Below are positions 1 through 64,000 of a DNA stretch of 64,000 nucleotides, piece by piece (the stretch's first letter is position 1; each line of letters opens with the position of its first letter). Location of the stretch: the NCBI RefSeq assembly GCF_006658505.1, contig NZ_VFUZ01000001.1:186001-250000 (forward strand), read 5' to 3'. Under the pieces are notes generated by a model. That model worked only from the letters and a program-made list of their open reading frames with translations. It ran no database searches and was not told the origin of the DNA. The DNA is from Mesorhizobium sp. B2-4-15. GTDB taxonomy: Bacteria; Pseudomonadota; Alphaproteobacteria; Rhizobiales; Rhizobiaceae. Position numbers and translations under genes: made by a program.

Positions 1-2
1 GA

Positions 3-137
3 CGGGTACGCACCTGCCAGATCGAGCCCAAGGCGCTGAGAGCGGCAGAGCACTGGATCAATGAGCGTCGCCTCTCCTGGGAGCGCCGGTTGGATCGGCT
101 CGGCGATTTCCTCGCGGAAACCAAGGACGAAAGCTGA
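3..137 (+). CDS. C-terminal part of an ArsR-type HTH regulator (5' end outside window)
   Basis: An open frame runs in from the left edge and ends at TGA 135-137. The 44 visible residues include RTCQIEPKALRAAEHWINER and then WERRLDRLGDFLAE. This matches the tail of small ArsR-family winged-helix repressors that are usually paired with SRPBCC/AHSA1 genes. The DNA-binding part lies outside the window. The SnoaL remnant and the SRPBCC gene follow on the same strand, which fits the usual regulator-SRPBCC pairing. The family is inferred from the tail only. Confidence 0.6.
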   Translation, partial: RVRTCQIEPKALRAAEHWINERRLSWERRLDRLGDFLAETKDES

Positions 138-144
138 AGGGGGA

Positions 145-410
145 ATGGCCATGTCCGCCAAAAGCAGAGCGGAATTGATCCGCTTTTATTTTGCCGCCTG
201 CCAGGCAAATGAGCGTGATGTCGCCGAGACGGTGCTGGCGGACGACTTCACGTTCACCAGCCCCTATGACGATGCCATCGACCGCGCGACCTATTTCGCC
301 CGGTGCTGGCCGGACACTCGTTTCGCGGCGACCGCCCGCGCAGCGTGGAGGTCTATTTCGGCGCTGCCTATCGTGACGGTGTCTTCATTCCACAGAACCA
401 GTCGAGTTGA
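145..410 (+). pseudogene. SnoaL-like (NTF2-fold) protein, internally deleted and frameshifted
   Basis: The frame starting at ATG 145 reads AELIRFYFAACQANERDVAE, then DDFTFTSPYDDAIDRATYFA and RCWP, the normal first half of a SnoaL-like polyketide-cyclase/ketosteroid-isomerase fold protein. The normal last strand appears in a different frame from about 315 onward: HSFRGDRPRSVEVYFGAAYR, then DGVFIPQNQSS and TGA at 408-410. Roughly 40 residues of the middle of the domain are missing and the two halves are out of register. Reading straight on from the first half gives unrelated residues to 432. A deletion plus frameshift is the simplest explanation. A sequencing error alone would not remove the middle of the fold. 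Confidence 0.75.
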
Positions 411-428
411 TCAACGAGGACCCGCTCC

Positions 429-890
429 ATGACCGAACGATCCGTTGTCCATTCCACCTTTGTCGTCGAGCTGAGCTACCCGGTGGCGCCAGCGAAAGTC
501 TTTTCGGCGTTCAGCGATCCGGACGCCAAGCGGCGCTGGTTCGTCGATCCCCACGACCCGACGCCCAGCCGCCACGAAATGGACTTCCGCGTCGGCGGCA
601 AGGAGGTCAATGCCGGCTGCCCGAGCGATGGGCAGATGCATTTCTTCAATGCGGTCTATCAGGACATCGTACCCGACCGGCGCATCGTCTACAGCTACGA
701 GCTGTTGTTCGGCGAAACCCGCGTCTCGGTGTCGCTGGCGACGATCGAGCTTGTCGCGGAAAGCGGGGGCACGCGGCTTGTGATGACGGAGCAGGGCGCC
801 TTCCTCGACGGCCACGACACGTCAGCCCCGCGCGAGCATGGAACGGGCGAATTGCTCGACGCGCTCGGTGCCTTCCTGGCGCAAGCCTGA
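429..890 (+). CDS. SRPBCC / AHSA1-like domain protein
   Basis: A 153-residue protein made of one helix-grip (START-like) domain. Recognisable blocks are the N-terminal strand and helix [20 protein letters not shown], the RRWFVDP motif, FRVGGKE, and [13 protein letters not shown] before the C-terminal helix. Such proteins bind hydrophobic ligands in a cavity or assist folding, and the ligand here cannot be read from sequence. The SD-like GAGGA lies shortly before the ATG. It sits between two ArsR-type regulators, the common context for this family. The start lies just after the SnoaL remnant, so the two were probably once co-transcribed. Confidence 0.85.
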
Positions 891-925
891 TCATCGTGAT
901 GGCTTTGCTGATCAGGCGATGTGGA

Positions 926-1189
926 TCAGGCTTCCCAGAACTGATCGAGCCAGATGTTGAGCTTCAGGAAACCGGCGTTGCTTACCGTATAGACACGCCG
1001 TGTGCCTTCAGCCTTGGCGTTGACCAGTCCGGCGTCGAGCAACACTTTCAGATGCTGTGATACGGCCGGGCGCGAGACTGGTAGCCCGGCCGCCAATTCG
1101 TTGACGGTCTTCGGACCGCGTCGAAGTTCTTCCAGAAGATGGCGCCGATTAGGGTCGGCGATCGCCATGAAGGCGTCGGAAAACATCAT
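926..1189 (-). CDS. ArsR-family winged-helix transcriptional regulator
   Basis: An 87-residue repressor that is one wHTH domain: FMAIADPNRRHLLEELRRGP, then TVNELAAGLPVSRPAVSQHL (recognition helix) and KVLLDAGLV, followed by the wing EGTRRVYTV. There is no metal-binding cysteine pair of the ELCVCDL type, so it belongs to the non-metal ArsR branch often linked to SRPBCC genes. It converges on the SRPBCC gene (890), leaving 35 bp between stops, and could regulate that gene or itself. The downstream MFS gene on the same strand begins far away, so an operon is not implied. Confidence 0.88.
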   Translation of the reverse strand: MMFSDAFMAIADPNRRHLLEELRRGPKTVNELAAGLPVSRPAVSQHLKVLLDAGLVNAKAEGTRRVYTVSNAGFLKLNIWLDQFWEA

Positions 1190-1220
1190 GCCTCATTTGT
1201 GAGGCAAAGTTTTTCAAATC

Positions 1221-2468
1221 TCAACTGCTTGCTTCTGCTTTTCTTCTTGGATCGAGCCGCAATGCTTCCGGGGTCACGGAGCGGTCCGCCGGTTGCGTCT
1301 TGAAGGCGTCGCGATCCTCGATCGGCACCGGAGCGCGGCGGCTGATGCGCAGCAGGGTGTAGCCGGCCAGAGACAAATGCGCGAAGGCGGTGGCCAGGAA
1401 CAGGCCCTCCGGTCGCATCCAGCCCATCAGCGCCGCCGCCAGCAAGGGGCCGATCATGGTGCCGAAACCATAGAGCAGCAGCAGGCCGCCCGAGACCTTG
1501 ACGAAATCCTCGGCACTGGCGTGGTCGTTGGCATGCGCCACGGCGATCGAATAGAGCGTATAGGCGAAAGCGCCGTAGGCGGCAGTCAGCACGATGACGA
1601 AGCTGGCGGAGCGCGGCTCGAACAGGAAGATGAGAACCGCAACCAGCGCACCGCCGAAAGCGGCACCGGCCAGCACGAAACGCCGGTCGGTCTTGTCGGA
1701 CAGGCGCCCGGCCGGAAGCTGCATGGCGGCACCGGCAACCACCACCAGGCTCATCATCAAGGCGATCTCGGCGGTGGAGATGCCGATGCGGGCGCCATAA
1801 ACCGCGCCAAGCGTGCCCCAGGCGCCGTTGGCGATGCCGATCAGCAGGCAGGCGATCGCCGACACGGGCGAATTCGCATAGAGGCTTTTGACGTCCAACT
1901 TGACGTCCTGCAATGGCTTGGGGGACGATGCCGTCGATACCGCGGTCGGGATCAGCGACAGGCAGAACAGGATGCCGGTGATCATGAACAGCGAAGCCGA
2001 TTTCACGTCGCCGCCGGCGACGATCATCTGCCCGCCCATGATCGAGGCATAGGTGACCATCATATAGAGGCCGAAGACGGTGCCGCGGTTCTCGTTGGTG
2101 GCTTTCTCGTTCAGCCAGCTTTCGATGACCATGAAGGCGCCGGCCATGGTGAAGCCGGTGAAGGCGCGCAGCAGGATCCAGACAGATTCATTGATGACGA
2201 GGCCAGTCAGTAGCGCAATGATCGCGCCCGCCGCGGCGAAGGCGCCAAACGCCCTGACATGGCCTGCACGGCGCACCAGGCGCGGGGCGAAGAAGCAGCC
2301 GGTGACGAAGCCGCCGGCCCAGGCCGTGCCCATCAGGCCGAGCGAGGCGGTCGAGAAGCCTTCGACCTGGCCGCGCAGTGGCAGCAGCAGGCCGTGCAGG
2401 CCGGATGCCGCCAGCAGGAATGCGGTGCCGCGAAGCAGGGAAAGGATCGGTCTGTAGGCTGCGAGCAT
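1221..2468 (-). CDS. MFS transporter (YcaD-like)
   Basis: A 415-residue inner-membrane protein with about 12 hydrophobic segments. It starts LSLLRGTAFLLAASGLHGLL, and the GLMGTAWAGGFVTGCFFAPR segment and VRRAGHVRAFG loop are typical of the MFS loop 2-3 region. The second half begins near ANSPVSAIACLLIGIANGAW and contains GRLSDKTDRR, the repeated MFS motif. The layout resembles the YcaD/MFS_1 group. The substrate is unknown. The C-terminal tail is polar and about 40 residues long. No partner gene is operonic with it. Confidence 0.85.
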   Translation of the reverse strand: MLAAYRPILSLLRGTAFLLAASGLHGLLLPLRGQVEGFSTASLGLMGTAWAGGFVTGCFFAPRLVRRAGHVRAFGAFAAAGAIIALLTGLVINESVWILLRAFTGFTMAGAFMVIESWLNEKATNENRGTVFGLYMMVTYASIMGGQMIVAGGDVKSASLFMITGILFCLSLIPTAVSTASSPKPLQDVKLDVKSLYANSPVSAIACLLIGIANGAWGTLGAVYGARIGISTAEIALMMSLVVVAGAAMQLPAGRLSDKTDRRFVLAGAAFGGALVAVLIFLFEPRSASFVIVLTAAYGAFAYTLYSIAVAHANDHASAEDFVKVSGGLLLLYGFGTMIGPLLAAALMGWMRPEGLFLATAFAHLSLAGYTLLRISRRAPVPIEDRDAFKTQPADRSVTPEALRLDPRRKAEASS

Positions 2469-2555
2469 TTGTTGATCCGGCTGGACTCTGGGAGGGAGGC
2501 AGGTCTGAAGACAGTCCCATTCGGGCTTTTCGGCGGCGGACCTTCGACCTGCAGC

Positions 2556-2750
2556 CTATCCGCGGCGGAACAGCGCCTCGGCGGCCGATTTGGTGCTGTC
2601 CTTGGCCTTGAGTTCGGCCTCGAGCCGGGCGATCTCGTCGCGCAGGGTGCCGATGCGCTCTGACAGTTCGCCGGCGGAAAGCAACGCCAGGTCCTGCCCG
2701 ATCTCGTGCGGGCGCGCCTTCTTCCTGGGTTCGTCGTCGAAGATCGCCAT
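2556..2750 (-). CDS. DUF1192 family small protein
   Basis: A 64-residue protein starting MAIFDDEPRKKARPHEIGQD and continuing with a coiled-coil helix, LSERIGTLRDEIARLEAELK. This is the DUF1192 pattern, found widely in alphaproteobacteria and of unknown role. I chose the ATG at 2748-2750 over the longer upstream frame because the family begins with MA(I/L)FDDD. A GGAGGAG-like SD lies just upstream on the minus strand. Divergent from the quinone oxidoreductase at 2873, as is usual in rhizobia. Confidence 0.85.
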   Translation of the reverse strand: MAIFDDEPRKKARPHEIGQDLALLSAGELSERIGTLRDEIARLEAELKAKDSTKSAAEALFRRG

Positions 2751-2872
2751 CGTTGCTCCTCCTCCGCCACACCAGATTGGCCATTTGCCTGATTTGGCAA
2801 TGAGCATACATAGGGCAAGGGCGTCGATGCAAACAGCCGGTAAGAGTGCGGCGAGGAAATACGGGAAACTTC

Positions 2873-3883
2873 ATGGCGAGCGGACAGAAAATTCCGGCGA
2901 GAATGACGGCGATCGCGATCTCGGAGCCGGGCGGCCCACGGGTGCTGAAACCGGAAACGCGCGAGGTACCACAGCCCGGCCCCGGTGAAATCCTGATCAA
3001 GGTGCATGCCGCCGGCGTCAACCGGCCCGACGTGCAGCAGCGCAAGGGCGCCTATCCGCCTCCGCCGGGAGCATCGGATCTGCCGGGCCTCGAAGTATCG
3101 GGAGAAGTGGCCGCCCTTGGCGACGGGATATCGCGCTGGCGCATCGGCGACCGGGTCTGCGCACTCACCCCCGGTGGCGGCTACGCCGAATATGCCAAGG
3201 TTCACGCTGGCAGCGTGCTGCCGCTGCCGGCCGGCTTCACCCACACGGAAGCGGCCGCCGTGCCAGAAAACTATTTTACCGTCTGGCACAATGTGTTCGA
3301 ACGCGGCGGCCTGAAGAAAGGCGAGACGCTGCTCGTCCATGGCGGCTCATCGGGCATCGGCACGACGGCGATCCAGCTTGCCTCCGCCTTCGGCGCTTAT
3401 GTCATCACCACCGCCGGCAGCAAGGAGAAATGCGACGCCTGCCTGAAGCTCGGCGCCGACCGCGCGATCAACTACCGCGAGGAGGATTTCGTCGCGGCGG
3501 TGAAGGATGCGACGGGCGGCAAGGGCGCCAATGTCATCCTCGATATGGTCGGCGGCGACTATGTCCAGCGAAACTACGAGGCCGCCGCCGTCGAGGGCCG
3601 TATCGTCCAGATCGCCGTTCAGGCCGGCGCAATGGCGACCGCCGACTTTTCCAAGATCATGGTCAAGCGGCTGACCCATACTGGTTCGACGCTGAGGCCG
3701 CGCACCGTCGAATTCAAGGCGGCCATCGCAGCGGCGCTGGAGGCGCAGGTCTGGCCTTTGCTCGGCACGCGCAAGGTTGCTCCGGTCATGGACATGATCT
3801 TCCCGCTCACCGATGCCTGGCGGGCGCATGAGCGGATGGAGGAGGGCGACCATATCGGCAAGATCGTGCTCGACGTCGGCTAG
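2873..3883 (+). CDS. NAD(P)H quinone oxidoreductase, PIG3/MDR family
   Basis: A 336-residue medium-chain dehydrogenase/reductase that lacks the zinc ligands of alcohol dehydrogenases. The N-terminal GroES-like domain holds GEILIKVHAAGVNRPDVQQR and KGAYPPPPGASDLPGLEVSG. The Rossmann part has the nucleotide-binding loop VHGGSSGIGTTAIQLA. It fits the PIG3/QOR group that reduces quinones with NADPH in the cytoplasm. ATG 2873 is preferred because it directly precedes the conserved MTAIAISEPGGPRVL region. An earlier in-frame ATG at 2846 has no conserved sequence after it. Confidence 0.88.
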   Translation: MASGQKIPARMTAIAISEPGGPRVLKPETREVPQPGPGEILIKVHAAGVNRPDVQQRKGAYPPPPGASDLPGLEVSGEVAALGDGISRWRIGDRVCALTPGGGYAEYAKVHAGSVLPLPAGFTHTEAAAVPENYFTVWHNVFERGGLKKGETLLVHGGSSGIGTTAIQLASAFGAYVITTAGSKEKCDACLKLGADRAINYREEDFVAAVKDATGGKGANVILDMVGGDYVQRNYEAAAVEGRIVQIAVQAGAMATADFSKIMVKRLTHTGSTLRPRTVEFKAAIAAALEAQVWPLLGTRKVAPVMDMIFPLTDAWRAHERMEEGDHIGKIVLDVG

Positions 3884-3898
3884 GATGCATCGATATTC

Positions 3899-4009
3899 AG
3901 GCGAGGCCGGCCTGCAAACGGCAGTCTCCCGTGCTTCCGGCGCTCACGGACTTTTAGTGCGCTCCGCTCCGGTTCTCAGAGCCTGCCGTTTTCGGCTCGG
4001 CCTGACCTG
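3899..4009. repeat. Imperfect long inverted repeat after the oxidoreductase gene
   Basis: The left arm near 3899-3924 (AGGCGAGGCCGGCCTGCAAA, then CGGCAG) is complemented by CTGCCGTTTTCGGCTCGGCC at 3982-4001. The arms are separated by about 57 bp containing smaller stems. It may be a bidirectional transcript end or a dispersed palindromic element. No second copy was found in this window. Confidence 0.45.
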
Positions 4010-4080
4010 AATCGCCATGCGTACTCGGCGTCACGTCCTCGCTCACAAAGTGAACAGAAGCTTAATGGTGCAATGCAGCA

Positions 4081-4101
4081 TTTGCATCATTGCTATGCAA
4101 A
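4081..4101. promoter_or_regulatory. Palindrome upstream of the DUF1127 gene
   Basis: TTTGCAT-N7-ATGCAAA, with perfect 7-bp arms, lies about 80 bp before the DUF1127 start. The spacing of the half-sites (14 bp centre to centre) is unusual for a dimeric regulator. No protein can be named for it. Confidence 0.35.
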
Positions 4102-4177
4102 ATCGGCCATTCAAGTCCCGATCGATGATGACTATCTGAGCAGCATCGAAACGAACACCCCAATTTGGAGGACTATC

Positions 4178-4318
4178 ATGAACCCGATCCGCGCTTTCCG
4201 TAACTGGCGCATGTACAACGAGACCGTGCGCGAACTGAACCGTCTCAACGCACGTCAGCTCAGCGATCTCGGCATCAACCGTGCCGACATCGAAAGGATC
4301 GCCCGTCAGGCGATCTGA
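4178..4318 (+). CDS. DUF1127 small protein
   Basis: A 46-residue protein consisting of one DUF1127 motif: MNPIRAFRNWRMYNETVREL, NRLNARQLSDLGINRADIER, then IARQAI. The GGAGG SD at 4167-4171 fixes the ATG at 4178. Short DUF1127 proteins in rhizobia and Agrobacterium act in RNA turnover and phosphate or stress adaptation, but the role of this one is unknown. It is followed by a strong intrinsic terminator and is therefore monocistronic. Confidence 0.9.
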   Translation: MNPIRAFRNWRMYNETVRELNRLNARQLSDLGINRADIERIARQAI

Positions 4319-4400
4319 TTTCAAGCGTGACCCGGCCGCAGGGCCGGTCTCATGCCGGGAAGTAGAGCTGTAGCAGACGTTTCTCGTCTCCGGTTCCGAG

Positions 4401-4434
4401 CCCGCTGGACATCGTCCAGCGGGTTTGTTTTTTG
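4401..4434 (+). terminator. Rho-independent terminator of the DUF1127 gene
   Basis: A perfect 10-bp stem, CCCGCTGGAC / GTCCAGCGGG (4401-4410 with 4414-4423), closes a 3-nt loop and is followed by TTTGTTTTTTG. Confidence 0.9.
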
Positions 4435-4531
4435 CGAATGGCTGTTTCAGTGGCCTTTGTCCAGCAACACCCGAATCCCGGTCCGGTTCATTCCGTTCCG
4501 GCTGCCGCTCACAGGCCGCCACCCTGATCCC

Positions 4532-4786
4532 TCATATCCTGCCGCTGCGCCGTTCGGCGGATTGTTCGATCTGGCGCCAGCCGAGGCGCCCTGGCTTCGG
4601 CTCTTTCACGGGACGAGCCCTTATGGAGGCCGCGGCAAGCGCCAACATCACCATAAGGCCGGCGAACCTATCTCGAACGGATATTCGCCAAGACCGGAAA
4701 CGCGCCAGCAAAGCCAGCTTGTCGCGCTTCTCGAGAGCACGGCGCCATTCCGGTAGCCGCTCGGTTGTGGTTTCAGGCGGGTGCAT
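4532..4786 (-). CDS. Possible small membrane protein
   Basis: An 84-residue frame, MHPPETTTERLPEWRRALEK..., with a charged N-terminal half, one hydrophobic stretch (FAGLMVMLALAAASI) and a basic tail. It fills an otherwise empty 580-bp gap and would be divergent from trcR. No good SD precedes the ATG and I do not recognise the family, so it may be chance in high-GC DNA. Confidence 0.3.
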   Translation of the reverse strand: MHPPETTTERLPEWRRALEKRDKLALLARFRSWRISVRDRFAGLMVMLALAAASIRARPVKEPKPGRLGWRQIEQSAERRSGRI

Positions 4787-4795
4787 CCAAAAACG

Positions 4796-4824
4796 TTGCG
4801 AAACAGCAAGGGAACGGTTATACA
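4796..4824 (+). promoter_or_regulatory. Sigma-70 type promoter of trcR
   Basis: TTGCGA (4796-4801), 17-bp spacer, TATACA (4819-4824). Transcription would start near 4831, giving a leader of about 72 nt. Confidence 0.6.
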
Positions 4825-4844
4825 GGCCGCGAATTTCCCATTTT

Positions 4845-4882
4845 GGTGGCTCTAAACCACCGCCCGCGCGGGAACGCGGGCG
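4845..4882 (+). promoter_or_regulatory. Two abutting hairpins in the trcR leader
   Basis: GGTGG-CTCTAAAC-CACC (4845-4861) is followed at once by CGCCCGCG-CGGGAA-CGCGGGCG (4861-4882, 8-bp perfect stem). The SD (GAGAAGGA) and a run of six T follow within 20 nt. The arrangement could modulate elongation or translation of trcR. Confidence 0.4.
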
Positions 4883-4902
4883 AACGAGAAGGATTTTTTA
4901 AA

Positions 4903-5595
4903 ATGGCCAATACGCTGCTGATGCCCAAGGCGACCGCCGTCTGGCTGGTCGACAACACCGCGCTCTCGTTCGAGCAGATCGCGCAGTTCTGCGGGCTGCA
5001 TCCGCTCGAGGTCAAGGCGATCGCCGACGGTGAGTCGGCGCAAGGCATCAAGGGCATGGACCCGATCATGACCGGCCAGCTGACCCGCGACGAGATCGCG
5101 CGCGCCGAGAAGGATCCGAACCACCGGCTGAAGCTTTCCGACCCCAAGGTGCGGGTGCCCGAATCCAAGCGCAAGGGGCCGCGCTACACGCCGCTGTCGA
5201 AGCGTCAGGACCGGCCGAACGCCATCCTTTGGCTGGTGCGCAACCATCCCGAACTCAAGGACGCGCAGATTTCGCGCCTCGTCGGCACCACCAAGTCGAC
5301 GATCGAGCAGATCCGCGAACGCAAGCACTGGAATTCGGCCAATCTGCAACCGATGGACCCGGTGACGCTGGGTCTCGCCTCGCAGATCGACCTCGACATG
5401 GAAGTCAACCGCGCCTCGCGCGGCCGCGAACAGGCGCAGCCGGTCGGCGACACGCTGCTGCCGGCGGCTCTGACCGAGCGGCTGGTGCCGGCTCCCGAAA
5501 AGCCGAAGGACGAGGATGCCGAGCTTGACGCCAATGCCGTGTTCGCCAAGCTCTCGGCGCTGAAGTCCAAGAACGAAGACGCCGACGACGAATAG
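4903..5595 (+). CDS. trcR: TrcR-family cell-cycle transcriptional regulator (DUF1013)
   Basis: A 230-residue DUF1013 protein. The N-terminal block MPKATAVWLVDNTALSFEQI and FCGLHPLEVKAIADGE resembles an HTH. A second HTH-like block is RPNAILWLVRNHPELKDAQI, with SRLVGTTKSTIEQIRERKHW. The C-terminal third is acidic and variable. DUF1013 members are annotated as TrcR, a regulator conserved across alphaproteobacteria. The ATG at 4903 follows the SD GAGAAGGA and starts the conserved MANTLLMPKAT. An intrinsic terminator comes 20 bp after the stop, so it is a single-gene unit with its own promoter and structured leader. Confidence 0.88.
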   Translation: MANTLLMPKATAVWLVDNTALSFEQIAQFCGLHPLEVKAIADGESAQGIKGMDPIMTGQLTRDEIARAEKDPNHRLKLSDPKVRVPESKRKGPRYTPLSKRQDRPNAILWLVRNHPELKDAQISRLVGTTKSTIEQIRERKHWNSANLQPMDPVTLGLASQIDLDMEVNRASRGREQAQPVGDTLLPAALTERLVPAPEKPKDEDAELDANAVFAKLSALKSKNEDADDE

Positions 5596-5616
5596 GGTTT
5601 GCGACAGATCAATAAA

Positions 5617-5641
5617 AGGCCCGCTTCGCGCGGGCTTTTTA
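5617..5641 (+). terminator. Rho-independent terminator of trcR
   Basis: GCCCGC-TTCGC-GCGGGC stem followed by TTTTTATT. Confidence 0.88.
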
Positions 5642-5655
5642 TTGGGATCCTTTTC

Positions 5656-6375
5656 TCAGCTTCGCGCCGCACGGTCCGGCGCCATGCCGTAATCCTCGCT
5701 GCGTTCCACCGCGCGGTAGAAGTCGGCAAGCTGCTTGCCGCGCTCCGGCTTGAAGATACGACCGGCGATGACCACCGAGGCGATGCGGTCGATGCGGAAG
5801 GCGCGGAAATCGTCGCGCATCTCGCACCAGGCAACCAGCGTCCATACCTTGCCCCAGAACCACAGGCCGAGCGGCCGGATGTCGCGCGCGGTGCCGCGGC
5901 CGGCCTCGTCGCAATAGTCGATGGTCAGCACCTGGCGCTTCTCGACCGCGCGCTCGATGAGATCGATCGCCTCGCGGGCGGCGTCGCTGACCACCCACAT
6001 CGGGGTGTGGATCTCGGTGCGGGCGATGCGGTCCTTCTCGGCGTCGGGCAACACGGCGCCGATCTTGACCAGCGCCTCGTCGGCGGCCCGCGCCATGGCG
6101 GCGCCGCCAAAGGCGCGCACCATGCGCGCGCCGGCGACCAGCGCCACGATCTCGTCACGCGTGAACATCAGCGGCGGAAGGTCGAACCCCTCCCTCATCA
6201 TGTAGCCAACGCCAGCCTCGCCGTCGATCGGCACCCCGGTCGACTGCAGGTCGGCAATGTCGCGGTAGATCGTTCGCTCGGAAACCTCGAGCCACGTGCC
6301 GAGCTTCTGGGCGGTGACCAGACGGCCACCACGCAGATGCTGCACGATCTGAAAGAGCCTGTCGGCGCGGCGCAT
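5656..6375 (-). CDS. YafY-type HTH/WYL-domain transcriptional regulator
   Basis: A 239-residue regulator. The N-terminal HTH_11 (residues ~1-55) reads RRADRLFQIVQHLRGGRLVT and WLEVSERTIYRDIADLQSTG. A linker, IDGEAGVGYMMREGFDLPPL, follows, then a WYL domain (about 130-225) with LGLWFWGKVWTLVAWCEMRD, where WTL replaces WYL. WYL proteins sense small ligands or nucleic acid through this domain. Two copies of one palindrome (6988 and 7935) upstream of minus-strand genes nearby are candidate operators for it. No site was seen in front of this gene itself. Confidence 0.87.
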   Translation of the reverse strand: MRRADRLFQIVQHLRGGRLVTAQKLGTWLEVSERTIYRDIADLQSTGVPIDGEAGVGYMMREGFDLPPLMFTRDEIVALVAGARMVRAFGGAAMARAADEALVKIGAVLPDAEKDRIARTEIHTPMWVVSDAAREAIDLIERAVEKRQVLTIDYCDEAGRGTARDIRPLGLWFWGKVWTLVAWCEMRDDFRAFRIDRIASVVIAGRIFKPERGKQLADFYRAVERSEDYGMAPDRAARS

Positions 6376-6400
6376 CGTGTCGTCCCTCGGTGTTGTTTCC

Positions 6401-6500
6401 AGAGCGGCTTACCGTTTCACCGAAATGGCGAACCGCTCCATCTCTCTGTTTCGACGCAATTCCGGGCGGAAGACAGGAGCACACTCTTCCTGGAATTGCT
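6401..6500 (+). repeat. RIME-like intergenic repeat, copy 1
   Basis: AGAGCGGCTTACCGTTTCAC ... GCGAACCGCTC forms a first palindrome. GCAATTCCGGGCGGAAGACA ... TTCCTGGAATTGCT forms a second. The same two-palindrome unit recurs at 12374, 38806 and 42206. It resembles the rhizobial RIME element. It lies upstream of the WYL regulator start. Confidence 0.7.
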
Positions 6501-6549
6501 GTGGGCATGCCGCTGTCCCAGCCCGGCGCCCACCTTGGGGCGGCATGCA

Positions 6550-6939
6550 TTATGGTTTCAGCCCTTCGCGCTTGCGCTGCGCGGCGACGAATTCCGCGCC
6601 AAAAGACAATTTCCTCGTTGTCGGCGTCGTCGCATCGAGCACGCGCCAGAAGGGTGCGATGTCATCAAGCGTCATGCCGCGCCCGAGATCCTCGTTGGCC
6701 GCTTCGGCGACTGTGCGCAGGGGGCATGTCACTTCGGCGCCATGTTCGATGGCGAGCGCGGTGCGCAAAGCGCGAACATCCATGTCAATGCCTGGGGGAA
6801 TCGAGCGGATGAAATCGTCGACCTGCCGCGCGGTCGGCACCAGCATCAGCTGGCCCTCGACGACGTCTCCCATGGTGCGGGGCGTCGGTTTCACGCCGTT
6901 GATGCCAGATGTGTTCAGCCTGTCGTTCCAGCTCTTCAT
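6550..6939 (-). CDS. Conserved small protein, possibly MGMT-like fold
   Basis: A 129-residue protein. The central part, VPTARQVDDFIRSIPPGIDM, then DVRALRTALAIEHGAEVTCP and FWRVLDATTPTTRKL, resembles a group of bacterial proteins loosely annotated as MGMT-family or hypothetical. The alkyl-acceptor motif PCHRV of true methyltransferases is absent. Repair activity should therefore not be assumed. SD GAGGA before ATG 6939. The palindrome 6988-7013 sits about 50 bp upstream at promoter distance, suggesting control by the neighbouring WYL regulator. Confidence 0.6.
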   Translation of the reverse strand: MKSWNDRLNTSGINGVKPTPRTMGDVVEGQLMLVPTARQVDDFIRSIPPGIDMDVRALRTALAIEHGAEVTCPLRTVAEAANEDLGRGMTLDDIAPFWRVLDATTPTTRKLSFGAEFVAAQRKREGLKP

Positions 6940-6987
6940 CGATCGTCCTCTCGGCCGGCCATGCGCATTATGTCACCATCGCACGCC

Positions 6988-7013
6988 CCTCCTGACAGCA
7001 TAGTGTCAGGAGG
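6988..7013. promoter_or_regulatory. Palindromic operator, copy 1 (CCTCCTGACA-N6-TGTCAGGAGG)
   Basis: Perfect 10-bp arms around 6 bp. It overlaps the end of the DJ-1/PfpI gene and lies upstream of the 6939 start. The same core occurs at 7935-7958. The WYL regulator at 5656-6375 is the nearest candidate binder, by inference. Confidence 0.6.
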
Positions 7014-7596
7014 CTTCCGCGTACTCCCTCACGAACAGCGTCCGCATTTGCGCGAGATCGCCGCTTTTTTCGGGATAGAGAGCCTGCAGAAAAGCAAGGG
7101 CGAAGGTGCCGGGCGCCGAACCCGGCGCGGAAACGATCTTGCCGTCGGCCACGCCATGCGGCACATCCTGATAGTTGCCGTTGCCCGGATAGCCGGCCTG
7201 ATGACCGCTGATCCAATCGCGTCCGTTGCTGGTGTGCCGGGCTTTTTCGAAGATGCCAGCCCGGGCCAGCGCCAGCGTTCCGGCGCAGATACCGCCAACG
7301 ACACCGCCGCGCGACGCGATGGCCGTGAGCAGTTCGGCGGCGTCCGGCGGTGCCTTGCCAGCCCACTGATCCGAGCCGATGACGGCGACAGCATCGAGAT
7401 CGATGTTTTCATCGGCTTTCGCCGAGCGGTCCGGCGCCAACCGAAAACCGCTAACTCCCGTCACCGGCTTGCCGTGCGGCGTCAGTGACACGGCTCGCGC
7501 GCCGAACCATTCGACCGCCGAGGCCGCCAGCAGCCCATATTCCCAATCAGCAAAACCTTCGATGAACAGGAAGCCGATTGTCTTCTGATCGGGCAT
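7006..7596 (-). CDS. DJ-1/PfpI family protein (class I glutamine amidotransferase-like)
   Basis: A 196-residue flavodoxin-like protein. The nucleophile elbow GGICAGTLALARAG carries the conserved cysteine. The N-terminal strand is KTIGFLFIEGFADWEYGLLA, with the conserved glutamate of DJ-1 proteins in the first helix region. Members act as amidases, deglycases, chaperones or stress sensors, and the exact reaction is not readable. It lies in the same minus-strand run as the 6550 gene, 66 bp apart with operator copy 1 at the junction, so the downstream gene may have its own promoter. Confidence 0.85.
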   Translation of the reverse strand: MPDQKTIGFLFIEGFADWEYGLLAASAVEWFGARAVSLTPHGKPVTGVSGFRLAPDRSAKADENIDLDAVAVIGSDQWAGKAPPDAAELLTAIASRGGVVGGICAGTLALARAGIFEKARHTSNGRDWISGHQAGYPGNGNYQDVPHGVADGKIVSAPGSAPGTFALAFLQALYPEKSGDLAQMRTLFVREYAEAS

Positions 7597-7724
7597 AAAT
7601 CCCTCGCGCGCCGGGTCTCATTTCACGCGTGTCGTGCCCCGAAACCGGGGCCACTTTGGGCGACACGCATTGATATCTGGGCGTTGACGCATCCGCATCC
7701 AACTGCTGCGTCGAATTTTTTGTC

Positions 7725-7892
7725 TCAATTGCCGCGAAGGCGACGGTCGGCATACATGTCCGGCCAGCCGATGTCCTTGCGGATGTCGGCGGGAAGCGAG
7801 TTCATGAAGCGCTGCGTGCGGATCTCGTTGCGCATCGTGCGGACCTTGCCGACATAGTGCTGCATGCCGCGCAGAATGGTAAAACCGTTCAT
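7725..7892 (-). CDS. Small DUF1127-related protein
   Basis: A 55-residue protein: MNGFTILRGMQHYVGKVRTM and RFMNSLPADIRKDIGWPDMY. The C-terminal block resembles short DUF1127-like proteins (LPxxIRKDIGWPD). The SD GAGAGGAGAA on the minus strand fixes the ATG at 7892, so the longer upstream frame is not used. Operator copy 2 lies 43-66 bp upstream. The function is unknown; regulation shared with the 6550 gene is inferred from the operator. Confidence 0.75.
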   Translation of the reverse strand: MNGFTILRGMQHYVGKVRTMRNEIRTQRFMNSLPADIRKDIGWPDMYADRRLRGN

Positions 7893-7934
7893 GGCTATTC
7901 TCCTCTCTCTGACTGGAGGCAGTATCGCATACCC

Positions 7935-7958
7935 CTCCTGACAGCAGTCTGTCAGGAG
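7935..7958. promoter_or_regulatory. Palindromic operator, copy 2 (CTCCTGACA-N6-TGTCAGGAG)
   Basis: Perfect 9-bp arms around 6 bp, identical in core to copy 1. It sits in the 320-bp gap between the 7892 start (minus) and the dioxygenase at 8215 (plus). Nothing else was recognised in that gap. Confidence 0.6.
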
Positions 7959-8214
7959 CATGGCAGGGCGCAGAACGATGATCCGTTCGGCGTGTATCCT
8001 CACGGAAAGCGTTGTTTTTCGCTGCATGGCGCCATGCCGCCGCAACAGGTCCGACTGTCGCCAATTGTTCACCAGTAAGACACCAATCCAGACAACATTG
8101 TTCATCGTGTGATGACGGACTGTTGGGATAATCGGCCTTCAGCGAAGGGGCCGCACTTCTGATATGAAATGAGAAAATTGTTCCCCAAAAAATAGCTAAA
8201 AAAGGGAGGCGACC

Positions 8215-9168
8215 ATGAGCTTGCAACTGACGGGAATCCACCATCTGACCGCCATCACCGCCAATGCACCGGGCAATCTTCATTTCTACACCAAGGTGCT
8301 GGGCCTGCGGCTGGTCAAGAAGACGGTGAACCAGGACGATACCTCGGCCTACCACCTCTTCTATGCCGACGGCGAGGCAACGCCGGGCACCGACCTCACC
8401 TTCTTCGACTGGCCGGTTGGCCGCGAAAAGCGCGGCACCCACAGCATCGCGCGGACCAGCCTCCGGGTCGGCAGCCAGGAGAGTCTTGCCTGGTGGAAGC
8501 AGCATCTGGCCGGCGAAGGCGTCGTGACAGGGGAGATTGCCGATATAGGCGGCTACCCGTCACTGGATTTCGAAGATCCCGAAGGCCAGCGTCTGCGGCT
8601 TGTCAACGACGGCGGCGGGGGCGGTAGCCATCCCTGGGCGCAAAGCCCGGTGCCGGCCGAGCATCAGATTCGCGGGCTCGGGCCGATCGTCATCAGTGTC
8701 CCCGACATCACCAGCACCGAGGCGGTGCTGACCAAGGTGATGAACATGCGCGAAGTCCGCGACTATGCCTCGCCGGACGGCGAGGGCCAGGTCCACGTCT
8801 TCGAAATGGGCGCGGGCGGGCCGGCAGCGGAGCTTCATGTTGCCGTCCAGCCTGGCCTGGCGCCAGCGCGGCAAGGCGCCGGTGCGGTCCATCATGTTGC
8901 CTTCAGGGCGCCCGACCAGGAGACGCTGCATCAATGGACAGCGCGCCTGGCCGAATTCCGGCTGCCGTCGAGTGGCGAGGTCGAGCGCTATTACTTCCGC
9001 TCGCTCTATTTCCGCGAGCCGAACGGCGTCCTGTTCGAGATCGCGACAGACGGGCCGGGGTTCACCGCCGACGAGCCGCTGGAGACGCTGGGCGAAAGCC
9101 TTGCCCTGCCGCCTTTTCTCGAAGCAAAACGCGCTTCGATCGAGGCCGGCCTCAAGCCGCTGAGGTAG
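8215..9168 (+). CDS. Ring-cleaving dioxygenase, VOC/glyoxalase superfamily
   Basis: A 317-residue protein with two glyoxalase-fold modules. Metal ligands of the family are visible: the His of GIHHLTAI near residue 8-9, the His of VHHVAF in the second module and the Glu of NGVLFEIATDGPGF. The N-terminal block LHFYTKVLGLRLVKKTVNQD is typical of the PcpA/LinE/MhqO group that opens hydroquinone-type rings with Fe(II) and oxygen. SD GGGAGG before the ATG. A second member of the same family lies at 59469. An intrinsic terminator follows. Confidence 0.88.
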   Translation: MSLQLTGIHHLTAITANAPGNLHFYTKVLGLRLVKKTVNQDDTSAYHLFYADGEATPGTDLTFFDWPVGREKRGTHSIARTSLRVGSQESLAWWKQHLAGEGVVTGEIADIGGYPSLDFEDPEGQRLRLVNDGGGGGSHPWAQSPVPAEHQIRGLGPIVISVPDITSTEAVLTKVMNMREVRDYASPDGEGQVHVFEMGAGGPAAELHVAVQPGLAPARQGAGAVHHVAFRAPDQETLHQWTARLAEFRLPSSGEVERYYFRSLYFREPNGVLFEIATDGPGFTADEPLETLGESLALPPFLEAKRASIEAGLKPLR

Positions 9169-9187
9169 ATCGTTCCCCTGGGAGGCA

Positions 9188-9225
9188 GCGCCGCGTTCCG
9201 GTCCGGGACGCGGCGCCTGTTTGTT
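9188..9225 (+). terminator. Rho-independent terminator after the dioxygenase gene
   Basis: GCGCCGCGT (9188-9196) pairs with ACGCGGCGC (9208-9216), followed by CTGTTTGTTT. Confidence 0.8.
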
Positions 9226-9282
9226 TCTCAGAGATCGAAGAAGGCGCTTTGACAGTTGGCCGCGTTGCTGGTCAAAGGCGGC

Positions 9283-9444
9283 ATGACGAAACTCCTCGCC
9301 CTTGTCATTGTCGGTTTCATGGTGATCCAGCTCATCAAGCCGCTTGGCTGGCCCGGGCTCAAGCGACGCGGTGATTTCTGGAAGCTGGCGCTGCTCGCCA
9401 TGGCCGCGATCTCGCTGGCGGCCGTGCTCGGGCATTTGGCATAG
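9283..9444 (+). CDS. Small two-helix membrane protein
   Basis: A 53-residue protein with two hydrophobic segments, LLALVIVGFMVIQLI and WKLALLAMAAISLAAVLG, separated by GWPGLKRRGD. ATG 9283 follows AAAGGCGG. The hairpin topology places both ends on the same side of the inner membrane. The function is unknown, though this type is common in Rhizobiales genomes. It converges on the SGNH hydrolase gene. Confidence 0.7.
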   Translation: MTKLLALVIVGFMVIQLIKPLGWPGLKRRGDFWKLALLAMAAISLAAVLGHLA

Positions 9445-9471
9445 CCCTGGCAACCCACCTGCAGTCGGCGT

Positions 9472-10185
9472 TCAGTCACCAAGCACAGGGCCGGCAAGGT
9501 GTTCCGCCCAGGCCCTGTAGCCGGCTTCCGAGGCGTGAAAGCCGTCCGACGCAAAACCGGCTTCGGGATTGGTGATCGGCAGGCGCGGCGCCGGCATCGC
9601 GCCCCGCTCCAGGCAGAGGCGTTCGCCCATCCGGTTCATTGCGGTGGCGCGGATCTCCAGTATCTTGCCGAGCAGCGGCGGCATGGCCGGCGCCCGCGTG
9701 AACTCCAGCACCGGCGACCACACGACGCGCGCCTCCGGCCATTTGGCGCGCAACGCGTAGAGCAGGCCGCCGAACTCCCTCTTGAAGCGCGGCACCGAGT
9801 GGAAATTCTTGGTGTCGTTGGTGCCGATGGCAAGCACGATATGCGTCCACGGATCGGCCGACAGATTGGGCAGGACATGGTCGCGGATCTGGCCCGACGT
9901 CGCCGAATTGAAGCCGGCGGCGCGCCAGCGCACGGCGCCGCCCGTGCGCTGGGAGATCAGCGCGGCAAGTTGCGCGGCAAGCCCGTCTTCCGAATTGCCG
10001 ATGCCGACCGAGGCGGCGGAGGAATCGCCCAGCACCAGCAGCGAAATTGCCGGCGCGCTGCCTGCTATCTCATGCATGACCGGGCCCTGCGCCGGCAGCA
10101 TACGCGTAGTGCGGCGGCGCACGCCCAAGCCCTGCCAGACATAGACGGGGAAGGCGAGCCAGGTGAGAAGGGCCGGGAAACGCAT
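9472..10185 (-). CDS. SGNH/GDSL-family hydrolase
   Basis: A 237-residue protein with an N-terminal membrane anchor (RFPALLTWLAFPVYVWQGLG) and an SGNH hydrolase domain. Block I is LLVLGDSSAASVG with the serine nucleophile. Block III is HIVLAIGTNDTKN. Block V is ASDGFHASEAGYRAWA with the catalytic Asp and His. Likely a periplasm-facing esterase or lipase; the substrate is unknown. ATG 10185 is chosen over a TTG at 10200 because the membrane segment follows it directly. Confidence 0.87.
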   Translation of the reverse strand: MRFPALLTWLAFPVYVWQGLGVRRRTTRMLPAQGPVMHEIAGSAPAISLLVLGDSSAASVGIGNSEDGLAAQLAALISQRTGGAVRWRAAGFNSATSGQIRDHVLPNLSADPWTHIVLAIGTNDTKNFHSVPRFKREFGGLLYALRAKWPEARVVWSPVLEFTRAPAMPPLLGKILEIRATAMNRMGERLCLERGAMPAPRLPITNPEAGFASDGFHASEAGYRAWAEHLAGPVLGD

Positions 10186-10247
10186 GGCAATACCGTGCAA
10201 CGATCCGCGTCAGCCTTAGCGCAAGTTTCGGCCGAGGTGAACGATCT

Positions 10248-10988
10248 TCAGTCGCAGCAGCCCGGTTGCGCCGGCTGACGGTCTTGATATTCGTCATGCA
10301 GGCGGACCCAGTCCATCAGGCCATGATAGGGACCAGTTTCGTTGCGCCCCTTCGGCGTCATGTCGAGATAGGCATAGGTGCCGATCAGCGCCTCGCCGCC
10401 GCGGGCACGCGACAGGAAGGTGAGGAAGATATCGCCATTCTCATCCCTGTGGAAGACGCTGGTGCCCGGAAGCTCCTTCGAGGTCCGGGGACGAGTCTCG
10501 AAATTGTAGGTGGTGTCGCCGGTGGCGATCTGCCTGTCGGTGAAGGAAACCTGCATGTCGAAATTGAAATCCGACGCATAGGAGGACACCCAATCGAATT
10601 TCCAGCCCATGCGCTGCTTGTAAGGCAGGAGTTCTGCCAGGGGCGCGCGCGAGACCACGACCAGCGACACGTCGTGATGCCTCAGATGCAGATTGGCGCT
10701 GTCGATATGATCCGCAAGGAAGGAGCAACCCTCGCAATGATTGACGCAGCCTGGCCCGAACATGAAGTGGTAGACGATCAGCTGACTGCTGGCGCCAAAC
10801 AGGTCGGCCAGTTTCTTCGGCCCTTGCGCGGTCTCGAAAACATAGTCCTTCCTGATCTTCAACCACGGCAATTCACGCCGCTCGGCCGCGATGCGCTCGC
10901 GCAACCGCGTCAGTTCCTTCTCGCGGATCAAATGGGCCTTGTGCGCCTGGAACCAGTCTTCGCGTGAAACGACCTTGTTGCGATGCAT
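10248..10988 (-). CDS. DUF899 family thioredoxin-like protein
   Basis: A 246-residue protein beginning MHRNKVVSREDWFQAHKAHL. DUF899 hallmarks are the LREKEL-like segment, LIVYHFMFGPG, and the cysteine cluster CVNHCEGCSF in a thioredoxin-like fold. It ends with a PGCCD tail. The redox partner and substrate are unknown. ATG 10988 is used because the family start (VVSREEW) follows at once. The frame upstream of it is not conserved. Confidence 0.87.
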   Translation of the reverse strand: MHRNKVVSREDWFQAHKAHLIREKELTRLRERIAAERRELPWLKIRKDYVFETAQGPKKLADLFGASSQLIVYHFMFGPGCVNHCEGCSFLADHIDSANLHLRHHDVSLVVVSRAPLAELLPYKQRMGWKFDWVSSYASDFNFDMQVSFTDRQIATGDTTYNFETRPRTSKELPGTSVFHRDENGDIFLTFLSRARGGEALIGTYAYLDMTPKGRNETGPYHGLMDWVRLHDEYQDRQPAQPGCCD

Positions 10989-11104
10989 GAACCTCTCCCT
11001 GTCTGCACCCCAAGGACGTTCGGGATGGGCGCAAACCGACATCGCCGCCAGTGACGCCTTGAGGAAATAGGAATGGGGAGACCTTGGCCCAAGTCCGACA
11101 GCCA

Positions 11105-11136
11105 CAAACAAAAACCCGGGCACGTCGGCCCGGGTT
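11105..11136 (-). terminator. Rho-independent terminator of the aldolase gene
   Basis: Read on the minus strand: AACCCGGGC-CGACGT-GCCCGGGTT followed by TTTGTTTG, 25 bp after the aldolase stop. Confidence 0.9.
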
Positions 11137-11160
11137 CGCAGCAGGACGGACGAATTGCGA

Positions 11161-12186
11161 TCAGGCGGCGCTTTCCAGCGTTGGCTTCCATTTTCCCAAT
11201 GCCGCAAGATGGTTCATGTGGGCGCGATGGGTAAAGGCGGCCTGGCCGGCGGCGACGTTCGAGGCCTTGCCGCTCCATGCCTTCTGCGGGGCGGCCTGCA
11301 GTGCGCGGCCGTAGGAGAAGGTCAGCTTCCACGGATGCGGGCCGATGGCATTGATGGCGTTGAGGTTGGCGGTCGCTTCCTCGTCCTCCTGGCCGCCGGA
11401 GAGGAAGGCGATGCCCGGCACCGCCACCGGTACCGTCTCGCGGAACAGTTTTATCGTCTTTTCAGCAATTTCCTCGGGGCTGTTCGTCTTGCCCGACTTC
11501 TTACCCGCGATGACCATGTTCGGCTTCAGGATGGAGCCTTCGAGCACGACGCGCGCCGCGTAGAGCTCGTCATAAAGCTTCATCAGTGTGGCCTTCGAGA
11601 CCTCGTAGCAGGTGTCGATGTCGTGGGCACCGTCCATCAGCACTTCCGGCTCGACGATCGGCACGATGCCGGCTTCCTGGCACAGGGCGGCATAGCGGGC
11701 GAGCGCATGGGTGTTCGAGGCGATCGAATTGACCGAAGGCACGCCCTTGGCCGTGTCGATGTCGATCACCGCGCGCCATTTGGCGAAACGGGCGCCGAGC
11801 TTGTAATAGTCGGCAAGCCGTTCGCGCAGGCCATCGAGGCCTTCGGTGATGGTGTCGCCGGGAAAGCGGGCGAGGGGTTTGGCGCCGGCATCGACCTTGA
11901 TGCCGGGAATGGCGCCGGCCGCCTTGATGATATCGACCAGCGGCGTGCCGTCGGCCGCCTTCTGGCGGATGGTCTCGTCATAGAGGATGACGCCAGAGAT
12001 ATACCTGGTCATCGCGTTGGAGGCGCGGAACATCATCTCGCGGTAATCGCGGCGGCTGTCGGCGGTCGATTCGACGCCGATGACATCGAAGCGCTTCTTG
12101 ATGGTGCCAGAACTCTCATCGGCGGCCAGCAGGCCCTTGCCGTTGGCCACCATCGCGGCGGCAATGTCTTCGAGACGTTCGCTCAT
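11161..12186 (-). CDS. fbaB: Fructose-bisphosphate aldolase, class I
   Basis: A 341-residue class I aldolase, which cleaves fructose-1,6-bisphosphate to two triose phosphates through a lysine Schiff base. Visible motifs: GKGLLAADESSGTIKKRFD near the N-terminus, PIVEPEVLMDG, and the active-site region LEGSILKPNMV with the Schiff-base lysine. The C-terminal part includes GIAFLSGGQEDEEAT and FSYGRALQ. It lies downstream of pgk on the same strand, and gap and tkt follow further up, forming the lower glycolysis/Calvin-type cluster typical of Rhizobiales. Confidence 0.96.
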   Translation of the reverse strand: MSERLEDIAAAMVANGKGLLAADESSGTIKKRFDVIGVESTADSRRDYREMMFRASNAMTRYISGVILYDETIRQKAADGTPLVDIIKAAGAIPGIKVDAGAKPLARFPGDTITEGLDGLRERLADYYKLGARFAKWRAVIDIDTAKGVPSVNSIASNTHALARYAALCQEAGIVPIVEPEVLMDGAHDIDTCYEVSKATLMKLYDELYAARVVLEGSILKPNMVIAGKKSGKTNSPEEIAEKTIKLFRETVPVAVPGIAFLSGGQEDEEATANLNAINAIGPHPWKLTFSYGRALQAAPQKAWSGKASNVAAGQAAFTHRAHMNHLAALGKWKPTLESAA

Positions 12187-12373
12187 TCTGCTTCTCCTGA
12201 AGGGGTTCGTTCCGCGCTTAACGGAAGTCTACCGCCAAAGGAATGGCGTCGGAAAGCTCGAATCGATTGAAAGTCTCAGGCGCCCTCGTTTGCTCCCGGC
12301 GAGTCGGTTATTTGCTGGTTCCGGGCGCATTTCCGCGGCGCAAGGCATTTCTGCCTGGTGCAAAATGTTCTTG

Positions 12374-12467
12374 CGTGGTCCATCGCCTCGTGGAAACGCT
12401 GAACCACTCAATTTCTATGTCTTGACGCAATTCCGAACGGAAAACCGTTTCACACTTTTCCCGGAAG
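12374..12467 (+). repeat. RIME-like intergenic repeat, copy 2
   Basis: GCGTGGTCCATCGCCTCGTG ... GCTGAACCACTC, then GCAATTCCGAACGGAAAACC and TTCACACTTTTCCCGGAA. The copy ends within 2 bp of the pgk stop codon on the opposite strand. Confidence 0.65.
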
Positions 12468-12468
12468 C

Positions 12469-13665
12469 CTACCGCTTCAGCACGTCGACGCCGGGCAAAG
12501 GCTTGCCTTCCATCCATTCCAGGAAGGCACCGCCGGCGGTCGAGACATAGGTGAAGTCGTCGGCGACGCCAGCGTGGTTGAGCGCTGCCACCGTATCGCC
12601 GCCACCGGCGACGGACACCAGCTTGCCGGCCTTGGTGCGCGCCGCCGCGTGCTTGGCCGCGGCCACCGTCGCGTGGTCGAAGGGCTCGATTTCGAAGGCA
12701 CCGAGCGGGCCGTTCCAGACCAGCGTCGCCGCGCGGTCGATCCATTCGCCGATCGTCGTCACGGTTTTTGCGCCGACATCCAGGATCATGCCGTCCGCCG
12801 GCACGTCCGAGATGGCGACGGTCTCGCAGGCGGCACCCGCCTTGAACTCCTTGGCGACGACGCCATCGACCGGGAGGATGATGGCGCAGCCTGCCTCGGC
12901 CGCCTCGATCATGATCTGCTTGGCGGTTGGTGCCAGATCATGCTCACACAGCGACTTGCCGACATCGGTGCCGCGCGCGGCGAGGAAGGTGTTGGCCATG
13001 CCGCCGCCGATGACCAGCGCGTCGACCTTCTTCACCAGGTTCATCAACAGGTCGATCTTGGTCGAGACCTTGGCGCCGCCGACGATGGCGACGACCGGCC
13101 GGACCGGATTGCCCAGGCCCTTCTCCAGCGCCTCGAGTTCGGCCTGCATGGTGCGGCCGGCAAAGGCCGGCAACAGGCGCGCCAGCCCTTCGGTGGAAGA
13201 GTGGGCGCGGTGGGCCGCCGAGAAGGCGTCGTTGACGAAGATATCGCCATTGGCGGCGAGCCGATCGGTGAAGGCGTGGTCGTTTTTCTCCTCGGCCTTA
13301 TGGAAGCGGGTGTTTTCGAGCAGCAGCACGTCGCCCTTGTTCATGGCGGCAACGGCGCTGCCTGCCGTGTCGCCGACGCAATCGCTGGCGAAGCCCACTG
13401 GGCGCCCAAGCACTTCAGCCGTGGCTTTTGCAATCGGCTCCAGCGAGAATTCGCGCGAGGGGCCATCCTTGGGGCGGCCGAAATGGGCGAGCAGGATGAC
13501 CTTGGCGCCCTTGCTGGACAGTTCGGCGATGGTCGGCGCGATACGCTCGATGCGCGTGGCGTCGGTGACCTTGCCGTCGGCGACGGGAACGTTGAGGTCG
13601 ACGCGCACCAGCACGCGCTTGCCGCTGATGTTGCCGATATCGTCCAGTGTCTTGAAGGCAGCCAT
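12469..13665 (-). CDS. pgk: Phosphoglycerate kinase
   Basis: A 398-residue enzyme of normal length, making ATP from 1,3-bisphosphoglycerate. The N-terminal substrate domain has [12 protein letters not shown] and [10 protein letters not shown]. The C-terminal nucleotide domain has [22 protein letters not shown] and [15 protein letters not shown] 13665 begins [19 protein letters not shown] as in rhizobial homologues. A frame extending to 13722 is not conserved. A RIME-like repeat abuts the 3' end. Confidence 0.97.
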
Positions 13666-13821
13666 GCCGGTCCCTTTCCTTGGAAATCGCCGGGACCATA
13701 CCCCGCATCGGCGGCGATGCAAGGCTTTGACAGGGCGGAGCGCGAAATTTTGAGGCCGGCGTGGACATAGTCCGTGAAGACCGCCTCAGGGCGGACGGCG
13801 GCGGAGAAACGAGCGCCGTCG

Positions 13822-15705
13822 TCAGTTCCCGGTCGTCGCCTTTTCAACCGGTGGCTCGGCGGCGTCGTCAGTCCGTGCCGGCGCTGCCCGCGTCTGCGCC
13901 GGCTTGCGCCAGTTGCGGATAAAGGCGCTCAAACGGTCGCCCATCTCGCCGGCGCTGAGGAAGACCGGCACCCGCGCCACCGGCGCGGTCGGCTCAAAGG
14001 AAAGGCCAAGGCCCGTGATCCTGCCCTTGTCGTCGACATCCCTGACGATCAGCTCGATTGGACCGAGCAGCACGCGGTCGGCATATTCGGCATGGCCGCC
14101 GAGCCGCGCCGTGACGAGCGCGCCGACGGTGAGCTTCTGCTCCGCCTCGGTCAGGCCCGGCGTGTAGGCGGCTTCCAGTTCGGCGGCGGAGCGCGCCGGG
14201 TCGACGGCGAAGGCGCCAAAGAAATCGGCATCCTCGGGATCGACCACGGCCCGGCTGGCGAACAGCTTGTCGAGCAGGCGAGGATAGCGGTCCGGCACGA
14301 AGATGTAGACCTGATCGCCGGCGGCCAGCCGCCCCATGTCCTGGAAACGCATCGACCGGCCGTCACGCAGGACCAGCGAGGGACGGGCCCAGCGCGGAAT
14401 GCGTTCGCCGCGCGCCACCGGACTGCCTTGAGCCACGCGATAGGCGAGAAGCTCGTGATGGGCGGAACCGGGAAGCTCCAGTTCGACCTTGTCCAGTGGC
14501 CCGAGCCGCGCCGGCACGATGAGGCCGAGCCGGCGCGCCAGCGGGCCAACGGTCCAGCCCTGGATGACCAGCGAAACCAGGACGATCATGAAGGCGGCGT
14601 TGAAGATGGTGCGGCCGTTCTCCAGCCCACCGAGCAGCGGGGTGATGGCGAGCAGGATCGAGACGGCGCCGCGCAGGCCGACCCAGGAGACGAAGGCGAC
14701 TTCGGGGCGCGGCAGGCGGAACGGGATCAAGCAGAGCCAGACCGCGACCGGTCTCGCCACGAACATCAGGAACAGGCCGAGCAGCACCGCCGGCACCATG
14801 ATCGCCGGAAATTGCGAGGGCGTCGCGAACAGGCCGAGGATCAGGAACATGATGATCTGGGCCAGCCACGACATGCCGTCCTGGAAGCGCTTCAGGATGG
14901 TGACGGCGCGGATGTCGGAATTGCCTGATATGAGGCCGGCGAGATAGACCGCCAGGAAGCCCGAGCCGCCGATCGCGCCGGCGGCGGCGAAGACCATCAG
15001 CGACAGGGTCAGCACGAAGATCGGCAGCAGGCCATGATCGAGATTGAGCCGGTCGACGAGGCGCACGATGGCAAGGCCGCCCAGCACGCCGACAAGGGCG
15101 CCGAGACCCATATTGATGACGAAGCCGAGGATCAGGTTGGTGACCAGGACATTGGCTTCGGGGTTCGCATGCGCGGCGATGATCTCGACCAGCGTGATGG
15201 TCAGGAAGATGGCGATCGGGTCATTGGTGCCGGACTCCACCTCGAGCGTGGAGCGCACGCGCTCGCGCAGATTGATCTCGCCGGCGCGCAGCAGGAAGAA
15301 CACCGCCGCGGCGTCGGTCGAGGCGACGGCGGCGCCGAGCAGGAAGGATTCCAGCCAGGAGAGGTTGAGCATGTAGCGGGCGGCGGCTCCGAACAGGCCC
15401 GTGGTCAGCACCACGCCGACCGTGGCCAATGACAGGGCCGGCCCCGCGGCCTGCCGCAAGGCGTTGAGCGGCGTGCCGAAGCCGGAATCGAACAGGATGA
15501 TGGCCAGCGCCAGTGAGCCGGCAAAATAGGCGACACGGGCATTGTCGAATTCGATGCCGAGGCCGTCGGTTCCGGTGGCGAGCCCGATGCAGAGAAACAG
15601 AAGGAGGAGGGGGGCGCCGAAGCGGAAGGCGATCAGGCTCGAAAACGCGGCGGCGACAACGAGCGCCGTGCCGACCAGCGTAACGAGATAGATCGCGTGC
15701 TCCAT
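13822..15705 (-). CDS. K+/H+ antiporter, NhaP2/CvrA type
   Basis: A 627-residue transporter. About 12-13 membrane segments fill residues 1-395 (CPA1 exchanger fold), including LESFLLGAAVASTDAAAVFF and ESGTNDPIAIFLTI with the conserved acidic ND pair. A regulatory C-terminal half follows, with a TrkA_C/RCK_C-like module (MGRLAAGDQVYIFVPD) and a CorC/HlyC-like module (LTVGALVTARLGG). It exports K+ against H+ in the inner membrane. It interrupts the glycolytic cluster between pgk and gap. The last ~25 residues are low complexity. Confidence 0.9.
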   Translation of the reverse strand: MEHAIYLVTLVGTALVVAAAFSSLIAFRFGAPLLLLFLCIGLATGTDGLGIEFDNARVAYFAGSLALAIILFDSGFGTPLNALRQAAGPALSLATVGVVLTTGLFGAAARYMLNLSWLESFLLGAAVASTDAAAVFFLLRAGEINLRERVRSTLEVESGTNDPIAIFLTITLVEIIAAHANPEANVLVTNLILGFVINMGLGALVGVLGGLAIVRLVDRLNLDHGLLPIFVLTLSLMVFAAAGAIGGSGFLAVYLAGLISGNSDIRAVTILKRFQDGMSWLAQIIMFLILGLFATPSQFPAIMVPAVLLGLFLMFVARPVAVWLCLIPFRLPRPEVAFVSWVGLRGAVSILLAITPLLGGLENGRTIFNAAFMIVLVSLVIQGWTVGPLARRLGLIVPARLGPLDKVELELPGSAHHELLAYRVAQGSPVARGERIPRWARPSLVLRDGRSMRFQDMGRLAAGDQVYIFVPDRYPRLLDKLFASRAVVDPEDADFFGAFAVDPARSAAELEAAYTPGLTEAEQKLTVGALVTARLGGHAEYADRVLLGPIELIVRDVDDKGRITGLGLSFEPTAPVARVPVFLSAGEMGDRLSAFIRNWRKPAQTRAAPARTDDAAEPPVEKATTGN

Positions 15706-15844
15706 CCGTGATTTGCCCCTCGAATTCCTCTGCTTTCTCGCTTTACGGGAGAGTGGGGCGAAGGCATGGCCAGTGCAAGGCGGGCGGATGGTTTTTTGCC
15801 CAATGCCGCTGATTTTCGACGGTTCTGGAGTTGTTGCTTCGGCA

Positions 15845-15876
15845 AACGAAAACGCCCGGCCGAAGCCGGGCGTTTC
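15845..15876 (-). terminator. Rho-independent terminator of gap
   Basis: Minus strand: AACGCCCGGC-TTCG-GCCGGGCGTT followed by TTCGTTT. Perfect 10-bp stem with a TTCG loop, 26 bp after the gap stop. Confidence 0.92.
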
Positions 15877-15901
15877 TGATCTGTCGAAGACTGGCCTGCG
15901 A

Positions 15902-16912
15902 TCAGGCGATGGTCTTGCCGAAAGCGACGGCGGTATCGGACATGCGGTTGGAGAAGCCCCACTCGTTGTCGTACCACGACAGCACGGAGACGAAGTTGCC
16001 GTCCATCACCTTGGTCTGGTCGAGCGCCATGATCGAGGAATGCGGATCGTGGTTGAAGTCGATCGAGACGTTCGGATGATGGGTGACCGACAGCACGCCC
16101 TTCAGCTTGCCGTTCGAGGCGGCGATGACCGCGTCGTTGATTTCCTGCACCGTGGTCGGTCGCTTGGCGATGAACTTGAAATCGACGACCGAGACGTTCG
16201 GGGTCGGCACGCGGATCGAGATACCGTCGAGCTTGCCCTTGAGGTCGGGGAGCACAAGGCCGATCGCCTTGGCGGCGCCGGTCGAGGTCGGGATCTGCGA
16301 AAGGGCCGCGGCGCGGGCGCGGTAGAGATCCTTGTGCATGGTGTCCAGCGTCGGCTGATCGCCGGTGTAGGAGTGGATCGTCGTCATCATGCCTTTTTCG
16401 ATGCCGACCGTCTCGTGCAGCACGGCCGCCAGCGGCGCAAGGCAGTTGGTGGTGCAGGACGCGTTCGAGATGACGATATGGTCCTTGGTCAGCTTGTCGT
16501 GGTTGATGCCGTAGACGACGGTGAGGTCGGCACCTTCGGCGGGAGCCGAAACGAGGACGCGCTTGGCGCCGGCGGTCAGGTGCGCGGCGGCCTTGTCGCG
16601 GGCGGTGAAGATACCGGTGCATTCGAGCGCGATGTCGACGCCCAGTTCCTTCCACGGCAGCTGCGTCGGATCCTTGATCGCGGTGACCTTGAACTTCTCC
16701 TTGCCGACCGTGATCTGGTCGCCGGAAACGGACACTTCATGGGGAAAGCGGCCATGCACGCTGTCAAAGCGCAAGAGATGCGCATTGGTCTCGACCGGGC
16801 CAAGATCATTGACGGCGACGACCTCGATGTCCTTGCGGCCGGATTCATGGATGGCGCGCAGGATATTGCGGCCGATGCGGCCGAATCCGTTGATGGCAAC
16901 TCTGACAGTCAT
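15902..16912 (-). CDS. gap: Glyceraldehyde-3-phosphate dehydrogenase, type I
   Basis: A 336-residue GAPDH. The NAD-binding start is [16 protein letters not shown]. The catalytic cysteine is C153 in [15 protein letters not shown]. The C-terminal part has [13 protein letters not shown]. It oxidises glyceraldehyde-3-phosphate with NAD(P)+ in the cytoplasm. It is transcribed after tkt on the same strand with a 156-bp gap and ends in a strong terminator, so it may be a separate or shared unit. Confidence 0.97.
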
Positions 16913-17068
16913 TTTTCTCTCCCGGGGAGCTGGAGGGCGGACAATTGGTCCGCAGCTTCATAGCGGCGGACGGGCAAAGAATCCAGCCGCAGCGGCATGG
17001 ATTTAAATCGATTAGGTTGGTCCAGGCCCGCGAAATCGCCTCAGGCGACCTCGCGGTGGGACCAAGCC

Positions 17069-19060
17069 TTATTTGCCGTGCAGGCGAGCTTCGGCTGCCT
17101 TGGCGGCCGCCTCGGCGGTGATGCCAAAATGCGGATAGAGCTGTTCAATGGTGCCCGAGGCGCCGAAGCCGGTCATGCCGACGAAGATGCCGTCGGAGCC
17201 GATGAAGTGATCCCAGCCCTGGCGGATACCGGCTTCGATCGCCATCCTGATCGGCGCGTTGCCGATCGTCTTCTTGCGGTAGTCGTCGCTCTGCTTGTCG
17301 AACAGTTCGAAGCAGGGAACGGAGACGACGCGGGTCGGGTGGCCGTGCTTTTCCAGCAGGTCGCGGGCGCCGAGCGCGATCTCGACCTCGGAGCCGCTGG
17401 CGAATATGGTCACCGCCGCCTCGCCGCTGGCGGCGGCGAGCTCATAGGCGCCCTGGCTGCTCAGGTTCTTTTCGGTGAACTCGGTGCGCACGGTCGGCAG
17501 GTTCTGACGGGTCAGCGCCAGCGTTGACGGCGTCTTTTCGGATTCGATGGCGATCTGCCAGCATTCGGCGGCTTCGACCGCGTCGGCCGGGCGGAAGACA
17601 TTGTGGTTCGGGATGGCACGCAATGCCGCCAGATGCTCGACCGGCTGGTGGGTCGGACCGTCTTCGCCCAGACCGATGGAATCATGGGTCATGACGAAGA
17701 TCGAGCGGATGCCCATCAGTGAGGAAAGCCGCATTGCGGGGCGGGCGTAGTCGGAGAAGCAGAGGAACGTGCCGCCATAGGCGATGAGGCCGCCATGCAG
17801 CGTCAGGCCGTTGATCGCGGCGGCCATGCCGTGCTCGCGGATGCCGTAGTGGACATAGCGCTGGCCGTAGTCATCAGGCGTGATGTTCTTGGTCTGGCTG
17901 GTCTTGGTGTTGTTGGAGCCGGTCAGATCGGCCGAACCGCCGATGGTTTCGGGCACGGCGCCGTTGATGACCTCCAGCGCCATTTCCGACGATTTGCGGG
18001 TGGCGACCTTCGGCTTGTCGACGGACAGCTTTTTCTTGTAGTCGGCGATGACGGCGTCGAAGTTGGACGGCAGTTTGCCGGCGAGACGGCGCTCGAACTC
18101 GGCCTTCAGCTTGGCGTCGGCCTTGGCGAGGCGGCCTTCCCAGTCGGTGCGGGCCTTGACGCCAGCCTTACCGGCGGTGCGCCAGGCGTCGAGGATATCG
18201 GCCGGGATTTCGAAGGGCGGCGAGTCCCAGTTGAAGAACTTGCGGGCGCCGGCGATCTCGTCGGCGCCGAGCGGCGAGCCGTGCGCCTTGTTGGTGCCGG
18301 CCTTGGTCGGCGCGCCGAAGCCGATGGTCGTCTTGCAGGCGATCATCGTCGGCTTGTCGGAATGGCGGGCGGCTTCGATGGCATAGGCGATCGCTTCCGG
18401 ATCCGTGCCGTCGATATGGCTGGCGTTCCAGCCCGAGGCCTGGAAGCGGGCGACCTGGTCGGTGTTGTCGGCCAGCGATACCGGGCCGTCGATCGAGATG
18501 TTGTTGTTGTCCCAGAAGACGATCAGCTTGTTGAGCTTGAGGTGCCCGGCAAGCGCGACGGCTTCCTGGCTGACGCCTTCCATCAGGCAGCCGTCGCCGG
18601 CCAGCACATAGGTGTAGTGGTCGACGAGGTCGTTGCCGAAGGCGGCGTTCATGATGCGCTCGCCGAGGGCGAAGCCGACCGAATTGGCGAGGCCCTGGCC
18701 GAGCGGGCCGGTTGTGGTTTCAATGCCGGTGGCGTGACCGTATTCGGGATGGCCGGCGGTCTTCGAGCCCAACTGGCGGAAGTGCTTGATCTGGTCGATG
18801 GTCATGTCTTCGTAGCCGGTCAGGTGCAGCAGCGAATAGAGCAGCATCGAGCCATGGCCAGCCGACAGGATGAAGCGGTCGCGGTCGGGCCAGTGCGGCG
18901 CCTTGGGGTCATATTTTAGGAAGCGGGTGAACAGTACCGTGGCGATGTCGGCGCAGCCCATGGGCAGGCCGGGATGCCCGGAATTCGCCTTCTCGACGGC
19001 GTCCATGGAGAGAAAACGGATCGCATTGGCCATCCGGTCATGTTGTTCACGCGACGTCAT
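17069..19060 (-). CDS. tkt: Transketolase
   Basis: A 663-residue ThDP-dependent transketolase of the pentose phosphate/Calvin routes. Blocks: the N-terminal [20 protein letters not shown], the ThDP motif [13 protein letters not shown] ending in the NN pair of [11 protein letters not shown], and the pyrimidine-domain [20 protein letters not shown]. The C-terminal domain has [16 protein letters not shown] 19060 starts [20 protein letters not shown]. The upstream extension to 19147 is not family-like. It heads the tkt-gap order conserved in Rhizobiales. Confidence 0.97.
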
Positions 19061-19321
19061 GGTTCCTCCGGAGTGAGGGTTTGGGACTTGGGAGAGCCCT
19101 TGAAAAGGGTGCGCGACACATAGCAGGCGCGGGTTTTTAGTCAACAAATCGGGTGCACATTTGCCGGTCTTGTGCTGCCGGCGGCGGGCCTACATTAGCG
19201 TTAGCGGGGGACAGTCGCGAGAGCTTTGTTGACGTCGCCTTCACCCGGTGCCTAATGTTTCGGGGATAACGCGTTCTGAACGCGAACGATTCGGTGATGG
19301 GCAGGGCACAGGACGAAGGCC

Positions 19322-19594
19322 ATGACCGGGGAAACCACGCTCAAGGAAGTGATCGCAAGGCTGGGCAAGGCCATTGAAGGGCTGGAAAATGCCGTCGCGG
19401 CCAAGCTGGAGCATGAACGCGACTATTCGGAAGCCGAGGCCGAGGTGCAGCGGATGAATGCCGACCGCTCGCGGCTGGCGCAGGAACTCGACAATTCCGA
19501 AGCGCGCGCCGAACGGCTGGAAGATGCCAACAAGGAAGTATCGCGACGGCTGGTGACCGCCATGGAAACCATCCGCGCCGTGTTGGACAGATAG
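19322..19594 (+). CDS. DUF4164 coiled-coil protein, candidate ZapA partner
   Basis: A 90-residue protein predicted to be almost entirely helical coiled coil, from LKEVIARLGKAIEGLENAVA through ARAERLEDANKEVSRRLVTA. It matches DUF4164. The zapA gene follows 10 bp later, so the two are co-transcribed. In Caulobacter a coiled-coil protein (ZauP) encoded with ZapA binds ZapA and tightens the FtsZ ring. Equivalence here is inferred from operon position and coiled-coil character, not from sequence identity. Confidence 0.8.
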   Translation: MTGETTLKEVIARLGKAIEGLENAVAAKLEHERDYSEAEAEVQRMNADRSRLAQELDNSEARAERLEDANKEVSRRLVTAMETIRAVLDR

Positions 19595-19604
19595 GAGCTG
19601 GCCC

Positions 19605-19970
19605 ATGGCACAGGTCACGGTTTCAATCGACGGCAAGCAATATCGCATGGCCTGCGACGAGGGCCAGGAAGAGCATCTGATCGACCTTGCCGAGCGCTTC
19701 GACCGATATGTCTCGCATCTGAAGGATTCTTTTGGCGAGATCGGCGACCAGCGCCTGACCGTGATGGCCGGGATCATGGTGATGGACGAGCTTTCGGAAC
19801 TGCAGAAACGCGTCAAGGGTATGGAAAGCGAAGTGCTGACCTTGCGCAAGACCCGCGACGAGGCGCTGACCAAGGCTGACAGGAACGACAGCGTGCTGAC
19901 CAACGCGCTTGGGGCGCTGGCGCAACGCATGGAGGATCTGACGGTGACGCTGGCGATCAACAAGGCCTGA
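19605..19970 (+). CDS. zapA: Cell division protein ZapA
   Basis: A 121-residue ZapA-family protein. It starts AQVTVSIDGKQYRMACDEGQ, then EEHLIDLAERFDRYVSHLKD, the classical ZapA N-terminal beta-hairpin and helix, followed by a long coiled coil. ZapA cross-links FtsZ filaments at the division septum. It is the second gene of a two-gene unit with the DUF4164 gene and is divergent from tkt. A hairpin terminator follows about 95 bp later. Confidence 0.9.
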   Translation: MAQVTVSIDGKQYRMACDEGQEEHLIDLAERFDRYVSHLKDSFGEIGDQRLTVMAGIMVMDELSELQKRVKGMESEVLTLRKTRDEALTKADRNDSVLTNALGALAQRMEDLTVTLAINKA

Positions 19971-20064
19971 TCGCTCTTCCAAAGTCGAACCCCTCTGGGC
20001 GTTATGGGTTCAGCGTATATCTGAAAACTCTTGCCGTCCCTGCCATGAAGGACGGAGATTTTTC

Positions 20065-20094
20065 GCCGCCAGCGCTGTCGCTGGCGGCTTTAAG
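20065..20094 (+). terminator. Putative terminator after zapA
   Basis: GCCGCCAGCG-CTGT-CGCTGGCGGC (perfect 10-bp stem) followed by TTTAAGC. A smaller hairpin, CCGTCC ... GGACGG, lies just before it. Confidence 0.7.
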
Positions 20095-20183
20095 CATTTT
20101 GTAGGTCGCTGCCGAGGGTGCTAGAAAGGGTGCCGAGCCGCGGCAGTGGGTTGGCGGCATTTGTCACAAGGTAGGGATAAGCC

Positions 20184-20843
20184 ATGAGCCTTCGTATCAA
20201 CGACATTGCACCGGATTTCACCGCGGAGACCACGCAAGGGACGATCAAGTTCCATGACTGGATCGGCGACGGCTGGGCGATCCTGTTCAGCCATCCAAAG
20301 AATTTCACGCCGGTCTGCACGACCGAACTTGGCACGATGGCGGGGCTCGAAGGCGAGTTCAAGAAGCGCAACGTCAAGATCATCGGCATTTCGGTCGATC
20401 CGGTCGCGAGCCACGAAAAATGGCAGGCCGACATCAAGACGGCGACCGGCCATTCGGTTCACTATCCGCTGATCGGCGACAAGGACCTCAAGGTCGCCAA
20501 GCTCTACGACATGCTGCCGGCAGGCGCTGGCGAGACGTCGGAAGGCCGCACGCCCGCCGACAACGCCACCGTGCGCTCGGTCTATGTCATCGGGCCGGAC
20601 AAGAAGATCAAGCTGGTGCTGACCTATCCGATGACCACGGGCCGCAACTTCGACGAGATTCTGCGCGCGGTCGATTCCATGCAACTGACCGCCAAGCATC
20701 AGGTGGCGACGCCGGCGAACTGGAAGCAGGGCGAGGACGTCATCATCACCGCCGCTGTTTCCAACGAGGATGCGATCAAGCGCTTCGGCGCCTACGAGAC
20801 CATCCTACCCTATCTCAGGAAGACCAAGCAGCCGTCCGCCTGA
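20184..20843 (+). CDS. 1-Cys peroxiredoxin (Prx6 type)
   Basis: A 219-residue peroxidase. The peroxidatic cysteine is C45 in FSHPKNFTPVCTTELG. The length and the C-terminal extension (VATPANWKQGEDVIITAAVS) are those of the Prx6/1-Cys group, which reduces H2O2 and organic peroxides in the cytoplasm using an external thiol. SD TAGGGA lies upstream. It is independent of zapA, given the terminator before it. Confidence 0.93.
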   Translation: MSLRINDIAPDFTAETTQGTIKFHDWIGDGWAILFSHPKNFTPVCTTELGTMAGLEGEFKKRNVKIIGISVDPVASHEKWQADIKTATGHSVHYPLIGDKDLKVAKLYDMLPAGAGETSEGRTPADNATVRSVYVIGPDKKIKLVLTYPMTTGRNFDEILRAVDSMQLTAKHQVATPANWKQGEDVIITAAVSNEDAIKRFGAYETILPYLRKTKQPSA

Positions 20844-20987
20844 AACCGCCGCCGGAAGGGTTTTTGCCTTTTCCTTCCTCGCGGGCCAAGTCATGCTTGA
20901 CTGGCCCGCCTGGGTGGATAACCATGCCTCTATCGGAGCTCGGCGGAGAAAATCGTTCCTGCCGGTAATGGGTTGGGGAAGCTCGCT

Positions 20988-21860
20988 TTGGACGTGGCTT
21001 TGGCAAGACCGCAGGTCAGGGGTTTCTATGACAAGCCGACGGGGGCCGTGCAGTATGTCGTCGCCGATCCGGCGACGAGGCGGTGCGCCATTATCGACCC
21101 GATTCTCGATTTCGACGAGAGATCCGGCGCAACGGCAACAAGGAGCGCCGACGCGGTGCTCGATTTTGTCAGGGAAAACGGGCTGGAACTCGAGTGGATC
21201 CTCGACACCCACCCCCATGCCGACCATTTCTCGGCCGCGCACTATCTGAGAGAGAAGACAGGAGCGCCGATGGCGATCGGCGACAGGATCGTCGACGTCC
21301 AGGCACTGTGGAAAGTGATCTACAACTGGCCGGATTTTCCGGCCGACGGCTCGCAATGGGACAGGCTGTTCGGGCAAGGCGAGACCTTCCGAGTCGGGAC
21401 CATCCCGGTCAAGGTGCTGTTCTCGCCCGGACACACGCTGGCCTCGATCACCTATGTGGTTGGGGATGCCGCCTTCGTGCATGACACGCTGTTCATGCCG
21501 GACAGCGGCACGGCGCGGGCGGATTTCCCCGGCGGCAGTGCCGTGCGGCTGTGGCGCTCGATCCAGGAAATCCTGGCGCTGCCCGACGAGACGCGCGTGT
21601 TCGTCGGCCACGATTATCAGGCCGGTGGCCGCGAGCCCCTGTGGGAAAGTACAGTCGCCGCGCAGAAGGCTAGCAACATCCATCTCGTTGCCGCACACAG
21701 CGAGGCCGAGTTCGTCGCCCTGCGCGAGGCGCGCGACCGGACATTGCCGATGCCGCGACTGATCCTGCATGCCTTGCAGATCAACATGAATGGCGGGCGC
21801 CTGCCGGAACCCGAGGCCAATGGCCGGCGGTATCTGAAGTTTCCCTTGGATGGGCTGTAG
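20988..21860 (+). CDS. MBL-fold metallo-hydrolase, ETHE1/Blh-like
   Basis: A 290-residue metallo-beta-lactamase-fold protein. The metal site is visible as THPHADHFSAAHYL, then SPGHTLASITYVV and HDTLFMPD, with GHDYQAGGR near the C-terminus. It resembles persulfide dioxygenase-like Blh proteins that handle reactive sulfur. No ATG is in frame at the 5' end. TTG 20988 is chosen because GGGGAAG lies about 6 bp before it and family-like sequence (RPQVRGFYD) starts soon after. TTG 20973 and GTG 20994 are alternatives. Confidence 0.85.
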   Translation: MDVALARPQVRGFYDKPTGAVQYVVADPATRRCAIIDPILDFDERSGATATRSADAVLDFVRENGLELEWILDTHPHADHFSAAHYLREKTGAPMAIGDRIVDVQALWKVIYNWPDFPADGSQWDRLFGQGETFRVGTIPVKVLFSPGHTLASITYVVGDAAFVHDTLFMPDSGTARADFPGGSAVRLWRSIQEILALPDETRVFVGHDYQAGGREPLWESTVAAQKASNIHLVAAHSEAEFVALREARDRTLPMPRLILHALQINMNGGRLPEPEANGRRYLKFPLDGL

Positions 21861-21975
21861 GTAGCGCTACATGCCGGCACTCGAGGCTCTAAGGCAGATG
21901 CCGTCAGTGAAACTGCTGATCTCGCAAGGGAGGAGATTAGCTGTCGCCTCGTTTTCGCCAACTACCACCCGAACA

Positions 21976-22017
21976 CAAAAAAAGCGGCGCCAGTTTCCTG
22001 ACACCGCTTTCTGTTTC
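21976..22017. terminator. Bidirectional terminator between the metallo-hydrolase gene and rpoH
   Basis: AAAAAAAGCGGCGCCAG-TTTC-CTGACACCGCTTT: the stem has T runs on both sides, CTTTCTGTTT on plus and CTTTTTTTGT on minus, serving both convergent genes. Confidence 0.75.
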
Positions 22018-22032
22018 TAACCGAACCCGAAG

Positions 22033-22944
22033 TTAAGCCGCCGGCTGCGCCTCGATGGTGCGCAGCGCCTGGGTCTGGCGCTTGGCGGCGGCCTTGACCG
22101 CGTCCTGCACCTTCTCGAAGGCGCGCACCTCGATCTGGCGCACGCGCTCGCGGCTGATGTCGAACTCGGCCGACAGCTCTTCCAGGGTCAGCGGCTCCTC
22201 GGCGAGGCGACGGGCCTCGAAGATGCGCCGCTCGCGATCGTTGAGCACGGCAAGAGCGCCCGACAGCATGCCGCGCCGGTTCTCCAGCTCGTCCTGCTCG
22301 ATCAGCATCTCTTCCTGGCTTTCGTGGTCATCGACCAGCCAGTCCTGCCATTCACCGGACTCGCCTTCCGTCGCGCGGATCGGCGCGTTGAGCGAGGCGT
22401 CGCCCGACAGGCGGCGATTCATCGACACGACTTCGGCTTCGGAAACGTTCAGCCGCGTGGCGATCTCGGCGATCTGGTCGGGCTTGAGGTCGCCGTCGTC
22501 CAGCGCCTGGATCTTGCCCTTCACCTTGCGCAGGTTGAAGAACAGACGCTTCTGGTTGGCGGTCGTGCCCATCTTGACCAGGCTCCACGAGCGCAGGATG
22601 TATTCCTGGATCGAGGCCTTGATCCACCACATGGCGTAGGTCGCGAGACGGAAGCCACGCTCGGGTTCGAATTTCTTGACGGCCTGCATCAGGCCGACAT
22701 TGCCTTCCGAGATCACTTCGCCGATCGGCAGGCCGTAGCCGCGATAGCCCATGGCGATCTTGGCGACGAGCCTCAGATGGCTGGTGACGAGCTTGTGCGC
22801 GGCGGAAGTGTCTTCATGCTCGGCATAACGCTTGGCGAGCATGTACTCTTCCTGCGGCTGAAGCATGGGAAAGCGGCGGATTTCTTCCAGGTAGCGGCTG
22901 AGGCCGCCTTCGCCGGAAACGATACTGGGTAGTGACTGGGCCAT
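22033..22944 (-). CDS. rpoH: RNA polymerase heat-shock sigma factor RpoH
   Basis: A 303-residue sigma-32 protein. Region 2: LVTSHLRLVAKIAMGYRGYG, then GLPIGEVISEGNVGLMQAVK and ATYAMWWIKASIQEYILRSW. The RpoH box follows: KRLFFNLRKVK. Region 4 ends with FDISRERVRQIEVRAFEKVQ. It directs transcription of chaperones and proteases after heat shock. The 210-bp leader region contains a GCGAGC/GCTCGC stem near 22999-23021 that could affect translation. Rhizobia commonly carry more than one rpoH, so the paralogue number cannot be told here. Confidence 0.96.
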   Translation of the reverse strand: MAQSLPSIVSGEGGLSRYLEEIRRFPMLQPQEEYMLAKRYAEHEDTSAAHKLVTSHLRLVAKIAMGYRGYGLPIGEVISEGNVGLMQAVKKFEPERGFRLATYAMWWIKASIQEYILRSWSLVKMGTTANQKRLFFNLRKVKGKIQALDDGDLKPDQIAEIATRLNVSEAEVVSMNRRLSGDASLNAPIRATEGESGEWQDWLVDDHESQEEMLIEQDELENRRGMLSGALAVLNDRERRIFEARRLAEEPLTLEELSAEFDISRERVRQIEVRAFEKVQDAVKAAAKRQTQALRTIEAQPAA

Positions 22945-23155
22945 GATAGCGCCCCCTCTCTATTGGAGTGATGCCCCCGAAACGCGGCAGGCATGTGACG
23001 CGAGCACCGAAAGGCTCGCTCGCGACATCGGATGTATACAGGAACAAAACCAGAAAAGACAGGCATTTGTTCAACACGAAACAGTGTGTCACGCTGAAGT
23101 GAACAATGCCAGTCAGGTTTTTTGATGGCTGGTTTCGAGCTTGTTGATGGCAGGT

Positions 23156-24163
23156 TCAGAGATCGCGGAAGCCGCCGACGAGTTCCTCCATGTCCTCCGG
23201 CATCGGCGCCTCGAACCTCATCGTTAGATGGGTATCGGGATGGCGAAATGCAAGGAGCCAGGCATGCAAAGCCTGCCGGGAAAATGCCTTGACCTGACTT
23301 TTCAGCGGTTCCGGCAGCCGATTGGCCTTGGTGCGGAAGGCCTGGCCGTAGTCCGGATCGCCGATCACCGGGTGGCCGACGTGGGCCATGTGGACGCGGA
23401 TCTGGTGGGTGCGGCCGGTTTCCAGCCGGCATTCGACAAGGCTTGCGGTGGCGAATTCCCGCTGGTTCTCGCCGAAGCGCTCCTGCACGGCGAAGTGGGT
23501 GACGGCATGGCGTGCGTCGTCACGCCCTTCCGGCACCACGGCACGACGCACCCGGTCGGCGGCACGGCCGAGCGGTGCATCGACCGTTCCGGTCGCCCTT
23601 TGCGGTATGCCCCAGACCAAAGCCAGATAGGCGCGTTCGAGATCGCCGGTCCGGCCGTGATCGGCGAAGGCTTCGGACAGTGCCTTGTGGGCGCGGTCGG
23701 TCTTGGCCACCACCATGACGCCGCTGGTTTCCTTGTCGAGGCGATGGACAATGCCGGGCCGGCGCACGCCGCCAATGCCCGACAGGCTGTCGCCGCAGTG
23801 GTGGATCAGCGCATTGACCAGCGTGCCGGTCCAGTTGCCGGCGCCGGGATGCACGACGAGCCCCGCCGGCTTGTTGACGACGATCAGCGCATCGTCCTCG
23901 TAGAGCACATCGAGCGCAATGTTTTCACCCCGTGGCGAGGCCGGCTCCGGTTCCGGCATGGCGACCGATACGCTTTCGCCTGGTGTCATCTTGCGCTTGG
24001 TCTCGTCGACCGGCCTGCCGTCGATCATCACCGCGCCCTGCCGGATCAGCATCTGCACGCGGCTGCGCGACATGTCCGGGCCGAGCTGGGCGGCCAGCCA
24101 TTGATCCAGGCGCTGGCCGGCCGCATCCGCGCCCGCCACAAGCACGGTCGGCGCGGCCGCCAT
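23156..24163 (-). CDS. rluD: 23S rRNA pseudouridine synthase RluD
   Basis: A 335-residue enzyme with an N-terminal S4 RNA-binding domain (GQRLDQWLAAQLG, SRSRVQMLIRQGAVMIDG) and an RluA-family catalytic domain. The catalytic Asp is in GIVHRLDKETSGVMVV. Later blocks: LVECRLETGRTHQIRVHMAH and GHPVIGDPDYG. It modifies helix 69 of 23S rRNA. ATG 24163 is chosen because a good SD (AGAGGA) lies 7 bp upstream and the S4 domain follows. The frame continues to 24226, but that stretch is only a duplicated SD region (LIEDQLIEDQ). Confidence 0.92.
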   Translation of the reverse strand: MAAAPTVLVAGADAAGQRLDQWLAAQLGPDMSRSRVQMLIRQGAVMIDGRPVDETKRKMTPGESVSVAMPEPEPASPRGENIALDVLYEDDALIVVNKPAGLVVHPGAGNWTGTLVNALIHHCGDSLSGIGGVRRPGIVHRLDKETSGVMVVAKTDRAHKALSEAFADHGRTGDLERAYLALVWGIPQRATGTVDAPLGRAADRVRRAVVPEGRDDARHAVTHFAVQERFGENQREFATASLVECRLETGRTHQIRVHMAHVGHPVIGDPDYGQAFRTKANRLPEPLKSQVKAFSRQALHAWLLAFRHPDTHLTMRFEAPMPEDMEELVGGFRDL

Positions 24164-24166
24164 GAT

Positions 24167-24193
24167 TTGGTCCTCTATCAATTGGTCCTCTAT
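24167..24193 (-). repeat. Duplicated Shine-Dalgarno region before rluD
   Basis: The 12-mer TTGGTCCTCTAT occurs at 24167-24178 and 24182-24193, a 15-bp period. On the minus strand each copy carries AGAGGA, so rluD has two tandem SD sequences, the proximal one 7 bp from the ATG. Confidence 0.7.
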
Positions 24194-24252
24194 TAATTCG
24201 GGGGCCTCTTCGTTATGAGCGCTCATCGAAAAAAGTTCCGGAACTGTTTGCC

Positions 24253-24636
24253 ATGGTCAGGCCAATCGCCGACGAAGATCAGGAAAAGCCGCTCGACCCT
24301 GAAGTCGAAAAGGTTCGCAGGAAACTCGTCCGTTTCGTCGGGATCAATCTCGGCCTGCTGTTTCTTGCCCTTATGGTGGTGATCGGAGCCCTTGTCTACA
24401 AAGCGCGCAACACACCGCCGGCGAACCCGTCGCTGGCCGGCGACGTCCAGGCACCCGCGGGCGAGCCGATCAGCGGCGACATCGTGCTACCGGTCGGCGC
24501 CAAGGTGGTCAGCCAGTCGCTATCCGGCAATCGCATCTCGATCGATGCCGAGCTTGCCGACGGCGGTCGTACGATCTTCGTCTACGACACGGCGGAGCGC
24601 CGGCTGATCGGCCGTTTTGCAATTCGCAACAAATAG
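24253..24636 (+). CDS. Conserved single-pass membrane protein
   Basis: A 127-residue protein: charged N-terminus (ADEDQEKPLDPEVEKVRRKL), one membrane helix at about 27-49 (FVGINLGLLFLALMVVIGAL) and a small exported domain with strands VLPVGAKVVSQSLSGNRISI and TIFVYDTAERRLIGRFAI. It is probably anchored with its C-terminus in the periplasm. Proteins of this layout sit beside rluD in many Rhizobiales. I do not know a function. Followed after 13 bp by a VOC gene. Confidence 0.75.
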   Translation: MVRPIADEDQEKPLDPEVEKVRRKLVRFVGINLGLLFLALMVVIGALVYKARNTPPANPSLAGDVQAPAGEPISGDIVLPVGAKVVSQSLSGNRISIDAELADGGRTIFVYDTAERRLIGRFAIRNK

Positions 24637-24649
24637 GCCGGCCGCAACA

Positions 24650-25057
24650 ATGACCGGGTTTGCCGAACACCGCCGTGTCGCGACCGTTGCGCTGGTCGTG
24701 GCCAACTATGACGAGGCGATTGCCTGGTATGTCGGGCGGCTGGGCTTCCGGCTCGCCGAGGATGTCGATCTCGGCGACGGCAAGCGCTGGGTGACGGTGG
24801 CGCCGGCCAACGGGCAGGGCGCCAGGCTGCTCCTGGCCGAGGCATCGGACGAGGCGCAGAGGAAAAGCATCGGCAACCAGACCGGCGGGCGGGTTTTCCT
24901 GTTCCTCGAAACCGATGACTTCGCGCGTGACCATGCGGCGATGCGGGAACAGGGCGTCGAATTCCGCGAGGCGCCGCGTTTCGAGCCCTATGGCACGGTG
25001 GCGGTTTTCGCCGATCTGCACGGCAATCTCTGGGACCTCATCGAGCCCAAGCGATAA
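24650..25057 (+). CDS. VOC family protein (glyoxalase/bleomycin-resistance fold)
   Basis: A 135-residue single VOC module: RVATVALVVANYDEAIAWYV, LGFRLAEDVDLGDGKRWVTV, then FAREH-like helix DFARDHAAMREQGVEF and the closing FADLHGNLWDLIEP, with the terminal Glu as a possible metal ligand. It would act as a homodimer. The substrate is unknown. ATG 24650 lies 13 bp after the preceding stop, so the two genes are likely co-transcribed. Confidence 0.83.
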   Translation: MTGFAEHRRVATVALVVANYDEAIAWYVGRLGFRLAEDVDLGDGKRWVTVAPANGQGARLLLAEASDEAQRKSIGNQTGGRVFLFLETDDFARDHAAMREQGVEFREAPRFEPYGTVAVFADLHGNLWDLIEPKR

Positions 25058-25147
25058 CGCGCGAGCAGCTTTTTGTTCGATGCGGTAAAGCGGCCGAACC
25101 CCAGTTGCTTTTTGTCGGCCGTCAGCCTATATCGCCGGTTCTTGAGC

Positions 25148-25222
25148 GCGCCCATCGTCTAGCGGTCAGGACACCGCCCTCTCACGGCGGGAACAGGGGT
25201 TCGATTCCCCTTGGGCGTACCA
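25148..25222 (+). tRNA. tRNA-Glu (anticodon CTC)
   Basis: A 75-nt cloverleaf including an encoded CCA. Acceptor GCGCCCA pairs with TGGGCGT (first pair G-U). The anticodon stem is CCGCC/GGCGG around CTCTCAC, giving anticodon CTC. The T arm is CAGGGG-TTCGATT-CCCCTT. The 250 bp downstream show no integrase or att-like duplication of the tRNA end. Confidence 0.96.
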
Positions 25223-25480
25223 GGACATATCAAGCACTTAGCTCTGACCAGCGGAAAACCGTCAAAATAGCGGTTAAAAGCTTGCGCCCCCACCACCCTC
25301 GGTGCAGCGAGCCGGCCGATCGTCGAACGGATTCGTAACCCGTCAACCCGGTGTCATCAATTGACCGAATCCCCCCAATTTAAGTCAGGCCGCAATGCTT
25401 GAAAGCATAGCGATTTCTGTTAGTTGCGGTGCGGGGTTGCATCCGCGGCAGCGCGGATTTTGGGTTGGGGTAGAGTTGGA

Positions 25481-25678
25481 ATGGCCTCGGTGAAGATGAT
25501 ATGCCCGCGCTGCCATGGCTGCGGCAAGGTTTTCGATTGCTCAAGATGGTGTGCCTCAAAAGGACATTGCTGTCCGCCAGGGACGCATCAGACCGGTTGC
25601 CCCGGGAAGACCCTCGCCTGTACCGAGTGTGACGGCCTGGGGATGCTGGCGGAAACGGAGCTTAGGGCTGTCGTATAG
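25481..25678 (+). CDS. Small cysteine-rich zinc-ribbon-like protein
   Basis: A 65-residue frame with eleven cysteines, starting MASVKMICPRCHGCGKVFDC and containing CCPPGTHQTGCPGK and ACTECDGLGML. The spaced CxxC pairs resemble DnaJ-type zinc modules (CPRCHGxG and CTECDGLG), so it probably binds zinc. SD-like GGGGTAGAG precedes the ATG. I do not recognise a named family. It could be a redox or nucleic-acid-binding accessory. The gap from 25679 to 25931 shows nothing. Confidence 0.5.
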   Translation: MASVKMICPRCHGCGKVFDCSRWCASKGHCCPPGTHQTGCPGKTLACTECDGLGMLAETELRAVV

Positions 25679-25931
25679 CCTGGCTTCGGTCCGGAAGGGA
25701 TGAGGGCGGTTTCGCGTTGCGATTGTGCCCTGCATCATCTGGAAAAGCCCTCGACCTTTCACGCCAAGGCCCTTGCACCGCCGCGCATCGCCAGGAATCG
25801 TTGCTTCTGGCGCCGCGGGGCTGATTGCATTAGCATCACGTCATGGATCTTGAAGCCCGGCTCAGGCGGCGCGCAGAACGTCGGATGCCGGGCAAGGTCC
25901 GCACGGGCAGCTGATGCCGCGGGAGAGGCCA

Positions 25932-26513
25932 ATGCAGAAACTGCAATCGCAGGGCGTTCATCACATCACGCTGGTCGGTGCCGGGCGCCAGACCTCAATC
26001 GATTTCTGGGAAGGCGTGCTTGGCATGCCGTTCATTTTCGAACAGCCCAACCTCGACAAGGCCAGCGAGAGCCATCTGTATTTCGACCCGGGCGACGGCC
26101 GGCTGATCACCGTCTTCACCGATGAGAGCCGTACGCCGCAGAAGCGGCGCACGCCGACCGATCCGGGCTGCGTCCATCACATCGCGTTTGCGGTGTCGCG
26201 CGTCACCTTCCTGCAGGCGGTCGCCCGGCTCGACGAGCGCGATATCAAGCACAGCGGCGTCAAGGATCGCGGCTTCATGGATTCGATCTATTTCGAGGAT
26301 CCGCTCGGCCTGCTGATCGAACTCGCCTCCTACCGCTTCGAGCCGCCGGCGGGCTTTACCCATGCCGACGTCCTGATGGAAGCGCACAGGCTGCGCTTGG
26401 CGCGAGGCGACTACAATATCGCGGAAGCGCATCTCGCAGACGCGGTTCAGGTGCTCGTCGAGCGTTCCCGAGCAACCTTGTCGAATGACCGGACACCGAA
26501 GAATCCATACTGA
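25932..26513 (+). CDS. VOC family ring-cleavage/glyoxalase-like protein
   Basis: A 193-residue protein: GVHHITLVGAGRQTSIDFWE and VLGMPFIFEQPN, then CVHHIAFAVSRVTFLQAVAR and DSIYFEDPLGLLIELASYRF. His (VHHI), His (VHHIAF) and Glu (LIELA) match metal ligands of extradiol-type VOC proteins, here with one and a half modules. ATG 25932 follows GGGAGAGG. The upstream ATG 25914 is possible. The substrate is unknown. The GST gene follows 21 bp later and is likely co-transcribed. Confidence 0.82.
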   Translation: MQKLQSQGVHHITLVGAGRQTSIDFWEGVLGMPFIFEQPNLDKASESHLYFDPGDGRLITVFTDESRTPQKRRTPTDPGCVHHIAFAVSRVTFLQAVARLDERDIKHSGVKDRGFMDSIYFEDPLGLLIELASYRFEPPAGFTHADVLMEAHRLRLARGDYNIAEAHLADAVQVLVERSRATLSNDRTPKNPY

Positions 26514-26534
26514 ACGGATCAGAGGGAGGAGCAA

Positions 26535-27365
26535 ATGGCGAAGACAGCGAAGAGTGCGAAGAAACCCGCGGCGAAAGCAGTGGCCAAGCCGGCGGTGAAA
26601 TCAGCGGCAAAGCCGGCGGCCAAGGCCACTGCCAGGCCCGCTGCGAAGGCCAAAGCGAAACCGGCGAAGAAACCTGCCGTGAAGCTCAGCATGCTGAAAC
26701 CCAGCGTCAACAACATGACTGTACGGGTGTTCGCGCGCGCGGCCGGGCTGGATGCCGCCGAGACCGATGCCTGGGGCCATACGCGCTCGCCCGAATTCAC
26801 CGCGCGAAACCCGTCCCATTTGACGCCGATGATCGAGGACAAGGGCCTTCCCAGAGGTGTGTTGTGGGAAAGCTGCGCCATCATGCAGTATCTCGCAAAC
26901 AAACACGGGCTGGAGAAATTCTACCCCAAGGCGCCGGCCAAGCGGGCCATGGTCGACAGCGCCATGTTCTACCTGGTGGGTACGCTCTACCCGTATGTGG
27001 CGCGCGCCACCTATCCGTTGCTCGGCTTCCCGCAATATGCCGGCGAGGTCGGCCACAGCGACGCCCACCCGGACAAGAAGTCCGAAGCGCAGAAGGCCGC
27101 CATGGCCGCTATCGCCGAGCCGCTGGAGGTCTTCCACAGCTTCTTCAGGGACGGCAAGCCGTTCATCGGCGGCAAGCATCCGTCGATCGCCGACATCCGG
27201 CTGGCGGCGACGCTCGAATTCCTGGCGGTCATCGACTACCCGCTGCCCAAATGGGCGAAAGAGTACATGGCGACGATCGAGAAGAAGCTCGGCAAGGCCT
27301 ATGCCGAGCCGGCCGGCGACGTGCGTGGCTATATCGCCCATGTGAGGTCGCAGGCGAGGGCCTGA
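26535..27365 (+). CDS. Glutathione S-transferase with a histone-H1-like N-terminal tail
   Basis: A 276-residue protein. Residues 1-53 consist almost only of Lys, Ala and Pro (KPAAKAVAKPAVKSAAKPAA), the composition of histone-H1/AlgP-type DNA-binding tails. Residues 54-276 form a GST fold: thioredoxin-like start KLSMLKPSVNNMTVRVFARA, the glutathione-contact region GVLWESCAIMQYLANKHG, and the helical domain with FIGGKHPSIADIRLAATLEF. SD GGAGG precedes the ATG. The tail may bring the enzyme to nucleic acid or the envelope. The catalytic residue cannot be assigned. Confidence 0.85.
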   Translation: MAKTAKSAKKPAAKAVAKPAVKSAAKPAAKATARPAAKAKAKPAKKPAVKLSMLKPSVNNMTVRVFARAAGLDAAETDAWGHTRSPEFTARNPSHLTPMIEDKGLPRGVLWESCAIMQYLANKHGLEKFYPKAPAKRAMVDSAMFYLVGTLYPYVARATYPLLGFPQYAGEVGHSDAHPDKKSEAQKAAMAAIAEPLEVFHSFFRDGKPFIGGKHPSIADIRLAATLEFLAVIDYPLPKWAKEYMATIEKKLGKAYAEPAGDVRGYIAHVRSQARA

Positions 27366-27367
27366 GG

Positions 27368-27383
27368 TTAAGGGTTCGTTAAC
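27368..27383. promoter_or_regulatory. CtrA-type binding site (TTAA-N7-TTAAC)
   Basis: TTAA (27368-27371), GGGTTCG, TTAAC (27379-27383): an exact match to the CtrA consensus. It begins 3 bp after the GST stop, 270 bp before the next gene. A chance match is possible. Confidence 0.4.
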
Positions 27384-27452
27384 CAAGGCCCTGTCTACTG
27401 TCGGGAATTCACCGCGCGACCACGGATGTACTGGCGCAATATCGGTGAAAGG

Positions 27453-27486
27453 AAAGGTCGGCTCATTGCCGGCCTTTTGCTTTTCG
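27453..27486 (+). terminator. Rho-independent terminator after the GST gene
   Basis: AAAGGTCGGC-TCATT-GCCGGCCTTT followed by TGCTTTT. Confidence 0.7.
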
Positions 27487-27652
27487 GCCTCATGCCGGAA
27501 CATCACGGGACAGCGATCAGGCAACGCCAGAACATCAACTTTTTGCGCCGGGATATTGTCATTGCCGGCGTTGGCTCTAACATCCCTTCCAGCGGGTCCG
27601 GCAAGGAATGTCGGCCAAGGAATGTCGGCTGGGAGCGAGATGAGGGCTTGCA

Positions 27653-28024
27653 ATGAAAAGCATGGCGGCAACGCTGATCATCGCCGGCGGAATGCTGGTT
27701 GGCACGCTCCTCCCGTCGCATGCCGCAACGCTCAACACGATGGATGATGTCGGGGCAGCGATTCAGGCGTGCTGGACGCCGCCGCCCGATGCCGGGGATT
27801 CGACCGTAACCCTGAGCTTCAGTTTCAAGCGTGACGGCACGCTGATCGGTGCGCCGCGGCCGACCGCCGCCAAGGTGGCCGGCGACGACAAGGCGCGGAA
27901 GTCGTTCATCGACGCGGCGGTCGCGGCGGTCAAGAATTGCACGCCGCTGACCTTTTCGCCGACGCTGGCTCAAGGCATAGGCGGCAACGTCTTCACGCTG
28001 CAATTCGTCTCGCCGAAGAAATAG
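27653..28024 (+). CDS. Secreted TonB-C-terminal-like protein
   Basis: A 123-residue protein with a Sec signal peptide (MKSMAATLIIAGGMLVGTLL, cut after PSHA) and a small exported domain: QACWTPPPDAGDSTVTLSFS, FKRDGTLIGAPRP and SFIDAAVAAVKNCTPLTF. This pattern, strand / GxLxG / helix with a Cys pair (ACW, NCT), resembles the TonB C-terminal fold of stand-alone periplasmic proteins. The two cysteines could form a disulfide. Function unknown. Confidence 0.72.
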   Translation: MKSMAATLIIAGGMLVGTLLPSHAATLNTMDDVGAAIQACWTPPPDAGDSTVTLSFSFKRDGTLIGAPRPTAAKVAGDDKARKSFIDAAVAAVKNCTPLTFSPTLAQGIGGNVFTLQFVSPKK

Positions 28025-28163
28025 CCGTTCTCGCAGGTTTTCCGGTTTGCGGGAGTGGCCGGCATAGCCTGCCGCCGATGGGGCCGGGAAAGCTCACATA
28101 TATATCAACGCTCCGGCGACGGCTTCCAGCTCTGCCGGGTCGGCTTTTCGGGGGAGCCCCCGG

Positions 28164-28379
28164 TCAATGGCTCAAGCGCCGTACCTTGGCATGCCGTGCC
28201 AGGTCCGGTGTCTCGAAGACATAGTCGCTCCACGCCGATTCCGGGATTTGCCCGGCCAGATAGCACTCCAGCAACAGGTTTTGCTCGGGAGTGAGCGGCC
28301 TTGGCGCGCGCTCGTGATCCAGCCCCAGGGAATGAAAAAGGTTCCTTGTCAGTTCCGATACCGTGAAGTGGATCGACAT
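28164..28379 (-). CDS. Small hypothetical protein
   Basis: A 71-residue protein, MSIHFTVSELTRNLFHSLGL ... LLLECYLAGQIPESAWSDYV, with no signal peptide or membrane helix. The SD AAAGGAGAA on the minus strand fixes the ATG at 28379. Upstream, GAAAC-N16-CGTT (28402-28426, minus) is one base from the sigma-EcfG promoter. The 400-bp gap from 28380 to 28779 otherwise holds only the promoter at 28727. Family not recognised. Confidence 0.6.
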   Translation of the reverse strand: MSIHFTVSELTRNLFHSLGLDHERAPRPLTPEQNLLLECYLAGQIPESAWSDYVFETPDLARHAKVRRLSH

Positions 28380-28726
28380 CCGCGTTCTCCTTTGCCCCTT
28401 CAACGCCGCAACCCGGGCAAGGTTTCAGGAGCAGGCCCCGGTAACGACGGATTGATCGTTCGCCCGGTAAACAGCGCAAATGCACGGCGCGAAGTGCCAC
28501 GGCCGGCTTCTTCAACGCTTGCGCGGACCCTGCAAGTAACTGGACGGAAGGTGCAGCGCCCTACGCTCCGGGTATCGCCCAGCGGCAGTCGATCGAGGCC
28601 GGCAAGCGGCCGGTGCGCGTGGTCGGCCCGGCACTTCCCGGCTGAATGACCATCGGCGTCTCGTATTCAGCGGTTGACCGGCAGCAAGGAGCCTGCCGCT
28701 TGCCCCGATAGAACCGTGATCTGCCT

Positions 28727-28751
28727 GGAACAGCCGCGTGCTTGCGGCGTT
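28727..28751 (+). promoter_or_regulatory. Sigma-EcfG promoter for the 28780 gene
   Basis: GGAAC (28727-28731), 16 bp, CGTT (28748-28751). Exact consensus, ending 28 bp before the ATG. Confidence 0.75.
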
Positions 28752-28779
28752 GTGATCGACACCAGCCGGGAGAGACGCC

Positions 28780-29016
28780 ATGGCCACGTTCAGGGAAATG
28801 AGGGTTCTGGAGATTGTCGAGGACGGCTCACTGACCAAGGATGAGAAGATCGCTGAACTGCGCAAGATCGAATCCGAGGCACGCGGGCTGCAGCGAGCCG
28901 CGTCGGAAAGCCCGATGGGCGAAGATGATGGCTGGCAGGACGATTTGCGCCAGGTTCGGCTTGCGCTCGACAAACTAGGGGCAAAGGAGCCGAAGAAGGG
29001 CGCGGCATCGCTATAG
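28780..29016 (+). CDS. Small acidic helical protein, predicted general-stress gene
   Basis: A 78-residue soluble protein: FREMRVLEIVEDGSLTKDEK and IAELRKIESEARGLQRAASE, mostly helix with many charged residues, then QDDLRQVRLALDKLGAKEPK. SD GGGAGAGA precedes the ATG. It is preceded by an exact sigma-EcfG promoter, 20 kb from the main stress island. I do not recognise the family. A RIME-like hairpin follows the stop. Confidence 0.7.
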   Translation: MATFREMRVLEIVEDGSLTKDEKIAELRKIESEARGLQRAASESPMGEDDGWQDDLRQVRLALDKLGAKEPKKGAASL

Positions 29017-29037
29017 GTGCGCTGTTTGCCACAAATC

Positions 29038-29087
29038 GAGCAATTCCGAGCGGAAAGCTGCTTTGCAGCTTTGCGAGGATTGCTCTA
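29038..29087. repeat. Partial RIME-like hairpin between convergent genes
   Basis: GAGCAATTCCGAGCGGAAAG ... CTTTGCGAGGATTGCTC, with the inner stem AAAGCTGC-TTT-GCAGCTTT. It resembles the second palindrome of the repeats at 6401, 12374, 38806 and 42206 and could end transcription from both sides. Confidence 0.55.
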
Positions 29088-29438
29088 GTCGCAGACCATG
29101 CGAACCCTTTCGCCTGGCGCGCTCACATTCCTGCAGGCCAGTTGCCTTTCCGGCCCGGAGGATGGCGGAGACGGCGGCGAAAGCCTCGTCTGGCGACGTC
29201 CCTGCATGGCCGGCTTCACGACCTTGCGTTCGGAAAACTGCCCGGGCTGCCGTGGCGGCACCGGAATGGCGCCATTGTCGACCTGCGGTTGGTAATCGAC
29301 ATTGGGCGGCGGCCGATCCCAGAAACGCCTGGCGTCCAGCGGTCGCGGGATGATGACCGTGCCGTCATAGCTTCGCGAGCAGCCGCCGCCGAAAAGCAGC
29401 GTAACGCCCAGCAAGAAAGGCCCTATCCGTCCATACAT
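29085..29438 (-). CDS. Putative lipoprotein
   Basis: A 117-residue protein with a lipoprotein signal: YGRIGPFLLGVTLLFGGGC, the cysteine being the likely lipidation site. The mature part is Pro-rich and lacks an obvious domain (ARRFWDRPPPNVDYQPQVDN), ending in ACRNVSAPGERVRMVC. ATG 29438 is preferred over GTG 29447, which overlaps the SD GGGG. The function is unknown. Confidence 0.6.
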   Translation of the reverse strand: MYGRIGPFLLGVTLLFGGGCSRSYDGTVIIPRPLDARRFWDRPPPNVDYQPQVDNGAIPVPPRQPGQFSERKVVKPAMQGRRQTRLSPPSPPSSGPERQLACRNVSAPGERVRMVCD

Positions 29439-29621
29439 TAGCAACACCCCTGCGCGGGCTTATAACGCGGCCTTGGTCCACCAGACAACCGGACGGAATA
29501 ACGCAGCAGGAACCGCTCGGTTGCTCCGTTAAGGTTAGCGGATCGTTAATGCTTGTCGGGCACATTCCGCCGACGAACCGCGGAGGGAGGGTTCGACCTT
29601 GGTTTTCGGGGTGGGGACAGC

Positions 29622-32600
29622 ATGGCGGAAGCGGACGAAGCAATCGGCGCGCGCGGCAAGGGCGGGGCAGGCAAGGCAACAGCGGACGGCGGCGACAGGT
29701 CATCGTGCACGCCCGACCTGGATTGCGCCGACGCGCTCCGCCAACTTGTCGAGCTGGGCTCGGACTGGGTCTGGGAAACCGACGACGAGCTGCGCTTTTC
29801 CTGGCTTTCGCCGAACTATCAGGCTGCCACCGGTATCGATCCAGCCAATGTGCTTGGCCGGTTCCGCTTCGATTTCCTCAACCAGGTCCTGAAGGGCAAG
29901 CGCAGCGCGGCAGCGCATCTGGAAGATCTGCAGGCGCACCGGCCATTCCGCGACTTCATCTACGAACTGAAGGGAGGCCGCGACGACTGCCGCTGGGTGC
30001 TGACGTCGGGCTTTCCACGGTTCGACAGTGAAGGAAAGTTTGCCGGCTATCGCGGCATAGGCCGCAATGTCACCGCGCTCGCCAGCGCCTTCGGAGACAG
30101 TGAGCCGAAGCAGGGCGAACGATTTTCTTCGGAAAGCCTCGCCAACCTTCGCGCGATGGTCGATTCAATGCCGATCGGCGTGGTCGTCCTCGATGCCGAC
30201 ATGCGTGCCGAGGTGATCAATCGCGCCTTCTATGAATTCTGGAAGATCGATCCCACTCGCGCCGGCGTCGGCTCGGCCTTCCGCGATCTGATGGAGGCCA
30301 GCCGCGCCCTCGATCCCTACGGCGCCGATGAAGTTGCCTGGCAACGCCACACCGCCGAGCGCGAAGCCGAAATCAGGGCCGGTGTCCCCGGTTCCAGACG
30401 ATTGCGCCACAATGACGGGCGCACGCTGGTCGCATCGCTGGCACCGCTGGCCGGCGGCAAGCGGCTCATTTCCTATGTCGACGCCACCGACATGAAGAGC
30501 CGTGAAACCGAGCTCGCCGACGCGCTGGAAAAGGCGCGGCTGGCGGAGGCGGTGATCAACGCGGTCGAGAATCCGATTTTCGTCAAGGACGATCATCTGA
30601 GGTTCGTCTTCGTCAACGAGGCGTTCGCGGCGCTGTTTGGCCAGACGCCGCAAGCCATGCTTGGCAAGCCTGGCGACGATTTCCTGAGCCCGGCCGAGGC
30701 CGCGCTCTTTGAACGCAGCGAGCGGGAAGTCCTGTCGACCGGACAAATCTACGAAGTCGAGGAAAATTTCGAGGACGAAGGTGTTGCCCGCTCGCGTATC
30801 GTCCGGAAAAACCGCGTCCGCATGGCAAGCGGCCGCGACTATGTCGCCGGTTTTCTCTTCGACATCTCGGAGATGAAGCGGCGTGAGACCGAGGCGCAGG
30901 ATGCGCGCAAGCATTTGGCCAGCGTGCTGGAATCGCTACCGGCCGGCGTGATCATCTACGATCGCGATGACAATTTCGTCTTCGCCAACCGCAAGATGAA
31001 GGATGCGGTTCCGCAACTGGAGACGGTATGGCAACCCGGCCGCACCTTCCGGGAAGCGTTGGCATCCGGCAATTCCGCCGGTCATTTCCGCCAGAGCGGC
31101 GATCCGGAGCTCGACAAGCTCTACGACAGCGATCCGCAGCGTTGGGTCGATGGGGTCCTCGCGCGGTGCCGCCTGCCCAGCGCGTCGTTCGAGCGCGTCA
31201 ATCCCGACGGCAGCTGGCATCAGGTCTACGACATGCGCACCGATGACGGCACGTTCATCGGCGTGCGCGTCGACATCACAGGCATCAAGAGCCGCGAGGC
31301 GGCGCTGCGCGACTCGATGCGACAGATCGATCTTTTCCGGCACGTCATGGACGAGTTGCCGGTGGCAGCCTTCATCAAGGCCCAGGACCTCAGCATCGAA
31401 TTCGTCAACAAGGCCTGGTGCGCTATTACAGGCCTGGCCAAGGAAGACGTCATCGGCCGGACCGACCGCCAGCTGTTCGGCGCCGAGGCGGCGAAAAGCT
31501 ACGGCCATGACGACAGCGATGTCGTGGCGACCGGCAGCGTGCGCGAGGTCGAGGAGCCCGTCACCCATCGCGACGGCACGGTGCGGCAGCTGATGACGCG
31601 CAAAAGCCGCCTGGTGGCCATCGACGGATCGGTGCATCTGGTCGGTTCCAGCACCGACATCACCGAGGTCAAGGCACGCGAGCAGGCTCTGGAAGAGAGC
31701 ATGCGCGAGAACGAGGTGTTTCGCAGCCTGATCGACAATGTGCCGGTGTCGATCTACGCCAAGCGCTCCGATCTCAGGCAGTTCTACGTCAACAAGGGCT
31801 GGTGTGATCTCACCGGCTTCAGCAAGGAAGAAGCGATCGGCAAGACCGATGTCGAGATCTTCGGGCCGGATGGCGAAGCCTTCGTGGCCGGCGATCTGGC
31901 CGTGCTGCGCACCGGCGAAACCCAGGAGATCGAGGAGACGGTGCGGCTTGCCGACGGCAGCGTCAGGCACCAGTTCGCCCGCAAGGGCGCGATGATCGCC
32001 TCCGACGGTTCGCTCTACCTGATCGGTTCGACCACCGACATCACCGAGCTGAAGCAGCGCGAGGCGGAACTCAGCGAAGCGCGCCAGCGCGCCGTGCTCG
32101 CCGACCGCGCCAAATCGGAATTCCTCGCCAATATGAGCCACGAGATCCGCACGCCGATGAACGGTGTGCTGGGCATGGCCGAACTCCTTGCCAAATCCAA
32201 TCTCGATGCGAAGCAGAAGACGTTCACCGACATCATCGTCAAATCGGGCAACGCGCTTTTGACGATCATCAACGACATTCTGGATTTCTCCAAGATCGAT
32301 GCCGGCCAGCTGGTGCTGGACCCGGCGCCCTTCAACCTTGCCGAGGCGATCGAGGACGTGGCGACGCTGGTGTCGACACGCGCCAAGGAAAAGGATCTCG
32401 AGCTCATCGTGCGCATCGAGCCGGGGCTCGAAAGCCTGTTCATCGGCGATGTCGGCCGCATCAGGCAGATCGTCACCAACCTGGTCGGCAACGCGGTGAA
32501 ATTCACCGACGAAGGCCATGTTCTGGTCGATGTGACCGGCGAGAGGATCCCGACCGGAACCAGGTTGACGATCTCCGTCACCGACACAGGCATCGGTATC

Positions 32601-33767
32601 CCCGAGGACAAGCTGAAGCAGGTGTTCGAAAAATTCAGCCAGGTCGACACGTCCTCGACAAGGCGGCACGAAGGCACCGGGCTCGGCCTTGCCATCACCT
32701 CGCGGCTGGTCGAGCTGATGGGCGGCACAATCGGTGTCGAGAGCGCCGAGGGCAAGGGCTCGACTTTCTGGTTCACGGTGACGCTGCCCAGGGCCGAACA
32801 ACAGCATGGGCAGCGCATCATGCCGGTGGACGTCACGGGCGCGCGCGTGCTGATCGTCGACGACAATGCCGTCAACCGCGCAATCCTGACCGAGCAGATG
32901 ACGTCATGGACGTTCGATTCCTGCGCGGCCGAAAGCGGCGCCGAGGGGCTGAAGGTGCTGATCGCCGCGGCCGCCTATGGCGTGCCCGTCGATTGTGTCG
33001 TGCTCGACTACCAGATGCCCGGGATGAGCGGCGCCGAAATGGCCCGCATCGTGCGCAACACCGAAGGCCTCGCCGACACACCGATCATCATGCTGACCTC
33101 GGTCGACCAGTCGCTCGCCAACACCAGCTACCGCGATCTCGGAATAGACGCCCAGTTGATCAAGCCGGCGCGCTCCTCGGCGCTTCTGGAAACGCTGGTC
33201 GGGACCATCCAGCGCCATCGCCATACGACGAACGGCAACGCCCAGCCGCCTGCAGACGAGGGCCTCGGCGCTTCCCAGCGGCCGCCGCTGGCGGCGTCCG
33301 AACAACGCTCGCAATTGCAGCCGCCGCCGGTCCGGCCGAGGCTTCCCGCCACGGGCGGTGGCGGACATCGGCTGGATATCCTCGTGGCCGAGGACAACGA
33401 GGTGAACCAGATGGTCTTCACTCAAATTCTCGGCGAGACCAGCTATGGTTTCGAGATTGTCGGCAATGGCCGCAAGGCGCTCGACGCCTTCGGCAGGCTC
33501 AATCCGTGCATGATCCTGATGGACGTCTCGATGCCGGAGATGAGCGGGCTGGAGGCGACCGCCGCGATCCGTCGGCTGGAACAGGAAATCGGCACGCATG
33601 TGCCGATCGTGGGCGTCACCGCGCACGCGCTCAAGGGCGATCGCGAACGATGCCTGGAGGCGGGCATGGACGATTATCTGCCCAAGCCGATCAGCCCGAG
33701 GGCCCTGCTGGAGAAAGTCGAGCGCTGGATCAGCGCCGGCCAACAGGTCCAGCGCAACGCGGGATAG
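29622..33767 (+). CDS. Hybrid sensor histidine kinase with six PAS domains and two receiver domains
   Basis: A 1381-residue cytoplasmic-type sensor without membrane helices. Six PAS modules are at about 36-140, 170-290, 305-425, 430-555, 570-690 and 700-815; the last two are close relatives (FVNKAWCAITGL, YVNKGWCDLTGF). HisKA carries H840 in NMSHEIRTPMNGVLGM. HATPase_c has NLVGNAVKFTDEG and HEGTGLGLAITSRL. Receiver 1 has D1129 (VVLDYQMPGMSG). Receiver 2 has D1301 (ILMDVSMPEMSG). No Hpt domain is fused. ATG 29622 follows GGGGTGGGGA. Its position before the pst operon is suggestive, but it is not PhoR-like. Confidence 0.92.
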   Translation: MAEADEAIGARGKGGAGKATADGGDRSSCTPDLDCADALRQLVELGSDWVWETDDELRFSWLSPNYQAATGIDPANVLGRFRFDFLNQVLKGKRSAAAHLEDLQAHRPFRDFIYELKGGRDDCRWVLTSGFPRFDSEGKFAGYRGIGRNVTALASAFGDSEPKQGERFSSESLANLRAMVDSMPIGVVVLDADMRAEVINRAFYEFWKIDPTRAGVGSAFRDLMEASRALDPYGADEVAWQRHTAEREAEIRAGVPGSRRLRHNDGRTLVASLAPLAGGKRLISYVDATDMKSRETELADALEKARLAEAVINAVENPIFVKDDHLRFVFVNEAFAALFGQTPQAMLGKPGDDFLSPAEAALFERSEREVLSTGQIYEVEENFEDEGVARSRIVRKNRVRMASGRDYVAGFLFDISEMKRRETEAQDARKHLASVLESLPAGVIIYDRDDNFVFANRKMKDAVPQLETVWQPGRTFREALASGNSAGHFRQSGDPELDKLYDSDPQRWVDGVLARCRLPSASFERVNPDGSWHQVYDMRTDDGTFIGVRVDITGIKSREAALRDSMRQIDLFRHVMDELPVAAFIKAQDLSIEFVNKAWCAITGLAKEDVIGRTDRQLFGAEAAKSYGHDDSDVVATGSVREVEEPVTHRDGTVRQLMTRKSRLVAIDGSVHLVGSSTDITEVKAREQALEESMRENEVFRSLIDNVPVSIYAKRSDLRQFYVNKGWCDLTGFSKEEAIGKTDVEIFGPDGEAFVAGDLAVLRTGETQEIEETVRLADGSVRHQFARKGAMIASDGSLYLIGSTTDITELKQREAELSEARQRAVLADRAKSEFLANMSHEIRTPMNGVLGMAELLAKSNLDAKQKTFTDIIVKSGNALLTIINDILDFSKIDAGQLVLDPAPFNLAEAIEDVATLVSTRAKEKDLELIVRIEPGLESLFIGDVGRIRQIVTNLVGNAVKFTDEGHVLVDVTGERIPTGTRLTISVTDTGIGIPEDKLKQVFEKFSQVDTSSTRRHEGTGLGLAITSRLVELMGGTIGVESAEGKGSTFWFTVTLPRAEQQHGQRIMPVDVTGARVLIVDDNAVNRAILTEQMTSWTFDSCAAESGAEGLKVLIAAAAYGVPVDCVVLDYQMPGMSGAEMARIVRNTEGLADTPIIMLTSVDQSLANTSYRDLGIDAQLIKPARSSALLETLVGTIQRHRHTTNGNAQPPADEGLGASQRPPLAASEQRSQLQPPPVRPRLPATGGGGHRLDILVAEDNEVNQMVFTQILGETSYGFEIVGNGRKALDAFGRLNPCMILMDVSMPEMSGLEATAAIRRLEQEIGTHVPIVGVTAHALKGDRERCLEAGMDDYLPKPISPRALLEKVERWISAGQQVQRNAG

Positions 33768-34204
33768 CACCGCGTCGGCCGGTTCCAGCAATCCGAAGAG
33801 GCGTTGCCGGAGGGAATCAGTCGGGATTTGCTGCTACCCCTGCGTGCAAAGACTATGGTGTGATCGCACCATATCAAAGGCGGTGCTTAGCCGGGACAAT
33901 GGCAACATCGAATTCCGCTCTTCTCAGTTACGGGCGGGAGCAGCGACCGCCGGCAAGGAACAGCGTCACTCTACCCCAACGGACCTGTTTTCGGCGATGG
34001 CCCGGCCACGACACGCTCTGGCCTCGAGCAACGCGCTCCCGTCCGGATTTTCTTCATCCGAGCCGGCCCGGCGAATCCAACGCCGGCTCCGAGCCAGCAA
34101 TGGCTCAAGCCACTGATTCCCGGGGCAAACCCGGACCGGGCCGCAACCATCCGAAGCCACCGCCTTTCCCCGCGCCGGCGACGCGTTACCCGGTTGACAC
34201 GAAA
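33768..34204. other. Non-coding gap before the pst promoter
   Basis: No frame in these ~440 bp shows conserved protein sequence. A proline-rich frame across 34101-34190 (GKPGPGRNHPKPPPFPAPAT) lacks an SD and looks like chance. TTGACA at 34194-34199 is 20 bp from a TATAAT at 34220, too far for a normal sigma-70 promoter. Confidence 0.5.
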
Positions 34205-34222
34205 CTGTCATGCGACTGTTAT
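34205..34222 (+). promoter_or_regulatory. Pho box (PhoB-P binding site) of the pst operon
   Basis: CTGTCAT-GCGA-CTGTTAT: two 7-bp direct repeats with 11-bp period, one mismatch from the PhoB consensus. A -10-like CTATTG lies at 34232-34237, the usual distance after a Pho box. The TATAAT at 34220-34225 overlaps its end. Confidence 0.85.
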
Positions 34223-34299
34223 AATCGAAGGCTATTGGCCTCAGCGGGCGCCGGCAAAAAGGGCGCCGAGAGACCATCTTCCGAACAGGAGCAGGCCAC

Positions 34300-35358
34300 A
34301 TGAGACATTTCATCCGCTCGGCGGCCGTTGCGATTGCAATGGCTGCGGCGTCCACCTTCACCATGTCCGCAGCGTTTGCGGCTGATATCTCCGGCGCTGG
34401 CGCCACTTTCCCCTACCCGATCTACGCGAAGTGGGCCGACGCCTACAAGAAAGAGACCGGCATCGGCCTCAACTACCAGTCGATCGGTTCCGGCGGCGGC
34501 GTCAAGCAGATCAAGGCCAAGACCGTTACCTTCGGCGCTTCCGACGCGCCGCTGAAGGGTGAAGACCTCAACTCCACCGGTCTCGCCCAGTTCCCGATGG
34601 TGATGGGTGGCATCGTGCCCGTCGTCAATCTCAAAGGCATCAAGCCGGGCGAACTCGTTCTCGACGGCACGACGCTGGCCGATATCTTCCTCGGCAAGAT
34701 CACCAACTGGAACGACGAGGCGATCAAGAAGCTCAACCCCAAGGCCAAGCTGCCAGACCAGGCGATTGCCGTCGTCCACCGTTCGGACGGCTCGGGCACC
34801 ACGTTCAACTTCAGCTACTATCTCGCCGACGTGAACGCCGACTGGAAGTCCAAGGTTGGCGTCAACAGCGCGCTCGAGTGGCCGGTGGGTATCGGCGCCA
34901 AGGGCAATGAAGGCGTTGCCAACAACGTGTCGCAGACCGGCGGCGCCATCGGCTATGTCGAATACGCATATGCCAAGCAGAACAAGCTGACCTACACCGA
35001 CATGATCAACAAGGACGGCAAGAAGATCGAGCCGACCGCGAAGGCGTTCTCGGCCGCGGCAGCCAATGCCGACTGGAACTCACAGCCGGGTTATGGCGTC
35101 ATTCTCGCCAATCAGCCGGGTGCCGAATCCTGGCCGATGACGTCCGCGACCTGGATCCTGCTGTACAAGAAGCCCGATGACGCCGCGGCGACCAGCGAAG
35201 CCCTCAAGTTCTTTGCCTGGTCCTATGCGAAGGGCGACAAGATGGCGGGTGAACTGGACTACGTTCCGATGCCGGACAAGGTCGTCAAGAGCGTCGAGGA
35301 AATGTGGAGCAAGGACATCGTCGGCAGCGACGGCAAGTCGCTCTACGCCGCCAAGTAA
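34300..35358 (+). CDS. pstS: Phosphate ABC transporter substrate-binding protein PstS
   Basis: A 352-residue periplasmic phosphate binder. The signal peptide (residues 1-27) ends TMSAAFAA. The mature start is [20 protein letters not shown]. Phosphate ligands are in [19 protein letters not shown] and [16 protein letters not shown]. It delivers phosphate to PstCA. First gene of pstSCAB-phoU-phoB under the Pho box. A strong hairpin right after the stop probably makes pstS more abundant than the distal genes. Confidence 0.97.
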
Positions 35359-35372
35359 CTCTCTTTGTCGGA

Positions 35373-35403
35373 GGGAGGACGCCTTTGGCGTCCTCCCATT
35401 TCT
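35373..35403 (+). terminator. Attenuating hairpin between pstS and pstC
   Basis: GGGAGGACGCC-TTT-GGCGTCCTCCC (11-bp perfect stem) followed by ATTTCTTTC, 14 bp after the pstS stop and 20 bp before the pstC start. It may end part of the transcripts or protect the pstS mRNA 3' end. Confidence 0.75.
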
Positions 35404-35422
35404 TTCGAATACGAGGGGCTAG

Positions 35423-36412
35423 ATGACCACCGTTTCAGAAGCCACGCCGTTATCGAGCGCCATGCGGTCCAGGGATGCGACAGTGCGGCGCTTCGCCTTC
35501 ACGGACACGGTGTTTCGGGAGGCGACGCGCTCTTCCGCCGTTCTCGTCCTGCTCATCCTCAGCGGCGTCGCCGTCTCGTTGTTTGCCGGCTCATGGGAAG
35601 CCCTGTCCAAGTTCGGCTTTTCCTTTCTGACAACCGAGGCATGGAACCCGGTCACCGAGAATTTCGGCGCCCTGTCGCCGATCTACGGCACCATCGTCAC
35701 GTCAGCCATCGCAATTCTGATCGCCGTTCCCATCGGCATCGGCATCGCCGTCTTTCTCACCGAACTTTGCCCGCGGCCGCTGCGGCGCCCGATCGGCATC
35801 GCCGTCGAGCTTCTGGCCGGTATCCCTTCGATCATCTACGGCATCTGGGGCCTGTTCGTGTTCGCACCGTTCCTGCAGACGACGGTACAGCCTTTCATCA
35901 TCGACATCTTTCACAACGTGCCCGGGCTCTCCAGCCTGTTCGCCGGCCCGCCCTACGGCATCGGCCTGCTGACGTCGTCGCTCATCCTGGCCATCATGGT
36001 GCTGCCGTTCATCACCTCGATCACCAAGGACGTGTTCGACACAGTGCCGGCGGTGCTGAAGGAATCGGCCTACGGCATCGGCTGCACAACCTGGGAAGTC
36101 ACGCGGCGCGTGGTCATTCCCTACACCCGTGTCGGCATTATGGGCGGCGTCATGCTCGGCCTCGGCCGCGCGCTCGGCGAAACCATGGCGGTGACCTTCG
36201 TCATCGGCAACGCGCATCGTATCAGCGCCTCGCTGTTCGCGCCGGCGACGACGATCTCCGCGACGATCGCCAACGAATTCACCGAAGCCGACGGCCAACT
36301 CTACACCTCTTCACTGGTGGCGCTCGGCCTGATCCTCTTCGTCATCACCTTCATTATCCTTGCCATCGCACGCTATATGCTGATGCGCATCGACGCCCGC
36401 ACGGGAGCCTGA
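35423..36412 (+). CDS. pstC: Phosphate ABC transporter permease PstC
   Basis: A 329-residue inner-membrane permease with six main segments. It starts after a polar stretch at ATRSSAVLVLLILSGVAVSL. Family blocks: YGTIVTSAIAILIAVPIGIG, ELLAGIPSIIYGIWGLFVF, and the EAA loop with LGLGRALGETMAVTFVIGNA. It forms the membrane channel with PstA and uses PstB as ATPase. Second gene of the pst operon. Confidence 0.95.
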   Translation: MTTVSEATPLSSAMRSRDATVRRFAFTDTVFREATRSSAVLVLLILSGVAVSLFAGSWEALSKFGFSFLTTEAWNPVTENFGALSPIYGTIVTSAIAILIAVPIGIGIAVFLTELCPRPLRRPIGIAVELLAGIPSIIYGIWGLFVFAPFLQTTVQPFIIDIFHNVPGLSSLFAGPPYGIGLLTSSLILAIMVLPFITSITKDVFDTVPAVLKESAYGIGCTTWEVTRRVVIPYTRVGIMGGVMLGLGRALGETMAVTFVIGNAHRISASLFAPATTISATIANEFTEADGQLYTSSLVALGLILFVITFIILAIARYMLMRIDARTGA

Positions 36413-36415
36413 CCG

Positions 36416-37267
36416 ATGTCGACGTCCCTGGCACTCCACAACAGACGCAAGAGAAGGAACGGCGTGATGATGGCGCTCTGCGTCGTCGCCGCCGGCATCG
36501 GCCTTGCCTGGCTGGCGCTGATCCTCGGCGCCCTGGTCTACAAGGGCCTGTCCGGCGTTTCGCTGGCGGTCTTCACCGAGATGACGCCACCGCCCGGCGA
36601 TGCCGGCGGCCTGCTGAACGCCATCTATGGCAGCATCGTGATGACCGTCATCGGCGTCATCGTCGGCACGCCGATCGGTGTGCTGGCCGGTACTTACATG
36701 GCCGAATACGGACGCTTCTCGAAGCTGACCACGGTGGTGCGTTTCATCAACGACATCCTGCTGTCGGCGCCGTCGATTGTTATCGGCCTGTTCGTCTATG
36801 AGTTGCTGGTGCGGCCGATGGGGCACTTCTCCGCCATCGCCGGCGCCGTCGCGCTGGCCATCCTGGTCATCCCGGTCGTGGTGCGCACCACAGAGGACAT
36901 GCTCAACCTGGTGCCGAACGCCTTGCGCGAGGCAGGCGCCGCGATCGGCGCACCGCGCTGGGTGGTCATCCGCTCTGTCGCCTATCGTGCGGCACTCTCC
37001 GGCATCGTCACCGGCATATTGCTGGCCATCGCCCGCATTTCCGGCGAGACGGCGCCGCTGCTCTTCACCGCGCTCAACAACCAGTTCTGGTCAAGCAATC
37101 TCAACGCGCCGATGGCCAGCCTGCCTGTCACCATCTTCCAGTTCGCTCTCAGCCCCTACGAGGAATGGCAGCAACTGGCCTGGACCGGCGCACTCATAAT
37201 CACCTTAACGGTTCTCGGGCTGAGCATCTTCGCCCGCAGCCTTACCGGACGCAGAGAGGACAGATGA
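36416..37267 (+). CDS. pstA: Phosphate ABC transporter permease PstA
   Basis: A 283-residue permease, partner of PstC. Motifs: [40 protein letters not shown] and [20 protein letters not shown]. The start is 3 bp after the pstC stop and its stop overlaps the pstB start by 4 bp (ATGA), indicating translational coupling. Confidence 0.95.
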
Positions 37268-38067
37268 AACCGATGTTGTCCACCGATTTGAACGTGGCCG
37301 AGGCCGCCGTGGAAAAGGCCAAGATCGAGGTCAAGAACCTCAATTTCTACTATGGCCAGTCGAAGGCGCTGAAGGACATCAGCCTGTCGCTGCCCGAGCG
37401 CAGTGTCACCGCCTTCATTGGCCCTTCGGGCTGCGGGAAGTCGACGCTGCTGCGCGTCTTCAACCGCATCTACGAGCTCTACCCGAGGCAGAGCGCCGAG
37501 GGTCAGGTGCTGCTTGACGGCCGGAACATTCTCGACCGCTCGCAGGACCTCAACCTGCTGCGCACCAAGATCGGCATGGTGTTCCAGAAGCCGACGCCGT
37601 TTCCGATGTCGATCTATGAAAACATCGCGTTCGGCGTCAGGCTCTATGAGAAGATCAGCAAGGCCGAGATGGACGGCCGTGTCGAGCAGGCGCTGAAGCG
37701 CGCGGCTCTGTGGACCGAGGTCAAGGACAAGCTCAACGCCAGCGGCCTCAGCCTTTCGGGCGGCCAGCAGCAGCGTCTTTGCATCGCCCGCACCGTGGCG
37801 GTGAAGCCGGAGGTCATCCTGCTTGACGAGCCGGCCTCGGCGCTCGACCCGCTGTCGACCGCCAAGATCGAGGAACTGATCGACGAGCTGCAGGCCGATT
37901 ACACGATCGTCATCGTCACCCACAACATGCAGCAGGCGGCGCGCGTGTCGCGTCAGACGGCTTTCATGTATCTAGGCGAGCTGGTCGAGTTCGACCGTAC
38001 CGAGAAGATCTTCACATCGCCCCGCGAGAAGCGCACGCAGGACTATATCACCGGCCGCTTCGGCTGA
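37264..38067 (+). CDS. pstB: Phosphate ABC transporter ATP-binding protein PstB
   Basis: A 267-residue ABC ATPase. Walker [16 protein letters not shown]-loop: [13 protein letters not shown]. Signature: [16 protein letters not shown]. Walker [15 protein letters not shown]-switch: [12 protein letters not shown]. Highly conserved PstB length and start region ([20 protein letters not shown]). It drives PstCA and also takes part in PhoR signalling with PhoU. It overlaps pstA by 4 bp. Confidence 0.97.
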
Positions 38068-38092
38068 TCTCACGCATACGAGGACCAGGATC

Positions 38093-38800
38093 ATGGCCGA
38101 ACACACAGTCGCTTCTTTCGACGAGGATCTCGGACAGATCAGCAGGCTGATCAGCGACATGGGCGATCTCGCCAGCTCGATGGTCGGCGGCGCCACCAAG
38201 GCGCTGCTGAACTCCGACAACGCGCTGGCACAGCGCGTTGTCTCCGACGACGTCATCATGGACGCGCGCCAGCGCGAACTCGACGATCGCGCCATCACGC
38301 TGATCGCCAAGCGCCAGCCGATGGCCGACGATCTGCGGCATGTCGTCGGGTCGATCCGCATGGCCGGCGACCTCGAACGCATTGGCGATCTTGCCAAGAA
38401 CATCGCCAAGCGCGTCGGTACGGTCGGCCTGTCCACCACGCCGCGCGACCTGTCGCATTCGATAGACGCCATGGCGCAGCTGGTGCTGATCCAGGTGCAG
38501 GGCGTGATCGAGGAGTATGCGGCGCACGATGCCGAGGCCCTTGCCAAGCTGCGCGCCGACGACGAACGCATCGACGTCAAATACACCTCCGTGTTCCGCG
38601 AACTTCTCACCTACATGATGGAGGATCCGCGCAACATCACCGCTTGCACGCATCTGTTGTTCTGCGCCAAGAATCTCGAGCGGATCGGCGATCATGTGAC
38701 CAACATCGCCGAGAATGCCTACTACGTGCTGACCGGTACGCAGCTGCCAGCGAATCGTCCAAAGCAGGACGAAACGGCGATGTCGGCGCCGGCGGCTTGA
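38093..38800 (+). CDS. phoU: Phosphate signalling regulator PhoU
   Basis: A 235-residue PhoU with two three-helix repeats: ISRLISDMGDLASSMVGGAT and VVSDDVIMDARQRELDDRAI in the first, and MVLIQ/ VKYTSVFRELLTYMMEDPRN with CTHLLFCAKNLERIGDHVTN in the second, holding metal-binding acidic residues. It restrains Pst uptake and PhoR when phosphate is plentiful. It is followed by a RIME-like repeat before phoB. Confidence 0.95.
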   Translation: MAEHTVASFDEDLGQISRLISDMGDLASSMVGGATKALLNSDNALAQRVVSDDVIMDARQRELDDRAITLIAKRQPMADDLRHVVGSIRMAGDLERIGDLAKNIAKRVGTVGLSTTPRDLSHSIDAMAQLVLIQVQGVIEEYAAHDAEALAKLRADDERIDVKYTSVFRELLTYMMEDPRNITACTHLLFCAKNLERIGDHVTNIAENAYYVLTGTQLPANRPKQDETAMSAPAA

Positions 38801-38805
38801 TCGTC

Positions 38806-38894
38806 AGAGCGGTTCACCGTTTCACGGAAAACCGCTCTTGTTTCCATGCAATTCCGGACGGAAACCGCTTCACACTTTTCCTGGAATTGCTTTA
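38806..38894 (+). repeat. RIME-like intergenic repeat, copy 3, between phoU and phoB
   Basis: The best-preserved copy: AGAGCGGTTCACCGTTTCAC ... AAACCGCTCT, then GCAATTCCGGACGGAAACCG ... TTTTCCTGGAATTGC. It lies inside the pst operon and ends 14 bp before the phoB ATG. Confidence 0.8.
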
Positions 38895-38908
38895 GAGGTG
38901 ACCAGTCG

Positions 38909-39598
38909 ATGATCGCGCCACGCATCATGGTGGTGGAGGATGAGGAGCCGCTCGGCGTGCTCCTCCGCTACAATCTGGAATCGGAAGGCTACCAGGTCGA
39001 GGTGGTCCCGCGCGGCGACGAGGCGGAGATCCGCCTGCAGGAGAATGTCCCCGACCTGCTGGTGCTCGACTGGATGGTGCCGGCGGTGTCCGGCATCGAA
39101 CTCTGTCGCCGGCTAAGGATGCGGCCCGAGACCGAGCGGCTGCCGATCATCATGCTGACGGCGCGCGGCGAGGAAAGCGACCGCGTGCGCGGCCTTTCGA
39201 CCGGCGCCGACGATTATCTGGTCAAGCCGTTCTCGACACCGGAATTCATGGCCAGGGTCAAGGCGCTGCTGCGCCGCGCCAAGCCGGAAGTGTTGTCCAG
39301 TGTGCTCAAGGTCGGCGACATCGTGCTCGACCGCGAATCACATCGCGTCTACCGCAAGAAGAGCGAAATCCGGCTCGGGCCGACCGAATTCCGCCTGCTC
39401 GAGTTCATGATGCGTCATCCCGGCCGGGTGTTTTCGCGCAGCCAGCTGCTCGACAATGTCTGGGGGGAGACGATCTATATCGACGAGCGCACGGTGGATG
39501 TGCATGTCGGCCGGTTGCGCAAGGCGGTCAACAACGGCCGCATGCCCGACGTCATCCGCACCATTCGTGGTGCAGGGTATGCGATCCGCGAGGATTGA
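38909..39598 (+). CDS. phoB: Phosphate regulon response regulator PhoB
   Basis: A 229-residue OmpR-type regulator. The receiver has IMVVEDEEPLGVLLRYNLES, phosphoacceptor D54 (LLVLDWMVPAVSG) and the lysine of YLVKPFSTPEF. The winged-helix output domain has LGPTEFRLLEFMMRHPGRVF and IDERTVDVHVGRLRKAV. It activates Pho box promoters such as the one at 34205, closing an autoregulatory loop. No phoR is in this window. Converges on the ROK gene, 12 bp apart. Confidence 0.95.
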   Translation: MIAPRIMVVEDEEPLGVLLRYNLESEGYQVEVVPRGDEAEIRLQENVPDLLVLDWMVPAVSGIELCRRLRMRPETERLPIIMLTARGEESDRVRGLSTGADDYLVKPFSTPEFMARVKALLRRAKPEVLSSVLKVGDIVLDRESHRVYRKKSEIRLGPTEFRLLEFMMRHPGRVFSRSQLLDNVWGETIYIDERTVDVHVGRLRKAVNNGRMPDVIRTIRGAGYAIRED

Positions 39599-39610
39599 GC
39601 GCGACGTTAT

Positions 39611-40855
39611 TCAGGCCACGTTCTCCCCGGAGCCGGCTTTCGCCTGCATGCCCGGCGCGAAAATCTCCTGGTCGACGAAAGTCAGCGCCCGCATGGCGCA
39701 GCCCTCGCGGATCAGCGGCAACTCGTTAGGCTCGGTGTCGAAGGAAATCGATTTCGAGTGCTGGCCGCCGGCGGTCTGGGCGATGGCCTCGCGCAAGGCC
39801 GGCTCGATCAGGTCGAAGGCGGCGGCGCTGACGCCGACCATGGCGACGGGGGCGGGATCGATCAGCGCGAACAGGCTGCCGAGGCCGTAGCCCAGCGCCT
39901 CGCCGGCCCTGCGGTAGGCCTCGCGCTCGGGCCCGTCCGTTTGCCGCGCCGTCGCCGCCAGCGCCCGCATCTGCGCGTCGCTGACATCGGCGACCGGCTC
40001 GGTGTCCTCGCTGAGCTGCCTGGCGTTGCGCCAGATGGCGTAATTGCCGGCATAGGCTTCGACGCAGCCGCGCCGCCCGCAACGGCAGAGCGCGCCGCCT
40101 GGCCGATGGATCATGTGGCCGAATTCGCCGCCCGAGGAGTGGGTGCCGGTGAAGAGCTCGCCCTTCAGCACCAGGCCCATGCCGATGCCGTGCGAAAGGA
40201 GAATGGCGATGAAGTCGTCGCGGTAGCGCTCGGGATCGCGCCAGCGCAGCGCCACCGCCATCATGTTGCAGTCATTCTCCACGGTGGCGGGGATGCCGAA
40301 CTCGGCTTCGAGTATGTCGGCGAAGGCGATGTCGGTCTGCGGCGTGATGGGCGACCACAGCATTGCCCGGGCATCGGTGTCGGTGATGCCCTGGATGGCC
40401 AGCGCGACGCGGGCGACGCTGCGCACGTCGATGTCGGGATCCTCCAGGCGCCGCCGCACGATGGCGACGCATTCGCCGATCAGTGCATCGCGCGACATGG
40501 TCAGCGTGTCCAGCCGGCGCTGTTCCTCTGATATGACCTGGCCGGCATAGTCGATAACGGCGACGGACAGGAAATTCAGCGACAGCACAGCGGTCATCAC
40601 CGTTGCGGCTTCCGCATTGAGGCCAAGGCCGACCTGCGGCCTGCCGCGCTTGAGCGCGCCGGCCTCGCTCGGCTTGCCTTCGGCCAGGATACCTTCGCCG
40701 ATCAGATCGGAGGAAATCGCCGATATGGTGGAGTGGCTGAGGCCGGTGGTCGCGGCGATTTCGGTGCGCGAGGGCTGGCCGGCCCGGCGCACCGCGGCAA
40801 TCACCATCGCGCGGTTGCGCCGGCGCAGATCGTCGTGGCGGATTCCGACCGACAT
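39611..40855 (-). CDS. ROK-family transcriptional repressor (XylR/NagC type)
   Basis: A 414-residue regulator. The N-terminal wHTH is RRAGQPSRTEIAATTGLSHS and TISAISSDLIGEGILAEG. The ROK domain carries the zinc motif CRCGRRGCVEAYAG after EFGHMIHRPGG, and a kinase-like fold that binds sugar. Such proteins repress sugar uptake genes until the sugar binds. It is divergent from xylF. Two copies of GGCTCGAAAAAA flank the xylF promoter and are its likely operators. Confidence 0.88.
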   Translation of the reverse strand: MSVGIRHDDLRRRNRAMVIAAVRRAGQPSRTEIAATTGLSHSTISAISSDLIGEGILAEGKPSEAGALKRGRPQVGLGLNAEAATVMTAVLSLNFLSVAVIDYAGQVISEEQRRLDTLTMSRDALIGECVAIVRRRLEDPDIDVRSVARVALAIQGITDTDARAMLWSPITPQTDIAFADILEAEFGIPATVENDCNMMAVALRWRDPERYRDDFIAILLSHGIGMGLVLKGELFTGTHSSGGEFGHMIHRPGGALCRCGRRGCVEAYAGNYAIWRNARQLSEDTEPVADVSDAQMRALAATARQTDGPEREAYRRAGEALGYGLGSLFALIDPAPVAMVGVSAAAFDLIEPALREAIAQTAGGQHSKSISFDTEPNELPLIREGCAMRALTFVDQEIFAPGMQAKAGSGENVA

Positions 40856-40965
40856 GTTTTTCCCATATCCTCCCGGTCGTCGCGGTTCTTCCTGCCCTCG
40901 AACACTGTCGGCAACACGACTAAATACTGGCAGAAGCGGCCGATGCTGTCATTTATTTATTGCGG

Positions 40966-40977
40966 GGCTCGAAAAAA
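40966..40977 (+). promoter_or_regulatory. Candidate ROK operator, copy 1
   Basis: GGCTCGAAAAAA, 36 bp before the xylF -35 element. Identical to the 12-mer at 41051. Confidence 0.45.
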
Positions 40978-41012
40978 AGTTCCCGGCCCCTCGAAATCCA
41001 TCAGAATCATTG

Positions 41013-41041
41013 TTGACAGCTTTCCGGCGATGCATCACTAT
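41013..41041 (+). promoter_or_regulatory. Sigma-70 promoter of xylF
   Basis: TTGACA (41013-41018), 17-bp spacer, CACTAT (41036-41041). Transcription would start near 41048, just before the second GGCTCGAAAAAA. Confidence 0.65.
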
Positions 41042-41050
41042 TTTTTTTGA

Positions 41051-41062
41051 GGCTCGAAAAAA
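41051..41062 (+). promoter_or_regulatory. Candidate ROK operator, copy 2
   Basis: GGCTCGAAAAAA within AGGCTC-GAAAAAATA-GAGCCT, at the predicted transcription start. Binding here would block initiation. Confidence 0.45.
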
Positions 41063-41127
41063 TAGAGCCTTTGTGCCGGCCTTCGGGCCCGTTTGGTCGC
41101 GCCATACGCGGCGCAGGGAGGATAATC

Positions 41128-42168
41128 ATGAAGAGATTCGCAGTCGCCATCCTGGCGGGTGTCGCCATGTCACTGACGCTCGCGTCGGTCGCCCAGGCGA
41201 AGGGCAAGGTCATCGGCGTTTCTTGGTCCAACTTCCAGGAAGAGCGCTGGAAGACCGACGAGGCCGCCATGAAGAAGGCGATCGAGGCCGCCGGCGACAA
41301 ATACATCTCCGCCGACGCGCAGTCCAATCCCGGCAAGCAGCTCACCGACGTCGAGAGCCTGATCTCGCAGGGCGCCAATTCGCTGATCATCCTGGCGCAG
41401 GACGCCTCGGCGATCGGCCCGGCCGTCCAGAAGGCGCTGGACGAAGGCATTCCGGTCGTCGGCTATGACCGCCTGATCGAGAACAAGGACGTCTTCTACC
41501 TGACCTTCGACAACAAGGAAGTCGGCCGCATGCAGGCCCGCGCGGTGTTCAAGGTCAAGCCGGAAGGCAACTATGTCTTCATCAAGGGCTCGGGCGCCGA
41601 TCCGAATGCCGACTTCCTGTTCTCGGGCTCGATGGAAGTGCTCAAGCCGGCCATCGACAGCGGCAAGATCAAGAATGTCGGCGAGGCCTATACGGACGGC
41701 TGGCTGCCCGCCAACGCCCAGAAGAACATGGAGCAGTTCCTGACCGCCAACGACAACAAGGTCGATGCCGTGGTCGCCGCCAATGACGGCACCGCCGGCG
41801 GTGTCGTCGCGGCGCTGACCGCGCAAGGCCTTGCCGGCACAGTGCCGGTGTCGGGCCAGGACGGCGACCATGCCGCGCTGAACCGCATCGCGCTCGGCAC
41901 GCAGACCGTGTCGGTGTGGAAGGACGCGCGTGAGCTCGGCAGGAATGCCGCCGAGATCGCCTCGCAGCTGGCTGACGGCAAGAAGATGACCGACATCGCC
42001 GGCGTGAAGGACTTCACGACGCCTGGCGGCAACACCGTCAAGTCGCTGTTCCTGACCCCGGTCGCCATCACCAAGGACAATCTCAACGTCGTCATCGATG
42101 CCGGCTGGATCAAGAAGGACGAAGTCTGCGCGGGCGTCGCCGCCGGCACCGTCGCGGCCTGCAACTAA
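41128..42168 (+). CDS. xylF: Xylose-type ABC transporter substrate-binding protein
   Basis: A 346-residue periplasmic sugar binder. Signal peptide [20 protein letters not shown], cut after VAQA. Ligand-side blocks typical of Xyl[36 protein letters not shown], and [30 protein letters not shown] fixes the ATG at 41128. First gene of the operon with xylH and xylG. D-xylose is the likely substrate by family; a related sugar cannot be excluded. Confidence 0.92.
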
Positions 42169-42205
42169 GCTGGCCTGTTTCTCTCAGATATAGACGCCGC
42201 GGCCC

Positions 42206-42305
42206 TGGAACGGTTCAGTGTTTCTTGAATCGCTGAACCGTTCCAGCCCATTGTTTCCCGCAATTCCGGATGCAAAACCGCCACGCACTTTTCCTGGAAT
42301 TGCTT
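42206..42305 (+). repeat. RIME-like intergenic repeat, copy 4, between xylF and xylH
   Basis: TGGAACGGTTCAGTGTTTCT ... CGCTGAACCGTTCCA forms the first palindrome; GCAATTCCGGATGCAAAACC ... TTTTCCTGGAATTGC the second. It fills most of the 244-bp gap and may lower read-through from xylF to xylH. Confidence 0.75.
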
Positions 42306-42412
42306 CAAAGCCGCGGCGTTTTCTCAAAAAGATTTGTGTTTCCGCATCAGGCGGATAGCTTCTAGGCTGGGCTCCGGCGTCCGCGCCAGACGGCGGCCAG
42401 TGGGAGGAAATC

Positions 42413-43768
42413 ATGACCGACACGACGTCCAACCCGCCGCAGGTCGATACCGCACGCGCCTCGGAACTCGGCGCGGTTGCCCGCTTCCTGAAGGCAACCG
42501 AGATCGACACCCGCATGCTCGGCATGATTGGCGCTCTGTTGCTGATCTGGGTCGGACTGCACGTGATTTCGAGCCTGCGTCTGGGCGTCAATCCGCTCGA
42601 TTTCGACAGCCGCACCTTTCTCACGCCGCGCAATCTATGGAACCTTTCAGTACAAAGCTCCGCGGTTGCCATCATGGCCTGCGGCATGGTGCTGGTCATC
42701 GTCATGCGCAACATCGACCTGTCCGTCGGCTCGGCCGAGGGCCTGATCGGCATGGTCATGGGTTTTGCCCAGGTGCATTTCCTGGTGCGGTTTGTCGGGC
42801 TTGAACTCGGCAATCCGTGGATCTGGGTGCTCGCGCTGCTCATCGGCCTGGTGCTGGGCCTGCTGATCGGCGCCTTCCAGGGCTTCATCATCGCCTATCT
42901 CGAAGTGCCGGCCTTCATCGTCACGCTTGGCGGCCTGCTGGTCTGGCGCGGCGCTGCCTGGTGGGTCACCAGCGGCCAGACCGTGGCGCCGCTCGACGCC
43001 ACCTTCCAGCTGATGGGAGGCGGGCCGGCCGGATCGATCGGCGCCACCTGGAGCTGGATCGTCGGCATCGTCGCCTGCCTCGCCGTGGTGTTTGCGCTGT
43101 TCAACGGACGGGTGCAGCGCAAGCGTTTCCGCTTCCCGCTGCGCCCGATCTGGGCCGAGACGCTGCTTGGCGCCGTCACCTGCGCCGCCATCATGGGCGC
43201 GGTGTGGCTGGCCAACTCCTATCCGTGGCCGATCGGCATCGTGAACAGATACGCCGCCGCCAACAACATCACCGTGCCCGAGGGCGGCCTGTTCATCGCT
43301 CACGGCATCGCCATTCCGGTGCTGATGGCGGTTGCGGTCGGGCTGATCATGACCTTCATCACCAACCGCACCCGTTTCGGTCGCTATGTCTTTGCCATCG
43401 GCGGCAATCCGGAGGCCGCCAATCTCGCCGGCATCAACACGCGCTGGATCACCATGAAGGTGTTCATGATCATGGGCGTGCTGGCCACGATCGCCGCCGC
43501 GATCTCGTCGGCCCGGCAGAACTCGTCCACCAATGTGCTTGGAACATTGGACGAGCTGCTCGTCATCGCCGCCGCCGTCATCGGCGGCACCTCGCTTGCC
43601 GGTGGTTCGGGAACGATCATCGGCGCCATGCTCGGCGCGCTGCTGATGCAGTCGCTGCAATCGGGCATGGTGCTGCTCGGTGTCGACTCGCCGCTGCAGA
43701 GCATCGTCGTCGGCGCCGTGCTGGTCATCGCCGTTTGGCTCGACACCGTCTATCGCAAGCGGGTTTAG
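42413..43768 (+). CDS. xylH: Xylose-type ABC transporter permease
   Basis: A 451-residue permease of the BPD_transp_2 family with about ten membrane segments. Blocks: [60 protein letters not shown], and the C-terminal [20 protein letters not shown]. An extended loop (residues ~205-290) makes it longer than ribose permeases, as in XylH. SD GGGAGGAAA precedes the ATG. It partners XylF and XylG. Confidence 0.92.
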
Positions 43769-43779
43769 AGGATACGATC

Positions 43780-44580
<801 letters not shown>

Positions 44581-44730
44581 GGCCTGTCGGTCGCGCCCGG
44601 CATTGGCGGACCGGGCCCGCGTTGCCGCTCATGTGATATGCCAGTGATCGCGATGGCTTGGCCTGGCCATTGTGTTGGCCCGGCGACTTGCCCATAAAGG
44701 TCCGGTATTGCCCATGGACCGCATCATCCG

Positions 44731-46353
44731 TTGAAGAGACTTTTTCCAATCGTTGCGTTCATCGCCGTTGCGCTGATCAGCATGACCATGGCTGGGTTCG
44801 CCTATTTCGCGACGCAGGAAGCCGCCCGCATCAAGTTCGAAGCGGCGGCCGACGATGCACTCAACCGGATCGAGAGCCGGATCGACCTGCATCTGTCGCT
44901 GCTGCGGTCGACGCAGGCCCTGTTCGACGCCCGCAACGGCGACATCTCCCAGAACGAGTTCAAGGCGTTCTTCAATGCGCTGGATATCGACCACAACTTC
45001 GCCGGCCTGCGCGGCATCGGCTTCCTCCAGCTTGTCAAGACGGGCGACGAAGCGGCGGTCGAACGCGATATCCTGCACGATTTTGGCGCCAGCCATCCGG
45101 TCTATCCGGACTCGACGCAGCCCTGGCGCGCGCCCATCACGCTTTTCGAGCCGCTGGATCCCTCCAGCCAGTCCAGCATCGGCTACGATATGTTCAGCGA
45201 ACCGGTGCGGCGCGCGGCGATCGAGAAGGCAATGGCCGATGACCAGCAGCACGCGAGCGGGCTGGTGCAACTGGGCCAGGGCACGGGTGTGGCGCAGACC
45301 TTCACCGGCTTCCTGGTCTTCGTGCGGCTCAACGTCGAAACCGCGCCGGAGGTCATCAACGCATCGCGATCCTCGACCGCGGGCTTTCTTTACGCCGCCT
45401 TCCGGGCCCGCGACCTGTTCCAGATCGCGCTCAGCCGCGCGCCGCTGCTGCCGGTCAACACCGAGATCTATGACGGCGCGGTGAATGGCGACAATCTGCT
45501 GTTCCGGTCGGAGACGCCACCGGTTTCGGCCCTTGGTGACCGGCTGCTGGTCACCCGAAAGATCACGGTGGCCGGCCGTCCGTGGACCGTGCTGTTCAGG
45601 CCGACCAGCGCCTTCTCGCAGCCGTCGTCGCGCGCCATCCCGGTGATGCTGGGGCTGTTTGGTCTGCTGCTGGCGGGCGCCATCGCGCTGGTGGCCCGCT
45701 ATCAGGAGCGGGCCTACGAGGCGGCATCGCGCCTGCACGAAACGACCGAAAAGAGCCTGCTTGAAAAGGACCTGATGCTGCAGGAGATGAAACACCGCAT
45801 CAAGAATTCGATTACCAGGGTGCTGGCGATCGCGCGGCAGACGGCTTCGCGGGCGACCGATGTCAACGAGTTTTCCGCATCCTTCTCGGCCAGGCTGCAG
45901 GCCATGGCTGCGTCACAGGATATGCTGACGCGCTCGCGCTGGCAGAAGGCCGATCTCGCCGACCTCCTGCGCATCGAGCTCGGCCAGGTGTTCGGCAAGG
46001 AACTGCCCGACGAGCTCCTCTCGGGGCCGGAGGTGCTGCTCGACGAGACCACGACGCAGGCGCTTGGCCTGACCTTCCATGAGCTGGCGACCAATGCGCT
46101 CAAATACGGCGAAGCCGGCAATTCCGTTGGCGCGCTCAAGGTGGACTGGCTGCTGGAGGGGCGCGGGCGGGAGCGGACGCTGGCCCTGAACTGGCGGGAG
46201 GTCGGAAAGAAGAAAGTCGAGGCGCCGGCCGAAACCGGTTTCGGCACCAAGCTGATCGACCTCAATGTCACGCGCGAACTGCGCGGCACGATCAAACGCG
46301 ATTTTCAGGCCGATGGTCTGAAGGTGGAAATCAGAATTCCGCTGGTCGGCTAA
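44731..46353 (+). CDS. CHASE-domain sensor histidine kinase (HWE/HisKA_2 type)
   Basis: A 540-residue membrane sensor. Two helices (residues 1-25 and ~305-325) bracket a periplasmic CHASE domain with DIDHNFAGLRGIGFLQLVKT and ITLFEPLDPSSQSSIGYDMF. The cytoplasmic HWE/HisKA_2 kinase starts LMLQEMKHRIKNSITRVLAI (phospho-His in KHRIKN), then GLTFHELATNALKYGEAGN. A TTG start at 44731 is forced by an upstream in-frame stop at 44695 and no ATG; the SD is poor. It lies at the edge of the stress island. No sigma-EcfG site precedes it. Confidence 0.85.
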   Translation: MKRLFPIVAFIAVALISMTMAGFAYFATQEAARIKFEAAADDALNRIESRIDLHLSLLRSTQALFDARNGDISQNEFKAFFNALDIDHNFAGLRGIGFLQLVKTGDEAAVERDILHDFGASHPVYPDSTQPWRAPITLFEPLDPSSQSSIGYDMFSEPVRRAAIEKAMADDQQHASGLVQLGQGTGVAQTFTGFLVFVRLNVETAPEVINASRSSTAGFLYAAFRARDLFQIALSRAPLLPVNTEIYDGAVNGDNLLFRSETPPVSALGDRLLVTRKITVAGRPWTVLFRPTSAFSQPSSRAIPVMLGLFGLLLAGAIALVARYQERAYEAASRLHETTEKSLLEKDLMLQEMKHRIKNSITRVLAIARQTASRATDVNEFSASFSARLQAMAASQDMLTRSRWQKADLADLLRIELGQVFGKELPDELLSGPEVLLDETTTQALGLTFHELATNALKYGEAGNSVGALKVDWLLEGRGRERTLALNWREVGKKKVEAPAETGFGTKLIDLNVTRELRGTIKRDFQADGLKVEIRIPLVG

Positions 46354-46396
46354 ATCTGCCGTTACCAGGCCAAGCAACAGATCGCCGGTCAAGAAA

Positions 46397-46425
46397 ATCC
46401 GGAGGCACGATACCGGCCTCCGGAT
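46397..46425 (-). terminator. Hairpin terminator of the 46446 gene
   Basis: Minus strand: ATCCGGAGGC-CGGTATCGT-GCCTCCGGAT followed by TTTCTTG, 21 bp after the stop. Confidence 0.75.
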
Positions 46426-46445
46426 CTGCATTCCGTTGTCGCTGA

Positions 46446-46691
46446 CTAGTTGCAGCGCGCCGTGTAGATGCGGCCGTGGCGATCACGGTATTGGCAGTAG
46501 CCATTGCGCAGGTTGCGCACCAAAAGGCCGGAACCGGCACCAACAGCCGCACCGACCAGTGCGCCCTTGCCGCCGCCGACCAGGCCGCCGATACCGGCGC
46601 CAATCAAGGTACCGCCAGCCACATCCTTTTCGGTGCTGGTACAGCCGCTGACCGCGACCACCGCAACCATGGCAATAATCATTTTCCGCAT
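46446..46691 (-). CDS. Small glycine-zipper lipoprotein
   Basis: An 81-residue protein with a lipoprotein signal (MRKMIIAMVAVVAVSGC, lipobox VSGC), a glycine zipper (GAGIGGLVGGGKGALVGAAV) and a C-terminal NGYCQYRDRHGRIYTARC. It resembles small 17-kDa-antigen/YMGG-like outer-membrane lipoproteins of envelope stress. A start at 46706 is possible, but the signal peptide begins best at ATG 46691. Confidence 0.8.
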   Translation of the reverse strand: MRKMIIAMVAVVAVSGCTSTEKDVAGGTLIGAGIGGLVGGGKGALVGAAVGAGSGLLVRNLRNGYCQYRDRHGRIYTARCN

Positions 46692-46774
46692 AGAGTCACT
46701 CCTCACTTTGTGTCCTCACTTTAGTAAACTCCAACCGCCATTTAGCATGAAACAACGGTCTTTGCTGCTCGAAT

Positions 46775-47101
46775 TTATTGTTGGCTAAGGTAGTCTTTTT
46801 CTGGGCGCGCCGCGTTCGATGCCATGACGGGGCCGGAAATCGCCAGCGAAGCGTCGAGGCTGCCATCGGGGCGCACATTCCAGACGATCTGGTCGTAGTC
46901 GTCCTCGAGCGCGGGATCGACAGGAAGGCATTTGGCAACGACATGCTGCGCCTGCCCCTGAACGTCGCTCATGGCGAAGGGACGTTCGGCGGTGCATTCA
47001 TCGGCGGTTGCAAAAACGCTCACGGGAACCTGCAGTTCACGGCACTCGGCCATCGAGTTGGTGCAACCAATGACCAGCAGCAACGCGGCGATGTGTTCCA
47101 T
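46775..47101 (-). CDS. Secreted small protein, predicted general-stress gene
   Basis: A 108-residue protein with an N-terminal signal (MEHIAALLLVIGCTNSMAEC). The mature part has CRELQVPVSVFATADECTAE, AKCLPVDPALEDDYDQIVWN and VRPDGSLDASL. SD GAGAGGA on the minus strand fixes the ATG at 47101. An exact sigma-EcfG promoter lies 25 bp upstream. It may be a lipoprotein (IGC) or have disulfides. No named family recognised. Confidence 0.72.
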   Translation of the reverse strand: MEHIAALLLVIGCTNSMAECRELQVPVSVFATADECTAERPFAMSDVQGQAQHVVAKCLPVDPALEDDYDQIVWNVRPDGSLDASLAISGPVMASNAARPEKDYLSQQ

Positions 47102-47125
47102 GGGGAAATATCCTCTCGCCACAAC

Positions 47126-47151
47126 AACGGACCGCATCGCCAGAAAGTTCC
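47126..47151 (-). promoter_or_regulatory. Sigma-EcfG promoter for the 46775 gene
   Basis: Minus strand GGAAC (47151-47147), 17 bp, CGTT (47129-47126). Confidence 0.72.
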
Positions 47152-47281
47152 TTTTCCATCCAGGGACAGGCGAATAATGCCGGCCCGCCGGGAACAGATT
47201 TCCGCAATGGCCCCCGTCACCAGTTGGAACGGCGGCCAAGACCATATCGCAGCCGGCCCACAGCCAGGACGCCGATCGCGA

Positions 47282-47458
47282 TCAGGTGAACTGGAACAGC
47301 GCTGTCAGGAGGATTGCGGCGACCAGCGCCAATACAACAATGCCCGGTAACCGGTTACGGGCAGCGGGAAGCGATTGCGCGGACGCCTCGGGATCCAGGA
47401 ACTCGCCCATGGAAATTCGAGCGGCCTGTTCCAGTCTGTTCATGTCGGCAATCGTCAA
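47282..47458 (-). CDS. Small tail-anchored membrane protein
   Basis: A 58-residue protein: soluble N-terminus (MNRLEQAARISMGEFLDPEA) and one C-terminal membrane helix (LPGIVVLALVAAILLTALFQ). TTG 47458 is favoured because GGGAGG lies 6 bp before it. The internal ATG 47443 lacks an SD. A weak sigma-EcfG-like site (GGAAC-N16-CATT, 47522-47498) precedes it. Unknown function; its position suggests a stress gene. Confidence 0.6.
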   Translation of the reverse strand: MTIADMNRLEQAARISMGEFLDPEASAQSLPAARNRLPGIVVLALVAAILLTALFQFT

Positions 47459-47597
47459 GGGCGTCCTCCCGCACCGAGCTGTAAATGCTACTGCGGAAAT
47501 GTCCAAAAAGGCCGCAGGTTCCGCTGGTATCCGAGAAAAACAGCATTCACTCTTATGGTGAATAGCCGGTTAAGAATCGCTGCTTGTCGTGGCCCGC

Positions 47598-48632
47598 TCA
47601 TTGCGTATCGAAGTTGCTGTGCGGAACGACAAGGCGGTATTCAAGATGGCCATCGGCGATGTCGAGGCTCGCGGTTCCACTCAGGGATGCCGGCACCACC
47701 CGTTCCAGCGCGACGCTGCCGAAACGCTTTTGCTTGCCTCGGCCGCCGTTGGTGCCGATGGTTTCGGCCCATATGAGGGACAGGGTAACTTCACCGGTGG
47801 CGGCAGTGTTGAGATCGGCGGTCACCTCGACGAAACCATCCGGCCGGGACAGGGCACCGTAGCTGACCGAATTGACCGCGAGTTCATGCATCGCCAGGCC
47901 GATATGCAGCGCGGCGTTTGGATTGAGGTAGGGATTGGCGCCCCGGAAGCGAAGGCTATGCGGTGTGTTCGTCTCGTAGCGGCCGACCTGGCTCGCCACC
48001 AACTCATGGAGCGCCGCGCCGCGCCAGTTGGAGGATGTCACCAGATCCTGGGAAGAAGCCAGCGACTGAAGTCGGCCGCGAAAGCGCGTCAGGAAGTCGC
48101 TGATGCCATCGGAATAGCGACCGGTCTGGGTCGCGATGCTCTGGATGATCGCCAGGAGGTTCTTCGAGCGGTGGCTGACTTCGCGCAGAAGCGTTGTCAG
48201 CGTCTGTTCGCGCCGTTTCTGCTCGGTCGTCTCGACCATGGTGGTGACGACACCTTGCACGTCGCCGTCGTCGCCCCGGTCGGCATCAACCCAAACCTGA
48301 AACCAGCGCACGCCGTTCTCGACCGGCATACTGATCTCAAGGTGCTGAGGATCGCCAGTCACGACCACATCGTGCTTGGCGGCGCTGATGCGGTCGGCCT
48401 GCGCCAACGGCAGGATGCCATTGCCATCGGTATTGTCCGAAACCCAGGGCGCACGCATGTTGCGGGCCCAGACGGTCTTCATCTCGCGATCCTGATAAAG
48501 AACCGAGATTCCGGCATTGTAGAGGGCGTGGAGCAGAGCCCGGCCAAGCTGCATGCCGCTTTCAGCCGGATGCAGGGCGATGACCTCGTCGGTCCGTGCG
48601 CCTTCCGTTTTATCTGGAGTCCTGGAGCGCAT
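47598..48632 (-). CDS. PAS-HWE histidine kinase, predicted general-stress sensor
   Basis: A 344-residue soluble kinase. A PAS-like domain (~25-135) reads LLHALYNAGISVLYQDREMK ... VRWFQVWVDADRG. An HWE kinase core follows: LLREVSHRSKNLLAIIQSIA with the phospho-His, then IGLAMHELAVNSVSYGALSR. The C-terminal ATP lid region is short. An exact sigma-EcfG promoter lies 30 bp upstream, so it would be induced by the response that PhyR controls. PhyR-activating kinases are of the related HWE/HisKA_2 types, making it a candidate PhyR kinase by inference. Confidence 0.85.
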   Translation of the reverse strand: MRSRTPDKTEGARTDEVIALHPAESGMQLGRALLHALYNAGISVLYQDREMKTVWARNMRAPWVSDNTDGNGILPLAQADRISAAKHDVVVTGDPQHLEISMPVENGVRWFQVWVDADRGDDGDVQGVVTTMVETTEQKRREQTLTTLLREVSHRSKNLLAIIQSIATQTGRYSDGISDFLTRFRGRLQSLASSQDLVTSSNWRGAALHELVASQVGRYETNTPHSLRFRGANPYLNPNAALHIGLAMHELAVNSVSYGALSRPDGFVEVTADLNTAATGEVTLSLIWAETIGTNGGRGKQKRFGSVALERVVPASLSGTASLDIADGHLEYRLVVPHSNFDTQ

Positions 48633-48661
48633 CGGTCAATCTGTCCACCCAACTCACGCTG

Positions 48662-48686
48662 AACGGCTCACTGTCAAATGGGTTCC
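48662..48686 (-). promoter_or_regulatory. Sigma-EcfG promoter for the 47598 kinase
   Basis: Minus strand GGAAC (48686-48682), 16 bp, CGTT (48665-48662). Confidence 0.75.
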
Positions 48687-48814
48687 CAATGAAATTTCTT
48701 GGAAAGCCAGCCTTCAAAAGCGGTCCGCCGGACGGTGTCCCTTTGAAGGATACCGCCCGGCGGTGGCTGGAAACCGTTTGAGGGGTGCGGCTTCCAGTGT
48801 TCGCTTGGATGCGT

Positions 48815-48979
48815 TCACGCCCGTCTGAACAGGCCGGCAAGAAGCGAAATGACCAGGAAGGCGAGAAAGATGAAGAACAGAATCTGCGCGATCCCAGCAG
48901 ATGTACCGGCGATGCCGCCAAAACCAAGCGCGCCGGCGATGATTGCTACGACGAGAAATACGAGCGCCCAGTAAAGCAT
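48815..48979 (-). CDS. DUF1328 small membrane protein
   Basis: A 54-residue DUF1328 protein: two helices, [20 protein letters not shown] and [20 protein letters not shown], then GLFRRA. It is a small inner-membrane protein typical of stress regulons in proteobacteria. SD GGAGAAG fixes the ATG at 48979. It has an exact sigma-EcfG promoter 31 bp upstream. Confidence 0.9.
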
Positions 48980-49009
48980 GGTTCTTCTCCTTCCGAATGA
49001 TGCTGACAA

Positions 49010-49034
49010 AACGTGGGTGGTTGCGGTTTGTTCC
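49010..49034 (-). promoter_or_regulatory. Sigma-EcfG promoter for the DUF1328 gene
   Basis: Minus strand GGAAC (49034-49030), 16 bp, CGTT (49013-49010). Confidence 0.75.
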
Positions 49035-49095
49035 ACCCTTTGCCGAAAAAGACGACGCATGCAATGGTTCGGATCAATTCGCCGATAAGGACCGC

Positions 49096-49130
49096 AAAGG
49101 GCCGCCCGACGCATCGCATCGGGCGGCCCC
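49096..49130 (-). terminator. Rho-independent terminator of phyR
   Basis: GGGCCGCCCGA (49100-49110) pairs with TCGGGCGGCCC (49120-49130); on the minus strand TTTGC follows. Confidence 0.85.
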
Positions 49131-49170
49131 GAAGTCATACTGTCCGATCAGATCCGCGAAAGCCCTGAGC

Positions 49171-49965
49171 CTATGCGGCGGCCTTCGCCTGACGGTCGAA
49201 GAACAGCGCCTGGCTGATCAGCGCCTTGACCATGTCGGGATTGAACGGCTTGGTCACCAGGAAGGCCGGTTCCGGGCGCTCGCCGGTCAGGAGGCGCTCC
49301 GGAAAGGCGGTTATGAAGATAACCGGCACGGAGGTCGACGACAGGATTTCGTTGACCGCCTCGATGCCTGAACTGCCGTCGGCGAGCTGGATGTCGGCCA
49401 GCACCATCTTCGGCCGCGTCTTGCCGAACATCGTCACCGCTTCGGCGTGGGTACGCGCCGTGCCGACGACACGATGGCCGAGGCTCTCGACCATCTCTTC
49501 TATGTCCATGGCGATCAGCGGCTCGTCCTCGATGATCAGCACGTCGGTTGCCACCTGGCGGGAAATCTCATTGCTTGCCTGGGCAAGCAAGTCGGAGAAC
49601 TCCTGTTCGCCGACGTCGAGTATCTCGGCGGCCTCGTCCTCGCTGAAGCCTTCGACGGCAACCAGCAGGAAGGCCTGGCGGGGAAGCGGCGCGATCGCAT
49701 TGAGATTGGCGGCCGCGCGCTGTTCCCACGCCGATTGTGCCTGCTCCTGCGGCACGCGGATGGCGACCGAGGTGAAGAGCTTGGCGAAAACCTTGTACAA
49801 GGCGATGCGGTCGCTCGATGCCTCCGGGAAGATGTCGATATCGGCAATGATGGCCTCGAGCATCGCGGCGACCAGCGCGTCGCCGCTCTCTTGCGATCCC
49901 GAGACGGCACGCGAGAAGCGGCGCAGGAATGGCAGATGCGGAGCGATGGTGGCGGATAAGCTCAT
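49171..49965 (-). CDS. phyR: Anti-anti-sigma response regulator PhyR
   Basis: A 264-residue PhyR. The sigma-like N-terminal domain (1-135) has SDRIALYKVFAKLFTSVAIR and PLPRQAFLLVAVEGFSEDEA, mimicking sigma-2 and sigma-4. The receiver (141-255) has VLIIEDEPLIAMDIEEMVES, phosphoacceptor D191 (MVLADIQLADGSSG) and the lysine of VTKPFNP. When phosphorylated it binds NepR and frees EcfG. It is divergent from nepR-ecfG. Start at ATG 49965; the frame continues upstream without conservation. Confidence 0.96.
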   Translation of the reverse strand: MSLSATIAPHLPFLRRFSRAVSGSQESGDALVAAMLEAIIADIDIFPEASSDRIALYKVFAKLFTSVAIRVPQEQAQSAWEQRAAANLNAIAPLPRQAFLLVAVEGFSEDEAAEILDVGEQEFSDLLAQASNEISRQVATDVLIIEDEPLIAMDIEEMVESLGHRVVGTARTHAEAVTMFGKTRPKMVLADIQLADGSSGIEAVNEILSSTSVPVIFITAFPERLLTGERPEPAFLVTKPFNPDMVKALISQALFFDRQAKAAA

Positions 49966-50036
49966 GATGGACGTCTCCCTCACATGACGTGTTTGACTGA
50001 ATCGCAGGTCAAGCTGCTTGCAAGCCCCACAGGTAC

Positions 50037-50061
50037 AACGCGGCCTTTCCGAAAAAGTTCC
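50037..50061 (-). promoter_or_regulatory. Sigma-EcfG promoter of phyR
   Basis: Minus strand GGAAC (50061-50057), 16 bp, CGTT (50040-50037). Back to back with the nepR promoter; 9 bp separate the two -35 elements. Confidence 0.85.
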
Positions 50062-50070
50062 GCGTGATAT

Positions 50071-50095
50071 GGAACGAATGGGCGGCGACGGCGTT
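50071..50095 (+). promoter_or_regulatory. Sigma-EcfG promoter of nepR-ecfG
   Basis: GGAAC (50071-50075), 16 bp, CGTT (50092-50095). Gives positive autoregulation of the sigma factor. Confidence 0.85.
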
Positions 50096-50184
50096 GAGAC
50101 CCGGGATGGGCAACCAGACGAGGGGCCGCTTGCCTTGTGTTGAGTTGAATATGGGCGGCTTCGGTGCTGGAATATAAGGGCAAA

Positions 50185-50388
50185 ATGAAAAATATGACGA
50201 AAGATATTTTGGCTGGCGCCGCGGGCAGGCGCCGGAACGGGGTCGGCGATCCATTGGGGCCGAATTCCGAAATCGGGCGCAAACTCAAACAGTATTATGA
50301 CGAGCTGGTGTCCGACGATGTGCCGGATCGCTTTGCCCGGTTGCTCAGCCAACTGGAGCAGACCGAACCCGCGCAGAAAAAGGACTGA
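50185..50388 (+). CDS. nepR: Anti-sigma factor NepR
   Basis: A 67-residue NepR. The conserved helical core is EIGRKLKQYYDELVSDDVPD followed by RFARLLSQLEQTE. It sequesters EcfG until phosphorylated PhyR takes it. ATG 50185 follows AAGGG; ATG 50194 is possible. ecfG starts 4 bp after the stop. Confidence 0.93.
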   Translation: MKNMTKDILAGAAGRRRNGVGDPLGPNSEIGRKLKQYYDELVSDDVPDRFARLLSQLEQTEPAQKKD

Positions 50389-50392
50389 GGGC

Positions 50393-50944
50393 ATGGCAGC
50401 GGTCTCCCAAGGCTTCAAGACCGATCTGCTTGGGGCAATACCAAGCTTGCGGGCGTTTGCCGTGTCGCTGACGCAAAATGCCGACAAGGCCGACGACCTC
50501 GTTCAGGAAACGCTGGTCAAAGCCTGGGACAAGCATGAGAGCTTCCAGCCCGGCACCAATCTCAAAGCCTGGCTTTTCACGATCCTGCGCAATGAATTCT
50601 ATTCGCAAATGCGCAAGCGTGGCCGCGAGGTGCAGGACAGCGACGGCATCATGACGGCCAGGCTCGCGGTGCATCCGGCCCAGCACGGCCAACTCGACCT
50701 CAAGGATTTTCGGGGCGCTCTCGAGCAGCTTCCGGAGGACCAGCGTGAAGCCATCATCCTCATCGGTGCATCGGGCTTCTCCTATGAGGAGGCCGCCGAA
50801 ATCTGCGGCTGCGCGGTCGGAACGATCAAGAGCCGCGTCAGCAGAGCCCGCACACGGCTGCAGGAAATCCTGAAAATCTCCGGTGAAGACGAATATGGCC
50901 CCGATGCGATCTCAACTCAGGTCACCGGGACGGCTGCGCATTGA
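50393..50944 (+). CDS. ecfG: General stress ECF sigma factor EcfG
   Basis: A 183-residue ECF15-type sigma. Region 2: LRAFAVSLTQNADKADDLVQ and ETLVKAWDKHESFQPGTNLK, then WLFTILRNEFYSQMRKRGRE. Region 4: LEQLPEDQREAIILIGASGF and SYEEAAEICGCAVGTIKSRV. It directs RNA polymerase to GGAAC-N16/17-CGTT, the motif found at ten places in this window. It follows nepR by 4 bp, and the SD lies within the end of nepR. Confidence 0.95.
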   Translation: MAAVSQGFKTDLLGAIPSLRAFAVSLTQNADKADDLVQETLVKAWDKHESFQPGTNLKAWLFTILRNEFYSQMRKRGREVQDSDGIMTARLAVHPAQHGQLDLKDFRGALEQLPEDQREAIILIGASGFSYEEAAEICGCAVGTIKSRVSRARTRLQEILKISGEDEYGPDAISTQVTGTAAH

Positions 50945-50973
50945 AGCGCGATCCGGACGCGGCCGCATCGGTC

Positions 50974-51369
50974 TCAACCAGGGGAGCCTCGTCCGTAAGC
51001 CTGGGCCACCGCTTCGACGAGATCTTGGCCTGAATAGGGTTTGGAGACCAGCCTCACTCCCGGAAAGGATGCCTGGATCTCGTGCGCATCCGAATAGCCG
51101 GAGGCAAACACGAACGGGACGCCTGTTTCCCGCAAGCCGGCGGCGAATTCGAGCGTCGAGGCGCCACCCAGCATCAGATCGACGATGGCCGCGTCGAATT
51201 GCAGTGCGATCTTTCGGCCATCGACCTCGGTCAGGTTGCGGGCAACCACCACTTCATTGGCACCATGGTCGCGGCAAAGCTGCTCCACATCCATGGCAAT
51301 GAGGAATTCATCCTCCAGGACAAGAATTCGCAATCCGTCAAGCAAGTGAGGCACAGGCAATCGCTCCAT
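50974..51369 (-). CDS. Stand-alone response regulator receiver protein
   Basis: A 131-residue single receiver domain: LRILVLEDEFLIAMDVEQLC, phosphoacceptor D64 (AAIVDLMLGGAST) and the lysine of RLVSKPYSGQDL. No output domain. Such single-domain regulators near HWE kinases can act as phosphate sinks or relay elements. ATG 51369 is chosen; M at 51423 would add 18 unconserved residues. Convergent with ecfG, 29 bp apart. Confidence 0.87.
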   Translation of the reverse strand: MERLPVPHLLDGLRILVLEDEFLIAMDVEQLCRDHGANEVVVARNLTEVDGRKIALQFDAAIVDLMLGGASTLEFAAGLRETGVPFVFASGYSDAHEIQASFPGVRLVSKPYSGQDLVEAVAQAYGRGSPG

Positions 51370-51503
51370 GAAACATCGTGAGTCATGATCGCTATTTGGC
51401 GCATTGTCATTTAAAAAAGACATGCCGCCAGCGGCGGGATCGATCCCTGGCAAGCGATTGAAACCCGACCTGCCAGCTGGCAGGCTTTCGAAGAGGGGTC
51501 GAA

Positions 51504-52262
51504 ATGCCAGGCCAGAATGCGCATTCTTTTTCAAGCCAATATCCCTGCGAGAATTGCCCATTACGGCCCCTGCCGGTCTTCCGGGAGTTCGAAAAACAGG
51601 AGCTGGCCTTCATCAGCCGGTTCAAGAAGGGGGAACTCGCGGTCGACAAGGGGGCCACGGTCCTCGTGGAAGGAAGCCATAGCGCCCATCTCTACACCGT
51701 GCTGTCGGGATGGGCATTCCGCTACAAGCTGTTGCCGGATGGTCGCCGACAGATCCTCAACTATCTCATGCCCGGCGATCTCATTGGCCTGCAAGGCAGC
51801 GTCATGGGAGAAATGCAGCATTCCGTCGAGGCCCTGTCGCCAATGCTGCTATGCGTCTTCGAACGCGACAACCTGCATGAGCTCTACCGCAACCATCCGG
51901 GTCTCGCCTACGACATCACGTGGATCGCGTCGCGCGAAGAACGGATGCTGGACGAGAACCTGCTCAGTGTCGGCCGACGCAGTGCGATCGAGCGCGCCGC
52001 CTATCTTATCGCCTTCATAGGCAGCCGCGCCAAAGTTGTCGGACTGAGCGGCAAGCAGTCCATCCGGATACCGATCACGCAGCAGCACATCGCCGACACG
52101 CTTGGCCTGTCGCTGGTTCACACCAACAAGACGATCCGCAGATTGATGGACCGCAAGCTGATCGTCTGGCGCGACGGCGGCTGCGAGGTCGTCGACAATG
52201 AAGCGCTCAAGCAGCTCGCTGGCTGGGAAGGGCTGGGCGAGGGCCGCCGCCCACTGATCTGA
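51504..52262 (+). CDS. Crp/Fnr-family transcriptional regulator
   Basis: A 252-residue regulator. The N-terminus has YPCENCPLRPLPVF, a two-cysteine motif found in many rhizobial Crp/Fnr proteins but not the full four-cysteine Fnr cluster. The cyclic-nucleotide-like beta roll spans ~30-140 (LYTVLSGWAFRYKLLPDGRR, YLMPGDLIGLQGSVMGEMQH). The HTH_Crp has PITQQHIADTLGLSLVHTNK and TIRRLMDRKLIVWRDG. The signal is unknown. No sigma-EcfG site precedes it. Confidence 0.9.
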   Translation: MPGQNAHSFSSQYPCENCPLRPLPVFREFEKQELAFISRFKKGELAVDKGATVLVEGSHSAHLYTVLSGWAFRYKLLPDGRRQILNYLMPGDLIGLQGSVMGEMQHSVEALSPMLLCVFERDNLHELYRNHPGLAYDITWIASREERMLDENLLSVGRRSAIERAAYLIAFIGSRAKVVGLSGKQSIRIPITQQHIADTLGLSLVHTNKTIRRLMDRKLIVWRDGGCEVVDNEALKQLAGWEGLGEGRRPLI

Positions 52263-52324
52263 TGCGGCTAATCCCGGCAGATGGATGCGCGCCGGCAGGT
52301 TTTCGGCTAGTTTGTCCCGACGTC

Positions 52325-52349
52325 GGAACCTTGAGACGCACGGCGCGTT
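52325..52349 (+). promoter_or_regulatory. Sigma-EcfG promoter of the DUF883 operon
   Basis: GGAAC (52325-52329), 16 bp, CGTT (52346-52349), 30 bp before the ATG. Confidence 0.78.
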
Positions 52350-52379
52350 TGAAATCGAGCAATCACAAGGAGTTAAGCA

Positions 52380-52706
52380 ATGGCAACCGCCGCAGGGAAG
52401 ACCGCCAACGAGGCGCGGGCGAATTCGGATCTCGAAGCCGACATCAGGCAGCTTAAGGCCGATATCAACAAGCTCACCAAGCAGTTGGCCAAGACCGGCG
52501 AAGATGGCTACGGCACAGCGCGCCGTGCGGCGGCGGAAGGTGTCGAGCAGTTGCGCGCTCAGGGTGAAGCGGCCTTCGACAGCCTGCGCGGCAACGCAAG
52601 GGACATCGAGGCCCAGATCGTTGCAAGCGTTCGGGAAAAGCCCGTGACGTCCCTGGCGATCGCCGCCGGCGTCGGCTTCCTCTTCGCGCTGCTCGCGCGC
52701 CGCTAG
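52380..52706 (+). CDS. DUF883 (ElaB/YqjD-like) membrane-anchored protein
   Basis: A 108-residue protein: long amphipathic helix (EADIRQLKADINKLTKQLAK, EGVEQLRAQGEAAFDSLRGN) and a C-terminal membrane helix, VTSLAIAAGVGFLFALLARR. E. coli relatives anchor ribosomes to the membrane in stationary phase. SD AAGGAG fixes the ATG. With the following gene it parallels the E. coli yqjDE pair. It is under an exact sigma-EcfG promoter. Confidence 0.9.
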   Translation: MATAAGKTANEARANSDLEADIRQLKADINKLTKQLAKTGEDGYGTARRAAAEGVEQLRAQGEAAFDSLRGNARDIEAQIVASVREKPVTSLAIAAGVGFLFALLARR

Positions 52707-52717
52707 TTCCCCCGCAG

Positions 52718-53176
52718 ATGGGACTGCTGGCATCCCTGCTTTCGGGTTTCGCCTCCGGTGAAACCATGGCCGCCATACGCCGCGCGCGTACGGCGGCCAT
52801 CGTCTATGCGCTTGCCGCGCTGGCGGCGCTCTGCGGTCTCGGCTTTCTGGTCGGGGCAGCCTATATCTGGGTCGCCGCCCGCTATGGATCGCAGGTGACG
52901 GCACTTGGCTTCGGCATCGGCTTCCTGGTGATCGCCGGGCTCGTGCTTCTGAGCCATCGCTTGATGGCCGGTGCCCGCGCCCGCCGCGAGGCAATGCGGC
53001 GTAAAGCCGATATGAAGGCGATCGGGATCTCCGCCGCACTCGCGGTGCTGCCGGCATTGATTAAGGGAAAAGGCGGCCTCGGCGTCATTCTGGGTCCGGC
53101 CGCGGCACTCGTGGCCTATGCCATCTACCGCGAGAACGTGAAGCCCGACGATCCGGAGGCCGGGGGGCGGAAATGA
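52718..53176 (+). CDS. Phage-holin-superfamily-like (YqjE-type) membrane protein
   Basis: A 152-residue membrane protein with three to four hydrophobic segments (TAAIVYALAALAALCGLGFL, GSQVTALGFGIGFLVIAGLV and AIGISAALAVLPALIKGKG). It starts 11 bp after the DUF883 stop and resembles YqjE/holin-family-6 proteins in context. It is probably an inner-membrane partner of the upstream protein and co-expressed from its stress promoter. The N-terminal ~15 residues are polar. Confidence 0.78.
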   Translation: MGLLASLLSGFASGETMAAIRRARTAAIVYALAALAALCGLGFLVGAAYIWVAARYGSQVTALGFGIGFLVIAGLVLLSHRLMAGARARREAMRRKADMKAIGISAALAVLPALIKGKGGLGVILGPAAALVAYAIYRENVKPDDPEAGGRK

Positions 53177-53211
53177 CGCCGCCGCTCTGGTCCGCGATCA
53201 TGGCCAGTCAG

Positions 53212-54807
53212 TCACTTGGACAGATCTTCCAGCGGCATCGATATTTCGGCGAATACGCCTTCGGGCCGGAATTCATGGGTCACTTCGCTTGAAATGACCT
53301 TGGCCAGGCTGCGGCGGATGAGGATTGAACCAAAGCCGTGGCGCTCGGGCGGGGCAACCCGCGGGCCGCCGCTTTCCCGCCAGGTCAGCACCAGGCGCCG
53401 GGCGCCCTTCTTGCCCTGTGTCTTCCAGTCGAGATCGACCTTGCCGGATGCAACCGACAGAGATCCATATTGCAGCGCGTTGCTGGCCAATTCGTGCAGG
53501 ATAAGGCCAAGGCCGACGGCCTGATCGGGCGACAGCAGCAGATCGGCGCCGGAGATGGTGATGCGCGGCCGATCGGCCGTGTCGAACGGCCTGATCTCGA
53601 TCTGGACGAGTTCGCGGATGCCGATACCGCGCCACTCGCGGTCGGACAAGAGATTGTGGGCGATGCCCAGGGCCTGAAGCCGGGCGCCGAAAGCGTCGAG
53701 GAACTCGCTCGGCTGACGGGCATGACGCACGGTCTGGGTCGCCAACGCCTGGACGGTCGCCAGCGTGTTCTTGACGCGGTGGTTGAGCTCGCGCAGCAAA
53801 AGCCTCTGCCGTTCGTCGCCGAGCTTGCGCTCGGAGATGTCGTAGTTGACGCCGAAGATCAGTGTCGGCTTGCCGTCGCCATCGCGCTCGATGACGCGGC
53901 CGCGTGTCGCCACCCAGCGCGGCGGATGAAAACCTTTCACGCGATATTCGCCGAAATAGTCGTCGCTGCCGGTCAAGGCATCGCGAAAGCGGGTTTCGGT
54001 CAGGTAGACGTCGCGCGGGTCGATGGCGGCGAGGATGTCGCGTGCTCGCAGGCGGGTCGAGCGCGGCAGGTTGAACAGTTCCGACAGCCGGACATCGCAT
54101 TCGATCATGTCGCTGCGGATATCCCATGCCCAGCTGGCGAGCGAGGCCGCATCGAGCGCGATGGCGCGCCGTTTTTCCTCGCGCGCAAGTGCGGCCTCGG
54201 CGATAGCACCGCTGCGGGTCGCATCCTTCAAGGTGAACAGGTTGCCGGCAAGGCCGGCGAGAGTCCTCAACTGGTCGAGCCTGGCCCGGGATGGATAGGC
54301 GTGCGGCTTGCGGTCAAATACGCACAGCGTGCCGATGCTGGCGCCTGCGACGATGATCGGAGCGCCGGCATAGAAGCGCACATGGTGCTTGCCGGTGACC
54401 AGCGGGTTGGCTTTGAACCGTGGATCCGTCGTTGCGTCCGCCACCACCATGGGTTCGTCGCCAGCGGCGATCGTGTGGGCGCAAAAGGAGATGTCGGTCG
54501 CGGTCCCGGTCTCGTCCAGGCCGAAGCAGGACTTGAACCATTGCCGTTCGAGATCGACGAGCGTGACCAGCGCGACCGGCACGTGCATCACGGCCGCGGC
54601 AAGGCTGGTGATGCGGTCGAAATCCGGATCGGCCGCGGTATCCAGCATCTCCAGCCCATGCAGCACGGCCAGCCGGTCTTCGTCCCTCACCGCGCGCGCA
54701 ACCTTGGCCGGCAGACCCGGCGCTGTTTCGGTCCTGCTATTCACCCAAGTCCCCAATGTCCCGGCCTTCGCCGTCTTACCCGCCAGGCCCGGCGTTTCCG
54801 GAACCAT
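53212..54807 (-). CDS. GAF-PAS HWE-family histidine kinase
   Basis: A 531-residue soluble kinase. A GAF domain (~65-195) has FDRITSLAAAVMHVPVALVT and IVAGASIGTLCVFDRKPHAY. A PAS/PAC module (~210-335) ends in TLIFGVNYDISERKLGDERQ. The HWE core has LLLRELNHRVKNTLATVQAL (phospho-His), QAVGLGLILHELASNALQYG and HGFGSILIRRSL. ATG 54807 is given; GTG 54744 has a better SD (GGGGAC) and would remove 21 residues. No sigma-EcfG site in its own direction. Another candidate input kinase for PhyR. Confidence 0.87.
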   Translation of the reverse strand: MVPETPGLAGKTAKAGTLGTWVNSRTETAPGLPAKVARAVRDEDRLAVLHGLEMLDTAADPDFDRITSLAAAVMHVPVALVTLVDLERQWFKSCFGLDETGTATDISFCAHTIAAGDEPMVVADATTDPRFKANPLVTGKHHVRFYAGAPIIVAGASIGTLCVFDRKPHAYPSRARLDQLRTLAGLAGNLFTLKDATRSGAIAEAALAREEKRRAIALDAASLASWAWDIRSDMIECDVRLSELFNLPRSTRLRARDILAAIDPRDVYLTETRFRDALTGSDDYFGEYRVKGFHPPRWVATRGRVIERDGDGKPTLIFGVNYDISERKLGDERQRLLLRELNHRVKNTLATVQALATQTVRHARQPSEFLDAFGARLQALGIAHNLLSDREWRGIGIRELVQIEIRPFDTADRPRITISGADLLLSPDQAVGLGLILHELASNALQYGSLSVASGKVDLDWKTQGKKGARRLVLTWRESGGPRVAPPERHGFGSILIRRSLAKVISSEVTHEFRPEGVFAEISMPLEDLSK

Positions 54808-54824
54808 CCTAGCAAGGAACCGTT
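54800..54824 (+). promoter_or_regulatory. Sigma-EcfG promoter for the 54883 gene
   Basis: GGAAC (54800-54804), 16 bp, CGTT (54821-54824). It overlaps the first codons of the divergent kinase gene. Confidence 0.75.
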
Positions 54825-54882
54825 ACCCGACCATGATTTGCCGGATGCACCCCGGTAGTGCAAAACGAGACAAGGACCGACC

Positions 54883-55056
54883 ATGACCAAGATCATTCCC
54901 GAAAACAAAGCGCGTCAAGGGCGATGGGGCTGGCACGGTTTGCGTATTCTGATCGCTGCGCTGCTTCTGGCCTTCGCGGCCTGGGGCATTGCCGAAATCT
55001 ATGGCGAGGTGGCCAAGACCCCGGCGACAGAGCAAGGAAGCGCGCCAAGCGGCTAG
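54883..55056 (+). CDS. Small single-helix membrane protein, predicted general-stress gene
   Basis: A 57-residue protein: basic N-terminus (MTKIIPENKARQGRWGWHG), one membrane helix (LRILIAALLLAFAAWGIAEI) and a polar tail YGEVAKTPATEQGSAPSG. SD AAGGA lies 7 bp before the ATG, and an exact sigma-EcfG promoter lies 59 bp upstream. Positive charges before the helix predict a cytoplasmic N-terminus. Family not recognised. The promoter, SD and membrane pattern together make it a real gene. Confidence 0.78.
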   Translation: MTKIIPENKARQGRWGWHGLRILIAALLLAFAAWGIAEIYGEVAKTPATEQGSAPSG

Positions 55057-55085
55057 ATTTTCGGCCGCCATCGTTCGAGATCGCA

Positions 55086-56006
55086 TCAGGCGGCCTTTGC
55101 CTCGGCAATGCTGGCCGGCACCAGGACGTTGAGCGCGCCAGGCTGGATTTCAATGATCGTCTCACGATCGAGCCTGACCAGTTCGCCATCCATGACGGCA
55201 CGGAACTTCCTGCTGCCGGAATGAATCTTCAGAACCGTCCGATCGGATTGATGGATTTCGACATGCTCGTTGTCGCGCCATTTGCCGCGCGCCATGTTGA
55301 AGAAGAACTTGACGAGCTCGGCGCGTTGCTGCGCCACCGTGACATAGATGCCGAGCACGCCGCCCGCCGGATTGTCCGCATAAGGCAGGTGACCTTCGCC
55401 GAACAGGTTGTTGGTGACGCCGATACCTGATATGCGCGCCGTCATCTCGGCCTCGCCGATACTGAGCGTGACGTTCATGGCCGGCGGATTCTTGATTGTC
55501 GCCCAGGCCGCCTTGGCCGAAGCGCCGATCTTTCCCAGGCGCGAACCGAATTCCATCCTCTCGCGCAGCTGCACCATCCTTGCATGCATGCCTATGGAGA
55601 ACTGATGGATGAAGGGCTGGCCGTTGGCCGTAGCCATGTCGACCGCGATGATTTCGCCGTCGGCGAAGGACTTCAGCGCGGCATCGAGCGACTGCGGAAT
55701 GCCCAGACCACGTGCGAACAGGTTCATGGTGCCGGCGGGCAATATGGCAAGCGCTTTTTTCTTGCCCATCAACCTGGCCGCCGCGGCTGAAATGGTTCCG
55801 TCACCGCCACCAGCCAGCACGACATCGACGGTGCGGCGCGAAGCGGCATAGTCGAGAGTTTCCGCTACGTCCTTGCCGGCGACCACATCTATGCTGAGAG
55901 TGTGGCCTGCCGTTTCAAGCGTCTGACGCACCCTGTCGGAAAAAGCGGCGAGGTCGATGGTGCGCAAGGTGCCGCCGTCCTGGTTCAGCACCGCAGCAAA
56001 TTTCAT
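55086..56006 (-). CDS. Diacylglycerol/lipid kinase family protein (YegS/DgkB-like)
   Basis: A 306-residue DAGK_cat protein. The ATP-site motif is VLAGGGDGTISAAAARLMGK, then LAILPAGTMNLFARGLGIP. The C-terminal beta-rich half has FFNMARGKWRDNEHVEIHQS and AVMDGELVRLD. The enzyme would phosphorylate diacylglycerol or a related lipid at the inner membrane. ATG 56006 begins MKFAAVLNQDGG; an extension to 56030 is unconserved. An exact sigma-EcfG promoter 58 bp upstream makes it a stress gene, possibly adjusting membrane lipid composition. Confidence 0.87.
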   Translation of the reverse strand: MKFAAVLNQDGGTLRTIDLAAFSDRVRQTLETAGHTLSIDVVAGKDVAETLDYAASRRTVDVVLAGGGDGTISAAAARLMGKKKALAILPAGTMNLFARGLGIPQSLDAALKSFADGEIIAVDMATANGQPFIHQFSIGMHARMVQLRERMEFGSRLGKIGASAKAAWATIKNPPAMNVTLSIGEAEMTARISGIGVTNNLFGEGHLPYADNPAGGVLGIYVTVAQQRAELVKFFFNMARGKWRDNEHVEIHQSDRTVLKIHSGSRKFRAVMDGELVRLDRETIIEIQPGALNVLVPASIAEAKAA

Positions 56007-56063
56007 GCCCCGCTCCGTAAGCTCAACCAAAAGCCGACCGGGACGCGCCCAGCCAAGGCAAAA

Positions 56064-56088
56064 AACGCGGCGAAACGGGAAAGGTTCC
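56064..56088 (-). promoter_or_regulatory. Sigma-EcfG promoter of the lipid kinase gene
   Basis: Minus strand GGAAC (56088-56084), 16 bp, CGTT (56067-56064). Confidence 0.75.
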
Positions 56089-56171
56089 CGGCAGCGCCGG
56101 GGACCTGCGGCCGCATTTGGTGGCTGTCATCCACGAGCGTCGTGTTGGTCACGAATGCCAAGGCGTCTTTT

Positions 56172-56196
56172 GGAACAACAGCATGGTCACGACGTT
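56172..56196 (+). promoter_or_regulatory. Sigma-EcfG promoter of the PRC-barrel gene
   Basis: GGAAC (56172-56176), 16 bp, CGTT (56193-56196). Confidence 0.75.
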
Positions 56197-56287
56197 GTGA
56201 ACCTGTAGAAGACGCCGCGCCCGGGCCTCCCCAGCGACGGTTCAATCCGGACGCGGTGTGCACGAAATCATGCACGAGGAGACCATT

Positions 56288-57568
56288 ATGATCCGCACCC
56301 TTTTTGCCACCACCGCCCTCGCGACATTGGTCGCGACCGGCGCTTTCGCGCAGAGCGCGACTACTCCCGCACCCGCCGCACCCGCCGCTGAGCAGCCGGC
56401 AGCAACTCCGGTGCCGCGCGCCGAAGGCAGCATCGTCACCAACATCATTGGCGCATCCGTCTACAACGGCACTGGCGACAACGCCGAGAATATCGGCAAG
56501 GTCAGCGATGTCGTCTTCGACAAGGACGGCATGGCGAAGTCCGTCGTCATCGGCGTCGGCGGCTTTCTGGGCGTAGGCACGAAGAATGTCGCCTTCGACT
56601 ATGACAAGCTGCAGTGGGCCGAGAAGAACGGCGACCGCTGGCTGGTCGCACAGACAAGCAAGGACGAACTGAAAGCGCACCCGGAATTCGACAGCAAGGC
56701 CTATGCCCCGGCCCCTGCTTCGACGGATGCGGCAGCGCCCGCGACAACCGCGCAAAATTCCGCCGGCACGAATGCCGCGCCTGCCGAACCGGTGAAGCAC
56801 GCCGACGGCAACCTTGCGACCAACATCATCGACAAGGCCGTCTATAACGGCACCGGCGATGACGCGCAGAAAATCGGCAGTGTCAACGACATCGTGCTGT
56901 CCAAGGAAGGCAAGGCCCAATCCCTGGTCATCGGCGTAGGCGGGTTCCTTGGGCTCGGTGCAAAGAACGTAACCTACGATTTCAACAAGGCGCAGTGGGC
57001 GGAAAAGAACGGCGAGCGCTGGCTGGTGGCGCAGACCACCAAGGAAGAGCTGCAGGCACAGCCGGATTTCAACCGCAAGGCCTATGATCCGGCACCGGCG
57101 ACGACCGCTTCCAACGCACCGGCGGCAACTGCGCCGGCTACCACTACGGCTCCTGCCACCGCTCCGGCGAACAAGACAGCCGAGGCTCAGCCGGCGCCCG
57201 ACCAGACCCAGACCGCTGCCATCGACAAATCGACGTTGACCGCGATGCCGGTCGGCGAGATCAGGGCCGACGACCTGAAAGGCACCACCGTCTACGGCGC
57301 CAACGACGCCAAGGTCGGAACAATCGGGGATGTCGTGCTCACGCCAGACAAGAAGCCCGATGCGGTGATCGTCGATGTCGGCGGTTTCCTTGGCATCGGT
57401 GCGAAGGAAGTGGCGGTTGGCATGGACAATTTGAAATTCATGACCGACAAGAATGGCAAGAAATACCTCTACACCACTTTCACCAAGGAGCAGCTTCAGG
57501 CGCAGACTGCGTACGACAAGGGCAGCTATGCGCAGAAGCGCGACCAGCAGCGGATGATTGTGAAGTAA
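56288..57568 (+). CDS. Exported protein with three PRC-barrel domains
   Basis: A 426-residue protein with a signal peptide (MIRTLFATTALATLVATGAF, cut after AQ) and three PRC-barrel repeats. Each carries a V(Y)NGTGD or VYGANDAKVG start and a VVIGVGGFLGVGTKNVAFDY-like core, at about 50-140, 165-265 and 315-405. Ala/Pro/Thr-rich linkers (TASNAPAATAPATTTAPATA) join them. SD GAGGAG fixes the ATG at 56288. It is periplasmic or envelope-linked with unknown ligand. Exact sigma-EcfG promoter 92 bp upstream, divergent from that of the lipid kinase. Confidence 0.9.
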   Translation: MIRTLFATTALATLVATGAFAQSATTPAPAAPAAEQPAATPVPRAEGSIVTNIIGASVYNGTGDNAENIGKVSDVVFDKDGMAKSVVIGVGGFLGVGTKNVAFDYDKLQWAEKNGDRWLVAQTSKDELKAHPEFDSKAYAPAPASTDAAAPATTAQNSAGTNAAPAEPVKHADGNLATNIIDKAVYNGTGDDAQKIGSVNDIVLSKEGKAQSLVIGVGGFLGLGAKNVTYDFNKAQWAEKNGERWLVAQTTKEELQAQPDFNRKAYDPAPATTASNAPAATAPATTTAPATAPANKTAEAQPAPDQTQTAAIDKSTLTAMPVGEIRADDLKGTTVYGANDAKVGTIGDVVLTPDKKPDAVIVDVGGFLGIGAKEVAVGMDNLKFMTDKNGKKYLYTTFTKEQLQAQTAYDKGSYAQKRDQQRMIVK

Positions 57569-57573
57569 GGGAA

Positions 57574-57685
57574 TAGGCAGTAGGCAGTAGTAGTAGGGCA
57601 GTAGGGCAGTAGGGCAGTAGGTGGAGAAAGTCTGGCGCGCAGCAGCGTTTTGTTGGGATTGCCTACTGCCTACTGCCTACTGCCC
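57574..57685. repeat. Short tandem repeats in inverted orientation (GGCAGTA / TACTGCC)
   Basis: TAGGCAGTAGGCAGTAG, then three AGGGCAGT units, occupy 57574-57621. The complement, CCTACTGCCTACTGCCTACT, is at 57662-57681. About 40 bp separate the arms, so a long hairpin can form. The right arm contains the last codons and the stop of the sulfatase gene. Confidence 0.85.
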
Positions 57686-59240
57686 ACGCCCTTCCGAAAT
57701 GCCCAGCAACGCCATTCTCCGTCAATTCCGCCAGCGCCAGAGACTGGTCGAGATGTTCAGCCCGCCAGGCAAGCAACCGTTCGGCGAATTCCAGACGGGT
57801 GGACAGATGTGCGGGGCTCGTGGCGAGGTTGGTCAGTTCGCCAGGGTCCGCCTCGATGTTGAAAAGCAAGGGTGGCAAGCCGCCGCCAAAATGCACGTAT
57901 TTGAATTTTTTGGTGCGGATGACGGCGAGGTTGCACTGACGCGAGGACACGCCGAAGTGTTGCTCGGCTGCGCCGTCCGCGATCGAGCGGAAATCGAACT
58001 CCCAATGCGCGGCGTCGCGCCAAACGGCGGGGGTTCCGCCGCTCAGGAATGGTTTCAGCGAGCACCCATCGAGATGCGGTTCGGGAGCCCCGCCAAGCAG
58101 ATCCGTCAGCGTAGGCAATATGTCCACCGCTTCGGTGAAGCGATCGACGGTGCTGCCGGCGGCCTTGCCGTGACGCGGGTCGCGGATAATCAGCGGTATA
58201 TGGTAGCCGCCGTCGAAATAGCCGCCCTTGCCCAGCATGAAATGGTCGCCCATCATCTCGGCGTGATCGGAGGTGAGCACGATGATGGTATCGTCCCATG
58301 CGCCTGATGCCCTGACCGCTTGCCATACGCGGCCAAGCTGTGCGTCGACTTCCGAGATCATGCCGTAGTAAATCGCCCGGATGGTGCGGAAATCATCCTC
58401 ACTCCAGTCGTGCACTTTGCCTGTAGCACCGGGGCGGAACTTCGCGCGTCTCCGCCGGGCAAGATCATAGGCGAGATAGGGATGGCTCTGGGCTTCAGCC
58501 CGCCAACTCGCCGCGCGATGAAAAGCGGGGCCATCGGCCGGATCGTATAGCGTGTTGTAGGGCTCCGGTACGATGAAGGGTGGATGCGGGCTGATGAAGG
58601 AGACATGCGCGAACCAGGGCGCGGCCTGCTCCTGCTCGCCGAGCCAGCGGATGAACTCACCGACAAGGAAAGCCGTCGGCGTATGGTCTTTCGAATAGAT
58701 CGGCGGTGCCTCAGTCACTGCATCGGCGCCGTCTTCCTCGTCCACGGGACGGTGGATGCCGGGAAATCCAGCGCTGGCATCGATGCCTTGCAGCGTGAGC
58801 CAGGACAGCCATTGCTTCTGATGTTCGGGCAGCAGCTGGCGCACCGTGAAACCCGGCAGCACGCCCTCATAGCTTTTCAACCTTGGATCATCAGGCGCCA
58901 GCAGGCGGGGATCGAGCGCGATGTCAGTATAACCGAACAGCATCGGATCATAGCCGAGGGCTCGGGCGTGCAGCGCGATGTTGCCATGACGGGCATCAAG
59001 CGGCGAGCCGTTGCGGCAGACGCGGTTGTTCATCTGATAAAGGCCGGTATAGAGGCAGGCGCGCGCCGGCGAGCAAGGCGCCGCGCCGCCATAGTGCCGC
59101 TTGAACAACATGCCCTCGGCGGCCAGCGCGTCGGCGTTCGGCGTCTTCACTACGGGATGGCCGACGGCCGACAGGCAATCCCCCCGCCACTGGTCGCAGG
59201 TGATCAGGAGAACGTTCGGGCGCCTGGCTTTTCCTGTCAC
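57663..59240 (-). CDS. Sulfatase/phosphonate monoester hydrolase family protein
   Basis: A 525-residue alkaline-phosphatase-superfamily hydrolase. Metal site: NVLLITCDQWRGD (D16) and LTSDHAEMMGDH. The modified cysteine is C56 in GAAPCSPARACLYTGLY, the CxPxR formylglycine motif. MNNRVCRNGSPLDARH and FAHVSFISPHPPFIVPEPYN resemble phosphonate monoester hydrolases of Rhizobium and Burkholderia more than classical arylsulfatases. GTG 59240 has the SD GAAGGG; ATG 59276 is the alternative. No signal peptide, so cytoplasmic. The last residues (VGSRQ) come from the repeat. Confidence 0.87.
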   Translation of the reverse strand: MTGKARRPNVLLITCDQWRGDCLSAVGHPVVKTPNADALAAEGMLFKRHYGGAAPCSPARACLYTGLYQMNNRVCRNGSPLDARHGNIALHARALGYDPMLFGYTDIALDPRLLAPDDPRLKSYEGVLPGFTVRQLLPEHQKQWLSWLTLQGIDASAGFPGIHRPVDEEDGADAVTEAPPIYSKDHTPTAFLVGEFIRWLGEQEQAAPWFAHVSFISPHPPFIVPEPYNTLYDPADGPAFHRAASWRAEAQSHPYLAYDLARRRRAKFRPGATGKVHDWSEDDFRTIRAIYYGMISEVDAQLGRVWQAVRASGAWDDTIIVLTSDHAEMMGDHFMLGKGGYFDGGYHIPLIIRDPRHGKAAGSTVDRFTEAVDILPTLTDLLGGAPEPHLDGCSLKPFLSGGTPAVWRDAAHWEFDFRSIADGAAEQHFGVSSRQCNLAVIRTKKFKYVHFGGGLPPLLFNIEADPGELTNLATSPAHLSTRLEFAERLLAWRAEHLDQSLALAELTENGVAGHFGRAWAVGSRQ

Positions 59241-59468
59241 TCGCGATACCCTTCTCCCGACATGGCCGAGTACCATTCATGGACCCGATTTCCGGCACCA
59301 ACGCAAGACCACCTGCGTTAGCTGATTGGTGAACAAAACTCTTTCAGTTGTTCACTTTTAAAGCACAGTCCATTCTGTGTTTGCCGCCTTTGCCGCAAGC
59401 CGGCCTGTCCTCATATTGGCGTGGACAGCGGCGAGCGCCGCGCGAACACAAGGGAAGGAGCCAAGACA

Positions 59469-60401
59469 ATGCTCGACCAGATCAAGGGTCTGCATCACGT
59501 CACCTCGATGGCTGGGGATGCCCGACAGAACAATGATTTCTTCACCCATAAACTCGGCCTGCGCCGGGTCAAGAAGACCGTCAATTTCGACGCCCCAGAC
59601 GTCTATCATCTTTATTATGGCGACGAGGTCGGCACGCCCGGCTCGGTAATGACCTATTTTCCGTTCCCCAATATCGGCAAGGGCCGTCATGGCGTCGGGG
59701 AAGTCGGCACCACCGTCTATTCCGTGCCGGAGGGCACGCTCGCCTATTGGGAAAAGCGGTTCACCGACGAAGGCGTGACCGGTGTTTCCCGCGAGGAGAG
59801 CTTCGGCGAGAAGCGGCTCAGGTTCGCCGGTCCCGATGGCGATGGTTTCGCGCTCGTCGAGAATAAGGCCGACGGCCGCGCGCCCTGGGTGAAGGGCGGT
59901 GTTCCCGCTGACGAAGCGATCCGTGGCTTTCACTCGGTTTCGCTCAGGCTGAAGGATGGCGGCGCCACCGAGGAGCTCCTGAAATTCATGGGCTACGAAG
60001 AGATCGAGAAATCAGGCAATGTCAGGCGGCTCGCCGTGAGGAACGGCAACGGCGCCGATGTCGTCGATATCGAATCGCTGCCGACCGCGGCCTTCGCCGA
60101 TCTCGGCGCCGGCTCCGTCCACCATGTCGCTTTCGCGGTCGAGAACCGCGCCAAACAGCTGGAAGTGCGCAAGGCGTTGATGGACACAGGCTATGGGGTC
60201 ACGCCGGTGATCGACCGCGATTACTTCTGGGCGATCTATTTCCGCACGCCGGGTGGCGTGCTGTTCGAAGTCGCCACCAACGAGCCGGGTTTCGACCGCG
60301 ACGAGGACACCGCGCATCTGGGCGAAACGCTGAAGCTGCCGACGCAGCATCAGCATCTGCGGCCCTATCTCGAACAGCATTTGCAGAAGCTGGAGGGCTG
60401 A
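59469..60401 (+). CDS. Ring-cleaving dioxygenase, MhqO/MhqA-like VOC protein
   Basis: A 310-residue two-module VOC protein: GLHHVTSMAGDARQNNDFFT and KLGLRRVKKTVNFDAPDVYH; second module VHHVAFAVENRAKQLEVRKA and YFRTPGGVLFEVATNEPGF. His (GLHHV), His (VHHVAF) and Glu (LFEVA) are the expected Fe(II) ligands. SD AAGGAG fixes the ATG at 59469. Paralogue of the protein at 8215. The hydrolase gene follows 4 bp later, the same order as Bacillus mhqO-mhqD. Confidence 0.9.
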   Translation: MLDQIKGLHHVTSMAGDARQNNDFFTHKLGLRRVKKTVNFDAPDVYHLYYGDEVGTPGSVMTYFPFPNIGKGRHGVGEVGTTVYSVPEGTLAYWEKRFTDEGVTGVSREESFGEKRLRFAGPDGDGFALVENKADGRAPWVKGGVPADEAIRGFHSVSLRLKDGGATEELLKFMGYEEIEKSGNVRRLAVRNGNGADVVDIESLPTAAFADLGAGSVHHVAFAVENRAKQLEVRKALMDTGYGVTPVIDRDYFWAIYFRTPGGVLFEVATNEPGFDRDEDTAHLGETLKLPTQHQHLRPYLEQHLQKLEG

Positions 60402-60405
60402 AGCG

Positions 60406-61026
60406 ATGGGCAAGGACGCTTACACCTACAAGGGCCTGCCCGGTTCGCCGGGCGGTCCGTTGCTGTTCGTCTTCCACGGCACTGGCGGTGACGAGAATCA
60501 GCTTGTCTCACTGGGGCGCGATCTCGCGCCCCAGTGCACCATCGTCTCGCCGCGCGGCGATGTGTCCGAACACGGTGCGGCGCGTTTCTTCCGGCGCACC
60601 GGCGAGGGCGTCTACGATATGGATGATCTGGCGCGGGCGACGGACAAGATGACGGGCTTCGTCAAGGCGCATGTCGGGGCGGCGAAGCCGTCGGCCGTGC
60701 TGGGCCTTGGCTATTCCAACGGCGCCAACATCCTGGCCTCGCTGGTGTTCGAGGCCCCCGGTTTGTTCGACGCCACGGTGCTGATGCATCCGTTGATCCC
60801 GTTCGAGCCGGAGGTCAAAGGCAGCCTTGCCGGCCGCCACATCCTGCTGACCGCCGGCAAGCGCGATCCGATCTGCCCGCCGAACCTGACGGCGCGGCTT
60901 GAAGCCTATTTGCGTGCCGACGGTGCCGATGTCACAGTGGAGTGGCACGAAGGCGGGCACGAGGTGCGGCCAAACGAAGTCGAGGCGGCGCGGCGGCTTT
61001 TTGCCGGTGTCGCCCAAGGAGTGTAG
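60406..61026 (+). CDS. MhqD-like alpha/beta hydrolase (carboxylesterase)
   Basis: A 206-residue alpha/beta hydrolase. Oxyanion region FVFHGTGGDENQLVSLGRDL, nucleophile S104 in GLGYSNGANILASL, Asp in LLTAGKRDPICPP and His in WHEGGHEVRPNE. It belongs to the phospholipase/carboxylesterase group. Coupled with the dioxygenase (4-bp gap), it likely handles a quinone- or ring-derived product. The GNAT gene follows after 2 bp. Confidence 0.9.
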   Translation: MGKDAYTYKGLPGSPGGPLLFVFHGTGGDENQLVSLGRDLAPQCTIVSPRGDVSEHGAARFFRRTGEGVYDMDDLARATDKMTGFVKAHVGAAKPSAVLGLGYSNGANILASLVFEAPGLFDATVLMHPLIPFEPEVKGSLAGRHILLTAGKRDPICPPNLTARLEAYLRADGADVTVEWHEGGHEVRPNEVEAARRLFAGVAQGV

Positions 61027-61028
61027 AG

Positions 61029-61328
61029 ATGCCCGACCAACTGCCGGAAATCGAACTCGAAGATCGCGGCTCAAAGGGTCGTTACGTGCTGCGTGGTCTA
61101 GGCGGCGCCGAGGCGGAGATGACCTTCACCAAGATCGGCGAGCATCAGCTCATCATCGACCACACCGAAGTGCCGGACGCGTTTCGCGGCCAGGGTGCCG
61201 GGCTTCGGCTCGTCACCCGCGCCGTCGAGGACGCGCGTGCGGCAGGCAAGAAGATCATCCCGCTTTGCCCGTTCGCCAATGCCCAGTTCCGGCGACACCC
61301 GGAATGGGCCGATGTGTTGAAGCAGTAG
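61029..61328 (+). CDS. GNAT-family N-acetyltransferase, short form
   Basis: A 99-residue acetyltransferase of the small YidJ-like group: AEMTFTKIGEHQLIIDHTEV, PDAFRGQGAGLRLVTRAVED (acetyl-CoA loop RGQGAG), then KKIIPLCPFANAQFRRHPEW. The acceptor is unknown. It lies 2 bp after the hydrolase stop, third gene of the dioxygenase operon. Confidence 0.88.
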   Translation: MPDQLPEIELEDRGSKGRYVLRGLGGAEAEMTFTKIGEHQLIIDHTEVPDAFRGQGAGLRLVTRAVEDARAAGKKIIPLCPFANAQFRRHPEWADVLKQ

Positions 61329-61473
61329 GCGCGCAGGCACTTTTTGACAGGCAGCAGCCGGGAGACAAAGGGGCAGTCCCCGCTGCCGGCCGGCATTGTA
61401 ATTTGCGCCGACCGCGCATCTTGCCTAGATAGGATATATCGCCGCGCCGACAAACGAATTGAATGATCCCCCG

Positions 61474-62532
61474 ATGACCGAAACAGATCTCGTCCCCGTC
61501 TTCGACGGCCACAACGACACGCTGCTCAGACTCTATCAGTCGAAGGACACGGACGTCGAAAAGCTGTTCATCGAAGGGAAATCGGGCGGGCATATCGACC
61601 TGCCGCGCGCCAAGGCCGGTGGCTTCGCCGGCGGCATGTTCGCCATCTTCCCGCCGCCGGTCGAAAAGGCCAGGCGCAGCGCCGTGCCTTCGGCGCCGAG
61701 CGCCAGCGAGCCGCTGCCGCCAGAGGTGCCGCGCGCCGATGCGCTCAATTCGACGATCGCCATGGCCTCGATCCTGTTCCGGCTGGAGCGGGCGGGAGCG
61801 CTTGCCGTCTGCCGCAGTGCCGGCGATATCCACAACGCCATGGCCAAAGGCACGATTGCCGCCGTGTTCCACATCGAGGGCGTCGAAGCGATTGATCCTG
61901 AACTCACCATGCTCGACGTGCTGCATGCGGCCGGCCTGCGCTCGCTGGGCATCGTCTGGAGCCGGCCGAATGCCTTCGGCCACGGCGTGCCGTTCCGCTT
62001 TCCGTCCTCGCCCGACACCGGCCCGGGCCTGACCGATGCCGGCAAGGCGCTGGTCAAGGCTTGCAACGAACTCAAGATCATGATCGACCTCTCGCACCTC
62101 AACGAGAAGGGCTTTCGCGATGTCGTGGGCCTCAGCGACGCGCCCCTGGTCGCCACCCACTCCAACGTGCATGCGATATGCGGCCATTCGCGCAACCTCA
62201 CCGACTGGCAGCTCGGCGCGATCCGCGAATCCGGCGGCATGGTCGGGCTGAATTTCGCCACCGGATTTTTGCGCGAGGACGGCCGCATGAATGCCGATAC
62301 CAGCCTCGATCTCATGGTGCGCCACATCGATTCCCTTTTGCAGGCCCTGGGCGAGGACGGTGTCGGTCTCGGTTCGGATTTCGACGGCGCCATGATCCCG
62401 GCCGTGATCGGTGACGTCGCCGGCCTGCCGAAGCTGATCGATGCGCTGGCGGCACGCGGTTTCGGCCGCGCACTGATCGAGAAAATCGCCTATCGCAACT
62501 GGTTGGGGATGCTGGAAAGAACGATAGGATAG
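61474..62532 (+). CDS. Membrane dipeptidase, peptidase family M19
   Basis: A 352-residue zinc peptidase of the renal dipeptidase family. Metal ligands: HxD in FDGHNDTLLRLYQ, Glu in VFHIEGVEAID, His in DLSHLNEKGF and THSNVHAICGHSRNL; the active-site Asp is in LGSDFDGAMIP. The family also cleaves D-amino-acid dipeptides. There is no signal peptide, so it is cytoplasmic here. ATG 61474 is preferred to TTG 61459. About 145 bp separate it from the GNAT gene. Confidence 0.92.
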   Translation: MTETDLVPVFDGHNDTLLRLYQSKDTDVEKLFIEGKSGGHIDLPRAKAGGFAGGMFAIFPPPVEKARRSAVPSAPSASEPLPPEVPRADALNSTIAMASILFRLERAGALAVCRSAGDIHNAMAKGTIAAVFHIEGVEAIDPELTMLDVLHAAGLRSLGIVWSRPNAFGHGVPFRFPSSPDTGPGLTDAGKALVKACNELKIMIDLSHLNEKGFRDVVGLSDAPLVATHSNVHAICGHSRNLTDWQLGAIRESGGMVGLNFATGFLREDGRMNADTSLDLMVRHIDSLLQALGEDGVGLGSDFDGAMIPAVIGDVAGLPKLIDALAARGFGRALIEKIAYRNWLGMLERTIG

Positions 62533-62538
62533 AGCACC

Positions 62539-62796
62539 CTATTCGAAGCCCATGCGCTTCAGCCAATCCTTGCCGACACCGCGATCCCTGATGATCGGCA
62601 GCGGGTTCTCCGAATCGAGCCGCGCACAGATGCGGTAGACCTCGAGCGTCTCGGCGCTCATCTCATCACGCTTGTAGAAGAACATGGCGGCGGCGTAGCG
62701 CGTGCGTCCGGACCATTTCTCGCCGAGCGGCGTGTTGACCAGTTGCCACTGTTCGGCGGCTTCCCCATCTTCCGGCGGCTTGTCGGCTTCGTCCAT
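62539..62796 (-). CDS. Conserved small hypothetical protein
   Basis: An 85-residue soluble protein: acidic N-terminus, then EQWQLVNTPLGEKWSGRTRY and AAAMFFYKRDEMSAETLEVY, ending DRGVGKDWLKRMGFE. It starts 2 bp after the stop of the GcvT-family gene on the same strand, so it is co-transcribed with it. I do not recognise a function. Confidence 0.75.
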   Translation of the reverse strand: MDEADKPPEDGEAAEQWQLVNTPLGEKWSGRTRYAAAMFFYKRDEMSAETLEVYRICARLDSENPLPIIRDRGVGKDWLKRMGFE

Positions 62797-62798
62797 GG

Positions 62799-64000
62799 TC
62801 AGAAATCCGCCGGCGGATTGGCGGTGCGGCGGTCGAGTTTGATGAAGGGCCGTGCCACCACCTTGGCCCGCTTCATCAGCTTCTGATATTGCAGCTCGCG
62901 CATGGCGTAGATTTCGACCCAGAGGTCTTCCACGACAGTATCACCGTATGGCCGCGCCAGCGAGGCGATGGCGATGTTTCGCTTGGCCATCGGCGACCAC
63001 ATGGCGGCGCTGACCAGACCGACCTCCCGGCTTTTCTTGTGGTAGACGATGGCGTGTTCGGCTGGGATGTTGCCTTCGATCTCCAGTCCGACCAGCACAT
63101 GGCGGACCTTCCGTTTGGCGCGCGCTTCGAGAATGGCGCGGCGGCCGTTGAAGTGGCCTTTTTCCGGATCGATCATGAAGCCGAGCCCGATCTCGTCGGG
63201 CATGCGCGGACGGTCGGCGCGGATGGCATGCTCGGCGGTGGTGAAGTCGGCATTGGCAACGATCAGTCCGGCCTCGAGCCGCGCGCGATTGAGCGCGGTG
63301 TAGCCGATGGCGCGGATACCGCGCAGTTCGCCAGCGGCCATCAGCCGGTCCCAGAGGCTCAACGCCTTTTCGGCTGCGACGAAGAGTTCGTAGCCGAGAT
63401 CGCCGGTGAAGCCGGTGCGCGAGATGGTAACCGTGCCGCCCTCATTGGCGAACTCGGCAAGGTCGAAGATATTCAATCCCTCGACACCGGCGAAGCCGGC
63501 GTCGCGCAATACGGCGAAGGAGGTCGGCCCTTGCAGTGCCAAGCCGGCGACGGCCTCGGTTTCCTCCTCGACGAGGACGTCGAAACCAATGGCGCTATCC
63601 AGCAGCCATGGCAGATGCCGTTCCTGCGAGCATAGGCGAAAGAGTGTCGGCGACAGACGGAACAGGGTGCCGTCGTCCAGCACAAACCCCTCATCGTTGC
63701 ACCAGGCGGTGTAGTGGACGCGACCGGGCTTCAGCTTGCTGACATCGCGCAAGGTGACGCGGTCAAGGAAGGCTTCGGCGTCCGGACCCTCGATCCGGTA
63801 TTTGGTCATCGGCGAGATGTCGAACAGGGCAGCCTGGCTGCGGATGGCGAAGTATTCCAGCTCTTCGTCCCACAGAGAATGCGGCGCGCGGTAGCCGGCC
63901 CAATTGTACCAGATCTGCGTCCTGGCCAACGCGTCTATGCGCGGCTGGAACGGCGTGCCGAGGCGCAGCGTGCGGAAATGGGTCTGGACGAGAGCGCGGG
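62799..64000 (-). CDS. GcvT-family (aminomethyltransferase-like) protein, 5' end outside window
   Basis: An open frame runs to the right edge; 400 residues are visible. The first are RALVQTHFRTLRLGTPFQPR, then IWYNWAGYRAPHSLWDEELE. GcvT-fold blocks: FDISPMTKYRIEGPDAEAFL, GLALQGPTSFAVLRDAG, SRTGFTGDLGYELFV, GYTALNRARLEAGL and a C-terminal barrel with HVLVGLEIEGNIPAEHAIVY. It uses tetrahydrofolate, as in glycine, dimethylglycine or DMSP demethylation. The exact substrate is undetermined. The TTG at 63929 is not needed as a start, since the frame is open upstream. Confidence 0.87.
   Translation of the reverse strand, partial: RALVQTHFRTLRLGTPFQPRIDALARTQIWYNWAGYRAPHSLWDEELEYFAIRSQAALFDISPMTKYRIEGPDAEAFLDRVTLRDVSKLKPGRVHYTAWCNDEGFVLDDGTLFRLSPTLFRLCSQERHLPWLLDSAIGFDVLVEEETEAVAGLALQGPTSFAVLRDAGFAGVEGLNIFDLAEFANEGGTVTISRTGFTGDLGYELFVAAEKALSLWDRLMAAGELRGIRAIGYTALNRARLEAGLIVANADFTTAEHAIRADRPRMPDEIGLGFMIDPEKGHFNGRRAILEARAKRKVRHVLVGLEIEGNIPAEHAIVYHKKSREVGLVSAAMWSPMAKRNIAIASLARPYGDTVVEDLWVEIYAMRELQYQKLMKRAKVVARPFIKLDRRTANPPADF

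Follow-up and report, generated by a model that had tools for sequence, protein, structure and literature searches.

Nine exact matches to the motif GGAAC-N16/17-CGTT lie around a phyR-nepR-ecfG core at positions 46446-57568 of the 64-kb stretch of DNA analysed here (the window). The question is whether these sites are promoters read by the sigma factor encoded in their midst, or a chance cluster of short words. The PhyR-NepR-EcfG general stress response is a kind of system already known. We put at roughly nine in ten the probability that a Mesorhizobium-type genome has its general-stress-response locus here, with EcfG firing nine local promoters, a reading drawn from sequence.

The phyR-nepR-ecfG core

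phyR (49171..49965, minus strand) encodes an anti-anti-sigma response regulator of 264 aa; the sigma-like N-terminal domain and the receiver typical of PhyR are found as PF22029, PF22233 and PF00072 in the 49171-50487 frame. On the opposite strand, the gene for the anti-sigma factor, nepR (50185..50388, plus; PF18557, E 1e-15 on the frame from 50164), ends at 50388 and is followed by ecfG, starting at 50393. Alternative nepR starts are 50194 or a GTG at 50164. ecfG (50393..50944, plus) specifies an ECF sigma factor of 183 aa with Sigma70_r2 and r4_2 matches, and its best matches in 12 same-genus genomes are 87-96% identical. It reaches 355 bits against NF009199 (cut-off 219); the EcfG assignment is based on this family, whose name does not contain "EcfG", together with the nepR/phyR context. 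The motif stands before both divergent units, at 50037..50061 (minus) for phyR and at 50071..50095 (plus) for nepR-ecfG.

Three proteins of the HWE_HK type (HWE/HisKA2) are encoded nearby. They are a CHASE-HWE histidine kinase at the edge of the island (44731..46353, plus; PF03924, PF07536), a 344-aa HWE-PAS kinase (47598..48632, minus; PF07536, E 1.8e-23, with a PAS_4 match below cut-off), and a GAF-PAS-HWE kinase with an HWE-family match, whose longest frame spans 53212..54807 (minus). The earlier note stated that the sigma factor, its regulators and candidate sensor kinases are packed together, and this agrees with the gene identities found; its further statement, that much of the output lies here too, was an overstatement. 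A receiver-only, single-domain response regulator (50974..51369, minus; PF00072 in a longer frame) bears the sequence PFVFASGY.

Sites and the genes behind them

A pattern scan of the window recovers the nine exact sites at the positions and on the strands that had been claimed. As the note had it, each is oriented towards an open frame that follows on the same strand; by the coordinates, 24 to 91 bases separate CGTT from the start codon.

Besides the two core sites, three lie on the minus strand to the left of phyR. The first (47126..47151, spacer 17) precedes sec108 (46775..47101, minus), an open frame of 108 aa with an N terminus that by eye resembles a signal peptide and with no match in Pfam or NCBIfam. 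The site at 48662..48686 precedes the HWE-PAS kinase, the only one of the three HWE-family kinases with an EcfG site before it, and that at 49010..49034 a DUF1328 small membrane protein of 54 aa (48815..48979, minus; PF07043 in a longer frame, NF010228). To the right, the site at 52325..52349 (plus) stands before a gene for a DUF883 (ElaB/YqjD-like) protein (52380..52706, plus; weak matches below the curated cut-offs). The open frame behind it (52718..53176, plus) encodes a 152-aa membrane protein without a family match, which we take to be holin-like, and the two genes probably form one operon. A further site (54800..54824, plus) precedes tm57 (54883..55056, plus), an uncharacterised open frame of 57 aa with one hydrophobic segment, shorter than the 60-aa cut-off used for open reading frames. 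Since the longest frame of the GAF-PAS-HWE kinase overlaps this promoter, its true start is probably downstream. The last two sites are those of a 306-aa DAGK/YegS-type lipid kinase (site 56064..56088, gene 55086..56006, both minus; PF00781, PF19279) and of a 426-aa protein with three PRC-barrel stretches (site 56172..56196, gene 56288..57568, both plus; PF05239 three times).

Of the 16 genes placed at 46446-57568, 11 fall in the nine transcription units that have a site. The statement that nearly every gene is covered was therefore too strong: the nine units stand, and five genes remain outside them. No exact site occurs here before a glycine-zipper lipoprotein-like gene (GlyZip; 46446..46691, minus; PF13441 in a longer frame), the 53-aa membrane-protein frame tm53 (47282..47443, minus), the single-domain response regulator, the Crp/Fnr-type regulator gene crp (51504..52262, plus; PF00027, PF13545) or the GAF-PAS-HWE kinase; nor is there one before the CHASE-HWE kinase.

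Density of the motif

Exact matches to the pattern were counted in the window and in the whole genome, with the pattern written backwards as a control. The window holds 10 where 0.93 are expected, and none of 100 shuffles reached 10 or more. Nine of these are the island sites and the tenth, at 28727 (plus), lies outside the island. From the genome density, 0.21 matches would be expected in the 9,071 bp that hold the nine (Poisson probability about 2e-12); among the 100 of 141 genome matches listed, other 10-kb stretches contain at most four each. A three-site cluster elsewhere in the genome is seen at G000:C18:14500-15588.

In the genome-wide comparison that the earlier note had proposed, motif density in the island is thus above the background. 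The 6,092,473 bases of the genome contain 141 exact matches and 170 of the backwards pattern, so that the total shows no excess. Motif density across the genome was accordingly dropped as sole proof, and the motif alone is a poor predictor outside the cluster because its count does not exceed the control.

Conservation in relatives

Related loci provide a stronger criterion. In 93 distinct loci, which are mostly from Mesorhizobium and hence not independent, an exact site is present at the nine positions in 701 of 771 cases. The nine genes that are siteless in the window have one in 1 of 707; two of these controls (ecfG and the holin-like gene) come second in an operon and would not be expected to have a promoter. 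When matches with less than 40% identity or 60% coverage are dropped, the figures are 697/759 vs 1/663 for the controls. Retention is complete for DUF1328 (92/92) and high for phyR (91/93; the exact site is missing in L044 and L050, both of the same genus), nepR-ecfG (90/92), the DUF883-holin-like pair (85/88), the lipid kinase (72/75), sec108 (74/79) and tm57 (67/77). The PRC-barrel position keeps its site in 69 of 84 relatives (missing in 15) and the HWE-PAS kinase in 61 of 91 (missing in 30). Exact sites are found before the GAF-PAS-HWE kinase in 0/57 relatives, the CHASE-HWE kinase in 0/80, GlyZip in 0/83 and the single-domain response regulator in 1/93.

A tenth position emerges from the relatives. 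An exact site precedes crp in 56 of 73 of them (52/64 after removal of partial matches), for example in L047, L048 and L056. The window itself has no crp promoter; the A-rich stretch upstream persists there and GGAAC has been lost. In L054 and L055 the sequence is unlike the crp upstream region, probably because the match is partial and its start wrong. tm53 was considered as another site and rejected: GGAAC-N16-CATT, with one mismatch, is present upstream of it in the window and in 12/64 relatives, and the exact motif in 0/64.

The spacers between the two boxes drift, with a mean pairwise identity of 0.45-0.66 over the ten positions. If the nine core bases all drifted this fast, no more than about 2% of sites would still be exact. 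Away from the ten positions, matches occur in these loci at 27.8 per Mb, near the 23 per Mb of the genome. Orthologous sites that are kept while their spacers drift are what is expected of EcfG promoters, and this, with the gene identities, supports the PhyR-NepR-EcfG interpretation. The nine sites are almost certainly EcfG promoters, as judged by this pattern.

Other ways of reading the cluster

Chance is the simplest alternative: a high-GC genome offers many GGAAC and CGTT words, and the exact pattern is indeed no commoner genome-wide than its backwards control. The Poisson value, the window shuffles and the nine conserved positions all stand against it. Conservation at orthologous places, which a chance cluster would not show, is found, and we regard this explanation as having next to no likelihood. 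It is also improbable, though less so, that the promoters are real and are served, in whole or in part, by a different ECF sigma factor such as an EcfG paralogue. The genome has 11 ECF-like matches including EcfG, so that a paralogue could share the sites; the best of the others shows 37% identity across residues 4-171 of 195 (G000:C8:87208), and paralogous EcfGs share targets in other species, according to the passages cited from PMC8103513. Against this, both boxes have the canonical EcfG sequence, and all 12 same-genus loci have an exact site before nepR-ecfG.

That the neighbourhood is held together by descent only, the clustering having no role of its own, is a matter on which we are evenly divided, and it is compatible with the sites being EcfG promoters. 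The set of genes varies between loci: in 47/88 the holin-like gene is followed by the GAF-PAS-HWE kinase, and the tm57 site is kept even where this kinase is missing. The three loci from other families (L051-L053) carry 2-3 of the ten sites each, and one of the same genus (L043) retains only 3. On the other hand, 55/93 loci keep at least nine of the ten sites, although conservation of order by itself is no proof of benefit.

Proposed mode of action

If the nine sites are read by EcfG, stress would lead the HWE-family kinases, three of which are encoded here, to phosphorylate PhyR. Phosphorylated PhyR would pull NepR off EcfG, and the freed EcfG-RNA polymerase would initiate at the nine sites. 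phyR and nepR-ecfG would themselves be raised, making a self-amplifying loop, along with one kinase and local proteins that are mostly of a putative envelope type (DUF1328, DUF883 with its membrane partner, tm57, the small secreted protein, the lipid kinase and the PRC-barrel protein). The locus would then combine a strongly conserved EcfG promoter set with several small uncharacterised envelope-type proteins. DUF1328, the 57-aa and 108-aa proteins, and DUF883 with its partner are likely local stress outputs in nitrogen-fixing symbionts.

Spacing of the phyR and nepR promoters

These two promoters are arranged back to back, 9 bp apart here and 8-10 bp apart in 81/88 loci. Across the order, gaps of 11-26 bp are found in 2/50 phyR-linked pairs and in 28/56 other pairs, and a second mode of phyR-linked pairs lies at 27-32 bp with a central A/T tract. 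About two turns of the helix separate the two main modes; a few phyR/nepR gaps fall at 18-23 bp. Upstream of the eight other promoters A/T is weak and variable, and no tract is shared.

This spacing pattern may be new. A tentative and rather doubtful proposal is that the two promoters form one two-headed unit, with -35 boxes at set distances across Hyphomicrobiales, so that DNA geometry would set the ratio of PhyR to NepR-EcfG. In such a unit the gap would be about 9 bp, or some 27-32 bp with one A/T tract in the middle, at a similar distance from either -35 box. Two holoenzymes might then use a common contact region for their alpha subunits, or one might shut out or assist the other. If the spacing holds, the PhyR to NepR-EcfG balance is testable by changes of a few bp. 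Helical phasing was not upheld as a firm claim. With the analysis restricted to gaps larger than 11, the 15 values at genus level yield R = 0.54 for a period of 10.5 (p about 0.01 vs jitter, assuming independent genera), which is no more than suggestive.

Comparison with known systems

The closest counterpart is the PhyR-NepR-EcfG response (ECF15) of Alphaproteobacteria. As described in the relevant parts of PMC8103513 and PMC4814048, it shares with this locus the three proteins, the divergent units, EcfG-type promoters on both and nearby HWE kinases; the divergent phyR and nepR-ecfG units are usually EcfG-driven. What differs here is that nine promoters lie in a stretch of 9 kb around ecfG, and the majority of related loci have nine or ten; in those parts of the two accounts, neither such a promoter cluster nor the tight back-to-back spacing is described. 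The PFVFASGY of the receiver-only protein beside ecfG comes near the motif of the SdrG/MrrA FATGUY single-domain response regulators, PFXFATG(G/Y) in the cited section of PMC5964349, and departs from it by one residue, serine for threonine.

Two EcfG regulons of other species can be compared. Rhizobium etli EcfG1 uses GGAAC-N16-CGTT, the same motif as here, in the extracts of PMC3892343 that we cite; its regulon was mapped by mutants, while the present one is predicted from sequence. In Sphingomonas melonis Fr1 the motif is laxer, GGAAC-N17-20-GTT, and the EcfG-dependent genes with EcfG motifs, as far as PMC6599016 is drawn on here, likewise include one for a PRC-barrel protein and one for a cAMP-binding regulator.

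Genes and promoter sites of the locus

Pfam recognises PhyR, NepR and an ECF sigma factor in the island at 46446-57568. Of the further genes it identifies, four carry a site in the window: those for an HWE kinase whose PAS match is weak (HWE-PAS), a DUF1328 protein, a protein containing three PRC-barrel stretches and a lipid kinase of the DAGK/YegS type. Four others carry none: those for a single-domain response regulator, a Crp/Fnr-type regulator, a GAF-HWE kinase whose PAS match is likewise weak (GAF-PAS-HWE, 53212-54807) and a CHASE-HWE kinase that adjoins the island from outside. The match of a DUF883 protein is weak and below cut-off. NCBIfam backs the sigma factor and DUF1328 assignments and has no named family for a 108-aa small secreted-type protein (sec108), the 53- and 57-aa membrane-protein frames (tm53 and tm57), the holin-like protein or the PRC protein.

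A pattern scan of the 64-kb window for exact GGAAC-N16/17-CGTT returned 10 matches. One lies at 28727; the others are the nine sites reported by the earlier note, all recovered with the same positions and strands: 47126, 48662, 49010, 50037 (minus), 50071, 52325, 54800 (plus), 56064 (minus) and 56172 (plus). Shuffled versions of the window give 0.93 matches on average, and none of 100 shuffles reaches 10. The nine sites head nine units comprising 11 of the 16 genes of the island; five, the GAF-PAS-HWE kinase among them, are without a site, so that the claim of coverage of nearly every gene was overstated. No frame of at least 60 aa looks convincing as the target of the 54800 (plus) site; tm57, of 57 aa with one hydrophobic segment, lies downstream of it at 54883-55056.

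Since the same pattern read backwards matches 170 times in the genome (6,092,473 bases, 61 contigs), the bare genome-wide count of 141 is no more than noise. The cluster is beyond noise: nine sites fall within 9,071 bp, where 0.21 are expected (Poisson ~2e-12). Thus a motif density above background holds for the island, and not for the genome total, which lies below its control. Among the 100 matches listed out of the 141, the runner-up 10-kb stretches hold four each.

Conservation of the sites

Relatives were sampled as 95 loci, 15 from relatives (12 of the same genus, 3 of other families) and 80 named loci found via PhyR similarity, 69 of which are titled Mesorhizobium. The locus is present in twelve same-genus genomes, of which G005 (L043) has a reduced version. 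Conservation counts use the 93 loci that are distinct at the phyR-nepR region. A site was scored when exact and at most 155 bases upstream of its gene, and denominators exclude loci in which the gene was not found or its upstream region was cut.

In these loci, which are not independent since they were picked by PhyR similarity and come mostly from one genus, an exact site is found in 701 of 771 cases at the nine positions, against 1 of 707 at nine genes that lack one in the window (crp aside). The sites are those of sec108 (74/79), HWE-PAS (61/91), DUF1328 (92/92), phyR (91/93), nepR (90/92), DUF883 (85/88), tm57 (67/77), DAGK (72/75) and PRC (69/84). The controls are CHASE-HWE (0/80), a glycine-zipper lipoprotein-like gene (0/83), tm53 (0/64), ecfG itself (0/91), the single-domain response regulator (1/93), the holin-like gene (0/88), GAF-HWE (0/57), a sulfatase (0/72) and a glyoxalase-like gene (0/79). 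Dropping partial or weak gene matches leaves 697/759 versus 1/663. With crp as a tenth position, 31 loci hold ten sites, 24 nine, 8 eight, 10 seven, 10 six and 10 five or fewer. The 16-base spacers have a mean pairwise identity of 0.45-0.66, varying by position; beside the conserved exact sites, this indicates that the boxes are kept while the spacers drift. The ten positions account for 758 of the 810 matches in relatives' loci, and the remaining 52 amount to 27.8 per Mb, close to the genome's 23 per Mb. Gene identities and positional conservation together uphold the core reading of the earlier note, a general stress response locus with EcfG-type sites.

Upstream of crp (51370-51503), 56 of 73 relatives have a site and the window has none, an A-rich stretch persisting there; crp may have left the regulon in the window's lineage. 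In 47 of 88 loci the holin-like gene is followed by the GAF-PAS-HWE kinase, and the tm57 promoter is retained in loci without this kinase.

Spacing of back-to-back promoters

The phyR (minus) and nepR (plus) sites of the window are arranged back to back, their GGAAC (-35) boxes 9 bp apart. Where each side has exactly one site (88 distinct loci), this gap is 8-10 bp in 81 and 6, 7, 18, 19, 19, 19 and 22 in the others. Promoter-to-gene distances vary more, 53-112 for phyR and 59-119 for nepR (interquartile 66-73 and 87-93, versus 9-9 for the gap). The 9-bp gap sequences are diverse (42 of 56 distinct, mean identity 0.48). In the loci with gaps of 18-22 bp (L120, L125, L126, L128, L131) an A-run lies in the gap near the phyR -35 box.

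Across the order, pairs with gaps of 0-30 occur in 90 of 397 genomes versus ~2 for the backwards control, and with gaps of 31-61 in 61 of 397 versus ~9. PhyR linkage was tested by tblastn on the regions around 106 pairs from 89 genomes, the window's own left out; 50 are phyR-linked (23 genera, 16 families), with gaps of 5-10 in 35, of 11-26 in two (19 and 23) and of 27-30 in 13. Gaps of 11-26 are found in 28 of 56 unlinked pairs versus 2 of 50 linked ones (Fisher p 6e-8), and, counting each genus once per class, in 18 of 37 versus 2 of 24 (p 0.002). Twelve of the 31-61 gaps are at PhyR places: 31 (seven), 32, 37, 39, 48 and 54. In this survey of phyR loci with two exact sites and gaps up to 61, the concentration at 5-10 and 27-31 makes the distribution bimodal, with peaks near 9 and 29-31, ~two helical turns apart, genus g103 supplying six of the seven 31-bp gaps and five of the eleven of 29-30. 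For the longer gaps alone, a 10.5-bp periodicity is weak (p ~0.01 assuming independence).

The alpha subunit of RNA polymerase is expected to contact DNA ~11-20 bp upstream of the -35 box. In gaps of 28-30 (12 linked pairs), positions 12-18 (from 0) are 75-100% A/T, and TTTT occurs within six bases after the GGAAC of the phyR site in 18 of 35 short-gap pairs versus none of 13 long ones; the long-gap A/T centre and the short-class TTTT together place a tract at this distance upstream of the nepR -35 box. The spacing could simply be room for this contact site; 17 of the 35 short-class phyR sites are without such a tract. It could also reflect shared ancestry. No paper describing phyR/nepR promoter spacing was found by title or abstract in the literature searched, where subscription journals are poorly covered. 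The conserved spacing is a lead rather than a finding.

Other pairs were also seen. The window's genome holds a second, with a gap of 6, on contig C18 (14500-14556; L215 9500-9556), with a further single site ~1 kb away, and genome G117 has a pair of the same gap and resembling sequence. Gap-4 pairs unlinked to phyR in five genomes of genus g42, family f35 (L233, L234, L236, L238, L240), may represent a divergent pair of EcfG targets that has been conserved. Six genomes of g103 (G235, G272, G304, G332, G345, G382) carry a second pair, with a gap over 50, ~7 kb from phyR; EcfG sites may therefore be clustered near phyR in further genera as well.

Relation to the PhyR-NepR-EcfG system

No experiment on Mesorhizobium EcfG was found in the literature searched, where most subscription papers fall outside coverage. 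We infer the firing of the nine sites, and likewise the roles of the small proteins. According to three papers (PMC8103513, PMC4814048, PMC3892343), phosphorylated PhyR sequesters NepR and thereby frees EcfG, and the EcfG dependence of both divergent units amplifies the response. The sites described here fit this scheme, in which the phyR and nepR-ecfG units would both be driven by EcfG. The locus is a real, well-conserved general stress response locus of known kind.
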